Below are positions 1 through 64,000 of a stretch of 64,000 nt of DNA, piece by piece. Numbering within the stretch: position 1 is the first letter of the stretch; every line of letters begins with the position of its first letter. Source of the DNA: Gaeumannomyces sp. JS-464 (taxonomy: Eukaryota > Ascomycota > Sordariomycetes > Magnaporthales > Magnaporthaceae); NCBI GenBank assembly GCA_002197995.1, contig NGZR01000003.1, positions 1,860,001-1,924,000 of the forward strand, written 5' to 3'. The position numbers and the translations under genes are program-made. The notes beneath the pieces are model-generated. The model was not told the DNA's origin, ran no database searches, and was given only the letters and a program-made list of their open reading frames with translations.

Positions 1-423
1 TGATGTTGATGTGACCGACAGGGCGCGCGTTCCCCTGGCTGCTTCCCCCACTGGAAAGCCAAGAGGCGAAGGGAGATGATGCCTGTGAGATGTTTTTCGA
101 GAAGAGGGTCGCGTGCGTGCGTGCGTGCGTCTCGTGACGTGTAGGAGTGGCAAGGAAAACACGCAAAGTAAAAAAGCAAAAAAAAAAAAAAAAAAAAAAA
201 AACTCCAGAGTGCAAGATCGCGAACTCACCCTAGATTTGGAGCGGACGCCGCCCTCGCTGTCGATCCAGACATACTCGGCGATGATGGAGCCCTTCTGGT
301 CCAGCTTCAGGTACTTCTGGAGCTGAATTCGACAGAGACAAAGACAGTTAGCATCGGCTTGTTGCGCAGGGGTTGTCGGGGCTGCTGTCGACTTACGTTC
401 TCGACGTATGTTACTTGTGCCAT
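1..423 (-). CDS. gln-1: glutamine synthetase, 5' part (runs off the left edge)
   Basis: ATP-dependent ligation of ammonium to glutamate; cytosolic nitrogen assimilation. Only the first two coding exons lie in the window. Exon 1 is 423..397 and reads MAQVTYVEN, ending at a GTAAGT donor. Exon 2 is 322..230 and contains [20 protein letters not shown] followed by [11 protein letters not shown], the hallmark N-terminal beta-grasp region of eukaryotic glutamine synthetases, ending at GTGAGT. Both junctions are phase 0. The second intron (from 229, with a poly-T tract at about 178-202) has no convincing acceptor before base 1, so the catalytic domain lies outside. The start is the first ATG in frame and is supported by the exon 1/exon 2 junction. 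Identity rests on the exon 2 peptide, which I recognise with high confidence; the symbol follows Neurospora usage. Confidence 0.9.
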
Positions 424-1462
424 TTTTGTGTTGTGTGTGGATTGTTCCTACAAGAGGAGAGAAGGTAGAATGAAGGACGAGATAGACGTCTGATGAGTGA
501 GGAGGTAGGTAGTAACAGTGATGGTGATAATGAGAGATCAAGGACAAAGACGGGGACGACGTGCGACGTCTCAAAGGATATATAAATACGAGAGGAAGGT
601 AGATGGGGGTGCGATACAGGGACAGTTGCCGTGGGGGGAGGCAGCCGAGGGCTTTTTATCCACCGCGACGACACACGAGCTACCCGGGATACATATCCAC
701 ACAGGCAGGTACGTACCTCCGATATGACGGTTGAGCTAGGTACGTGCATGCAAGTCAGTCGTTTCTCCTCTGGCTTCCCTCCCTGTTCCGAGACGCCCCC
801 GGACCCAAAAAATACGGTATGGTCCCTGCAAAAGCCCATGGCGAAAAAGAAAAAAAAAAAAGAAAAAAAAAATACGGAGATAAGGAGTGAGAGACCGGAC
901 AAAAACAGTTGGCAATGGTTTGGACGGGATTGGATCGCGTCTACACAGGTGGGTGGCGGTGGTCCCTCCCTCCACTGCCTTGCCTTGCCCACAGCCCATC
1001 GGCGCCGCCACCACCACACCACGCGCTAGCTTACAGCCCATTTCCACCCACGCTAATGCTCCGGCTCCTTATCTTCTGCGCCAGCCCGCCGTGGCTGGTG
1101 GGAACTACACGGGATACTCGCGGCAATGATGCGATGCTTCTGGTTTAGCTCTGAGGCCTTTCCCCGGCGGGGGCTGGGGTTTTTTTTTTTCCCTTTCTGT
1201 TATCCACGGGGAAACGACGTGTGTGGGGTTACCATGCGCCCGGCCGTCTGTTGTGTATCCCCCGTTTTCGTCTCTCTCGTTTCTTTGACTTTGACAGGCT
1301 GCCCTGCCCTGGCTTTGTCTGACCGTTTCTGGCAATACGCCAAACTGTTGGGCGATGTATGGAGGAGGCTGTGTTTGTCGGCTGTCCCTGGACTAACTGA
1401 GCCTTTCTTTGGAGCGCACACCGAATTTCTGCTTTCTGCAAGGTGAACAGACGCAGGGGGCG

Positions 1463-1472
1463 GTTGGCTGGT

Positions 1473-1506
<34 letters not shown>
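1463..1506. repeat. GGCT tetranucleotide microsatellite
   Basis: About ten copies of GGCT with one early GGTT variant. The complementary CAGC form recurs near 17.2 kb and 54.3 kb in this window. Confidence 0.9.
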
Positions 1507-1824
1507 CTAGGCACAGGCACGCGGTACCACCTCCCCGTACTTGCGCAGACTTTCAGCTGGGTTTCCGCAACGTGACCGTGACCTCCATTTTCTTTCTCGA
1601 TCTGGTCAAGCCCCGGCCTCTCAACAACGCCAGAACAAAGCACACGTACCTGACGCATCCCTCCGAACCTTCTTTGCACTCTTCTCTGGTTTTTTTAATC
1701 TTTCAGCGTTCCCCTCGCTCCCTCGTCATGGTCGCATCAACGCGCTCTCCTCTCCAAACAAGATGAAATGACAGTACTTTGGCAACCACCCTGACGGTGC
1801 GCGCTGCAGGGAGGGTCCTCCCAC

Positions 1825-1847
1825 CCACACACACACACACACACACC
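1825..1847. repeat. CA dinucleotide microsatellite
   Basis: Uninterrupted CA repeat of about eleven units. Confidence 0.9.
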
Positions 1848-3462
1848 CACCAGCCTTGATCGGTGGGGTGGTTTTGTGGGTGACATTTTTTTTGCTCCTT
1901 TGCCCCTTGCTTCCACAGCGGTCGGCACATACTCCTGCGAGACTGGGCACCTGGCCAGATGCCTGAACCGGACACCATGTTGCAAACAACGGGCAAAAGC
2001 GGTCTTCACCCCGCAGAAATCCCTCCCCCGGTCACCGTCGCGAAAGACGCAACGCAACGGCTTTCGCCGGCTTCGGGGGGCCTTTCTCTTCTCCCACCCA
2101 CCCCCAGCCAGCGGAAAGGCTCAAGAAATACGATACGGGGAGACAAACGAGGGACGGACCAGACCGACCTGGTTTGACAAACAATGCCCAGCCACGATTC
2201 GACGTACCTATACGAAGCATGGTTATTATTTTTTTTTTCTTTGCCCCAGCACCGAACGGTTGAAACTAGGGCCGCCCCAATTACGTACAATTGTAGATCT
2301 GCCTGCTATTTTCGTTTCCTGACGCCGCCCGGCCCGCTCTTGGCCCGGTTTACGGGTTTGCGCTCGATTGGACGGGGAATCAGTCAAGACACACCGACCA
2401 TGCACGCATCGCATAGTGGGAGAATCCTGCGGGCATTCTTTTTACAGCACACCGTTGGACTGCTCAGCAACTAGGTACTGTACTCCCCCAAAAGGTCGGG
2501 CTCGCCGCCTGCACAGCGAGCTTTTTGTCCACTCCGGGCATTGCCATTCGACGTCCCCGTTCGAAACACGTCTGGTCCGGCATCCTTTTCCAGCCCCTCC
2601 AACAACAAAACATTCCAAGCGGGCCCCAAAAAAGGGAGCGCCGCCGTTGCGGCCAGCCAGCCCAGCCCAGCCCAGCCCATCCGTTGACTAACAGTTTGGT
2701 CATTTCCAATGCTAACTCGACCTTTTTTCGCGATAATGGCACCTCCGTTCTCCGGAGCCCGCTTCACGCTCTGTCCTTTTCCCAGACTGCTGGGTCCCCC
2801 GAAACCAAAAAAACTCCCCACACCACCCTCCCTCCCGTCATGTACAGTAACGAGTATCCAATCCCGCGCCCGCTTCCCTTCCAATGAGCGACCTTGCATC
2901 ATGTGCTTGTTTTGCTTTTTGGGACCTGCCGCCCCCTTTCGGGATGCAACCTCGGAGCCGTCCATATCGCCGTCTCCTGATTGGCCCGTCAAGATTCTTT
3001 TATGTTATTTGCCTGACCCCGACATGAGCCCGCCGCTGAGCGCTTTTCTCGCCGCGCCGCCATCGAGCCTCCGATCACACGTCCGGTCGGCCATCCCGGC
3101 TCCGCGTCCCACGCCGATTAATCGCTCAACCCGACCAGGGACCGACAGGCTCGTGCGAACTTGTGCATTATGTGACCGCTTATTCTTTCTTCTTCGTTCC
3201 TTGCTACACAGACTATCTACTGCATAACACATTGGTTACTATAGCCCATATCCTCAAGCAAATGGAGCATATCGAGCAAGTCTACATACCGGCCTTGAAA
3301 TAGCTATAGTGAGCGAGGCATACCCGTTTTCGCACTAAAGGATCCACCACCAACCCAGCCCGCATCCCATGCATCAGCAAGCGGGTCATGTCAGAGCCTC
3401 ACTCCGTCTCGAGGGCCCCAAATAGAGGCGGAGACTTGGGGCACTTGGCCGCATCATTCTCT

Positions 3463-5930
3463 TTATCCCCCAAATTCCTAGAGCAGTTCGGAGTCAGCCT
3501 CTTCGCTTCAGCAAACGGCGGGAGACAATACACCAAAAAATGTACTGACCTCGATCGGATCAGCATCGTAGTTGGGCAGCTGCCGAATCATAGTCTGCCC
3601 AGCTCGCTTCCGGACTCCTCCCCTTGCCCTCGCACCTCGCTGTTTTCCTTTGCGCTGATTGCCCAGCAGAGGCAATGTTGGCTCCAAGGAAAGATGGCCT
3701 GGCTTATTGGTGGCAAACCTGCCCACGAACGGCTTTGGGGCAGCGAACTTGAAAGGCATCTTGGGCTCATCCGCCGGGATTGATTGTGTTGGTCCAGCGG
3801 TCAGGGATGGCTCCGCAGTGACGGAGTCGATATCAGGGTCCATCAAGCACGTAGGACTCTGCGTCTTGGCAACCTCGGGTGGGCTTGGCCGTGCTGGCTC
3901 GGCAGCGGCCGAGTCGATATCCAGGGTCTGCGGATATGTAGGACCCTCCGCGCCGCATTCCCCGGACATATCCCCGGATGCGGAGATGCCTTGCACGCTG
4001 CCATCCGACTCGGGATGCTCGTCAACCCCTGGAGACTCCCACAGCGCGGTGACAAAGCTGTGTATATCCGACACCCCCGACGACGAGGCAGGTGATCCGA
4101 CCGTGGCTCTCTCGCTTGCAAAAGCATCGACGGCCGAAATCGGTTCCGTAAAAAGGCCTCCTCTGGTTGCATCAGGGGTTCGTTTGCGCGCAGGGCGAAT
4201 CTCAGACCTCACCCCCTTCTGTCGCAGTGCGCGAGATGCATCTGATTTCGCCTCTAGAAGGGCCTGTTGGTAGACCGCTTCGCTACTGCTGTCTGACCAG
4301 ATTGAGTCCATCCAGGCTTCATATTCCTCGCTTTGGTCTCGCGGCTTTGTACTCTCTCGAGCCAGGCCGCCCAGTTGGCTGTCAGTTTGTGGTATATTCG
4401 AGACAAAATGCCGCGAGCCCTGCTGGTGCTCATGAAGCTTGGGTGATTCCACACCAGCGCACATTTCCCTCGACTCCGCCCGAGGGCGAAGTTCACTCTG
4501 GATATCACTGCTTGAAGTTGGGCTTGTCGAGAGCAGGAACGGCGCGGGAAGACTGAAGCTTGGCATCGATTCTGGAGCTATCTTCGGAACTCTCGGTGGT
4601 GACCGGGCGGCAACATCCTGTCTGGATGAGCTAATCGAGAAGTCCTCGTGGTCATTGGGGTGGCACTTTTCTTGTGTGTTGGCAGTATCAGAAGGACCCC
4701 TGCTGCCAGAAGCACCCGGCTCGCAAAGGCCGGTTTGTTGGGCGCTAGGAATCGCGTGGCACAGAGCGCTCACGCCAGGACTAATGGCTGGTCGAGAGGG
4801 GTTCGATGGTCCGGCGATCTTGCTGCTAGGGGACGAGCACATCAACTCTCTCCACCTTTCATTCTCTTCTTGCAACGAAGCCGGTACAACGGGCTCCCTC
4901 AAGCCAACCTGGGCCACGGTGCTGTCTTCGGGGTCAAAACCGTTGGACGCAGAATCAAGGAGCGGGGCCAGGACGATCTGGTGCAGCCGGCACGGGATAG
5001 GATGATGTATGGCCTGAGACAGCGATAAGGAGCCGCTGCTGGCCCGCCTTGTGCGTCTTGCCGCCTGGCGTCTGTCTTGGTGAGGGCATCCGCTGGATGT
5101 TGAACATCGACTCGAGGACCTCTTGGACTTAGCGCTCCCTGTCTCCTGCCCACATGCTGTACCTTGTAAGCATACGAGCATACAATGACGTGACGGAGGA
5201 GAAGCTTACATGAAGACTGAAAATAGGGGCTGCTTGCGAGGTCGTCCTGGCTAGTGGCAGATGGCTCTCGATGGCTGTGGCGGCGACCCAGGCTGGAGCT
5301 CTCGCCGAATCTCGCCTCCTGGCTTCCCACCCTGATTCTGATATCCCCCAATGCTAGCGGGGGCCCATGTCGGCTACGACCAGACTTTATCCTAGCGTCG
5401 TACTTGTGCCCAAGAACGCGGCCCGCCTGAGGAATCGCGCGGCCATTATCAGGAGGCCATGGTGGTAAATGTGATGTGGCTCTACGGGAAGCGGAATGAC
5501 GGCGAAGAGGCTTCTGTATCTCCACCCCGGTCCAGTCATCCCTGAGCAGGAGTTTCCGCCTCTTGTCAGCAATGGATGTGTCGCCGCCACCTGGTCTCCC
5601 GCGCGCCGCATGGGCGGATCTGTCCGCGCTCGGAGGCTCGTGGCTGTTCTTGTCGGCGAGGTGATGTGGGGGCGGCTCGCGCTGCCGCTTCCTACTGGCC
5701 GAGCCCGCCTTGTGCGGCGGCGCATCGTTGGCTCGAGGGCTGTAGTCGACACCGGCCGCCGGTGGTGAGCGGCTACCAAAATTGGCCGACCCTGGCGGGA
5801 TGCTGGTTCTTCGAGTGCTATTGAGTACGCCTGTTCTTGCTTTTGCAAAGTGCTGGCGTTGGCGACGGAGAAGTTCCTTGCCGCGCCCACCGGGAGCGTG
5901 GCGAGCGAGGGTCCCTTCGGTCCAATTCAT
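3463..5930 (-). CDS. uncharacterised basic, serine-rich fungal protein
   Basis: Three exons give a 782-residue product: 5930..5210, 5162..3550 and 3477..3463. Intron 1 is 47 bases (GTAAGC...AAG). Intron 2 is 72 bases (GTCAGT, branch GCTGAC, acceptor TAG), leaving a tiny last exon EFGG-stop. The start MNWTEGTLARH is followed by QRQHFAKARTG, a start pattern I associate with uncharacterised Pezizomycotina proteins. A second ordered-looking block is KRRKLLLRDDWTGVEIQKPL at about residue 125, and another is EAWMDSIWSDSSSEAVYQQA in the middle. The rest is low-complexity Ser/Pro/Ala-rich, probably disordered, with basic clusters that could act in nuclear import. No catalytic motif or membrane segment is visible. 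It is divergent from the membrane-protein gene starting at 6779. The exon structure is well supported; the function is unknown. Confidence 0.75.
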
Positions 5931-6778
5931 AGGGCTGGCAAGGACGAGGCTGGGGCTTCAGGTGGTAGCATGGCCGGGTGGTAGATGTGATCTGGGGGCG
6001 GCGATGGCTTCCTTGCTGACTCCGATCACCTCGCCTCGTTGGCCTGCGCGGCTGCAGAGCCCCTAATTCCGGGAGAAGGTTAGAAGCAGGAGAGCGGGCA
6101 CGTGGCAAGAGATTGTCAACGAACCGGTGAGCGTCCGGCGACATGGGCATGAAGATGGGCAGACACATGTCGACAGGGAAACTACGATGCATTACCACCT
6201 GGTGCAAGAGCGATTCGCAGTTGCCAGCCTTGGCTGCATTCGGGCACGCTGGTTTGACCTGGGATGGAGGCACCAAATCCCCATCGACCCACACCTGCCG
6301 CTCGGCTCTCATCATTTAATGTGACAGAGAACACATGCTCACCCGGGGGCTGCGCGCCAAAAGGCGAGAAACGGTTGGATGCATCATGTACAGGACATCG
6401 CGTTCGGGTACCGCACGCGCTGGAACCAACCGAGGACCACAACTCCATGCGGTTGAATCCTTCGAATGGATTTCCTGCTAGCAGGCCCCTCGTGGTTGGG
6501 GGCCGGGGCGGTCAGGCTGGGTGGTCAGGCTGTGAAGTCAGGGCCAAGACGTACCTCCCAGCCTACCCAGGTGGGGGGTACCTACCTCTACCTACCTGGA
6601 TCGGGAGACACGGATCAAGGTATATAAGAATGCAACGCTTGCTGTCTTAAATGTCTTTGGCCTCACGCTCTACATCTCTATTCTTCATCCACTCGTTGAT
6701 TGCGCTAGGTGGTCGATTACCGCTGAGAATTGAATCCAATATGCCCGATATCAGCAAATCCGGCGCCGAAGATTCCTC
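5931..6778. promoter_or_regulatory. divergent intergenic region with plus-strand TATA box
   Basis: This 848-base stretch separates two divergent starts. A TATATAA motif at 6621-6627 on the plus strand lies about 150 bases before the ATG at 6779 and is the likely core promoter of that gene. CCTA-rich repeats occur at about 6549-6598. An open frame on the minus strand (6448..6182) overlaps the region but has no clean splice into the downstream gene, so I treat it as leader or promoter sequence. Confidence 0.5.
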
Positions 6779-9246
6779 ATGTCCCAGCAGGAGAGCCCCC
6801 CAGAAGAACGTATCAGCCGAATTTCAGTAAGCGAGAAAAGCAACAGCAATCCGGGAACAGGCCTCAAAGCCGGAGCCAAAGATACGGTGTAAGTATCACT
6901 ATGTTCTACCTTAGCACCAGGCCTCCCCTTTGGTGTACTTTCTTCTAGCGTTGCCTGCTGACATACCTTTCCCACTTCCAGAACTGTGCTGAACACATCC
7001 CGAATCGAGAGCAGTCCCGAGGCAGCACGGAAAGGAGATCCAGAGGGAACCAGCCCTGGCGTGTCAAAAATCAGGGGCTTCATTGAAAGTACGTTGAAGG
7101 CATGGGGCTTGCTCCCCATCTACACTCAAATCGTCAACCTGCGGGTCACCCTCGAGGCCTCAAAACATGTCGTAGTTCACAAGAACCGCTTTCAGGCCTC
7201 CTTGGCTGCAACAATCCACCTTGTTCCCATCGCCGCCACTGGGGTGGTGGCTTGGCTGTTCTACACAGAACAGTGGATCGGCGCCGACCTCGTCCGACCG
7301 GACCTGAAGTGGGCTAAGCAGCTCATCTTCCTCATCAACTTCAGCGCCAAGTTACTGGAGAGTTTCATCACAGCCTCCCTCTCGGCCATGCTCTTCACAT
7401 TTATCCGCTATGAAGTCGCCCTCGGCAAAGGGGCGCCCCTGGCCGCCTACCTCGCCGGGGGCGCGGTCCGCAACTCCTCCTTCTTCTGGTCCGACGACTT
7501 ATTCGGAATGGCGCGCGGAAGCTTCTCGTCAATTCCCAAGAAGGTCTTCTTTCTCGCGTTCTCCGTCTTCTGCTGTGTCGTCATCACCTTTACGGCACCC
7601 CTAGCGGCAACGGCTCTGCTGCCAACAAACGGCTGGTTCACAACGGGTGGTAGCTCGTTTTATGTCAACCTTAAAAAGTATAGGATTGGCGATACCAGCA
7701 GGCCCGAAGCCAACATCACCTTCACCGGCACGCTAGCCGGAGATGTCTGCAAGGTTGCAGGAAACCCGAAGTGCCCTTCGGAAGGTTGGGAGTCGATGGA
7801 AAAGCTGGCGGACACCTTTCGCAGCCACAAATACCTGGACGAAGAAAAGAAGCGGTTCTTTAGGAAGCCACCTGGGATCTGGTCCACCCCGGTCCCCGGG
7901 GCCGTGATGCAGTTTTCCCTCGGTGTCCGCGAAGATCCAACCGTTCCGAGGCCGTGGGCGGACTCTCTGATCCTCATGCCACACCGCGCAATCGCCGTGG
8001 CCATGACAGATGTTATGAGCCACTTCTGGGAGGCCATGCTCCTGATGGCCGAGGTGGAGAAGATCGACCGACGGGGGTCGAGGTTTCGCTTCTGGTCCTT
8101 CTCGCCCCACGCGGGTGCTTTGACACGATGCCAGGCAACTACTATCGGGCAGAGCGTATCTCTCGCAGTCAACGGCAGCCAACTCATCGCCTTCCCCGAT
8201 GTTCGCAGCAAGGAGGCGGGGAAGCTGTACCAGAACATGACCATCCCGGACGCCGGGGTGGACGGGTTCCTCTCGACGCGGAACAGCTCCGCCCCGCAGC
8301 TGTTCTTCTTCAATCCCATCACCCCGGACTCGGGCGGAACGTCTCCATTGCCACGGTCATATCTCTACCTCTCGAGGGCCAGGGTTCGGTGCTGTACGGC
8401 TGCGTGTCTAGCACAAAGTGGATCTGGACCGACCTCGAAACTACCCCTGACAAGATGATGACCACGCGCCCTCAGCCCCTGTGGCCCGGCTGGGAGGCTG
8501 GCGCTTTCCATCGCGTACTGATCGAGAAGCCGTACGCGGACCTCATCGACGTCCCCATCAGCCCTTCGACTAACACGACCATCTTCCAGCGCCTGGCCAC
8601 GGCCGCCGGGCTGGCCGAGCCGGGAGACGCGGCTTCTCGCTCCGCGGTCCACACACTTGGCCACGTGGAGACGCTTATCAACATGCTGCTCGCCATGGGC
8701 CTGTCAAACGCGGGCAGCGACGCCGACACCGAGGCCCGACTCGCCAGGCCCGACGGCAAGTGGTGGCTCGAGCTGTTCACGACCAGGCCCATCTTTGGAA
8801 TCTTCCAACTGAGCGATATCGACCCTCTATATCGCGGCGACGCATTCGTGCCGCCCGTCCCGACGCCCGGGGACCAGGAGCTCCCTCTCTGGTTCAACGC
8901 CGCCGTGTTCGGCTACGGGTACTCGCACAACAGCGAGAACGCGAGCCCGCTGCTGGCCGGACTGTTCGCCTACTCGGCCGTCGCCGCCCTGTTCCTGCTC
9001 TGGAGCGTCGGCTTCGTCGGCGTCGCCAGCTCAAGCTGGGACTCGCCGCTCGAGATGGTGGCGCTCGCGCTGCGCAGCCCCCGGCCCCCCGACGAGGTGC
9101 TGCCCAGCAGCCTCGTCGAGAATCCAAGGGTTCTGGGCGGGCGGTACTGCATCGCCGCTGATGGCGAGGATCTGCTGCTGCAGCCGATGGAGGACAAGCA
9201 GGACGATATTGAGAATAGGGTGCTGCCAAATACGCCGTACAAATGA
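6779..9246 (+). CDS. uncharacterised multi-pass membrane protein (one apparent frameshift)
   Basis: Exon 1 is 6779..6888 (MSQQESPPEERISR...), then a 93-base intron (GTAAGT...CCAG) and exon 2 6982..9246. Hydrophobic segments include HLVPIAATGVVAWLFY, QLIFLINFSAKLLESF, VFFLAFSVFCCVVITF and, near the C-terminus, AGLFAYSAVAALFLLWSVGF. This gives three N-terminal helices, a large central region with several N-glycosylation sequons (probably lumenal or extracellular), and a C-terminal helix before a short hydrophilic tail. The layout resembles the many lineage-specific fungal membrane proteins without assigned function. Around 8331-8339 the frame must step back by one base: upstream it reads FFFNPITPDSGG, downstream NVSIATVISLPLEGQG. 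No intron fits, so a missing G in the G-rich run is likely. With that, the product is about 791 residues. Function unknown. Confidence 0.7.
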
Positions 9247-9389
9247 GAGATGCTAACAAATCTGGACCTCTCTTTCATTTCTATACATACATCCTCGTTC
9301 TTGACTTTTGCTCATATACTCTCATCCTTTATTCCCATTCGTCTATCCTCGTTCCTTGTCCTATTCATATATCCCCTTCTTTTATGCCT

Positions 9390-10030
9390 ATTCCTCTAGG
9401 AACCCTCCGCATATCTCTCCCAATAGTTGCTCGAACTTGCAAAGGGCCTTTCTCATTTAGAAATTAGAAATGTACAGTGGTTAAAATTGCCGTCGATGTT
9501 CAAGCTGTCGTTTTCGAATCGTGGTATAATGGGAAAACGCATCGGCGGTTTCGCTGGCTTCGAAAGCTCTAGGGTGTGCCCAGGGCCTAACACGAGCGCC
9601 TTTTGGAGACGTTATTATCATTGACTCCCTTTGATGACGGCGAGAAAGCAGCGGCGATTGCATCAAGCTTTGCCGCCGCATTGGGGAAGCGGCAGTTTAC
9701 CCGCAGCCGGGTCGCCGACGCGACCTGGGGGGCGGGCCGAGAGCATAAAGTGCGTCAATTCCCCGAGCCTCGAGCGGGCAGTCTCTCTATCCAGCTCCCA
9801 CTTGGCCGCCATGCTGAGCCACGACTCCCTTCTCACCGACGACGCTGGTCGTTAAGCAGCTCATTTCCGGTGAAGCCGCATCCTTGAGCACAGTAAGCCT
9901 AGATATGAAGGAGTGGTTTTAACCTGCCTGGGCAAGGCCTTTTGGTACGGCCCGGATCCGTAGCCGGACCCGCATATCCATGGATAGTTTCCTTTTCCCT
10001 TTTTTCCTTTTTCCTTCCTACTTCGTATAT
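9390..10030 (+). repeat. dispersed repeat family, copy A
   Basis: Copy A shares long stretches with sequences at 13.69-14.51 kb (inverted) and 23.78-24.11 kb. Diagnostic words are CTTGGCCGCCATGC (from 9801), GGCTTCGAAAGCTCTAGGG near 9559 and AGGCCTTTTGGTACGGC near 9939. It contains no intact long open frame. The end of the copy is a TTCC/TTTT-rich pyrimidine tract, as in the other copies. It is probably a decayed non-autonomous transposable element; the class is unclear. Confidence 0.65.
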
Positions 10031-10643
10031 CAGGTTCCTTTTTATCACTACCTCGCATGTTATACTTCTTCAGGTGCATTTGGACTCGCTTCGACTCGCG
10101 CAGGTGCTGTCGGCAATTTCTACATTGCCACGCCTCACTCAAAATGGTATGGGACCGCGCAACATTGATGGAAGTATACTTGGATTTGCTAGTTTCTGAA
10201 TGCCCTCTTTCTGCAACCATTTTGCTAAGAAATACCACCATATCCTCCAAGGACCGGGAGTTTGACCAGTGAATTCTATCGTCAAAAATACAAATTCGCC
10301 ATACTTCTGACATGCTTGGGGGCTTCAGGGGTAATGCGCCGCCAGACATGGAGCCACAGCGGACGCAGGTACAGATAGACGGAGGGACAGACTCTCGCCG
10401 AGTGAAAAGGGGAAAAAAAAGGTAGGAACCCAGGGTAGGTTGCCACGAGGCACTCGAGTATTGTGGCAAAAGAGTGTGAATAGGATCTTTTTTTTCGGGC
10501 GAAGTGAATGAGGGCGGGTTGGGCTGCGGGAAGAGGACGCGAGCTCCCCCCAAGTTCCGCTGAAAGGTTGGCCGGGAGCAGATTGTTGTGTGGCGTAGGG
10601 GGTGTGGCGTTTGTCGAGAGCCCGAGGTGCGCGAGCGAGACGT
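10031..10643. other. intergenic; weak minus-strand open frame only
   Basis: A 230-residue minus-strand frame (10553..9861) crosses from here into repeat copy A. It contains WQCRNCRQHLRES but no complete zinc-finger pattern, and the part over the repeat is not gene-like. I see no supported gene. The right part is presumably the 3' UTR of the small secreted protein. Confidence 0.45.
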
Positions 10644-10919
10644 CTAGCAGGGGACGCACCAGGCCGAGCCGCCCGACGCCCTGCAGCAAGCCGAGCCGCC
10701 GCCGCAGGTGGCGCTCAGCACCCAGCGCCTGGACGAGTTGCACACTTGAACGTTGCGACCGCTGCACCGGTAGCGGCCGGGCGTGCAGCTCTGGCGGGCC
10801 ACAATGGTGTCGGCCTCCTCGTCGCGGGCCTCCATCATCTCAGGGGCGGCCTCGGGCACGACAGCGGCGTAGACGGCCGAGGCCGAGAGGAGGCCGGCGA
10901 GGATGGCGGAGAAACGCAT
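10644..10919 (-). CDS. small secreted cysteine-rich protein (effector-like)
   Basis: A single-exon 91-residue protein. Residues 1-18 (MRFSAILAGLLSASAVYA) form a typical signal peptide with an Ala-X-Ala cleavage site. Residues 19-43 are an acidic propeptide-like segment ending in IVARQ. The mature part has eight cysteines in the order C-X6-C-X7-C-X11-C-X5-CC-X8-C-X2-C, enough for four disulfides, ending at the last Cys. The blocks CTPGRYRCSGRNVQVC and WVLSATCGGGSACC resemble a widespread type of small secreted fungal protein; I do not know a named family. A TATA box lies upstream at 11067-11074. The neighbourhood is repeat-rich, a common setting for effector candidates. Secretion is a strong inference; a role in host interaction or antagonism is only a possibility. 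Confidence 0.85.
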   Translation of the reverse strand: MRFSAILAGLLSASAVYAAVVPEAAPEMMEARDEEADTIVARQSCTPGRYRCSGRNVQVCNSSRRWVLSATCGGGSACCRASGGSAWCVPC

Positions 10920-11066
10920 GTTGGCCGAGGTTGGGTGGTGGTGGTGTATTGAGACACTTGGTTCTGATGTGAGAGGAGCTAGAGAATGATGATTGCTTTG
11001 CAGGCTGGTGCTGGTGCTCTGGGGATAGAAGAAACAACCAGACCAAGGTAGGGGATGATGAGCCCC

Positions 11067-11074
11067 TTATATAG
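11067..11074 (-). promoter_or_regulatory. TATA box of the small secreted protein gene
   Basis: The minus strand reads CTATATAAG about 150 bases before the ATG at 10919, consistent with a strong inducible promoter and a leader of about 100 bases. Confidence 0.55.
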
Positions 11075-11929
11075 CCATAAAGGTCGGCAGCTTGAGACGT
11101 GATCGTCACAGCTCCATGGTAAGCATACATCACCAAAGATGTGATCTTCACAACTTCGTGGACAGTTCACGTCACGAAGCAGGCCGAAAGTAGTAAACAA
11201 TCACCGCGGTCGAGCCGCAGTAGTGCAGAAAGTCGGACAGCTCGAAAAATAGTAAGAACATTTCCAAGCGTCTTGGCAGCAGATTGTCGTCCCCTCCATC
11301 CTTTACGATGAGGCATTGATGCAGTGCCTGTTCTCGGCATGGCATGTTGGATACATGTGCTACCTTACACAAAGAGGGCAGAAGGTGGTGCTCGAATCGA
11401 GTCTCTGCCTCGCCTAGAGGACCAAGACAGCCTCGTCTCCGCAACTCTGCACTTTCTATGCAAACACCAAGTTCTATTCTGACACAAGCCATCTAGTATT
11501 CTATACGCCAGTGGGAGGACGCATCCTTGGCATTTGACCGAGGTAGCATCATCCTTGGAATATGGATTCCCACTTCGGCTCTCGGTCGATTCCCGGGGGT
11601 ATCCATTACCAAATTCGGATGTGGGCCATACACGTGCAGTTGGGTCGACCTAGGATGAACGCATCACCGTGCAGACGAGAGTGAGAAAGGATAATGGGGG
11701 AAGGTACGGCAGTAACAAATATAAGAGGGAAATAAAGAGAAGGGAGAGAAAACTGGGCAAAAACCGGTGAGGTCGATCATTGTTTCCGGAAGTGAGGAAG
11801 CGAGGCATCTTCTGGGTCTTGGCGACCTTTCCCACGCATGACCCAGCCCAAAGTCGGGGAAGTCAACGCCAGCGTACTGTGGCTTTATCCCCCAGACGGA
11901 CACCTTCTTCTTGACTACCGGCCAGCCCT
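11075..11929. other. intergenic, no supported gene
   Basis: Only short open frames on both strands without domain-like content. The left part is the distal promoter of the secreted protein gene. Confidence 0.5.
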
Positions 11930-12540
11930 GCCTCAACCGTCGTCCCCGGGACTAGCTGCTCTCAGAGCCGTTGGGGCAGAGTCGCTGTTAGCGCCGCGCG
12001 ACTCCATGCCCAAGCCCGAGAAGTAGACCCATTACGCGAGGGGCTGGCGCTGGACTCTATAGTGGACAAGATCGTGGCTTTTAGACATATCGTCGATGAA
12101 TATTTCGACGGGCTCGCTAAGGCTCATGCCGTGCAGATCAGCAGCTTGGTCGCGCCCGTCAGTGATACGAGGTACCCCGGCGGGCAGACCATGCCATCGG
12201 CGCGGTAGACGTGCTTGCTGCCCAGGGAGTGGCCGTACTAGCCCCGGCTGCCGCGAGGCGAACTCGTCATCATAGAGCCAGAACCCCGTGCCGTGCCGCC
12301 AGTGATCGCTGCAGTATCGAGGATGATGACGTCCCAGAGCCCGCTGCGCGCAGGCCAGGGGTCGTCCCGGCTGGCGACGATGTCAGCGTCGGGTTTTCGG
12401 CGCGGAGGTGGTCCAGGAAGGGCCGGCTGAGGTTGCCCACTATGCGCCGGAGCTGCGTGTCTGATACCGCGTCGGTCCCCATGATTAGGACGGCCGGGGG
12501 TTGTTTCATGAGCATGTGCTGTCAGATCTTGATCGGAGAA
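11930..12540 (-). pseudogene. broken gene resembling a GT25-type fungal glycosyltransferase
   Basis: Reading the minus strand from about 12520, coherent peptide runs through shifting frames: PPAVLIMGTDAVSDTQLRRI, then DADIVASRDDPWPARSGLWD, then FWLYDDEFASRQPGL, then YGHSLGSKHVYRADGMVC followed by PPGYLVSLTGATKLL, then SEPVEIFIDDMSKSHDLV, then WVYFSGLGMESRGANSDS. The order resembles fungal GT25/LPS-type glycosyltransferases (an aspartate-containing strand, a WD strand, a YRADG...C-type block, a late DD segment). At least three frame changes and one in-frame TAA interrupt it. Because other genes in this window show single-base indels, some breaks may be assembly errors, but the TAA needs a substitution. 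A possible donor remnant GTAAGT lies near 12582. Family assignment is tentative. Confidence 0.45.
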
Positions 12541-12633
12541 TGGGGGCCCGGCCAGATAGATGCCTGACTGTGGGCGATTACTTACCTACGACACCACAGT
12601 GTACACTCCAGCCAACAGGCTGGCGTCTCTGCA

Positions 12634-13200
12634 TCGGCGCTACCCAGGCGGTACCACGAGGAGGTTGCAGAGTCCGGCTTCACTGCCCGCCGGCACCTGA
12701 AGGGCACCGACCCCCCAGCCACTTTCGACTGGAGGACTAAATACACTGGGAGATTGCCGACTCCCTAAAAGGAAACCACCGATTACCAGTCTCTTCTGAC
12801 TGGAGGGGTTCCCATCCCCTAAGCGCTGACGACTGGTGTTTACCGAGCAGGCGGTGTAAGATGGGACCAAAAGGTGCCCTTCTTACGATAAATGCCTCGC
12901 TCCCAGGTGTAAACTCCCCTGGAGTCTATAGGGATCCTCTTCTCTCGAGCGCTGACGACCGGTATGTACCGAGCAGGCGTTGCAAGTTGGGACCGCAAGG
13001 TGCCCTTCTCGCGACCTCGTAATGAGTGCCTCGCTCCCGGGTGTAAGCTCCCCGGAGTCCTGAATCCTCCCAAGCGCTGAAGGGTATGCACGAGCGGGCG
13101 TTGCAGGAAGATAGGACTGGAAGGTCCCCTTCGCCGCGATGCCGCTTCCGAGGGTCGGTTCCCCCGGAGTCTGAAACCCACCGAGCGCAGGCAAACCGTT
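12634..13200. repeat. degenerate tandem repeat, units of about 110-130 bases
   Basis: Units begin with GCGCTGA or a close variant at 12823, 12949 and 13074, with more diverged units at about 12636 and 13185. Each unit carries, in order, an ACCGAGCAGGCG-like word, AAGGTGCCCTTCT, CTCGCTCCCGGGTGTAA and CCCCGGAGTC. Spacings of 126, 125 and 111 bases show gradual decay. On the minus strand the array is open and yields a weak peptide repeat (TPARYIP / TPPAR). There is no evidence that it is translated. Confidence 0.7.
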
Positions 13201-13429
13201 GTTGAGGGGCCAAAAGACATCCTCGGTAGCCACTGGGAGTCACCCCATGGAGAAGCGCTGGGCGTCGTTCTGTGAGGAGTTTGACGGCCCATCTCAGCAG
13301 TCACCGGGATTCCAACCCAATAGCCGAGCTCGTGGAGAGGAAGGGAGGAAGGACATTTCCACTGCCTGTTCCTGCCTGGTCGGTCCCGAACGGTGCCGAA
13401 GACCCCACCATTGACGAGTCGTGGCCTCG

Positions 13430-14053
13430 ACGGATCGTGCCTCGGCGACAGCGCCGTCGGTGAGAAGGAAGCCGTGGGTCGGCAATGTCCACGACGAATC
13501 GCGGCCTCGGCGACGACATCGTCGCCGACGAAGAAATTCATGGCTCGGCGACGGCGTCGGGGAGGAGCCGTAATGAAAATCTCGCGACTTGACTGGATGC
13601 TGCAGGCAGATCCTACGGCCTCCTTGAAGGAGCGGCGGGGAGAGAGCCAAAAGGAAAACGTGGACGAAAAATGAAGGGGGGAAATAAAGTGCAATCCCAC
13701 CAGGCACCGCCCGAAACTCCAGGTTGAGTTGCCTCGAACGCTCTTTCCCTGGGACTCGCCTCCAGGAGCGCTTTCCCGTCCACGAGCGAGGAAGGCGCGG
13801 ACTGCCACTTGCCCAATGAGGCGGCAAAGCTTTGGTGCAATTTGCCGCTGCTTCCTCGCCGGCATCGGGGGGAGGGAGGCCCAGCGGGATTGGAGGCAGG
13901 CTCCGTGGGATGGCGCCCGCGCTGGGCCTTGGGCAAACCCCAGAGCTTTCGAAGCCAGCGGAACTGTCGATGCGTCTCCTTATTATACCACGATCCGAAA
14001 ACCACAGTTTAAACATTAACGGCGATCTGAGTTATAACCACTATACATTTCTA

Positions 14054-14086
<33 letters not shown>

Positions 14087-14560
14087 CCATTCGCAAGTCC
14101 GAGCACAACCACCGAGAGAGATATGCGGAGGGCCTCTTGAGTAGTAGGAATAAAAGAAGAGGATGTATCAGTAGGAAAAGGAAAAGGAAAAGGAAAAGGG
14201 AAAGGAAACTACCTATCCAGAGCCGTACCAAAAGGCCTTGGCCAAGCAGGTGAAAACCACTCCCTTATATCCAAGCTTACCGCGTTTGAATATGCGGATC
14301 CACCGGAAATAAGCTGCTCAGCGACAGCGTCGTCGGTGGAAGGGGAGCCGCGGCGCGGCATGGCGGCCAAGTGAGTGGGAGTTGAATAGGTAGGTAGTAG
14401 ATATGTCGGTAGTAGATGCTGGTGGTCCAACTGACGGCATAGGTAACGGCGCAGCGCAGCCCGGATATTGCTCTGTGTTTTGGAGACGCAGGGAGAAAGC
14501 AGCCGTGTAGCAGAGGAACGCTGTGCTTACGGTTTTTAAGAGGAAAATGGGCCGCCGGAA
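13430..14560 (-). repeat. dispersed repeat family, composite copy B/C
   Basis: On the minus strand, 14510..14200 matches copies A and D (CACTTGGCCGCCATGC near 14373, ACGACGCTGTCGC near 14330, AGGCCTTTTGGTACGGC near 14243). A GGAAAA/TTTTCC tract follows at about 14176-14206, and then 14130..13690 matches the left part of copy A (CCCTCCGCATATCTCTC, GATCGTGGTATAATAAGG, GGCTTCGAAAGCTCTGGGG). A diverged form of the CTTCTCACCGACG block returns near 13470, so the block occurs on both sides of the central part. This could reflect long terminal repeats or nested insertions. No intact open frame is left. Confidence 0.6.
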
Positions 14561-14831
14561 GAATAAAGAACAAAGGGAGGGAAAAGGGGCAGACAAATAA
14601 AAACAGGCAAGGAATATAGGTTGGTGAACCAAAAGCGGGCTTGTCATGCGCTACGGGGCTGGCTGTCTACTACTGCGTATCCTATATGGGACTGCATGAG
14701 TGGCATCGAACTTTTATCTGCACAGGTTCGCCCTGGGCGGTATCGGCTTTGCCGATAGCATCACTCAGAACCAAGCCTCTCCTACGTGCATACGGAAAAC
14801 AAATACCTATACGCTTGAAAATTCCCAAGGC

Positions 14832-16070
14832 CTATTCAAATGCTTCAAACGCCAAAACACTGGGGGTTGCACCAAACGGAAAACCCTTCTCTACATCTGC
14901 CCATACATTTTCCTCAGGCCAGTATTCTTCCCAAGGGTCTACTTCCTCATACTCGTTGTCAGCCCAGTCATGACCCCACGTCGTGCGGTGATGGAACCAG
15001 TACGCCTCCTCGAGCGCTTGGATGTACCAAAAGACACTCTCGCGCTGTTCCACAAACGAAACGAGCCGCTTCTCATTGTCAACGAGCGGTCTCCCATCGT
15101 ATTCCCACTCGCCGTCTGCCGCCTTCACTTCGACGAAACGACAGTTGTTGCCATAAAACACGAAGCGGTCCTTGGGCACGCCGCCGCCACCAGACCTCCT
15201 TCTTATCCGGTAGTCGATGAGCCACATCCTTTGCAGATACGACTTGGTTCCTGCCAGGGCCAGCTTCAGACCGGCCGGGCCATCAAGATCCAGGCCGCGT
15301 TCCCTCTCCCAGTAGGCAGTCCGTAGGTCGCCAAAGGAAAAGCATCGCGGGTGCGGCCAGGTCGGGTCGAATCCCAGAGCCACATGCTCGGCGCCCTTGC
15401 AGATGTAGTGGTCGACCGCCGTCTCCGCAAACGTCCTGGCGATGTCGAAAGGCCTGACGCAGACGAGATCGCCCGGGAACACGCGGCGTTGCTGGCCGAC
15501 GCCCTCCCTGTCGGCGACGAAGTAAGTCTTGGCCGTATTGCCCGCCGAACGGTTGATCGGCGGCCGATTGTGCCAGTCGAGCCAGTCGCTGGCGGGAATG
15601 GACGGGCAGAGATTCAGAAATTCAGGATGTACCTGCTCGACCTGACCGACCTGGCCGTAGCGCGCAGCCAGGCTGGCCAGGCGCAGACGCGACCCTGCGA
15701 CGGCGGCCCGCGACTCGCGGCAGGCCGCCCGCATGCCGCGGCTGGCCAGCCCGTAGCTCGAAGGGTTGCGCCGCGGCGGCGCGCCGGGCGGCGACGTCGG
15801 GCTGCCCGGGCGACCACCAGAGTAGGCGTGGACGGGCAGCGCGCCGTCCACGACATCAAAGACTAGAAGCTCACGGAGAGCGTCTACCAGGAAATCGTTC
15901 CCGGGGCCCGTACGCCAGCCTCCGTCGTCCGGGACGATGAAGTGCACTCCCGGGCGTTGCTGCTCCCCCTCTTCTTGGTCTCCAGCAGCGGCAGCCATTC
16001 CCCAGATCCTGTCTCGAAGCTCCTTGGGCAGCTTGCCGAACAAGGTGAAGGAGCGGCCGTGGCCTGCCAT
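14832..16070 (-). CDS. 2EXR-domain protein
   Basis: A single-exon gene for 412 residues. The N-terminus FTLFGKLPKELRDRIWGMA (about residues 8-26) is the defining start of the fungal 2EXR domain, a helical module related to F-box-like leaders in many expanded Pezizomycotina families. It is followed by a region with the usual ASRGMRAACRESRAAV helix (about residues 110-125) and a C-terminal half rich in Trp, Tyr and Asp/Glu (WEEYWPEENVWADVEKGFPF). No transmembrane segment or signal peptide is visible. The start is the first ATG in frame just before the domain. 2EXR proteins have no established biochemical role; a substrate-adaptor role is only guessed from the F-box resemblance. Confidence 0.85.
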   Translation of the reverse strand: MAGHGRSFTLFGKLPKELRDRIWGMAAAAGDQEEGEQQRPGVHFIVPDDGGWRTGPGNDFLVDALRELLVFDVVDGALPVHAYSGGRPGSPTSPPGAPPRRNPSSYGLASRGMRAACRESRAAVAGSRLRLASLAARYGQVGQVEQVHPEFLNLCPSIPASDWLDWHNRPPINRSAGNTAKTYFVADREGVGQQRRVFPGDLVCVRPFDIARTFAETAVDHYICKGAEHVALGFDPTWPHPRCFSFGDLRTAYWERERGLDLDGPAGLKLALAGTKSYLQRMWLIDYRIRRRSGGGGVPKDRFVFYGNNCRFVEVKAADGEWEYDGRPLVDNEKRLVSFVEQRESVFWYIQALEEAYWFHHRTTWGHDWADNEYEEVDPWEEYWPEENVWADVEKGFPFGATPSVLAFEAFE

Positions 16071-16897
16071 TCTTGATTTTGCCTTGGGGTGCCTCCTACT
16101 TTGTGTTGTTCAGTGAGGAGAATGCGCTTTGATCTAGCGTAAAGTACCGGACGAACTTTTTCCGTCGGGGGCCCGCACGAAGATATTAGATATGTCCCCT
16201 CCGGCTGTCTTTTCGGAGAAGGGGTTCAGTCCGTATGCTTGCAGGAAATTAACTGACAGCTTTGCTTGACCCACCTAATAAAAAAAAAAGTTGGCGCATG
16301 TTAATATAGATAGGTAGTCAGTTATGCAGGGCTAGCAGTCAAAGGGGTATTCTAGCTTTGATGGAATCATGTTCCAGAAAGATCAAATGCCTCCACCTAT
16401 GTCAGAGCCGAATGGTGGTGACATGGTCGGTGGCACGGTGGGCCGGAGGCCAGCATGCGGAGGCTCTATCACGTCATAAGCCCTCTGCCAGCCATGAAGT
16501 ACTGGCATAGACACGCGAAAAACACTGCAGTCCTCGGGAGCCTGCCAGGGCCAAAAGGGCAGGGTATACACAGGTATCCGGGTGTCCGGGTACCAAAAGT
16601 CGGGGGCCAGAGGGACGGTGCCCGTGCTGGAGTGTCGATCGATCTTTGACTTCCGTTCAGGGAGAGGGTCTTGATCCTGCGCCTAGAGGGTTGACCCCGC
16701 GTGCGCAGGGGTTTTGGGGATCGATCGCGTCTCGCCCAGCAGAGGGAGGAATGCATGAACTCGTGCTCGGTCGGAAATAAAGTCGGGAACGAGATGCAAG
16801 ACTACCTAGGCACCTACCTAGGCACCTTGGCATAGCTCATGTTCATGGACCTCACCTACAGTATCAAGTCGCACCGACGCCGTGACGGGCTGCCAGG

Positions 16898-16923
16898 TAC
16901 CTACCTACCTACCTACCTACCTA
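16898..16923. repeat. CTAC tetranucleotide microsatellite
   Basis: About six CTAC units inside a near-palindrome ending CCTAGGTACC. Shorter CCTA/CTAC tracts occur at 6549-6598 and 16801-16830. Confidence 0.85.
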
Positions 16924-17199
16924 GGTACCCAAAGTCTCCCGGTGTGGTAGGTAACTCATGTCTCAGTCCCCAGGGTCAAGTCACAGGTGTTTCTGCAAAG
17001 CAAAAATCACAGTGATGCATTCTGTCCAATGCGGGAGGTTGGGCTGCGTCGCTGACGTATCTGTCCGGGCATGTATTTCCACAATGACTACGGCCGCGGT
17101 TAGTCTTGGCCACGATATTCAAGACTTCTCTCGCATAACCTGCCGGTCTATGAGATCATGAAACACTATGTGCACCAGGCGCACCCGCTGCCCTGCGCC

Positions 17200-17230
<31 letters not shown>
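17200..17230. repeat. CAGC tetranucleotide microsatellite
   Basis: Nearly eight perfect units, complementary to the GGCT array at 1463-1506. Confidence 0.9.
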
Positions 17231-17570
17231 ATAAGTCATAATATGGAGATAGTTTTGCCCATTTCCCGCTACAGGGGCCAAGGATAAAAGTCAAGGCCGA
17301 AAGATAAAAACACCGCTGCAATGCAAGAGAAAAGTATGAAAAATGAAGAGATATGGAGGGTATCGGATCCAGATCCCGTAAAGAAATTTCGAGGTGATTC
17401 CCCCTCCGAGACACGCCTTTACCCTCATCGGGAGAGATGGGAGGGTTGGTGCACACAGCCTAGAAAGTGCTGGGTAAGTGGAGTGGTGAGTGACTGCAGT
17501 CACCCGAAAGCACAAATGAGACATCAGCTTGCGGTCATCGAGTGCTAAGCATTTGTCACAGTTGGGGTCA

Positions 17571-19561
17571 TCATCGAATGATGCCCCAGTCAGATAGCCG
17601 TCCTCCCCCCTCGCCGTCCTCGCGGGCCCCGGGCCGTCGCCCGAAGACATTCCAAAACCGCAGAGTTTCGTCGCCGGCGCCAGTGACCACGGTGCGTCCG
17701 TCCGGACTCATGGCCAGATAGAGAACTCGGTAAGTGTGACCCGTCAGACTGGCGACTTGGGTCATCGAGGGGTACTTCCAGACCACAATTTGGTTCTGGG
17801 AATAGCCGTGCGTCGACACGATTTCGTTCGAGTTCTTCGACCAGGCCAGGTTGCAAACCTGGCTTCCCGTATCGATCTCGTTGATGACGGTGCCTCGCAA
17901 AGTGTCGTGAAAGATAATACGCCGATCTGCGGTACCACCTCCAGATGCCAGCAGTCCCCGCTGGTGGGGAGACCAAGCCATCGCCTTTACTGCGGCAGTA
18001 TGGTCCGAGAACTTCCAGAGCGGCGTGTCCGAGAGCTTGTCCCACACCATCAGCTTGTTGTCGTTGCCTCCACTCGCCAGCTGCCCGTCTTCACAATTCC
18101 ACTTCAGACCACAGACTTCTTGCTTGTGGCCAACGAGTTTGCGGAGCCATTGGTCGGGCGCCCTGACATCGCGGTGGTAGATGAGGCGATCGCGGGAGCC
18201 CGAAGTCAGGATGTGTGTGTTCCAGGCCAGAGAGCCGACCCTAGCGGTGTGTCCGGTCATCGTCCTCAACCGCCGAGTCTTCTCTGCGTCCCATATTTGC
18301 ACGAGGCCCTTGCCGGTGCCGATGGCGATGTGCGTGCCCTTCTGGATCCAGGATACACTGGTCACTGTGTCGTCCTCCAGGGTGCACAGCTTGTTGACGC
18401 GGCTTGTTTGCGCGTTCCACATGTAGACGCTGGAACCGAGGCCGACTCCAAGCACGTTGGCACTTCCCCAGTCGACAAGATTCAAATAGAAATCGTCGGC
18501 TAGTTCTGGTGCATCCAGCACTTTATAAGGCACCTTGCTAACTGCTCTTGGTTGCCGACGGGGGCTCAAGAGCATCTGTTGGCTGCCAAACCGAACGGGA
18601 GAGAGGCTGTAAATTTCAGACCTGGTGTCCAGGTTGGGGCCATGCCGGCTCTGTGGTGTCCGTGATGGTGTCGGATGCCCGCCAATACTGCTGTGGCGGG
18701 AGACATATACGAGAACAGGTTCTTGTGGGGAGTTGATGGGGTTAATGAGGCAGGGAGTGATGGCGGGGGATTGTGGGGAGGTGTTTGTGCTCTGGTGCCA
18801 TCATGCACATTGGACCCCCTCGATGATGGAATGGTGTGGTCTATTGGTGCGGGAGCTGCCTGCGGGATCGAGTTCTCAAATAGCTCGGCCCGCAACAAGG
18901 TCGAGAAGGTGCGGTTTGCCTCTTCGGCTAATGTTGAGGTCAGCAACCGTGCCAGATCCATAGCATTGGGCAAAGTGGTGAAAAGGGGTGCCTACTCTTC
19001 TGGAAATGAAGCTCGCCGTGCGGAGTGCGCTTCTTCTGTTTGGACGGGGTCGCCGGGGAGCCGTCCTCGTGTAGCAAACTGAAGCCCGCCTGCAAGTCCT
19101 GGCCTGATCGGGTCGGGATAAATCTGGAGGGCAAACGTGTGAGCATGGCTGGTTGCCCGATCCATTCCGCTTGGGCGGCACCGACAGGTCCGGAGCTGGG
19201 CGTGAGAGGCTCACCTGTCACCATTTATCCGCTGACGTTTCCTGTGCGGGCTTCCGTTTGGCGTGGTTTCCCTCTGCTGCCTGCTCAGCATCTCCCGCCT
19301 GAGAGCATGGTTCACTGCATCTGCATCCAGGCCACTTTCCCTGCCAATACCCACGTCGCTTGCCCGTGCACTGCCCCGCGAACTGCGTGAACCGCTAGGA
19401 TCAAAATGATGCCTGGCCTCCAAGCGGGCGCGGTCTGAAGCTGGGGGCGGGGTGGTGCTCCTCGCAGGTGTCGCGATGGCAGAACTGCGCGAGTCTCTGA
19501 CGGGGCGTTTCGACGAGGATGCCAGGCCGTTGCCGGCGAGAGCATCCGAGATGGCACCCAT
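17571..19561 (-). CDS. cdh1: Cdh1/Fizzy-related APC/C activator (one apparent frameshift)
   Basis: WD40 adaptor that recruits substrates to the anaphase-promoting complex in late mitosis and G1. Exons: 19561..19215, 19123..18996, 18927..17571. Introns of 91 and 68 bases have consensus ends. The C-box DRFIPTR spans the first junction, its Arg codon being split. Exon 2 continues SGQDLQAGFSLLHEDGSPAT. Exon 3 starts TEEANRTFSTLLRAELFENS and carries the seven-bladed propeller (for example TMTGHTARVGSLAWNTHILT and ASGGNDNKLMVWDKLSD). The protein ends WGIIR, the Ile-Arg tail that docks on APC subunits. At 18697-18700 the frame changes after FSYMSP; adding one C restores RHSSIGGHPTPSRTP and then LDTRSEIYSLSPVRFGSQQ. 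Corrected length is about 610 residues, normal for the family. The start at 19561 (MGAISDALAG) follows an in-frame stop upstream. Confidence 0.93.
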
Positions 19562-21616
19562 CTTCGGATGCGGGGCACAGGTCGTATCGAAGGATGGGGG
19601 GTTGTCGGCCAGTAGCGAGACGATTCGTGGCTGGCTCGTAAGATAGAGAGGCAAGACCTCAGATCGGTCTCAGCTTCTGGCGGGATTGCGAGGTGCTTCG
19701 AGCATAGACCAAGATAGTTTAATTCGGGGACGTGAGAGATTGCGGCCAGGTATGTCCTCTCGAATGAGTTGAGTTGGCGCGTGCACCCAGATCTGGTGCG
19801 AGGCGCGTCCGAATTGTCGTCGACGGAGCAGCAAGACTGGCGAGGGCCTATCGCATTATCATCGGTTTCGGATTTGGCGGGCGGTTCGTGGGTACAAAGA
19901 AAACGCGGCGAATGGCTTGAAGCTAGGAGGCGAAGAGAACCATGCAGCTAGGTCGGCGGGGAGGAATCAAGGTGGCGGATATGAATGCTGGCGGTCGGTA
20001 GGTGGTTCGGTGCTGCGAGGACTTGTAGATGTTGATGGGTGCGAGTCGAGGTGCGAAGTGGAAAGGTGATGGGCGGGTTTGGGGTTGGGAGCTGGGAGCC
20101 GGTCGCGCTAAGGTGGGAGGCTGACTAGTACTAATACGGACTAGCGCGTTCTCGTCCACAGGCGTGTCGGGAGCTTGGTTCAAAACACAGGACCCTCAGG
20201 CACGCCAACTCGGCGGGTCTCCAATTCACCCTCACTTGACCCCAGATTCAAGACTGCATGTCAGTCAATGTCGACGGATGGATGCTGGACGAGAACGTCC
20301 CGCCAGATCATAGAGAGGTCGACAATATTAAGTATACCAGACTATAAGAGTCACAATCGGCGAGTTTCTATCGTGTTGGGCACGTATTGAGTGTTGCAGA
20401 AGCAGTCCGATTCTCAGCACTCAACCCCCACTCAATTGCTGTCCCCATTTTTTGTCGTCATTGTCCCAGCGCGCATCAAATGCCTTACCTTACCTTGCCT
20501 TGCCCTGCCGGCCACCTGGTTGAGAAAACAACATTGTGGGGAGGCTGGGTTGGCAAGCACTGATCATAATCCGCCCCTGGCCGATGCTATCGAAACGAAT
20601 ACCGAAAGAGCGAGAGGCAGGCTCGTGCACAAAACACCATTGCTCTTTGAAAAAACCACAGCCAATCGACAATGTTGATAGTCTCCGTGATCTGTTCAGG
20701 GGAAAGGGATAGAGCGCGACTCAAAAAGAATCCACCATGCAACAACAAACATGGCATGGGGGGATTGCTATTGAAATAGAGGTGGCGCACGCGCTGGAGA
20801 CGCACGCACGATGCCCAGCGACACAACAGCCAGGCAATAAACACGCCCCAGCACGTCCATCCCACACCACCCCGCAGGCAAAAAGAAGCGACACAACGAT
20901 ATCTCCCAGGGCGTCATCCAGGGCCACGACTGGATTTGTCGCGTTTTCTTGTGTTTTGCCTATTGCGAGAAAGAAGAGGAAAAAAGCAGGACCCAGCCAA
21001 GGAGGCCTGCAGGAACGCAGCTAATCCCGGCTCTCCTCCAACGGCATCGCCTGCCATCCAAGCCGCTGCAGTTGACGTGGAGGGGGGTTTGTTTGTTTTG
21101 TTTTCAGATTGCGCAGTGCTCAGTCTGGTCGGAGGTTGTGGCGGCGGCGGTCCAAACGGCCTCGACGCGTCCGACTGGTCGGAAACAAAAGTTCGAGGAT
21201 ACATGTCAGGGGCCTCGAGCAGGGGTGTCACCCATTTTGCCACGGCCCCATTGGTCGGACTCCCCTGCAGCCCAGCAGTTGGCCCAGTTGCGCGCTTCCA
21301 TTCGCGCCTGGCCGTGGCGTTTGTTGTCTTTTTAGCTCCCTGCCTCCGCGGTCCCACTTGTCCCCGTGTTTCGCGCCGTCGCGACAGCCGTTCCGCAACC
21401 GACCGGCTAAGGAGCCCGGACAGAAAGAGAGGCAGCTCACCCGGCCGCGAACCACCCACGTTCACTCCACATGGGCATGCCGCATATTGGAAAAAAAAAG
21501 AGAAAAAGGTCACCCCGGGACCGACCAAGTATTTGTATTTAGAGTTACTACAATGTATAATGTTTGTAGTTGGTATCAGGTCGACACTCTTGTATCCCGA
21601 AGGTTGCGAAGAAAGA
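19562..21616. other. intergenic, Cdh1 upstream region
   Basis: About 2 kb without a supported gene. A minus-strand open frame of 296 codons and a plus-strand frame of 291 codons around 20.9-21.8 kb owe their length to the GAG/AAG-type repeat in the last exon of the micro-exon gene and are not credible on their own. Confidence 0.5.
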
Positions 21617-22857
21617 TCAGATGCACTTACTGCTGCTTCTGCTGCTGTTGCTGATGCTGCTGCCGCCGCCGCTCCTCCTCCTCCCCTCCTCCTCCTCCTT
21701 CTTCTTCTTCTTCTTCTCCTTCTCCTTCTCCTTCTCTTCCTCCTCCCTCTCCCGGTCCATCTCCTCCTGCTCCTCCCGGAACTATCTCGTATTAGCAACG
21801 TCACATCGTAAAATAAGCTGCTTGCCCATCAATTACTTACCTGGCACTCAAGCCTCCATCTCTGATTGCAGGGCATGGTGTCAGTATTAATCAGGTCTTC
21901 AAGTCCACTGCGTTGGCAGCAAATGAACATACGGCCGCTTCGTTGGCCGCCTCCTAACCGGAAGTTAGTCACGGACGCCGTTAGGAAATAGGATAGGAAC
22001 CAAGTTGAAAAATACTAACCAGAGCGCGGACCGCAAATTCCTATTAAACAGGTATACATGCGGTTAACATTTATTTCTTCGCAAGTACAACATCGCACCA
22101 CACAGAATGGTCTTTACCTCTGCCTTCAATTGATGTATCTTTGTGACGAGAGGATGGAGGCCATGGCTGTCAGTCGCACCCGCAGTAGCGGTAGTTATCT
22201 GGAACTTTCACTCACGGCCATCTGTCTTGCGTGCTCCTATAAAAAACACGCGTTAGTAGCAAATGCCGAAAGCCTCATCGTAAGTGTCTAAGCAAAGAAA
22301 ACCTAGGTAATAGCATAAGAGGCAACCATCCAAGAATGATATCGCAGGTAGGGAGGATGTGATGGGGAAATGAGGAATCAGAGTGGCACTGTTTCGTCCT
22401 CGCTGGATGAGAGAAAACGAGATACTTACCGCGCGCCGTCTCTCCTAACGCTATGGACGCAGATAAGTTAGGAAGACAATCATCTTGGGGATGGAGATGT
22501 TGGTAGCACTTACAGCAATAAGCGCATCGAGCTCGTTGCACAAAGAAAGGGTTAGCACAAACACTAGCTTTTTCTGGCAACAATGCGGCTGCTGTGTACC
22601 TCGTCGGTAAGGGCCTAAATGGCAGCATTAGTTTGTTAGTCGATTTAAACGCGGGTTGAAGACTGAAGAAGGGGAGAGAGTAGAGATTGTCGTTTACGTT
22701 GGCGTCAGGGGCCTACGAAACCACCAATGCGTGTGCGGCCAGCGACAATGACCTATCGAGCAAAAACATAGGCAGGGGAGGAATCGTCTCCGTATCGAAG
22801 GGAAGAGTGTGGGTGATAGTGAATCGGAACGAGAGCACGAACGTTCGAGGACGCCAT
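21617..22857 (-). CDS. micro-exon gene encoding a coiled-coil protein
   Basis: Eleven exons, every junction phase 0: 22857..22843 (MASSN), 22712..22698 (APDAN), 22614..22600 (ALTDE), 22531..22514 (LDALIA), 22444..22430 (ERRAR), 22236..22216 (EHARQMA), 22138..22118 (IHQLKAE), 22040..22020 (EFAVRAL), 21953..21933 (EAANEAA), 21861..21841 (RWRLECQ), 21781..21617 (FREEQEEMDRERE then Glu/Lys runs). Exon sizes are 15, 15, 15, 18, 15, 21, 21, 21, 21, 21 and 165 bases. Introns of 59-193 bases have GT-AG ends and mostly strong branch points (CTAAC, CTGAC, CTAAT) 10-30 bases before the acceptor. Joined, the exons give an uninterrupted, strongly helical, charged sequence typical of coiled coil, 115 residues as read. 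The first donor (GTTCGT) is weak and intron 5 (193 bases) could hide another exon. The 3' end is uncertain: in another frame the last exon ends in Gln-rich sequence and TAA at 21629..21627. Family and function unknown. Confidence 0.75.
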
Positions 22858-22947
22858 TTCTAGAACCAGGCAGCATTTGTCAGCAATGGGTACCGAGAAT
22901 AAGAGAAGAATCATAGCAGACAGTCAGCCCCGGTGGGATGTACATAC

Positions 22948-22962
22948 TTCTCGTGTATGTTG
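22948..22962 (-). other. probable 5' UTR micro-exon of the coiled-coil gene
   Basis: The 15-base segment CAACATACACGAGAA sits between an acceptor (CTAACC...AATTAG) and a GTATGT donor. The next intron (22947..22860) has a GCTGAC branch site and a CTAG acceptor two bases before the ATG at 22857. It cannot be joined in frame to the coding exons, so it is probably a leader exon. Confidence 0.5.
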
Positions 22963-23051
22963 CTAATTTTCCAGAGACAAGTAGGTTAGCTCGAGTGCCG
23001 GTGTGCTCAAATCGGTTGGGGAAGGAGAGATATTTGGAGGACAATGGGGAC

Positions 23052-23121
23052 AGTGAAAGGAGGGCAGTGGAAGGAGGGCAGTGGAAGGAAGGCAGTGGAA
23101 GGAAGGCAGTGGAAGGAGGGC
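23052..23121. repeat. 14-base minisatellite
   Basis: Five near-perfect copies of GGCAGTGGAAGGAG (with AG/AA variation at one site), lying upstream of the micro-exon gene. Confidence 0.9.
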
Positions 23122-23779
23122 AGAGCTCGAGATATAAGCAGTCGAGAGGACCAAATGTCGAGCTGGCGTCGACAGAGTGAACCCATTGCTCAAGATGTAC
23201 GTACTGGTTGGTGATTTTTTTTTGTATTAAATAAATAGAATCGCGTTAGCTAGGCAGCCTCGAGGCACAAGAGAAACTAGGGGTGATCATCCAAAAGGGA
23301 GACTGTTAGACTAGGGGCAGCGTACGGCTAGCGATCGGAGCTGTCTATATCAGTAACGCTGCCAGTTAGCAATTTAAACATGTAAAAAGAATAACCAATG
23401 TCGACACGGCGGCAGTTTGAGGAGGGTAAAGACAAATGGGGTTGCGCGCAAAGGGTATACGTACAGAGCAGTATGGGTGGTGCTGAAGAAAAAAAGAAGA
23501 GAAGAAAGGAAGAGAAAAAGAATCCATCACGAACACGAGAAAAGTGCCTGTCCAAGAGTTCTCCACAAACCGCTTGCCTCCATCGTGCTTTCCCTGTTGG
23601 GAGCTCCCGCCCCAAAATCGCGGGCCATCAAGTGCGCCGGATGGCGAGGGCACATCTCACCCACCCACCCAAAGTACCCGAAACTACACGGGTATACAGA
23701 TGCGCAGATCTTCGCAATCACTTCTGTTCCAGTCTCCAATGCTCCGTTGAGGAGCCCGTTCCAGCACGACACAGGTGGC
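23122..23779. other. intergenic, no supported gene
   Basis: Possible further splice-like signals occur on the minus strand near 23.20-23.36 kb (for example an acceptor GATATAG and a GTACGC donor around a 19-base segment), but no coding sequence can be supported. Confidence 0.4.
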
Positions 23780-24110
23780 TGTTCGAAACAGGTACATTCA
23801 TCACGAATCTCCAAAACACAGAGCAATGGTCAGGACGCGTTGCGCCGTTACCAGGTATTGCTGTCACTTGGACCAGCGGCACCTACTACCGACATATCTG
23901 GGTACTCAATTCCCTCCTACTTGGCCGCCATGCCGAGCCACGACTCCCTTCTCACCGACGACGCTGTTGCCGAGCAGTCTATCGCCGGTAAAGCCGCATC
24001 CATGAGCACAGGGAACCTACCTAGATATGTCGGAGCAGTTTAGTCTGCCTGTTCCTGTTCCTATTCCTGTTCCTGTTCTTGTTCCTGTTCTTGTTCCTGT
24101 GGTATCCAAA
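23780..24110 (+). repeat. dispersed repeat family, copy D
   Basis: It matches copy C over about 260 bases (CTCCAAAACACAGAGCAAT near 23809, ACTACCGACATATCT near 23884, ACTTGGCCGCCATGC near 23918, CTTCTCACCGACGACGCTG near 23948). It ends in a TTCCTG hexanucleotide array at about 24048-24100, at the position where copies A and C carry TTCCTT/TTTTCC tracts. No long open frame survives. Confidence 0.7.
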
Positions 24111-24509
24111 ACATGGAAGTCGACGTGTATTCGATTTGAATATAAAGTAGTATCTAAGGTACCTAGACACTTGGGGTATATTGACGAGAGAAGAAAACGG
24201 AATCCTAGCTATCGAAACTCCGTTGTGATCCCGCCGAGCAGCTGAATGAAGGTGATGAGGGAAATCAAGGGCAAACTTAGCCTTTGCAAAGGGGCAAGGG
24301 AGGGCAGACGTGTTCCGTCGTCACCATTCCAGCAGGCTATAAACCATTGCAAATGCGCACCGTCCAAAGGACCGCAAAAACGGTGCTATTCAGATGGAAA
24401 GCCAAGATAACATGCAAACGGAAGCAAAGACGTCAAAAACGAGTAAGTATAGCCTGGGTAGTCATGACGCCGAAAACAGAAAGAAAAAAAAAAAAACAAG
24501 TCATACCCT

Positions 24510-26159
24510 TCATTGTTTCCGTTCTCTGGCCACGTCCCTGGCCCCACTGTCGATCCCTGTCGCAGAAATCTCGCCCTCGCCGCTGAGCAGAGGAATGACG
24601 TTGATGGCGTCGTGGACGGTCTTCTTGGCGCCGTCACCCGAGGGCGTAGCCGACTCGAACTCGGCGTCGTCTGCGTCGCCGCCGATGCTGCTGGCGCCGT
24701 CATGGACGGGCCCGAGGGATGGGCTGGCCAGGGACTCCGAGTGGCTCTGCCACTTTGAGACCTCGGCCTTCATGGCCTCGAGCTCCTTCTGAAAGCGTTT
24801 GCCAAAGACGTCGATGTAATAGGTGGCGCCGTTGTGGACACTCCAGGCGAAGACGAAGATGAGGAAGGCGGCCGAGGCCCACCGGCTGTAGAACCAGACG
24901 GGACAGGGCAGCATAGTCAGGACGGCGTATGAATACTGAATCATCATGAAGGCGGGCTCCTGCAGCACATCGGGCAGGGCCAGGACGATGCGACCGATCC
25001 AGGTCTTGGAGTAGGACTTGCGCAGCCAGGTGAAGGAGGTAGGGCGGCCGGCGGCGATCTTGTCGCGGCGGCGGACCGTGATAAAGAAGTAGTACGTCAG
25101 CTGCCAGAAGGCATACGGAATAGTGGACCAGGCCAGCATGGAGATGACGTTGGCGTAGGCGGTCGGGGAGCCCTTGGGTGAGTGCTTGACCTGATAGATA
25201 GCCGGAAATCGGGTCTCCTGGTACGCCATGTCGACCAGGTGAACAATGCAGTGCAGCGTGGCGCAGGGCATGATGTGGATGAAGAGCGAGGTGACCTTGT
25301 CGAAGCTGTGGAAGACCAACGAGTTGCGCCACATGACGATGGCGACGGCGTTGTTACCAAAGGCGAGGCAGTAGACGGCCGTGAAGAGGCGCTTGGAAGC
25401 CGGGAAGACCCAGATACTCAGGAGCAGGAGGAAGTTGACGAAGTAACAGAGGTCGGCGAGGAAGTAGTGATAACCACGGCGATGGTAGGTAACGAAGCGG
25501 ATGGGCAGGAAGTAGAGCACCTGGGCCGTGTACCACAGCGGCATCCACTCAGGGAAGCCACCGATGAGGTAGCCACTGATGAAGATATTCATGACGCCGC
25601 AGATGAACGAGACCTTCTCGCGCGCCGTCACGGCCTTTGTGTCGTTCCACTGGCGACCCAGCTTCTCGACGCTCGTGCGCATGCGCTTGCGGTACCGTTC
25701 CAGCTGTTCGTCGGCCGAGGGCACGCGCTGTCGCCACTCCTCCACCATGCGCTCGCGCGCCACCTGTCCCCTCGCGCGGAGGGCCTGCCGCGACTTGGAG
25801 ATGCCCTTCTGGATCTTGCCCAGCTGCAGTTCGAGCTGCTGCGGGAACGCAAAGTTGTCGAGTAGGTCGAGCACGGTCAGGCGGTCGAGCGGCGGCAGCG
25901 CCTCCCAGTCCTCCTGGTACGAACTGCTGCCCGAGAAGGACGGGTTGCGCGACAGGCGTGGGCTCTTGGGGGTCGTCGCCCCGAGCGTCGGGGTCTCGGG
26001 GAGCATGGGGGCGGCGTTGCTCTCAGCGCGCTCGCGCGGCGAGGACGACCCTTGCGACGTGGCGCCTTCGTCCGGCGTCATGATGTGCTCGCTGTCGGTC
26101 AAAGTGCTTGTCGATTTGGATTTAGGGATCGGTGCCGGCTTCGGATCTGGTTCTGACAT
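24510..26159 (-). CDS. GPC1: glycerophosphocholine acyltransferase Gpc1
   Basis: Acyl-CoA-dependent acylation of glycerophosphocholine to lysophosphatidylcholine in the endoplasmic reticulum membrane, part of phosphatidylcholine remodelling. A single exon encodes 549 residues. Residues 1-85 are a Ser/Pro-rich disordered head. A basic helical stretch follows (about 105-185, including RARGQVARERMVEEWRQRVP). The membrane domain (DUF2838 family) starts near residue 190 with FICGVMNIFISGYLIGGFPE and continues through LWYTAQVLYFLPIRFVTYHR, FLADLCYFVNFLLLLSIWVF, FIHIMPCATLHCIVHLVDMA and WFYSRWASAAFLIFVFAWSV, about eight helices in all. The tail is acidic and Ser-rich. The start at 26159 (MSEPDPKP) is preferred over an upstream in-frame ATG at 26255 because the extra residues are not protein-like. 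Divergent from SMC1. Assignment is strong on family resemblance to yeast YGR149W. Confidence 0.92.
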   Translation of the reverse strand: MSEPDPKPAPIPKSKSTSTLTDSEHIMTPDEGATSQGSSSPRERAESNAAPMLPETPTLGATTPKSPRLSRNPSFSGSSSYQEDWEALPPLDRLTVLDLLDNFAFPQQLELQLGKIQKGISKSRQALRARGQVARERMVEEWRQRVPSADEQLERYRKRMRTSVEKLGRQWNDTKAVTAREKVSFICGVMNIFISGYLIGGFPEWMPLWYTAQVLYFLPIRFVTYHRRGYHYFLADLCYFVNFLLLLSIWVFPASKRLFTAVYCLAFGNNAVAIVMWRNSLVFHSFDKVTSLFIHIMPCATLHCIVHLVDMAYQETRFPAIYQVKHSPKGSPTAYANVISMLAWSTIPYAFWQLTYYFFITVRRRDKIAAGRPTSFTWLRKSYSKTWIGRIVLALPDVLQEPAFMMIQYSYAVLTMLPCPVWFYSRWASAAFLIFVFAWSVHNGATYYIDVFGKRFQKELEAMKAEVSKWQSHSESLASPSLGPVHDGASSIGGDADDAEFESATPSGDGAKKTVHDAINVIPLLSGEGEISATGIDSGARDVARERKQ

Positions 26160-27601
26160 CGTGATGGCTGTGGTCTGGAGTTTTGTGCTGGGCTGGGGGA
26201 TGCGACCGGTTAGATTGGAGTGGCAAAAGTAGTGATGGTAGATGAAGGAGTGCACGAATGCCCGTCCCAGATGCTATGCAGCTAAGGGGCTTTTGTATGG
26301 GCGCAATACCTACCAGGCAAAAACGTGTACCTCGATGGCACAAAGAAAGCCGGCGGGGAACGACGAGAGCGTCTGGGCCCACCAACAGAGCCCCTTTGAA
26401 ATGAAGTCAGTCGAGCCCTTTGTTGAGGATATGCGCAACCAGGAGAAAAGGCCAACCGAGGTGTGTCCAGGGAGCCGCCGTATAAGCTCAGCTTGGGCTT
26501 GTGAGACGGTTCGAGGTTGGAAGGTGGGGGTGCAGCCGGAGGTCGGTGTGCCAGGTGACAGTGTCGAGACGAGTTTAGGGGTAGAAATTATCGACGGCGA
26601 GAGCGAGTTCACGGGAGCGCATAGCCTTGTCGTGCCAGCGTGCGCAGCTATTAGGAAGGGGACCAGGACAACAACGCAGGGACAGGTACTATGGGAAGCT
26701 AGAAGGCCATGTGATGCAAAAGAGTTCGAAGGAGGGAGGGCCACACATGTCTGTTGCTTCGTCACAAGGCCTTCGTTTGGCCTCGGGCGGTGTTGACGTT
26801 GATATGCAGGTGCTAGTGCGACTCAGACGCCCCCTAGCCCAGCTCCCCAGGACGTGTCCCTGGACTGCGCTCTGGTTGGACGAGCCGCAGACGGCAGAAT
26901 CCCGTGCAGTCATTGGTCAGACCACCCCTCCAGTTTAGAGACTTCATGACTTTATGCGCCCAAACTCGACTTCTAGGCCCCTAAAGACCCCTCCAGCAGT
27001 AGGCTGAAAATACCAGACTTCAAAGAGCACAGATCGAAGTGCTGAAGACGGAGGGATTGAAATTTCCCCTTTCAGCCAGCTTGCCATCCCGACGGTCGCC
27101 CCACAAATGACATATTGAACCCACTTTATTCCGCTGTTCTCCCGCGTTGAGCGTGTTTGAGGCGCAATGCATGGCGGAGTGGCGCGAGTGGCTGGCCCCT
27201 CGTGCCCCTTCACAGCAGGTGTGGCTTCTCGACGCGTGCACGTTCAGCTTGTGGCACCAGCCACAGCCGGTATTGCACTGGGGCCACCTGCCAAACCGGG
27301 GCACACCCGTACCAGTGGGTACAGGCATGGGTGCTGTTCCCCTCCAACTAAGCCGAATCACGACATGGCGTCGCGTAAATTCTGGGTTGCTCGATCGCGC
27401 GCCTCCAACACCGAAATGCGACACGGCGGCTCTTGACCACTCCGCCGCCCAACTCTCCGGTTCAACGCGATCGCCTCCGCCTGAGGCTCTGCTTCCATCA
27501 CCTCGAGGCGCATCCTGCGCAAGTAGTCTAAAACCCCTCGGCTTGGCAACCTACACGTCTCCCCGTCGTCGTCGCGTCCTGGCGCGACCGGAATCCGCAA
27601 G
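26160..27601. promoter_or_regulatory. divergent GPC1/SMC1 intergenic region
   Basis: A 1.44-kb shared upstream region. No open frame here is gene-like and no clear TATA box is seen for either gene. Confidence 0.5.
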
Positions 27602-30600
27602 ATGGGGAAGCTACTTCGGTTGGAGCTCTCCAGTAGGCTGTCCCCTCGCCTTCCCTGCTCTACCCTCGACCGTCGAACGGCATGCGCTGACCTGGCGCAA
27701 CAGATTTCAAGTCCTACAAGGGCCACCACACACTCCTTTTTGGTGATTCGTACTTCACATCCATCATCGGACCCAATGGCTCCGGCAAGTCCAACTCGTA
27801 AGGCGCCAACTTGCGACATCCCCTCATCTGTCCTGCCTCGCATCATTGCTTCGACCTTGCGGCGCTGACGCGACTCTAGGATGGACGCCATCTCCTTCGT
27901 CCTGGGCATCAAATCGAGTCACCTGCGGTCGACCCACCTGAAAGACCTCGTCTACCGTGGCCGTGTCATGAAGACGTCCAAGATTAAAGAGGACGGCTCC
28001 GCAGAAACCCCAGAGACCAACGGCCACTCCAATGGCGCCCAGAACGGCAGCGACGAGTCGTCGCGGGCGTCACGAGGCGACCCCAAGACCGCGTGGGTCA
28101 TGGCTGTGTACGAGGACGACGCAGGCGACGAACAGAGGTGGAAACGATCCATCACGAACCAGGGAACCAGCGAGTACCGCATCAACGATCGCGTTGTAAC
28201 ATCCCAGGCGTACAACCAGGCCCTCGAGGACGAGAACATTCTGATCAAGGCCCGCAACTTCCTCGTCTTCCAGGGCGACGTCGAGGCCATTGCCGCCCAG
28301 TCGCCTCAAGACCTCACTCGCCTTATCGAGCAGATCTCCGGAAGTCTCGAGTATAAGGCAGAGTACGAGAAGCTCAAGGCGGATCTGGAGCAGGCTTCTG
28401 AGAACCAGGCATTCATGCTACATCGGAGGCGGGGCATCAACTCGGAAATAAAACAGTATCAGGAGCAGAAAAGGGAAGCCGAGGAATTCCAAAAGAAAAC
28501 CGATGAACGGGACGAGGCCATAGTGATGCAGATCCTCTGGAGGCTGTACCACTATCAGCGCGTCATGGACGAGTCGAATGACAAAATCCAGGAACACCAC
28601 GAGAACCTCAAGGAATTCCGACGCAATGTGGATACCTTTCAAAAGCAGCTGGACGCCGCCGTGAAGGAACAGGCGGCTGTTGGCCGCAAGGCGGGCAAGA
28701 TCGAGAGAACAATCAAGGACAAGGAGAAGCAGATTGAGGACGAGGAGAATAGCCTTATCCCGATCCAGACAAAGGTTCGGGAAAGTGTCAACAGCGCCGA
28801 GGTTCGGAATAAACACCTCGAGAATCTGAGTAAGGTGCGCGACGAGCAGGCTGAGGCGGTCCAGAAGCACACAAAGGAGCTGGCCAAGGTGGAGAAGGAT
28901 GAGAAGCTTTTCGAGGCGCAGTGGAAGGAGAAGCTCAAGCACCAAGGCAAGGAACTGAGCGAGGCCGACCGAAAAGAATACGACACACTACGACGTCAAG
29001 CCGACGCCAAGGTTGCCGAGAACAAGGTTAAGATGGAGCAGCTTGCCAGGCAACTCAAAGGCGACGAGGTAACATTCAACAGCCTCCAGAGCAAAGTCGA
29101 TGTCTCAGACTCGGTGGTGGAAAAGCTCCAGGCGGAGGTGGAATCCATCGAGAAGACCGAGGAATCGCTGCAAATCTCAGAGCGTGAACGGGCGGCCGAG
29201 ATCGAAGAAAAGAAGAAGGCCTTCAACACTTCGCAGTCGGAGAAGACGAGAATCCGGCAGTCGCGCACCGAGATTGAGGAGAAGCTCCAGCAGGCTGCGG
29301 CGAAGCTCTCAGAGGCGACGGCAGGCAGGCATCAGAGTGCCAAGGAGAGGGACAGGAAGGAGACGCTGGCCAAGCTAAAGCAGCTCTACCCCGGTGTGAA
29401 GGGTCGCGTCGGCGAGCTCTGCAAGCCCAAGCAGAAGAAATACACCGAAGCTGTCGACACGGCCCTGGGTCACGACTTCGATACCATTGTGGTCGAAACC
29501 AACAAGGTTGTTGACGAATGTCTGGACTACCTCAAGAAGCAACGGCTGCCCCGCATGCACTTCATCCCCCTGGACAATATCAAGGCAAACACTCCCTTCT
29601 CGGCTCTCAAGGGCAAGCCCGGCGTTCGTCTGGTGATTGACACCATCGATTTCGACCCGTCCGTCGAGCGTGCCATGGCGTACGCCTGTGGTAGCTCTAT
29701 CGTGTGCGACACCTTCGACATCGCCAAGACGATCTGCTATGACGAGAAATTCGCTGTCAAGGCTGTGACTCTAGACGGCAAGCTTATCCACAAGGGCGGT
29801 CTGATGACGGGCGGTCGCTCGCACGACAACAACAAGGGGGGCAGGCGCCGGTTCGACGAGCAAGATGTTCAGCACCTTCAAGAGATGGTCCGGGAGTTCC
29901 AGAACCAACTCGAGGAGCTGCGGCGTCGGGACTCGGAGCTGCGCGATACCGACTACATCAGGGAAGAACTCTCTATGCTCGAGCGGGCTCTCAAGAACGA
30001 TCGAGCAGAGCTTAAGGCGCTCCGCAAAAATCTTCAGAGCAAGCGTAAAGAGCTGGACAATGCTGAGACTGAGCACGGAAAATGGCAGTCCAAGCTCGAG
30101 GAAAAATCTGGTGAACTGGAGCAGTCGCGACAGAAACTCGCACAGTTCAAGGACGCCATAGCCGCTGTCGAAGACGCCATCTTCGGCAGCTTTTGCCAGA
30201 GGCTCGGATACACAGATATCCGCGAGTACGAGGTGCAGAAGGGTAGCCTGGAATCTCAGGCTGCGGCAGAACGCAACAAGTTCGAGGTCCAGAAACAGCG
30301 GGTCACTTCTGCCCTCAGCTTCGAGACAAACCGACTAAGCAATACGGAGAAGAGATTGCGCGACTTGCAAGAGACGCTTGAGCGCCTCAAGGGAGACATC
30401 GAGAATTACAGGCAGCAGGAGGCAACCGTCAACGAGAACCTGGAAACCCTGCGTGATGAGCTGACCGCCCTGCAGGAGGCTCTCGAAGAAGTCAAGGAGG
30501 ACCATCAGCGCAAAAGTTGCCAAGGTTCAAGAAGCGAGGGCCGAGGTACAGAGCAGGAGTAAAGAAATCGACGCGAGGCAAAAGGAGATTGATGCTCTGG

Positions 30601-31658
30601 AGACGGAGGTGCAGAAGAACAGTGCGCTCAAGTTCTCGCTCTTGCGGAAATGCAAGATCGAGCAGGTCCAGATACCGCTGAAGCACGGCTCGCTCGACGA
30701 TCTGCCCAACGAGGACAACCTGTTGAACCCGGATGCGGATGCCATGGACGTGGATGAAGGTGACGATGGCATGATGGAGGCCGCCATGGACGATCATGGA
30801 ATCGAGGTTGACTACGACGGTCTGCCTGACGAATACAAGAACGTGAGTGCTTCTCGGTCAACTTGAGGAGCTAGGTTCCAAGCTGACAACGACCATGAAC
30901 AGTCTGATGAGGACGGTGTAGAGGAGGCGCTCGAGCGTAAGATCTCGGACCTCAACTCCGAACTCGAGAAGTTGAACCCCAACATGCGCGCCGTAGAGCG
31001 ACTCGAGACGGTCGAGACTCGCCTCAAACAGGTCGAACAGGAGTTCCAGACATCCAAGGCCGCCTGGAACGCTGCCCAGGACGCCTTCAACGAAGTCAAG
31101 GCAAAGAGGTTTGAGCTGTTCGACAAGGCGTTCAAGCACATTCAACAGCAGATCACACACGTCTACAAGGAGCTTACCCGGTCCGAGGCCTACCCTATTG
31201 GTGGCCAGGCCTATCTCGACATGGAGGAGGACACCGAGACGCCGTATCTATCCGGCATCAAGTATCACGCCATGCCACCGCTGAAGCGCTTCAGAGACAT
31301 GGACCACTTATCCGGCGGCGAGAAGACTATGGCTGCCATGGCGCTGCTTTTCGCAATCCACAGCTACCAGCCGAGTCCTTTCTTCGTGCTCGACGAAGTC
31401 GATGCCGCCTTGGACAATGCCAACGTCGACAAGATCAAGAAATATATCCGCGAGCACGCCGGGCCGGGTATGCAGTTCATCGTCATTTCCCTGAAGCCTG
31501 GACTGTTCCAGGACAGCGAGAGTCTTGTCGGCGTCTACCGAGATCAGGACGTGAACAGCTCACGGACTCTAACTCTCGATGTGAGCTTTCCCCCCTTTTC
31601 CCAACGATCTCTCTCAGTTACTAACCGTGACAATCTCTAGCTTCGCAAATATCAATGA
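27602..31658 (+). CDS. smc1: cohesin subunit Smc1 (one apparent frameshift)
   Basis: Core ATPase of cohesin; with Smc3 and the kleisin it entraps sister chromatids. Exons: 27602..27632, 27704..27797, 27880..30842, 30903..31580, 31641..31658; introns of 71, 82, 60 and 60 bases. Exon 1 gives MGKLLRLELS; exon 2 holds the Walker A loop in GPNGSGKSNS. Exon 3 carries the first coiled coil, the hinge (CKPKQKKYTEAVDTALGHDF, HFIPLDNI) and the GLMTGGRSHDN segment. Exon 4 has the signature LSGGEKTMAAMALLF and Walker B FFVLDEVDAALDNAN. The last exon adds LRKYQ. At 30512-30515 one extra A breaks the frame after EDHQRK; removing it gives VAKVQEARAEVQ and then KEIDARQKEIDALE. An acidic stretch lies just before intron 3 (MDVDEGDDGMMEAAMDDHG). 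Corrected length is 1260 residues, as expected. Since the gene is essential, the extra base is most likely an assembly error. Confidence 0.96.
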
Positions 31659-32197
31659 TTATTTTGGGTCACGTCTACGTTCTTGGGCACTTTTTTTGCG
31701 CGGGTTGGCTCTGGAGTTGTTGATGGCGCCTGGGGCTATCCTTATTCGTTTATCATGCGTGACTATTGCTTGTGACGCCTGTTTATTCCAGTCTTGATGT
31801 GAATACCACGGAGGTTCTGTCTCATGTTTTCGTTCGTAGACACACTGTTTATACCTAAGAACCTGCCCCTGGGTCTCTGCCCAACCTGCCCGGCGCCCAG
31901 CAGTCGATTTGTGCCAACCTGACAGACTCTGCTAGGTTCGCCCACGTGATATCCATGTGCTGGACAATCCCCCGGAGGTGGCTTGATCAATGTGGCGCAC
32001 TTGCTCACTCCCTGCCCGCTTACGTTATGGTATGGCTGGTCCCGCAAAGATGGCAACCCCCACCGACGCACTTGCCCTGAGTCGAAATCCCACGAATTTT
32101 AATTCATCTCCGGCGGGCTTGGTTTTCTTGAAAACGGCGACAATCTTCCCCTTCGAACTTCCAGCAAGCCTCTGTCACCAACCGAATAGCCGTCAAA
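31659..32197. other. short intergenic: SMC1 3' UTR and RPL12 promoter
   Basis: A tandem same-strand gap of 539 bases. The pyrimidine-rich sequence just before the RPL12 start is typical of ribosomal-protein genes. No other gene. Confidence 0.5.
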
Positions 32198-33104
<907 letters not shown>

Positions 33105-36100
33105 GCGAAACGAACAAGGACGATTCGGGAATTTCTTCTTTGGGGCATGTGAATTTGGAGTTCAGGCTTGCTTTGAAAACTAGGCTTGCCCAGCCATGGA
33201 ATTTACAAAACGGAAAGGTTATGGCATCGTGGTTTCTAACGCAAAACATGTTCACGAAGTGAAGCAAGGAGCAGATGGGCAGCACCAGCGCGTAAAGTGA
33301 CTTGGTTCGACGACCCTCCATCCGCCCTGCGTACTATTCCCTCCCACGACACGGGGGGTACTCTCCATCACCTGGCCTACACTCTGAGATGACAAAGCTC
33401 CCCGTTTGCTATCTCAATTTTGGTGCCGAGGAAGATCAATACTAATCGGCTCACTACTCACCACGGCTTCCTGCAACAGGTGGAAGCAGCGGTCCATCAT
33501 TTGAAGCTGACATACCGTCAAACTACCCGTCTTGCAATTCCGCCCAGCGGTCGTGAAAGGCTGGCGGGCTATTGCTTTGTGCCCCTGGCTGTGTTTTCCT
33601 GCATTTTCTGACTAGAGGTAGCCTACAGACTACATCCCATTAACCGCCTGGTAACTTTCGGACTCATCGGAGCGGATTTGACCCTGGCTGAAGTTTGGGA
33701 TCGGCGTGATGGCACGGTGTGCATTCAATCCTCTTCAGATGCGGCGGGTGTTTTGAAGGATCTCCGTACCGTAGGGCGGCCGGGTTGGCGATCCCTTGCC
33801 AGGCCAGGCTGGCGTGGCAGAAGTGGAACTTTTACAGGAACACGACAGGAGCCCAGAGCCTCAGCTGAGTTCGGCGTTTGCGTCCATGGCACGTCTAGAT
33901 CGGCCTCATGTTTGTCCGCCCCCCAGGCTACCGTACCATCTCAGTGGCCATCGAACGCAGATCCGAAACGAGGCCCAGAACCCAAGGAAAGATGCGGGGG
34001 GAGCAGCGTGTTTCAGGGCTCTATCAAGACCTTGATGTCATTTATTGCCTGACATCACCGAAATGGACACACTAATCTAGCCCGTTCTCGTCCCTGCTTT
34101 TTGTCCAGGTTGGTCTTTTTTTTTCTTTTTCTTTTTCTTTTTTTCTTTCTTTTTCTTTTTCTTTCTTTTTCTTTTCCCCCTTTGCCACAAGGCGTCGGTT
34201 GCGAGAGGAGAACAGACAATTCCAGTCGCAGGGTGGTCTGGGTTTTTGCTTTCTCGTATTGTTTATCTTAGCGGCAGCCAATGCGTTTCTCCTTCTTCCA
34301 CTTCGCCTCGTGTCACCTTGCCTCTTTCACCAGGTTTCTGCATGAAGACATGTCAGGCAGATCGACAGCCTGCAAGCCGCCCAGCAAATACCGGCAGGCA
34401 CGCGTGGCGGTTGACTCCAGCCCGCCAGCGGAGGTGCTCCTGAGTGGAAGAAGACAGAGTGTAGCATGGCACGCATGGAAGCTAAGGATTCGGCGTCCCG
34501 CCGTGTGTCCTCTTTTCTCAGCCCCGGCCGCAAAAGCAGCCCGTGGTTGGATGAATGCAACTTTGCGCACCATGAAAGCTGGAAAGTGGGACGGAAGAAA
34601 AGCACATGTAATATGCAACCATAATCGGGGGCCCTCCAGGCACGGTGTAATTCGTTACGAGCCATCAACGGCGTCGCGCCCCATCCACCCGGCGGCTGAC
34701 GTTATCGGCGAGGTGAGTCTTCCCGTGAGCCCGGTGGGAGCGGATGTACACGTAAGGTGTGTGTGCCACAAACCGGCGGGGGGACCACCTGGCCCTTGGC
34801 ATGAATGCGCCCTCCCGCGATGCTCGCCTCAGACCTGCGGTCGGTATATTTGTATGTTCGGCGACAGCAAGAGGCAGGATAGACAGAAAGATCCTGGCGG
34901 GAGCCAGCTGAAGTGAGGGTATGAGAAGGAAGATTCGTGGGAGCGGCAAGGCCCTCCGGCAGGCATATCCACTTCTCCGAAGTACCCGACCATATTCTCT
35001 AGGGACGCACCCCGGCCCAGCGTCGTATCTCTTTTATCGATGGTTTTTATACGGGGTTTTGATGCACGGAACCCCAGGGCCACCTCCCACAGGTGAGCCA
35101 CCAAGCCACGGCGGCGGCATGCGGAAGGAGAGACGGTAAAAGAAAAGAAGAAGAAACAAAAAAGTCCTTGAGGGGCCTCGCCATCTCCGGGACGCTGCAT
35201 ATGGGAGGATTGGACAGCCGCCCCCATCCCGATTATGACACAAGTTTTGGACCAGAGGGCAGAAAGCCTAGGCGTTGGGTGCCTTTTTAACCTCCTGCAG
35301 AGCCCCTTGGCCCTGGCGAGGATAAACGGCGGGCGAACAGCGCCAAGCAGTTGCAGCAAGTGTGGACGGGAGGGATGCGCAGTTGCAACGGGCAGCGGCG
35401 GCGACGGCGGTCCTAGCACAGTCACATCAATTAATCTGGATTAGTATCTTGCCTGCATCACGATTGTGCCGTTCATTGATGTGTTTCCTTGCCGCGTTTC
35501 TTTACCCAATCTGCCCAAGGAGGGCAGTAAGGTTCCAACAGCAGGGCACCACCCCAGGCTCATTCCCTTGCCTGGAAGGCGCCTTTTGCTCGTCCACAAA
35601 GCAAGTGATATCCACACAAGGCAGCCGGGCGGGCCAAGCAGGCACCACATCAACTACCTAATCACCCCGCCGCACACCACCACCACAGCCCATAAGTGTT
35701 TCCAATATCCCGCATGGAGGGTCTCTTCCTACGTTTGGGAAACAATAACCGTTACCTGCGGCCGGCCAGGACGACGGGTGACAAGTGGCGGCTTTGCTCG
35801 AGTGGACGACACGCAGCCACTAAGGTGGCCGAGGGAGGGTAGCGTCGAGCTCCTTGCGTGTGGGAGGGTGGGCTTGAGAGTTGAGACACGGGCTGACATT
35901 GCAACCCATTCAATCTGTTTCTGGACCCGACCCTGTTGGCCCGCTTGGCCCTGCCTGGCTCTGTCTTACCTCTTGCGTGTCGATCATTCATTGTCCACCG
36001 CGCCGTCCCTGTTTCCCATGCTTTTGCTCCCGCAGGCAAGACAGGTGTGAAGCTACGGCGTGGGCTGTGCGTTGGCGGTCGAGGGGCGGGCTGTTTAGGC

Positions 36101-37797
36101 TTGATAGATGCCGTGGAGTGTGTATTTCATCGAAGTCAGTGTGAGTCGCCGCCTCAAAATTTAAAATGACTGGCTGAGGGGCTAGCCGGCGATGGGGGCG
36201 GGCGGTGACTCTCTGCAGCCGGGTGGGCGGGGAGAGACTAGACTAGGTGCCCTCCTCGTTGGCTGTGCCGGCAGGTGTGTTAATGTTGCCGCGACATATA
36301 CCGTTGATGCAAGGGAGAGCAGAAAGCACCCAAGGCCATGCACTCCCCGGCAGCAACAGCAGCCAACCAGCAGCTCCATGATGGAGCCTTTGAACTCATT
36401 CGCTGGGCTCGCCCGAGATATGTATGTACCTTTCGACAGCGAGTGACTGGAATGACGGCCAAGAGGTCAGGTCAGCAAGCCCTGCCACGCAATCAAGCCC
36501 ATGTGTGTGCTCCATGCGGCTGCAGCGAAGGTTCAAACGAGTGTTGGGGCGAGGGATGGAGGGCAGGACGGGCGGATTACCGGTACTTGGCGTGCATGTC
36601 ACAGCGACACTATTCCTGCAGGCGCCCACCACTTCGACCACGGGTCGCCTCTTGGGAGCCCGCAGGTCGTCTGGCGCAGCGCCTCAGCTGCGCCGCAAAA
36701 AGCGCCGTCTGCAGTTTTCCATGCCCCAGCCGGCTTCGTGCCAGTGGGAGTGCTTCCCTGGCCAATCCCCTCCCCGGCGGCGCCAACCCACCGCTAGTCA
36801 CAGCGAAGTTCCCTGTCAACGTGCCCTGCATCCCCCCCCCCTGGCCCCTGGTCCCTGGCAAAACCCAATCACCTACCCACTCGCACTCGCCCACCCGCCC
36901 ACTTTCCACTTTGCACCGGCGACGCACCTTGCTGGGCTGTCCTTTGGCGGTGCGTCGCTGCAACACCGGCACCCACTGCGGTGGGGAGACCAGCCTTCCA
37001 AACCCACTCCAGTTAATTACCACCGCTGCCGTCCACAACCGCGAACCTATGTACGATCCACATTCGGTCAGGGCCTCTCTTTTTCCACCTCATTCTGCCA
37101 TCCCCGCCATCGACGTTTCGACGGAGCGAGTGAAGAGGAAGCAAAAGAAGAAGAAAATCAAAAAATTGAAGGCGCCGCATCCCGTCGAGCCCCGCCCGCT
37201 TTTCCCGCGAGGGGGCCTGGACGGACCCAGCACGCAACGGCGAGGTCCAAGCAGCAACGCTATCTAGGCCGCCGCCGCCCGAGGCCATTGGAATCTGAGC
37301 CAACGGCAAGCGACTGCGAGCGAGGCGCAGGATCCGGTGTGCGCCCCCAAAACTACGGCACCGCAGGTGGCTTTGGTCGCCCTCGCACCGGCTCCCGACG
37401 GCTAGGACGAATTCAACCCCCGTAATTTTCTCTCGCCTGCCTCCTCCAGCTGGATCCTGATCTTCTCCCAAACAAACACATCGCCTCCTGCCTCGGTGAC
37501 GACCCCACGACTCTCCTGGTCTGGGCAGCTGGGCTCTCTGGAACGCACCTGCTCGTCTTTGGCGCCGGCTTCGTCCCGCCGCTGCAAAGCCCAAATGATC
37601 ACAAGATAGGCCCCCTCGGCCTTGCTTTAACCAGCAGGCAACGACTCTCTACGCCATCGGGCTCGGTCCCAGGCCGTCTCTCCGCCCTCTCGACGACCCC
37701 TCTTGACGTTCTGGCCGCCGGCCCCGTTCCCCGACCCGGTCGACCCGCGACTTTGTCTTTTTTGTTGTGATTTCAGCTATAGGATACCCCTTCCCCG
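33105..37797. other. intergenic, upstream region of the O-GlcNAc transferase gene
   Basis: About 4.7 kb. It has a CTTTTT-type pyrimidine tract at 34113-34180 and overlapping open frames of up to 333 codons at 36.3-37.4 kb on the plus strand, and others on the minus strand. Their peptides are proline/arginine-rich without domain or codon bias. A TTTCAG acceptor-like site at 37771-37776 suggests a 5' UTR intron ending just before the ATG at 37798. Confidence 0.5.
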
Positions 37798-40700
37798 ATG
37801 TTGCCCTTAATGCAGATGCACCAGATGGTGCCCACGCCTCCTCACTTCGAGCACCTTCACCCCGTCTCGAACCATATCAAACCCGAATACCTGGCCCTGT
37901 GTCAACAGTCCCGCCACCCGAGGCCATCGAATCTCTACGCGAACCCAAATGTCGGCTCCAGGCCATTCCCGATCCGGAGTTCGCAGCCCGCTCAGCCATC
38001 GCAGCAGCAGCAGCCCTCTTACCGCGCGCCCAGCGCATCGTCGTTCGCTCAGAGCCACCCCCAGGCGCAATCCGATCACAGCCAGCATCAGCTGCGACGA
38101 AAGACGCCCAGCGGGACCATCGACGCTGGCTACGATGGCTCGCCCGCCGGTCTGGCCATCGGGCCCCCACAGAAGCAACTGATCATCCCGGCCTCTCCCA
38201 AGATCTTCCCGATTGCGTTTGTCCACAACAACCTTCAACCGGCCGACGCAGTCAACGGCCAGTTGCACCTGGCTAACAACAGCTGGCAGTACCCGCCCAC
38301 AGCGCAGCAGATAGGCGGGGGATATGAGGCCCAGCCGGCGGGATGGAATTTGGGACAGTCCCTGCAGCCTGACGGCGCGCCGCTGCCGGACAGGATTATG
38401 GCCCCCCAGCAACCCCCTTCGAACTTGTTCAGCAACGACCCACGGCTCCAGGGTGTCTTCACCCCGTCGTACCAGCATAATACCCTGGGCCCAACCGCCT
38501 TCAACCCAGCCGGATTCACTCCTCCGCCCGTGTGGAAGGACCTCGGAGTGTCAGATTACCGTCACCAAGTTCCCCTGTCCAATTTAGGCTTTATCCCACA
38601 GAATGCCGCCTTTGACGCCGCATATATGCCAGCCCAGAACTCTATGCACCACCCCCTCCCAATGGGCCAGCAGATGCTTGGAGGCCCTGTTCAGGGCCAC
38701 GCCATGCACTCCCCAATGCTCGGATTCGACACAGACAATGGAGTGCTCCGTCCACCTCAGACCGTAATGCAGTTACCCCGCGGTGGACTCGAATCACTAT
38801 CCCTGCGCGGCTCGGCCGCCGCCAGCCCGTCGGTAGCCTCGCTTCGCGCTCCGATCTGTCAACGCCTGCTCGGTTCAAAGAGAGGGTTCTTGCGCATGCG
38901 CACAAGACATATGCAGACCTTCTTGTATATATCAGTTATACAAAGCAGTCGCTTCCCGGGAAGACCATGTCTGGTCTACGGACATTGTCCAAGATGGTCG
39001 TTTCCCGAAGCCACCCAAACAGCTGGGTCTGTCATTAAGCCCTCCTCGCCATACTGCGGCGATGCACGTTCGCCACGGGTCGTTCGCTGGTGCTGAATCG
39101 GCCTTCGGGGCTTCTGGTCAGGCCAAGTATGCGTATGCGGGCAAGATGTACCGTGCCGGGAGCGGAAATCCGGCCGAGCTTCCCTCACCGGTATCCAGCG
39201 CTAGGCAGTCCCTAGAGATGCTCACCAACTTGTGCGAGCAGAGTGGGTGGAAATGGGTCGATGGGATGTTGCTTGGCGGCTGTCTGCACTACGGTCTAGA
39301 ACACTACGAGGAGGCTCTGGACTGGTTCAAGAGGATTACCAACCTCGACTCAAGGTGCCGATCATCATCACTATTTCCCCCCTTTTATTTCCGAGGTCCA
39401 TACTAACCCGCTGACCCACAAAAGTCACGTCGAGGCCATCTCCAATATCGCTGCCACCCTATACTGTCTGAATAGACACGATGAGGCTGAGAGGTATTGG
39501 GTAGAGGCTGTAACCCTCCGACCTGGCTACCTTGAGGCCGTCGAGCATCTAGTGGGCCTGCTTTGCTCGACCCAAAGGAGCAGGCAGGCCGTGGACATTA
39601 TAAGTCGTGTTCAACGGGGCCTTCGCATGCCCGAACACAAGTCATCTCAGGGCGACGCAGCCTCTCAGACCCTGCCCCCGTCATCCACTTTCGCAGAAGG
39701 TTCGAATCAGCCAGGATTCGGATCGAGCGGCTACATGATTCCAGGCAACGAGAACGGCCGCATGCTTCTACTCACTCACGCCAAAGGCAACATGCTCTAT
39801 GCCCTAAAGGACATCGAGCGCGCGTCAGAGGCGTTTGAGGAGGTTGTCATGATCAGCACCGGCAGGCAAAGCCGGGGGATACAGAGCTTGATCCGCGAGA
39901 TACAGACAGTGCTGTCGCCCAGATCCAGCCAGCCAACCGCGCGTTCAACTACTGGGGCTCTAGTGCGCAGGCCGGTGTCGGGCCCGCTTCTCCTACCACC
40001 AGACCGGGCAAAACTGACGGCGCAGTTTGTCTTTGGCTCGGCCAATGCCCAGCTCCCTGGCCTCCGATATGTCCGGGAAGGCAGCCATCGCAAGTCGGCT
40101 GTCTCCACGACCAGCAACTCCCTGCTTTCGCTCGCCAAGATATTCCAGGATTCCATGTCCACCGGCGGCACGCCACCAGGCCAGGGCAGACAGGCCTCTG
40201 GCGTCGGTGACATTCTCGCCCTCTACTACCTGTCTCTTTCCCTCCAAGAGAGCCCCTCGACAGCGAACAATGTCGGAATTCTCCTTGCCAGCGTACAACA
40301 GTCGGCAGCTCAGATTGAGCCCCTGTCTCCAGAGTCAGCGGCCCTCGTGCAGAATATTCCCGGTATTGTGCGCGGCAGCGGGCTCGAGCTGGCGCTGCTC
40401 TATTACCAGTACGGCCTTACTCTGGATCCCCACCACGTTCACCTTCACACAAACCTGGGCAGTCTCCTCAAGGACATCGGGCAACTCGACATGGCCATCC
40501 AGATGTACGAACGGGCCGTGGCGTGTGACGGGACGTTCGACATAGCACTTACCAACCTGGCGAATGCGGTTAAGGACCGAGGCCGCATCAGCGACGCTAT
40601 CATATACTACAAGCGTGCTGTAACATCCAACCCAGACTTCGCCGAGGCAGTCTGCGGCTTGTCGACGGCCCTGAACTCGGTTTGCGACTGGAGGGGAAGA

Positions 40701-42660
40701 GGAGGCGTATACTTGTACGGCGCAAAATTTGACCGGTGGCACGTCGACGAGCAGGGAATGCTCCAAGACGTCAGGAATAGCGGTCAAGGCAGCGGGCTGA
40801 TGAAGCGAGTGGTGGACATCGTCGGGCGCCAGCTCCAGGAGTCGGCATCGTGGGGCGCCGGCACTCTCGTAGAGCCTGCCATCGCGCTCCTCGTCTCCCA
40901 GCTGACCGCCTCGGGCGCGAAGCTGACGAACACTTCGATCGACCTGGAAGCTGAACTGCGGAAGTGGACGGATCAACCGTGGGAGGGTTCGAGGATTATT
41001 CGCCTGATCGAGCGCTCCACGCGGGCGGCGATGCGAACGTGGTACCTGGACAAGTATGTCAAGGGCCAGGAGGCGGCGGGCGGTTACCCCAGACCTCGCC
41101 TGCCGGGCAGCCTCACGATCCCCTCGGCGCCTACCGTCCTCCCCTTCCACACCTTCACCTGCCCCTTGACGGCCAAAGACATCCGCATGATCTCTCAGCG
41201 CAACGCGCACCGGATATCGTGCTCGACTCTTCGCGCCCCCTGGTTGTCCAGCTCCGTATATCCGCCACCAGCACCGCCCCAGCCGCACCTGAACGTCGGC
41301 TACCTCTCGTCAGACTTCAACAACCACCCACTGGCACATCTGATGCAGTCCGTCTTTGGATTCCACGACCAGACGCGCGTCAAGGCGTTCTGCTACGCAA
41401 CGACGGCGAGCGACAAGTCGATTCATCGGCAGCAGATAGAACGAGAAGCGCCCGTGTTTCGCGACGTGAGCAGCTGGTCCTCGGACAAGCTCGTAGACCA
41501 GATCGTGCAAGACGGCATCCACATCCTGGTGAACCTCAACGGCTACACGCGCGGGGCCCGGAACGAAATCTTCGCAGCGCGCCCGGCACCAATTCAGATG
41601 TCATTTATGGGCTTCGCCGGCACTCTCGGTGCGGAATGGTGCGATTACCTTCTTGCAGACGCCACTGCGGTGCCGCCCTCGACTCTTCGACCGTGGCGCG
41701 GTAACCTCAGCCTCCAGGATGTGTTCAGGGACGGGGCAGATGTGGACAATGGCGAATGGGTGTACTCGGAAAACATCATCTACTGCAGGGACACGTTCTT
41801 TTGCTGCGACCATGCGCAGTCGGCCGATGTCGAGGACGAGCGGAACATGTCGTGGGAAGAGGAGCAGCGACGGCGGTGGAGGATGCGCAAAGAGCTGTTC
41901 CCCAACCTGCCCGACGATACCATCATCCTCGGCAACTTCAACCAGCTCTACAAGGTGAGTCGCTTGTGTTTGACTTGGATGTATAGCAAAGCTGCTCGTT
42001 GCTGACCGACAAACACTACACAGATCGACCCGACGACCTTCAGGGCGTGGCTGCGCATCCTGTCAGCGTTCCCAAGGCCATCCTCTGGCTCCTCCGCTTC
42101 CCAGACCTGGGTGAGACCAATCTGAAGCGAACGGCCAAGGAGTGGGCCGGCGAGCATGTGGCAAACCGCATCTTGTTCACCGATGTTGCGCCCAAGCAAC
42201 AGCATATCTCGCGGGCTCGGGTCTGCGACCTATTCCTAGACACCCCGAGTGCAACGCGCACACAACGGCAGCGGACATCTTGTGGTCCAGCACACCGCTT
42301 CTGACGCTGCCGAGATACGAGTACAAGATGTGCTCCCGCATGGCCGCCTCGATTCTCAAGGGCGCGCTGCCCAAGTCAGAGGAGGGCCTACACGCCGCGT
42401 CGGAGCTGGTGGCGGAGGATGACGTCGATTACGAGAATCTCGCCGTCAAACTCGCCAACGGGCTCTCTTACCGGTTCAACTTGCCTGGCGGGTACGGCGA
42501 GGGTTCGGGCCGGCTTGCCGAGCTGCGGCGGCTGCTCTGGGAGAGCAAGTGGACCTGTGCGCTGTTTGACACGCGGCGCTGGGTTCGGGACCTGGAAGAC
42601 GCCTACGACGAAGCCTGGCGGAGATGGGTCGCGGGCGAAGGGGGTGACATTCACCTCTAG
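37798..42660 (+). CDS. O-GlcNAc transferase, GT41 family (four apparent frameshifts)
   Basis: Transfers GlcNAc from UDP-GlcNAc to Ser/Thr of nuclear and cytosolic proteins. Exons: 37798..39354, 39425..41954, 42024..42660; introns of 70 and 69 bases. The first about 330 residues are Gln/Pro-rich and disordered. Tetratricopeptide repeats follow (WVDGMLLGGCLHYGLEHYEE, HVEAISNIAATLYCLNRHDE, VHLHTNLGSLLKDIGQLDMA, DIALTNLANAVKDRGRISDA). The catalytic domain has LNVGYLSSDFNNHPLAHLMQ, with the His that matches the essential residue of human OGT, and LGNFNQLYK joined across intron 2 to IDPTTF, carrying the UDP-binding Lys. Single bases appear to be missing at about 38826-38828, 39001-39003, 42061-42064 and 42243-42246; restoring them joins ASP to VGSLASRSDL, KMVV to FPKPPKQLGL, RILS to VPKAILWLL and DTP to ECNAHTTAADIL. 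Corrected length is about 1575 residues. No other GT41 gene is visible here. Confidence 0.92.
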
Positions 42661-43994
42661 TTGCCTACCTGTCGGCGCGGTGTTTTATCTGGAGTGGCCC
42701 CATGGTCACGTCTAACAGCTATCCCGATACCTCTTAGCTTGCCTGCTTTTTTTTCTTTTTGTCTTCTTCTTTCGCATGTATACCGGCGGGCGCACATGCC
42801 AACATCTGCCTCTGTCGCTTGCGATTTCCATGCGCGTTTTTTTTTTTTTCTTCATCATCTTAACGCCTTTCTTTTCTCTTCTCTTCTAACGAACATTTTC
42901 CTATTTTCTGTTTTTCACTAAAGCTATATACTTTCTAAGCGGCATTGTGATGGGAGTTTTGGAGCTGGGCACACCTTCCACGTCTCCGGATGGAGAGTAG
43001 GAAATGGGATCATGCGACTGGGATGGACGGGACGGACGAATGAATGGATTCTGGTCTGGGCTCAACAGGATTGTCGGTATATCGTTTGCTTTCTTTTTCT
43101 GAATTACCCACAGCACCGTGCTGCCAAGGCATGCCTTCGAGGCATCAATTGTGATCTCCCTCGATCAGGGTTTCCCATGAGCCACCACCACATGCGGAAG
43201 AAGTCGCGAGAAAGGGTGGTGACATGGCTGATCGCCATGAGACGGTGAGGAAAATGCCAGCAGCCCCATCAAAGAAAGAAGAAAAGCAAAGATGTGTCAT
43301 CGGCTCTCTTTCTTTTCTCCCCCCCCCCCCCCCCTTGCTGGTACCATGAGGCGACTCTTGCGTACCCTGTCCCTTCTTCTCCACCTTTTTCAGTTTCCTC
43401 CTATTGAATCTTAGGGGATGGATGTTTTTTTGCTTTTCTTTCGCCCTCCCGCCCTGGTCTTTCTTTACTTTTTTTGTTTCCTCGCTTTCCAACCCAACCT
43501 CAGGGGTCTCTTTATGCCGAAGACCTTCAGCCCCAGTTCACCCACCCCATTATATCGCGCCCTTCACCTTTTCCACTCGACATATCTGACTATCTTGATC
43601 CTAAAGGAGGAAAAATAGGCCTAGAAGAGGGTACGGGCGGCTGAAGCTGATGGGATCCCGGTCTTTACGCGCCAATACTCGCCCACCCATGATGGACGCC
43701 GCCTCGGCCTCTTGATACCACACAGCTACCCTGTCTGCTCCCCTGCGGGGCTGGGTGGTTAACTCTGAGGGATGCAAGCAGACAGGTGGGCGAGATGAGG
43801 GAGGGACACACCCGCGCCCATCACGCTCCCCGGACGCTTCCTTCCAGCGTCTTCCATGCGAAAGTAAACAACCACAGTGCGTGCCGTCGTGGTCTGCCTG
43901 TTGCCGCCGTCCCGTCCCCGTCTTGACCCCTGGCTTTCCTGTCCAACAGAGGGCCAATATTGCGATATGATCCCAAGTGAAGCAGGAGCGCCTA

Positions 43995-44017
43995 GGGGGG
44001 GGGGGGGGGGGGGGGGG
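43995..44017. repeat. poly-G tract, 23 bases
   Basis: Uninterrupted G run on the plus strand. Confidence 0.9.
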
Positions 44018-47000
44018 ACCGACTTGTCGCCTCCCGCGCCCCGTTTGGCTGTATTGGTTACCTGCCTCTTGACTGGCCCGCCGCCCGCCCGCCTTCTCCA
44101 CCATATCCCTCTCTCTCTGTTTCTTCGGACCACCGGGCGGACGGGAGTGGCGCAAGGCCGTCGTCGGGGTAGGCGCTCGGCGTCTTTTTCGTAGCTAGCC
44201 GGGTTGCCTGGTTGGGCGCCATCGTGGGCCGGCCAAACACGTAACTGGCTGGCGGGACTTGGCTGGGCCCCCTCCCGGTGGCAGAGTGGCAGAGACCTCG
44301 TGCAGCCAGTCCAGCCTGTGCTTGTCCAAGTCTCGCCGAGTGAAAAAAAAGAAAGACATGGGGATACGTTGGACGGGCTAGGCAGGCAGGCGGGCAGGCA
44401 GGCGCTATTCGTCCCCGCTAACTCGTCTGTCCACCAGGGAAGAGCTCTGTCGATGGGCGACGGATGGGCAGGACGGACAGGTGGCACGCCACCTGCCCCT
44501 CATCACCTCACCGCCGAGCACGCACACCATCACATCCGCCGTTCTTGTTTTTTCTCTCTCTTCTTTTTACTTGCTCGTCTCGGGCAGTCCGCACACCGGT
44601 GGGAAGGGAGAGAGAGAGAGAGGGGGGGGCATAGGCGTGTATGTGGGAGAGTTTGAGTGCCGTGTAGGTTAGTTAGTGTGCCGAACCTACCCAACCTAAC
44701 CATGTCTGTCATCCCGAGCGAGGATGGGCACGCAGGGCTTCTTTCCCTGCCGCCCCCATCGGCGGAGATCGTCGGGCAGGAGTGACCTCATGACAGAGTT
44801 CTTGGTTTTTTTGCCCCCTTGCCGGCCTAATCTCGATTCCGAGCATGGCAGTTAGGCCCTTTCCGTTGGCTCCAATGAAAGGGTAGGGTAACCTGTGTCT
44901 GCCGCTGCTGCTGCTGCTGCTGCTGCTGTTGGGCCGAACCCCGAAAGAAGGCCCTATATCAGTCTATCATGTCATCTCTACGAGGATGGGGACAGAGACA
45001 GAGAAGGAAAAACGGACATGGCCGGATGGATGGCTGGCCCTGGCCCTGCAAGCTTCGTGGATCCGGTCAAGTCGTGTTCGTGTCAAAATCTTGTCATTTC
45101 CCGCTTCCTTTCGTTTATGCCTTTTTGCTTTTTCTTATGTCTCGTTTTGCCATGTTTTCCCGCTGCTTTCTTTCTTTTTTTTCCCTTTCTCGTTTAGCCC
45201 TTTGGCTCGTTCCCGTGCTCGAGCCACGAGGCGCCGTACACGCCCTGCTCCTTGCTTCCTATTTCCTGCCCATCCACCCATCTCACTCGTCGTCCGCTAC
45301 GCTTCCTTCTGGTTGCTGGAAGGGGTGAAGGGGGATGGATGACCATCATGATGCACGGGTCGCGGGCCACCATAACAGATTCGCGGATACCGCACCTGCA
45401 CGTCTTGGAAAAGGACCACGCAGTGACGGAACATGGCGGCCATCAGAGGCAGGCCTTGTCTTGTCTTCCTTTGCTCGTAAAAACCACCCCCCCCCCCCCC
45501 CCTCCCACGGCACGGCACAGGGAAATTGCCAAGCGGGATGGCAAGACGGAGGAACACGGAGTGACAGGGGTGCTCTGGTCCGTACGTACTCCGTGTGTGA
45601 ATATCGATGAGCAACAGACGGCGCTAAAGTCGGCAGTCTGTATCTGGCCCTGGCTCGCACCTCATTCTCTCACCTTGCCCTCTTTCCCGCTCGCCCCACC
45701 CTCGGTTTTCTGAATCCATCCATCCATCCGTCCCCACACACCACCACACCATCCCGCTGATTCGCAGGGGACCAGCACCCGCCCGCGTCGTGAAGAGCGA
45801 GAGCGAGGAGAGGCGAGAGGGCGTCTGCGTTGTTGCTGGACGGACCCAAGTCGAAGCGGCCTAACCCTTCTCTCTCTCTCCCCTAACCACCCCCATGTCT
45901 AGCCTCCCATCCGGGGCAGGACCATACCACAAACGCGTAGTCCAAACGGGAATCGTGGCTTGACAAATGTGCAGCTTTGTGCAGCTGGGGGGGAAGGGGC
46001 TGGATTGGGAAAGGAGCAGCACAGAATCATGGCTGAAGAAGAAAAGATGCAAACCCAAACGACGAAACGAAAAAAAAGGGCTGCTTTCGGTCCTTTCACC
46101 ACCGCCACCCATGTCCTTCCACACACACACACACACACACACCCTCCTCGGCCATCGAGCTTTCTTTGCCCCGAGTCATCTCGGCTCTGCTTGTGCGGGG
46201 AGGGAGGGATAGGAAAGAGACACCTTGGTGTTTTTGTCCGGGTGTCCCAGGTGCAAGAATGCTTCGATCAAGTAAAAATGGCAGTCCAGAGGCTGGGCCA
46301 ATAAAAAAAAAAAGCAAGCAAGCAGCCAGCTAGCGAGCCAGCCAGCCAGCCTCAATACGAACGATGGCATGATACTGCAATGCCAAAAAAAAAAAAAAAA
46401 GCGTTTATGCCATTCTTTTGTTTTCATCACCTCCTGCCGCTGCCAAACAGAATGTCCCAGCTCGCGACCTCATTGGCTCTGCCGCTACCCTAATGTTCTG
46501 CCGTTGTCATTCGCTGTCTCGGGCCCCGGGCCAGGGCGTATGCTTCTTGGTGTCCTTCCTTCACCAGCACACCAAACCCTCTCCTCACCCCTAATTCCGT
46601 CCTAGCCCCCAACGGCGAGAACCAAGACACGCCTGAGATGCCCCTCCATCCATCCGTCCATCAAGGGGGGGGGGGGGGTTCAGAGATACTTTCCCCCGTC
46701 CGCCAAGGGGGAGGTTCTAAAAACGGACTAGGCGGGAAGACGACGCGGTCAGGCTGGCTGGCCGGCGTCCCGCTCTTCTCGCACACGGCCCGACAGAGAA
46801 AAAAAAACCAAGCCGTTTTACATACACGAACGTGTGTGTGCGCGCGCGCATGCGCGTGTGAGCGTTTCTCGTGTCTTGTTGTGTATTAGGCCTTCCTTCT
46901 CTGTCCGCATCCGGCAACGACCAGTTGGGCCTAAACCCTATGGGACCGCCTAGCTCTTATGCACATTGGCGTTCAGCGGCCGGCCGCGCTTTTTTTATTT

Positions 47001-47328
47001 TTTATTTTTTATTTTTTATTTTTTATAACCCACAACGCCAGCTAGGGCGGGGGCGCCCTGCTTTCCTTTTGTCTGGTTCCCATATCACTAGCGCGGGCAC
47101 AAAACGGGGCGGCGTCGTCGACGACGACGTCAAAAGGGGGCCCTTCCGCGGAATGCAGTTGGCTGGTGAAAGGAGGATATATATATACGGGGACCTAAAA
47201 TATGTCGTGTATGCAAACATGGAACGGCCGTTTTTTTTTTTTTTTTTTTGGGCGGGATCCTGATCGCCCGTCCACGCCCCGTGGCTCATCAATGTTCCCA
47301 TCGTCCCCTGCTCTACCAGGTACCATGG

Positions 47329-47331
<3 letters not shown>

Positions 47332-47375
<44 letters not shown>
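47332..47375. repeat. CT dinucleotide microsatellite
   Basis: About 22 uninterrupted CT units, the longest dinucleotide array in the window. Confidence 0.9.
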
Positions 47376-47379
<4 letters not shown>

Positions 47380-49789
47380 ATCGTCACCCCTCGTGTTCGT
47401 TCCGTCTAGTTTAAAACACTCTTCCTCCCGATCCCACCCTCCCTAGCCCTGCTACATCTCCTTCCTTCCCGGCCAAGTCCCGGGGGGTTTTTGATTCCTA
47501 GAGGGGGGGAAAAAAAACTTAGATAGAAAAAACGTCCATCCACCATGCAGGCTCAAGGGCCTAATGCAGGAGGTAAACTGTCTACCGAGGTACACAGTAA
47601 GAAGAAAAAGAACCTCAAGACCGAGGAAGTAGGGGGTGTGTGTTTTCCGTGCCGGTAATTGGTGCGTCGTCGGCTGGAGACAGGTGGGTTATTCCCCCAG
47701 ATAAATAAAACAGGAACAAAATGTTTTTTTTTCTTTCTTCGGTCCATGCATTTTAGGTACTGTGCCGATACAGATACGCCACGCAGGTTTGATGGGCGGG
47801 AACGCGGGCCTGTTGGTTTAGTGCAGAAACAGAATAGACCAAGCACAAGCGCGCACACACACACGCACACACACCACACACATATCGGTACATACCTCCA
47901 GACACAGAAGTGCCCTCCCCCCTGGCACCCTCCCGTGCCTCTCACCCGCCATGACAGAGGTATTCAATGTCTCGATATCATTGGACCCGTCTGGGACACG
48001 AGTCTTGACACTATCACCCACCCCTGACCCCACTCTTTTTGCCCTCTTGTTGTCTTCCCCCTCCCTCCCTCCTCTGCCCCTGTCTCCACAGGGCTTGCAG
48101 TCGCGAGACGAAAAAAAAAAAAAAAAGAAGAAAAAAGGCGCTGGTGTGGTGGGGAGGGCTCCGAGGTCGAGACGGCGTCGCCGGGAGATGAGGAAGGCCA
48201 GTAGGAAGTTGGAATTACCTCGTGTGTGCGTGCGTTGGTTGTTCGCGTTTCCATTGGCGTGTGGGGATTTGAGAAATAGATCTGTGCAGAAAACAGGAGC
48301 CAAAGAGATACCAGGTCGAGAAGAAACAGCCCTCGGAAACAACAAGGACAAGACCGAAGGAGGGGGGAAAGCTCTCAGAGGATGCCGCCGCCACCACCCC
48401 TACACATCAAAAGCCCGTCCGCCCTCCTGACACGATGTGGAGTGAAGTGACTGGTCCGACACTGACTTTGTCTGGGCCAGGGAACAGTGAGGCACAGAGG
48501 ATACTCGGAGAAAGAAGCGCGTCGGCAACATGGCTTCAGGCGCCAGCTGGGGCGCGTGCGTTTTTCTGCGTCCTGTTTCCCCGGGCGTCACCGCAGCCTG
48601 TCCGCTCCTGACGGGTGAGCGGCGGGGAATAAGTCGATCGTCGCTGGGATGGCAAAACGCCCCGTGCTTGCGTTTGCGAGGGAAACAGAACAAGCAGAGA
48701 ACGATCCTCGTGCCGGCCCATCCGCCTTGACTGACAGGGGAGACAGGGAATGGAGGGGGAAGGGAGGACCCGTGATTCACAGCCTGTCTGTGCCCCAGGA
48801 AACAAAGCTCCGTGGCTCCGTCCGTCGGCTCAGTAGCCCCCGTCAGGCCCTTCCTTCCCCTCCTCCATCCATCAGTGCCCCATCCACGGCTCCCCTATTT
48901 TGATTCCCATTTCGATTGCCCGTCCGTGGCCCTGTAACAGTGTGTTGCCGCGCACAAAGGCAGCTGCTATCTTTCTGATGGGGGCCAATGCATTGCCTGG
49001 AGTCTGCCCGTGCTCGAGGGCCAGTGTTGAGACAGGAGCTGGTTAGTGGACCACGTATGTGCGTTGTGTGTGAACTAGTCACACGGGAAGCACGATGCCC
49101 TTTTCCCGCCCCCTCGTCGCCTCATTCATGCCCGGCTTCTTTCTTTCTTTTTTTCCCCTCCCCATCTTGCACAATCCCCATCTCGGCGGCCGTCCATGAT
49201 GGATCAAAGGCCAAGTGCCGGAACAAAGGGGCTCCAAAGAGGAGAGGATCAGCGCTGCTCCCTTCTGAGGCAAGCTGGGAAAGGAAACAAGGCGACGGCG
49301 GGCGGCAGACCAAAGAAGATAAGAATTGGGCTGGCGGCAAGGCGCCTTCTGGGGGCGACGCCAAAAAGAGGAGAATCCGAAAACGTGAAACGGGTGAAAA
49401 CGGCCGACGGCGCCCCGAGTACGGCGTCATGGGAGGCTTGAACTGGAACCATATCCAGCCAGTCGAGCGCCACGGGGCGCCCAAGATAACGACCATGAGA
49501 TAAAATGGAATGGGCGATCAGGCCCAAAAGAGAAAAGGGGGAGGGGGCGTTACGCCGGCTTGGCCGCTAGTGAAGGGCACTAGCGAGTTTGTGCGCGTCG
49601 CGCGACCGACCAAAGAGGCCTTCCGGACGGTCACCCGTTCCGCCATGGTGGAGCCCGCCGAAGTGTCGCCATGTCGACGATGATGAATGTGCGTATGACC
49701 CGGATAGGTTTGGTGGAAGCGGTGGATGGATGGGCTGTCTCGGTCTGCTGCTGCCACAGAGTTCACAACAGCGCTCTCTTGGCTCTCAG

Positions 49790-49814
49790 CCCCCCCCCCC
49801 CCCCCCCCCCCCCC
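49790..49814. repeat. poly-C tract, 25 bases
   Basis: Uninterrupted C run on the plus strand. Confidence 0.9.
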
Positions 49815-50879
49815 GGTCAGACGCGCTCTTCTCGCCTCTGCCCTGGACTGCTGGCCAAGCTCCCTTGCGTCACCACCCTCCCCCACCCCTTTGCAGATTT
49901 GCAGGGCCGGAAGAAGAAGGAACAATAGCAGAGGACTCCTGTTAGCACCGGCTAGTGGCCAGTTGGGGCTGACGTTTGACACTAGGCTAGGCCGCTGCAG
50001 TCGCCAGGCCCGGGCCCCTCCCCCCCCCTCCATTCTCCTGGCTGATGGGACCATCGGACTGCAGGCAGGCGAGGATAGGGCGGTTTCCCAACTCAGAGAC
50101 TCAGGTTGGGGTAGCCAGTCCAGTCCACCTGTGGGCGGGGAGGCTTCCCATGGTTGGTCTGGCGCCCTTGAGCTGCTAGCCAGTTGCTACTGGAACGGTT
50201 TTAGGGGCGGCCTAGCCAGCAGCCAGCCCGTTGGGAAGGAGGCGAGCTAACGATGAGACGAACCCAGCGTGACGCTGTCAGTCAGGAAGGGCATCTGTTC
50301 CTGTCCCAAAATGGCAGACGCAGCCTGAGCACACGAGCCGGCCTATTCCATATCCGTTGCCAGGCGATATGCCCTGCCTGCCTGACCGTTCCGCTTGGAA
50401 CACACAGATACGCACCATGCTGGGGCCCTCATAGCGACCTGATTGACCTAGCCACCGACGAATCCGACACCGACACCCCTCGGCCGTCCTCGGACTGGGG
50501 AAGGGGGTGAATGTATGCGCGGGCCTGGCTGGAGGCCGCGGGCGTCCTTGTGTCTCCATGCACTCCAAACGACCTCGCCCGCTCAGCAGAAGGTCAAATT
50601 TCGCCTCAGAGCCCCGGCATGGGAAAGTCCAAGACATGGCCGATGCCAACGAAGCCGCCGGGACAAGAAAAAAGAACAAGGGGGGCGATCTGCAAGACAA
50701 CAACATCGGCATGGCGTGCAAGAGGGAGGTAGTAGATGCACAGTGCCGGTACAGACTTCCCAACGAGGACAGAGGCGCTAGGTAGCAGCGAGTGCCGTGG
50801 AAGGGTGGTGGTAAGAGGCGCGGTGGTCGTGGTCGTGGTGGCCGATCCACGTCAAGAAGGAACCGAAATAAAAAAGAAT

Positions 50880-50885
50880 AATATC

Positions 50886-50917
<32 letters not shown>

Positions 50918-51729
50918 AGGCAGGCGTTTCCCGCCTCCAGCTTGGCGAGAACCCCGAGGACGTCGTCTACTGGCCGTTCGATGAGATTTTCCAGCAGGAC
51001 AGGGATCAAGAAGCTCCTGGCCCCCCTGCTCTGGCACCCTCCGTCAAGCCAGACATGACATGGTTGGGTAGCTCGCTGTACGACACCACACCGTTCGCAC
51101 AGTACAGGCCGGCGGTTCTTGCGCCCACTGGGGCCGCCAACAGAGGAACAATTAGCCCCCATTTCCCCATTCGGAACTCGTGGTCGTCACCGGACACGCC
51201 GAGGAGACAAGTTGAAGGGGGACAAAAGCAAGAGGCGACGAGGAAAGAAGCGAGAGAAGGGCAAAGAAGACAAAAAGAAGGCCATGACAGAAAGAAAAGA
51301 AAGTATCCAGACAACACGGCATGCATGGATCAAGGGCGTCCGTCAACAGCAACAGCAGTAACGGGATGCCCTGTCAGTAGAATATTGCTTTTTGCCGCTG
51401 ATTTGGCAGCGCAGGAGGATGCGACAGCACAGGCAGATTGCAATCTGCTGCTCGCTCTCTCTTCGGCGCCGAAACACAATATTTGGCCGTCTTCGCGAGA
51501 ATCGGAACATTTGGTCGGCGAGCTTGATGCTTGTCGCTCGATCGCCCTGTCTGCATGTTCTTTTTGTGTTCTTCGGCCGACTTGGCTGGTCGGTTGGTCA
51601 CGGTTGGTTTGGGGATGGGGGCGTCGAGCTCGAAATGCCTCAAATATGGCCACAGCCACGCCGCGGCCTGGCCGCCAGAGTCTGGCCGGAGACGTCAAAT
51701 GCTGCTGCAGTGAGCAAACGAGAGAATAA
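50880..51729 (+). other. possible exon or unrecognised gene fragment
   Basis: After an A28 tract, one plus-strand frame stays open from about 50914 to 51729. Its first part has codon use like the real genes here (GAG, AAC, GAC, GTC, TAC) and reads LGENPEDVVYWPFDEIFQQD, then VKPDMTWLGSSLYDTTPFAQ. The first ATG is at 51055. Further on, the sequence turns Lys/Arg/Gln-rich and less convincing. A short ATG-led frame just upstream (50636, MADANEAAGTRKKNK) ends near a GTAGTA that could be a donor. I do not recognise the peptide and cannot build a full gene. Confidence 0.25.
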
Positions 51730-53548
51730 AATGTAGAAAAATAATAATGCACATGCGGGCTGCGGACGGCGCAGGGCTACACGCAGCGGCCGTTGGGGAC
51801 ACATAATCTGTCTGGCATGGCATTTCCTCTGTCTCGGGCTGCGGCGGGATGCCATCCGTCCGAGCGTCGTGGGCTCGCAACCTTGTGGCACGACAACAGC
51901 GCGTCGCCATCGTATTCCTCGATGGACATGCCATCGCAATCCGGCTAGCCTGCCGGCAATTCCGTAAGCAGACCAATCGCAGCCCTTGCGACAATCGCCG
52001 TCTCAACGGTTTTCCCGACTGCTAAAAATAAACAATTCTCCTACAAAGAGAGGGCTGCCGATTCTCGGATGGTCGGCCCCGGCCTGTGCCTCGACATGTC
52101 GTCGCCGCCAGCACAAAGGTGGAGTTGTGTGCGCAACAACGGGGGCGGCTGCTCCTCTGGGTACATAGTGTAGGCGACATGTAGCACCGAACGGGAGCGT
52201 GGTCCGTCCCGGTGTGGTGGGGTCTGAGGTCCCGGGTATTCCGTCTCGCCAGGCCCGCTGGACCGCCTGGAGGCTCTGCTTTGCGGCGGTGTGGTGTGTG
52301 TGCCTGGCTGTGCTGCTGCTGCTGCTGATCGATTGATTGACTGATCGCTGTGTGGGGGACCTGGGCGACTAACGGCCCCAAGAACCCTTCAGCAGCTACT
52401 GTCGCCGCCTCGAGAGAGCTAAATTATGCGGGAAAGTGCGTCGTCGAACCCCGTGTCCATGAATGCCAGGGGCACGAGCCTGGCTGTCGGTGGTGTGTGC
52501 GTGTGCACTCAGGAGAGCATGCTCGCGGAAACACGCCTGTTCGGTTTAGATCTGCTGAGCTGGCCCCGACGGTTGATTTGGCCTGTCTTTCTTTTTTTTC
52601 TTCTTTTTTTTCTTTCTTTTTTTCTTCTGCTTCTCTCACCCTCTGTCGCAAGAGCGTCCACGATCTGGGTACGGCCGTTGGCGTCCCGGGCACAATGAAA
52701 CCCTTAGCGAGGGGGGCATGCGAGAGAGGAAGGGGCGTGTGCCGACTGCCATCGTGCTTTTTTCCCACTGGCTGGTGGACCCTCAGGAGAGGGCCAATTA
52801 CAGAGTAGCTTGTCAGAAGGAGGGGGCGGGACGTGCCCTGCAATGCCCCCAGTAAACACACTCCCCCTCCATCCCCAGAAGCAGGGAGGAACCATGATGC
52901 AACCGCAGCCCGTTGGGTGGCTTTCGGTTTCCCTCGACCTCAATGAGGCATCAGTCTCTGAGGGAGGGTCATTCGCCGCGGCTGAACCTCGAATAGGGTC
53001 AGCGAGGCGAGGGCTGTTGGTTTTTGCTGCTATGTATGCGCGGCTGGCACATCAGCAATGCTGGAAAGGAGTGCATTACGTCCGTATGCCGCTCCGGAGC
53101 CTTCTAATGTGATGAGGCATGCAGGGTCTGCTGGGCGACAGCCGACTGGCCCCCCTTCCATCGAAGCGAGGCGGTGGTGGTTCGTGATCTAATGATGTTA
53201 TCGTCGAGTGCCAGGATCTACCACGGCGCTCGCCTGGGGCTGGCAGACCCGGCTCAGAGCGAGCACGGGAACACCCACATAATGGATATTGTGAAAATTG
53301 CGCACACGGACAAATAGACTTTTGGATTCCGGCATCTTGATGAAGGGGCCGTGGTTTCAGGACCGCAGCATTGGCGTAGGGGATAGGCGACGACCGTCAT
53401 CTCGTCATCTCTTCATTCCGCGTGCCATGATGGAGCCGGCCTTGGCACAAACTCACAATGGCAGAGCCAGCGGGCGGGCAGCAACGGTAGCAGCAGCGGC
53501 AGCAGTGTGCTTCGCAGCGCCAGGCACAAGGTGGCTCGTGGTGGGTGT

Positions 53549-53549
<1 letters not shown>

Positions 53550-53582
<33 letters not shown>
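53550..53582. repeat. poly-G tract, 33 bases
   Basis: The longest homopolymer in the window, uninterrupted and flanked by GTGGGTGTC and CCAGGGCC. Confidence 0.9.
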
Positions 53583-53584
<2 letters not shown>

Positions 53585-54283
53585 AGGGCCAGAGTTTTGT
53601 GGGTTTGGGGATCTTCAGCTTGCCCACTGATTGATCGCCATCGCATGCCGTCCACACCTGCAGGGAGGGTGCCTGTGGCAGCCAGTTGGGACGAGGGGCC
53701 AAGCAGGGCGCGTCCAAATGAGGTTGCAGCCGTCCGGATAGGGACATGGGGTCCAGGCCCGCCTCAGCTGAAAAGCCGCTGGGGATTTTCGCTTGAAATC
53801 GCCAGAACCGGTCCCCGAGCCGGGGGGTCGCCAGAGGCATGCGAGCTGGGCGCAGATCCCCCTCCACCCATTGGGCGCGGCCAGTGGAAGCCCAGCGGGA
53901 GCCCAGTGTGCCAGTGTCGAGCGAACCCCCAAGCAGCAGCACTCTCTGCGGTGCTCTCCCACAAAGTGGTCCCCGAAGGTGGGTCCCCGAGATCGCCGAT
54001 TAATTATCATGGTGGCCGGGGGTGTGCGTCGTAGATGTCACGTCGTTTTTTGTCGCCCATCCCGGGCCCGATCGACACGACATGTCCGGGAGACAGAGAG
54101 GCAGAGAGAGGGCGGTGCGACTCGACGAGGCTGCGGACGGCAATCGAGAAAGCCCGCTTCGCTGTCCCCCAGCCCCGGCCATGACGGTTCCGAATGGGGC
54201 CTTTGACGGCGCCGCGGGCCAATGGCTGCGAGAGGCTCCCCCTCGGCAAAAGGACGTCAGGGACAGGGTCTTTTGGACGGTCG

Positions 54284-54314
<31 letters not shown>
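54284..54314. repeat. CAGC tetranucleotide microsatellite
   Basis: Nearly eight units, the same motif as at 17200-17230 and the complement of the array at 1463-1506. Confidence 0.9.
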
Positions 54315-54317
<3 letters not shown>

Positions 54318-57300
54318 CTGCATCCGTTGGACAACGGTGGTGAGTTTCTTGTTGTATTTTACTAGTGCCGTCCGTTCCTGGGAGCACACCATGGCCACGG
54401 TCGAGAATGCTGTGGGCACAAGCCAATAGCGCGCCTTGGTTGGCAACCGAGGCCTTGCTTTCTTCTTGGCCGGGACCGAGAGACGTTGGGGCGGCCGCCA
54501 AAGGATGGGATGTTGCGGATGTTCATACTGTGTTTTGCCCGTTGCCCGGGAGCGAGAGAGTGACAGACAAATGGCAGCTCCGCCCAGTTCAAGCTCGTGC
54601 AGTTCCCTCGCGGCGTGTCCAGGAGACGGAGGCGGGCTGCCTCTCAATGCCTGTGCTGGCAGTCAAGCTCAAGCGCAAGTACCCCGCGGCTCTGTTTCCT
54701 CCTGTGGCAGGGCAGGAGCGATGACCAACATCCATCATGCGTGTTCGGTGTGATGGCCCCAGTTGGCATGCACGCACGAGATGAATACGTCGCGCCTTCC
54801 ACTTCCACACACAGATCGACACACAACACACCCCGGCGGCAGCTGGCAGACGGGCTGCCCTCCCCCTCCCCGCTGCCCTGAATGGATCATGTTGGCAACC
54901 ACAAGCCATATCCACGCCCCGCCACAACACCCAGGGGATTCAGCCTCAGGATGGTTAGTGGTGATTTGCCGTGCAGGTTGGCCACGGTGAAAAATTGAAG
55001 TGGCATCGGTCGGCTCAGCATCCGCGCTTGGGGTAACGACGGATGAGAAGGCAAAAGACAGCATGCATTTCGAAACAATCTCTCCGCAACCCTGGTCGAG
55101 GGAAGGATTGCTACGGGGATCGCGTGGCGACAGGGGTTATTGCAGCTCGCGACTTGGGTGTTTTGTTTTATTTTAGACACCATTTGATTACCGGCTGCTG
55201 GCGAGGAGGAGGGCGAATGGAGGGCAACAGTCGAGGGTGGATAGCATGGATGGGTAAGGTAGGAGTGTATTTTTGGGGCTGGGGCTGAGGATGGATCGAG
55301 TCGTCCCACGGCATCTCCGCGTTGTGTTGGTGGCCAAATGCGAACCGGCCATCTGGTTTCCGAGCCTCTGGGTCCTTTCGGCGCGTGGCCACGACGGATG
55401 GACGGACGCGGCGCCGTTTTTCTCTCGCGCCCAACACGGCACATACAAAACCTACGCTTGCTTACTCGCACCCAAGTGCCACGTCTTGTGCTTAGGTGCT
55501 TAGCTGGACCCGGGCACGCAACACTTCCAACGGGCGACTCTTCTAGCCAGCCAGCCCGCCGGCTATGGCCTGCCCGCCTAGCCCAGATAGTGCCAAGAAA
55601 ACGTACGTTTCCCGCCAAGGCAGGGGTTGCTGGAGCCATAATTGGCATGGGTGGAGAGGATCAATAATTCCAAATGGATGGCCTTCCTTTGGAGCTTAGC
55701 AGCTAGGGTTGCTTGCTAGCCCGTCGGAGCCCTTCAGCTCCTGGAGCTGGAAGATGTTGCCCGCGGAAACGAGAGCCAAAAGCCAGCCCCCAGCACACAG
55801 CGATTGTGGCGTCCAGCCCATCGCTGTGTGCTGAGCACCCCTGGCGCCTGCAAATAGCCGTTCGGAATCCCAAGTGGACGGTAACTCTGGAAGCCACCCG
55901 CCGCAGATCATAGGTTGGGCGGGGGACCTGGCCTTGTGTTGCGTCAATGATGATTTACTCGTTTATTTTTATTTCCATTTTTATCTGCCATCACATTCCT
56001 CTCTCGTGTGTCCGTAGCTCTCGATCGGCTGGGCGACAAGCTTAAATTCTGTCTGCCAACTTTGTGCGCTGGCCATCAACTGTATGCACGCACAGTAGCA
56101 GGAAGCGTCCGTTCTTCCAATCAGTCGGCATCTGCGCGACCAACGCCGTCATCCGTTCCAATAATTCAGTCTTCGCTTGTGCCGATCTCCCGAGGATCCG
56201 GTGCTCCCTTCCGGGCGACTACGCCAAAAGTCCCTGGCTGTCTGGTAGCAGATAGATGCCATAGCTTCGAGGCAAGCCGGTTGGGCTGGTATTGCATGTT
56301 TCGACGCACGTCGGTTGTAGCGCTCGATGGTGAAACTCAACAGGCAAACAAATCAAGGTTTGCCTGCTGAGGTCGGTCGACATGGACCGGGGAGCCCGCC
56401 CGATCTCAACGACCACTCCGCAATACCGAGGCCCAGGGGGTGGTTTGGGGGATGGGGGCAAGGATCCAGGAACCTGCCAATATGTCAGGCTGCCTCCCGC
56501 TTACTTGCTTGGGGTATCCATACCACAGGATCCACGCAATCAATCCTTTCAACAAGGCCATCAGAAGAGGGAAAAAGAAGCGACGAACGTCTTGAGGACA
56601 CGACCTTGGGGAAATCAGCAGCAAGCGTGCACCAGGGGGAAACAGCGACAAAGCAAAAAAGTAAACGATTGAGTGCGTACAAGACGTCCTCCCGATGTTT
56701 CGGGAGCAGATGTGGCAGGGGGCGATTGTTTGCAGGGGCTCGTATTGTGCTGGGAAACCCGGCAGAGTGGGCGAGGCGAACGCACAGCCCGCGTTGACAA
56801 CTGGGTGGTTGCGACGTTCGCTCTCTACACTTGCCGCTTTAGGAAGTGTGGGTGAGATGGCCAGGACCAAGGCGACGTCGGAATAAAAAAGCAAGCGCGG
56901 CATGAAGGCCTTCCCCTCCTCACGGACTTGATGTAGCCGGCAGCCCGGCCAGAATCCTGTCAAAAACGGGGCTATATCGCAGCCGTGCTATACTCCAACT
57001 CCGCAAGAAGATCCCGGCCTTTGTGGAAAGTACATAGACGCTGTGGCTGGGTATGTATTGAGGATTGGCGCAATGTTTCGAATCCGGCTGGGCTTTCTGC
57101 CTGCTCGTGTGCATGAATTTCGAGCGCGCCGTTTCGAGCCCTGCAGACACCACACCTCGCGCTGATGCGATTCGACCGTCTTTCGTTTTTCCCCTCAGGA
57201 CCCGGCCGACGATCTTACAAGGCAAACAACGGCAAACGACACTCCCGCATCCCGCATCGCATCGTCAGCTCGCAAAACGGGCATGCCACGCCAGGTTCGT

Positions 57301-60300
57301 ACGCTGCATGCACATCATGCCTGTTTACTTTTAAGTTTATTTTTTGCTTTAATTTTTTTTTTTGGCTTCGTTTCTGCCCGTGGCACGTCGTTGAAGATAC
57401 TGTCGCACTCACAGCAATGTCTCGGCTTTTCTTGGAGAGAGACACGCCATTGGGACCAGGGTCCGGGCGTCCCTTGCCCTGCCCTCCAAGCCCGGTCCAT
57501 CCTTGAGCTTGGCGCAGCGACGGGGAATCTCCAGGCTGAAAATATGGCTTTGAGCCACCTCGGTGTAACTCGATCTCGGCCGCATTTTGCAGAGGTTAGC
57601 ACCAACCAAGAAGGGAGGACAAGGCTTCTTCCCAAGGCCAGGCTGCAACACGCGTTCGATTCGACGCGGCCATCCAGTAGTCAATCGGGCCCTTTCGTGC
57701 ACACTAAATTAAGATCGCCGCTGGGCGCTGGCTGACTCGCGGGGGTGACTTGGGGCAAGGAAGCCAGCCTGCCCGGGGAAACAGTGAGGCTTGGAGATAG
57801 AGCGAGCTAGCATGGGAAGATGGATAGCTGCCGCCGGAATCGTCCACACACACAAATTCGCCCACACACGCGAGGCGCGCTCGGATGCTATTGTAGTCCA
57901 AGGTAGGCGTCGTTCCGATGCAATGCTGGAAATTTCCCGCACGCCTCGGGCTAAACTGCCGGGAACACGAAAGGGGCGAGCACTGTGAGGCATCCAATGG
58001 TGACTGTCTGGCATCCAAGAGGCGAGCCTCTGATGGGAGAAATGGACATGAACACCCAGCAGGCCGAACTGTGATCTGGGCGGGCAACAGTGATCGGATC
58101 AGGGCCGGTCCATGCGCAAGCCGCTGGGGAGGGGAGAGACGGTCCGGGATCAAGCCTCAGCCGCAGCCCAAGAGCGGAGACGACCCGCCCTGTTGAGAAA
58201 CTGGAGACGTCCCACCCCTGAATTGTTCTCGACTGGCCGTCGCTCGAGGAGCACCTTATTCTCGTTAACCTTTGGGACAAGGGCCCTGTCAAAGCAGAGA
58301 AGACACAAAGGGTTGTTTGCCTTTTCTTCCCCCAATTGCCCCTGCTTGGCGACAAATGAAGGGTAGCATCGGATATATATCTTTTGCAACAAAAATAGAA
58401 GAGCCTGCTATCATGCCTCAATGTGCAATGTGCGCGCGCAGCAGCTGGTGGTGGGGGAATACGACCTGCGACTGCCACAATCTGCGACGGGGACAATATC
58501 CGACGGAGAATTGGCTGCGCGGCTGCGGGCGACGCCTGAGGTTTGATCTTCAACGGATTGCTGCTGCCATGTGCCAAGCATGTCCACCCCAGCCAGCGGC
58601 CAGCCAGCCCATCCAGATTGGCATGCTGGTGGCCCCGATCGGGCCTAGCTCGCCCGAGGGGTGTGCCTGCCCTTTTGGGAGGTGTCCTGGGCTGCTGTCG
58701 CTGCTCTGGATCCTCGAATGTGCATCACTCGAAAACGGCACAGTGGAAATTCCGCTCGGCCAAGAAAAAAAAAAGAAGACCATTCGAGCCCCAACCACCA
58801 ACCACCAACCACTACTTGTCTCCACCAACTAACCCAACCTCAAAATGCCTCTCCTCGACTTGTCCCTGCGCGGACCCAAACCAGTCAGTGTCTTGTCTGT
58901 CAGCATCTGCCTCTTGCCAGCCAAAAGATTAAGAGTGACGGGCGGGCGCGGGCTCAAGCGTGCATCCGCTATGCCGGACGGATGGTGACTCTCGGTCCCG
59001 CAAGCTCGGGCCTCACCTAGCCGACAGTTTTGGCCGGTTGCCTGTCATCTATCGCGGGTAGGGACGAAAAGGGAGGGCGAGAAAGAGTTTTGTAAGTACG
59101 TGGTACGCGGCGGGAAGAGAACATCCACCAGGAGCAGCCAGAGAAGAGAGTTCGGCTCCAGGCTGGCTCGCCGGGGGCGCGTGGCTTTTTGGCAAGGGAT
59201 CGAGACTACGGCACCAGCGCGAACGGCCGGGCTGGATCGCCCTCTAGCCGTGATCTGGAGGTCCCCGGGTGCTGTGGCTTCTTTTTTGTTTTTGTTTTTG
59301 CGTCTTGTTTTCCAAATCGCCGATGGGACACGCCCGGCCCAGATCCTGACCTCCTTCCGCGCGCGGCTAGCTGGTCGAGCCGATTACTATTCGCTCTGCT
59401 CTTGTTTGTTTCTGTACCTGGTACACACATCCGACAAGCCCATTTCCCCGTCTCGACGCCAAAACGCTCTCAGGGCCCCCCTCTCCTCGGGGCAGCAGGC
59501 CAGCAGCAACAGGCCTGGGCTCCCGGGCGGGTTGCGTTTGGTTTGGTTTCTAGTTCCGCACTTCCGCTCATCGGCCATGATGCCGGGCGGGCAGATCTTG
59601 TTCGTTCGCATCGCAGCGGCCCCGCTGGCGAAACCTCGTTCCCATCCCTCCCCCCCGCCTCCTGCTTGGCTCGAGGGAAACACACGGGCATACATGCTTT
59701 GCTGCTAGGCCGTCGAGTTAGTTTGTCTCTGAGCTTTTTTTTGTGGCACGCCCCCTCATACAGTGCCTGGGTTTCCGCGGATGTTGCATATGCGCCCGCG
59801 AGAACCGGTACACTGGTCTTGGCCGCAATATCTGTAGCAAGCCAGGTACACACTGCCGCTCTAGGCCCGCCCTCCCTCGGAAACACCTAACCCCACTGCT
59901 CTGCGTTTAAGTGGAGAACAAGCCTGGAGGTATGCTGCTGTGTTCCCTAGCAGAGGGTGTGAGAGTTTTTGGCTGGCTCACAGGTGGGCTCAGGTTTGAT
60001 GTCGACTGACCTCATGCCGCGCACATGGCTGTGAGGGGCAGGGAAAAATTAAAGTAAAAAGAACAACAGCAAGAGGGATAAAAGGAAACCGACAACCAGA
60101 GGAGACAAAAATCGCTGCTCTCGCAGCACATTCAGGTCGTTCTTGGCCGTCTTCCTCTTTGCTCTGGTCGACAGGCGGCCGTCTAGCGCAGAGCACGGTC
60201 AACAGTGCATCCCGGTCTCACATCTTTCCCTGATTGTCTCCAGCTGCCGGGGCAGCCCCTGCTCCATGCCCATCATCCCCCGGCCGTGGGCGTGTCTGTA

Positions 60301-61407
60301 CAAGCGACAAACACACCCCTAACAACCGCGCACCCCTCTTTGCGCACCCCCCTGCCCCTGCACTGGCCCATGTCCCTCTACCCCCGTCACCTCGACGAAC
60401 GACTCCCACACTCCCGTTGACTTACCGTTCACATCCCCACTAGATACCTGACTGCACACGCGCATCTCCACACACCTCCCAGACCTAGCAGCTGTCCCCA
60501 AGCGAGCGAGCCCCTCTGCCTGAGCTGGCGGGCCACCGTGCTACCTGCTCTCTGGCAACCTTGAACAGGCGCTAGATAGATCTCCTCGTCCTCCTCCTCC
60601 ATCTGGCGTGCCCAGACACGCACCTCGTTTTCTTTTTTATCTTTTTTTTTTTATTCCATCTTCTAACCCCTACCCCGGGATCCCAGACACTCTTGAGATC
60701 CACCAGCTCGTCTCTTTTCATGGGTTGAACGTGCCACGGCCCTGGGTCAAGGACACAAGGAAAAAAAAAAGCACTAAAGCAACGCACAGCCGCGGATGCA
60801 AGCAACGACTTGAACCATCCATCCAATACAAAGTTCGACCCGCCCGCGCTTTTATATTTCATATATCTACCCGCCACTACCTCCCGCACACCAAACCCAC
60901 CAGTGACGACCGTCCTCTTGATACACTACTTTTCTTCAACTTTCACAGCATCATAGTCTCGCGTGGAACTCCGTCACCTTCTCGTCGGCGGGTCGTCGAC
61001 TTTCTTCTCTTCACACTTTCTCGTTTCCATAATACCTTTGGAGCTTATCCGTCTGTCGTCTTTCGGTGCGGGTGCACTCTATCTTGCGCCACAACTTCAC
61101 ACCTCCGTCACCATAAACGTCTTTCTCCGTTAGGGTTTTCACGTCAGTTACATGCGGGCCTACGACTTTCACCACGCTCGCGCGACGCACCCCGCCTCCT
61201 CGTTTCTTTTCCCGTGAGTATAAAACAGAGCCCGCAGTGACTTACACACCCACCAAGAACGAATCACCCATGGAGCCCAGGAACGGGTGTGGGGGTTCTG
61301 GACCCTCGAAGAAGCTGAGAGAGAAAGAGAAAGCGGAACTGGACTGACGGCGAGGATGTATTGCTTGCAGCCAAGGACCGGTCGAGGCGGACGAGAGCGT
61401 GGCGGAC

Positions 61408-62576
61408 ATGACGAACAGCCACAAGCGAGGCCCTTGGTCGCAGGCCGAGGACCACCAGCTCATGACGCTCGTGTCGCACCAGGGCGCGCTCAACTGGGTC
61501 CGCATCGCGCAGTTCCTGGGCACAAGGACGCCCAAGCAGTGCCGCGAGCGGTACCACCAGAACCTCAAGCCGAGCCTGAACCACGAGCCCATCTCGCCCG
61601 AGGAGGGCGCGCAGATCGAGCGCATGGTGCACGAGATGGGCAAGCGCTGGGCCGAGATCGCGGCCGGCTGCACAACCGCTCCGACAACGCCGTCAAGAAC
61701 TGGTGGAACGGGAGCCAGAACCGCCGGAAGCGCGACGGCAGGCGCAAAACGAGCTACGGCGGCCACCACCACGTCCCAGCCGGCAACCACCCTCACCACG
61801 GCGCCTCCTCGCAGCAGCACTGTTTGTCTTCGCCCGTCGACTCGGCCCCGGCACACCACCACCACCACCATGATGCGCACCCAGCAGCATTAGGGCCGCA
61901 CCACCACCATCACCCGCACGCCCGCCTCCTGGCCTCCTACGACATGCCGGAGCCCTCGTACAGCCGCATAGGCCCGCTCGCCATGCGGTCCCTCGCCGAC
62001 ATCCCGCGCACCCTGCCCAACACCCTCCCGCCCCTGGCGCGCCCAATGCCCCGGCCACTATCCCCGACCTTCAACAGCCGGCAGTACGACACGCCGCTCC
62101 CCTCGCCCTCGGCCCTGTCTCCAGGAGCCGACAGCGTCGACGGCGGGCCGGCCCCGTCGCTCATGTCGGACAACGGCTCGTCCTACAGCACCTCGCCGCG
62201 CGCCTCGAACCGGGACCTGGGGTCGCCCATGGACCTGCCGCCGCTCAAGAACCTCGCCGTCCGGCGCGGGAGCCGGTCGTACGACTACCACCATCACCAC
62301 CACCACCCGTACCAGCGCCCGGGGTCCCTGTCACCCGCGGACGTCAAGCTGCCGGGCTTCAGCTCGCTGGCCGCCTCGTCGTACAAGGGGCCCGCCGGCC
62401 CGGAGCACTACTCGCCCAGGACGCACCACTCGCACCTGCCCACGGCCCCAAGCTCGCCCGTCAACAACCTGCCGGCGCTGAGGATGCCGCAGCAGCAGCA
62501 GCCGCAGCAGCACCACGTCCACCACCGGGCGTCTGCGAGCCGGGACCGCTTGGGCATCTCCAGCCTCATCAGCTGA
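61408..62576 (+). CDS. flbD: FlbD/RCA-1 type R2R3 Myb regulator (one apparent frameshift)
   Basis: Myb DNA-binding regulator of conidiation (FlbD in Aspergillus nidulans, RCA-1 in Neurospora). Repeat 1 (about residues 5-54) contains KRGPWSQAEDHQLMTL, NWVRIAQFLGTRTPKQC and RERYHQNLKPSLNHEPI; repeat 2 (about 57-106) contains PEEGAQIERMVHEMGKRWAE and, after the frame change, LHNRSDNAVKNWWNGSQNRR. At 61660-61664 one base appears missing: adding a C turns IAAGCTT into IARRLHNR, the family consensus. The C-terminal two thirds is disordered, rich in Pro/Ser and polyhistidine (a run of six in the YDYHH segment), ending ISSLIS. Corrected length is about 389 residues. The ATG at 61408 (MTNSHKRGPW) is chosen because it starts just before the Myb repeat, as in the family; an upstream ATG at 61270 opens a short frame that ends before it and may be an upstream ORF. 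Confidence 0.9.
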
Positions 62577-64000
62577 GTTTGTTACCAGTGGCGGTTTATT
62601 CTTGTTGTTGTCGTCGTCGTCGTCTTTGCGTGCCTTAGTTCGCGTGCGTGGCCTCTCTGAGCCTCCTTGTCTCTCGATACCCACTTTCCATCTCTCGTTG
62701 CTGTCATTGAGGGAGGCTAGGCCTGTGATTTTTTTTTTTTGTTGTCTTTTTCTCTTTACTGTTGTGCGGGAACATCGGAAACATCATACCCCTGAAACTT
62801 TTATCGTATGATACCACCATGCGGAAAGGCGTCGTTCGTTTTTTTCTGTTTTCTTTTTTAAACCTGCCCCTATTCCCGTCGAGGCGGCATGCACCGGATA
62901 CCTTCATTTTAAAACCCTAAATTCTTTGGCTTTTTCTTGTTTATCTTTTTTTTTTTCTCTCCTGTATCACGACAAAAACCAAAACGCTTATTTCACTTTC
63001 GTCTTAAAGAGACCAGGCGAACCACCGGCCTTTTCTTATTTCCCTTTGTTTCTTTTCTTTTCTTCTCGGGACGGATCAAGAGCATCACATCATCCAAATC
63101 TCCCTCGAAAAAAAACAAAAACAAAAGAGGCTAATTCCAGAGGAACATAGAATCCTTGAGTCAGGTGGCAGTCTCATGTTTTACTACACTTTTTTTATTT
63201 TTTTTTATGTTGGCTTTCCCGTTCCTTTCATTATTTTCCTATGGGCACGCAAAAATCACGGTGGTGGGCACTTTTTTTTACGAGTCAAATATTTACACAG
63301 ACTCCTGTATCCAACGAGCGAGGGAGGCATTCGTTGTTTTGCGCAACACAAACAAACGGTCATTTGGAAAGGGGGTTTTGGTCTTTTGTCCTCTGTTTGG
63401 GAAAGTCTTAATGGCGTGGTTGATGTCAAAGGTTCTTGGTTGGGGTGGGAGGAAACGCGGATCTGGGACGGGAAACAGGGGGATTTTCTCTTGTGCACAT
63501 GGGCAAACTATTTCTCCGACGAAGAGCCGGCAGACTTCTCGTCGTTACAAAAACAATCAAACAATACCCTGATGTCCATCAAAATTGTCCCGGCTGTCAA
63601 ACACAGCGTGCCAGCCCAAGTGAGAAAAAAAAATGAACGAAAAAAAAAAAACCTTAGTTTGTATGCAGTGTTGGGAAACAATCTTCACGAATGGTAACTT
63701 AATCCCGTCGAGCGGCAACCAGTCCAGTACGTGATGAAAAAGGAGGGCCTGGGCGCTGCGGGCGGCTCGAAAGAGGGCTACCTATGCGCCTCGGCATCAG
63801 ACCGAGGCCCAGTAAACGAGCAAGAGATGGATGGATGGCTTTGTTACTCTGCAGCGGCGCGCCCGGGAAGAGGGGGGGACGACGGCGCCGAAAGGAGAAG
63901 GAAAACTCGAGCAAACGACGGGACGGACGGAACCACGTCAACCTGCGGGCGGCCAATGGGAGAGTGATTTTTCTGGGGCCCCGGGGGTCCCTCTACTACA
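62577..64000. other. 3' flank of flbD-like gene, no further gene seen
   Basis: T-rich sequence typical of a long 3' UTR, then intergenic DNA to the window edge. Short open frames only. Confidence 0.5.

Follow-up and report, generated by a model that had tools for sequence, protein, structure and literature searches.

The nearest analogues of the locus described here are the micro-exon genes (MEGs) of schistosomes and the bicycle genes of aphids. In Schistosoma MEGs, as the excerpted account presents them, a chain of very small symmetrical exons makes up much of the coding region, and exon skipping keeps the reading frame (PMC4350168). Bicycle genes, in the corresponding excerpts of their description, carry many micro-exons of one phase and have no homologues that an ordinary search finds (PMC9168663). 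Among fungi, excerpts of two reports describe a single microexon in Xlr2 of Trichoderma virens, with condition-dependent inclusion (PMC11121469), and exons of 2 to 10 amino acids, down to 6 bp, in P450 genes of Phanerochaete chrysosporium (PMC1184071). What these fungal genes and our candidate have in common is that the fungal spliceosome includes exons shorter than 30 nt. The microexons of Xlr2 and the P450 genes, as excerpted, are isolated in ordinary genes, whereas the core of the candidate has eight or nine in a row. In the part of the open literature that we covered, no fungal gene built of a micro-exon chain was found.

The candidate resembles the Schistosoma MEGs in that ten phase-0 exons of 15 to 21 nt account for 183 of its 348 coding nucleotides, a share that varies with where the ends of the gene are placed. 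It differs from them in its fungal neighbors, in showing no sequence relation that we could find and no protein homologue, and in its equal 21-nt exons, which run along one helix. In the excerpted MEG account the products have a signal peptide, and none is evident in the fungal candidate on reading; alternative splicing, also described for MEGs, is hypothetical in the candidate. With the bicycle genes it shares one-phase micro-exons and the absence of detectable homologues. According to the same bicycle gene excerpts, however, the internal exons of those genes are almost all phase 2 (the candidate is phase 0 in 10 of 10 joins), the genes average about 17 exons, and they encode salivary secreted proteins, unlike the candidate, which has no evident signal.

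The window, the whole 64,000-nt stretch of DNA analyzed (C23:1860001-1924000), comes from an assembly of 53.0 Mb in 34 contigs. The candidate is a minus-strand locus. On one side of it a GPC1-like acyltransferase gene (DUF2838) ends at 24510, and on the other side a CDH1/Fizzy-related gene begins; both neighbors are likewise on the minus strand, and in the latter an N-terminal frame with a likely ATG near 19562 was identified by reading. Among the best 120 of 1,579 matches, the GPC1-like neighbor has relatives at up to 96% identity, and the nearest named one is from Pyricularia sp. CBS 133598, at 79%; the DNA is therefore likely to come from a fungus of the order Magnaporthales. A preliminary description, made from the sequence alone, had proposed ten micro-exons of five to seven codons, all in phase 0, followed by one longer exon. 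At its junctions the exons measure 15, 15, 15, 18, 15, 21, 21, 21, 21, 21, and 165 nt and introns 1 to 10 measure 130, 83, 68, 69, 193, 77, 77, 66, 71, and 59 nt; the proposed phase pattern is present throughout, all ten introns have GT-AG ends, and the joined frame stays open for 115 amino acids before a stop. Branch points had been called clear in most introns, and we found CTAAC, CTGAC, TTAAC, or CTAAT before the acceptor in nine of the ten, the exception being intron 1. Feature coordinates are collected in the table.

Features of the candidate gene, in order of transcription; positions are those of the window.
Feature	Position	Strand	Remarks
Probable 5' UTR intron	22860..22947	-	GTATGT, CTGAC, TTCTAG; score 7.0; absent from preliminary model
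Exon 1 (preliminary model)	22843..22857	-	MASSN; ATG plausible, downstream junction doubtful
Micro-exon 2	22698..22712	-	15 nt, APDAN; uncertain, left out of higher-scoring models; intron 2 score 5.4
Micro-exon 3	22600..22614	-	15 nt, ALTDE; good branch point and acceptor upstream; intron 3 acceptor weak GAG, score 0.4
Micro-exon 4	22514..22531	-	18 nt, LDALIA; donor GTAAGT, intron 4 score 8.9
Micro-exon 5	22430..22444	-	15 nt, ERRRA; alternative 22450-22430, 21 nt with in-frame TAG, via acceptor 22451
Micro-exon 6	22216..22236	-	21 nt, EHARQMA; ATG inside at 22221
Micro-exon 7	22118..22138	-	21 nt, IHQLKAE
Micro-exon 8	22020..22040	-	21 nt, EFAVRAL
Micro-exon 9	21933..21953	-	21 nt, EAANEAA
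Micro-exon 10	21841..21861	-	21 nt, RWRLECQ
Long exon 11	21631..21781	-	Low-complexity E/K/R tract, then G/S-rich; end probably at GTAAGT donor
Probable further intron	21548..21630	-	GTAAGT, CTGAT, TTGTAG; 83 nt, score 5.5
Possible last exon	21510..21547	-	ITLNTNTWSVPG plus stop, first codon split by intron; end of top-scoring models

Each intron received a score from its donor, branch point, acceptor, and length, and introns were then linked through exons of 9 to 33 nt (12 to 27 nt in the intron-scoring run). The frame-ignoring search returned seven introns (22513-21782) enclosing six exons of exactly 21 nt each, with a score of 30.8; when frame was kept, seven introns were again chained, with exons of 15, 21, 21, 21, 21, and 21 nt and a score of 30.1. 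The maxima in 600 dinucleotide shuffles of positions 21401-23000 for each search were 11.0 with frame ignored and 11.9 with frame kept. A second weight set, close to the frequencies of 30 introns that we collected ourselves from the same genome, gave 26.2 (frame kept) and 27.6 (frame ignored) against shuffle maxima of 13.8 and 11.4 (300 shuffles each). Elsewhere on the two strands of 264 kb, which took in the window and a further 200 kb and covered 0.5% of the assembly, no chain did better than 13.0 in the frame-ignoring search or 11.0 in the frame-keeping one. The splice signals are far too regular for chance, and the opinion of the preliminary description that the architecture is extreme for an ascomycete fits our sample, in which this is the single such chain. 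We conclude that a spliced gene is very likely real and that it is likely protein-coding.

The runner-up chain (13.0) lies some 117 kb from the candidate, in the stretch L016, and belongs to a GTP cyclohydrolase II-like gene, which was identified by Pfam PF00925 (E 6e-17) and by a match to structure 7ej3_A (E 9.4e-95) and served as a control. Eight of the nine introns bridged by the 7ej3 alignment were placed exactly by the same search, with scores of 4.3 to 9.3; the errors were one wrong donor and one false intron (7030-7083). The donor was misplaced because the true one is apparently GC: the alignment shows an insertion of eight residues, which points to a probable GC-AG intron at L016:6152-6233 (donor GCAAGT). 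The control gene also contains a 4-nt exon, TACC (L016:6861-6864). With this exon the alignment to the solved structure runs across it gap-free (EVTKYLVYNARKR in the L016 peptide, EVTKFLVYNARKR in 7ej3); without it, the flanks share no single frame. This homology-supported exon suggests that the spliceosome is able to handle exons far below the sizes proposed for the candidate. The candidate's introns score, from 1 to 10, -5.0, 5.4, 0.4, 8.9, 6.8, 4.9, 4.1, 6.3, 7.9, and 7.8, so that introns 2 and 4 to 10 (4.1 to 8.9) lie near the control range and introns 3 and 1 below it. In the control gene, GC content contrasts little between exons (0.59) and introns (0.57).

Both ends of the gene depart from the preliminary description. 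The ATG at 22857 is favored because the putative upstream intron ends two bases ahead of it. The proposed link from exon 1 to exon 2 is without splice-signal support: intron 1 (22842-22713) has the donor GTTCGT and no branch point, no good donor follows the ATG, and the top models that start there drop or replace exon 2. Left unspliced, the open reading frame from this ATG meets a stop after 34 codons. At the other end, the originally proposed stop codon (21617-21619) falls inside the intron-like stretch 21630-21548, and the C-terminal end probably differs from the one first described.

The coding model is weakest at the choice of acceptor for intron 4. Two acceptors, at 22451 and 22445, stand six bases apart and score 9.6 and 8.9; the first gives an exon 5 of exactly 21 nt with an in-frame TAG, and the second gives an open frame. 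If both are used, they could possibly act as an on-off switch. The chain could also be spliced with exons 1 to 5 untranslated, through acceptor 22451, an exon 5 containing TAG, and a start at ATG 22221 in exon 6. The higher score of the first acceptor, the row of six consecutive 21-nt exons that it yields, and the weakness of introns 1 and 3 all fit this arrangement. We nevertheless consider it improbable, given that the second acceptor keeps exons 2 to 5 open, that a helix free of glycine and proline runs on from ALTDE, and that a strong intron ends just ahead of ATG 22857.

The peptide joined across the core of the chain was compared with 20,000 random joins, each assembled from stop-free pieces of matching length that lie between AG and GT. 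The 46 residues of exons 4 to 10 contain no glycine or proline, which 5 of the 20,000 random joins equaled, and 36 of them are E, A, R, K, Q, L, or M, a helix-favoring set of our own choosing, which none equaled. The other two frames of this join both contain stops. Codon usage gave a P value of 0.08 against random stop-free joins and is not decisive alone. GC content in exons 2 to 10 is 0.62; of 931 circular shifts, 3 were as GC-rich and 44 gave stop-free joins. Compared with shuffled residues, the five heptads of exons 6 to 10 are alike in register (P = 0.005), and among periods from 3 to 14 the best was 7; both were tested after the exon lengths had been seen. The preliminary description had called the product an uninterrupted amphipathic, charged helix. 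Its helical and charged character is retained in our reading of the core (introns 4 to 10, and less surely 2 and 3), but amphipathicity is not supported: against shuffles of the same residues, the whole-helix moment has a P value of 0.56 and the best 18-mer 0.21. No hydrophobic N-terminal stretch was seen by eye in MASSNAPDANALTDELD, from a model whose N terminus is itself uncertain, and an effector-like secreted protein was rejected on reading for want of an evident signal sequence. A recent DNA-level tandem duplication was likewise rejected (P = 0.48 for exon DNA, 0.80 for intron interiors, and 0.025 for whole units, against shuffles); the whole-unit likeness probably comes from shared splice signals.

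Searches of a protein database rich in fungal proteins gave no homologue at an E value of 10 or better, whether the query was residues 1 to 72 (14 candidates) or the alternative model (37 candidates); gene finders would likely miss such exons. Pfam returned nothing past the cutoff for the peptide (the best E value, 0.069, came from the low-complexity tail) and no match for the 61-residue helix part by itself, and matches to solved structures were noise (E 1.1). The earlier remark that no named fungal family has such an architecture agrees with the absent homologue and Pfam family. A DNA search of the genome revealed no paralogue: its 14 matches were the locus itself and low-complexity hits to the last exon, which is rich in GA/GC. 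A protein search of the genome carries no information on paralogues, because even the separate exons of the locus cannot give a match there. Tracts similar to the GA-rich exon 21631-21781 occur at 13 other listed places in the genome.

A spliced long noncoding RNA with micro-exons, its open frame incidental, would account for the missing homologue and domain and for the nonsignificant codon score. We think this quite improbable in view of the five equal frame-keeping exons, the absence of stops, the helix bias, and the GC contrast. Nor is a role for such an RNA as a snoRNA host supported: Rfam gave no matches at the gathering score in the window and none overlapping the candidate at E values up to 5 (a subthreshold match at 20850-21003, E 1.1, lies outside it), and introns of 59 to 83 nt leave little room. 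A snoRNA host gene was rejected on the absence of intronic snoRNAs in Rfam, which may lack fungal snoRNAs. That splice-like sites have lined up by chance, in intergenic DNA richer in AT whose GC content of 0.47 (0.58 in the sample) raises site density, is highly improbable when none of 600 composition-matched shuffles exceeded 11.9, against 30, and 264 kb held no rival.

For the core (introns 4 to 10, and less surely 2 and 3), the reading that fits best is a chain of phase-0 micro-exons joined into one charged helical peptide. The core consists of micro-exons of 15 to 21 nt, five consecutive ones exactly 21 nt long, separated by introns of 59 to 83 nt and one of 193 nt. We consider it probable that the locus is a real minus-strand protein-coding gene whose middle is made of about eight phase-0 micro-exons and whose product is charged and helical. 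Intron definition is established for fungi. Each short intron would be recognized as a unit and the introns removed one by one, so that exon length would set no limit. The mRNA would then specify an unbroken, highly charged alpha-helix, about 60 residues long, followed by a tract rich in E, K, and R, and the product, with no evident secretion signal, would most likely act inside the cell as a helical or coiled-coil scaffold. Each 21-nt exon would supply seven residues, one step along the helix, so that a product lacking such an exon would be two turns shorter with frame and register intact. Retention of intron 1 or of any of introns 3 to 10 gives an in-frame stop or a frame change, and failure of splicing would thus silence the gene. 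We further speculate, while regarding it as unlikely, that this is a heptad-per-exon coiled-coil gene that arose by tandem multiplication of an old exon-intron unit, in which exon skipping or the choice between the intron 4 acceptors adjusts the length of the helix or turns off the product, and that it is the first member of a class invisible to ordinary gene finders.

If RNA confirms the chain, this filamentous ascomycete would have a gene whose internal exons average about 18 nt, well outside the fungal genes described in the literature that we covered. Usual gene prediction would miss such a gene. It would be a test of how far intron definition can release exons from any limit on their length, and the row of equal 21-nt exons would make the coevolution of exon and heptad directly testable in related species.
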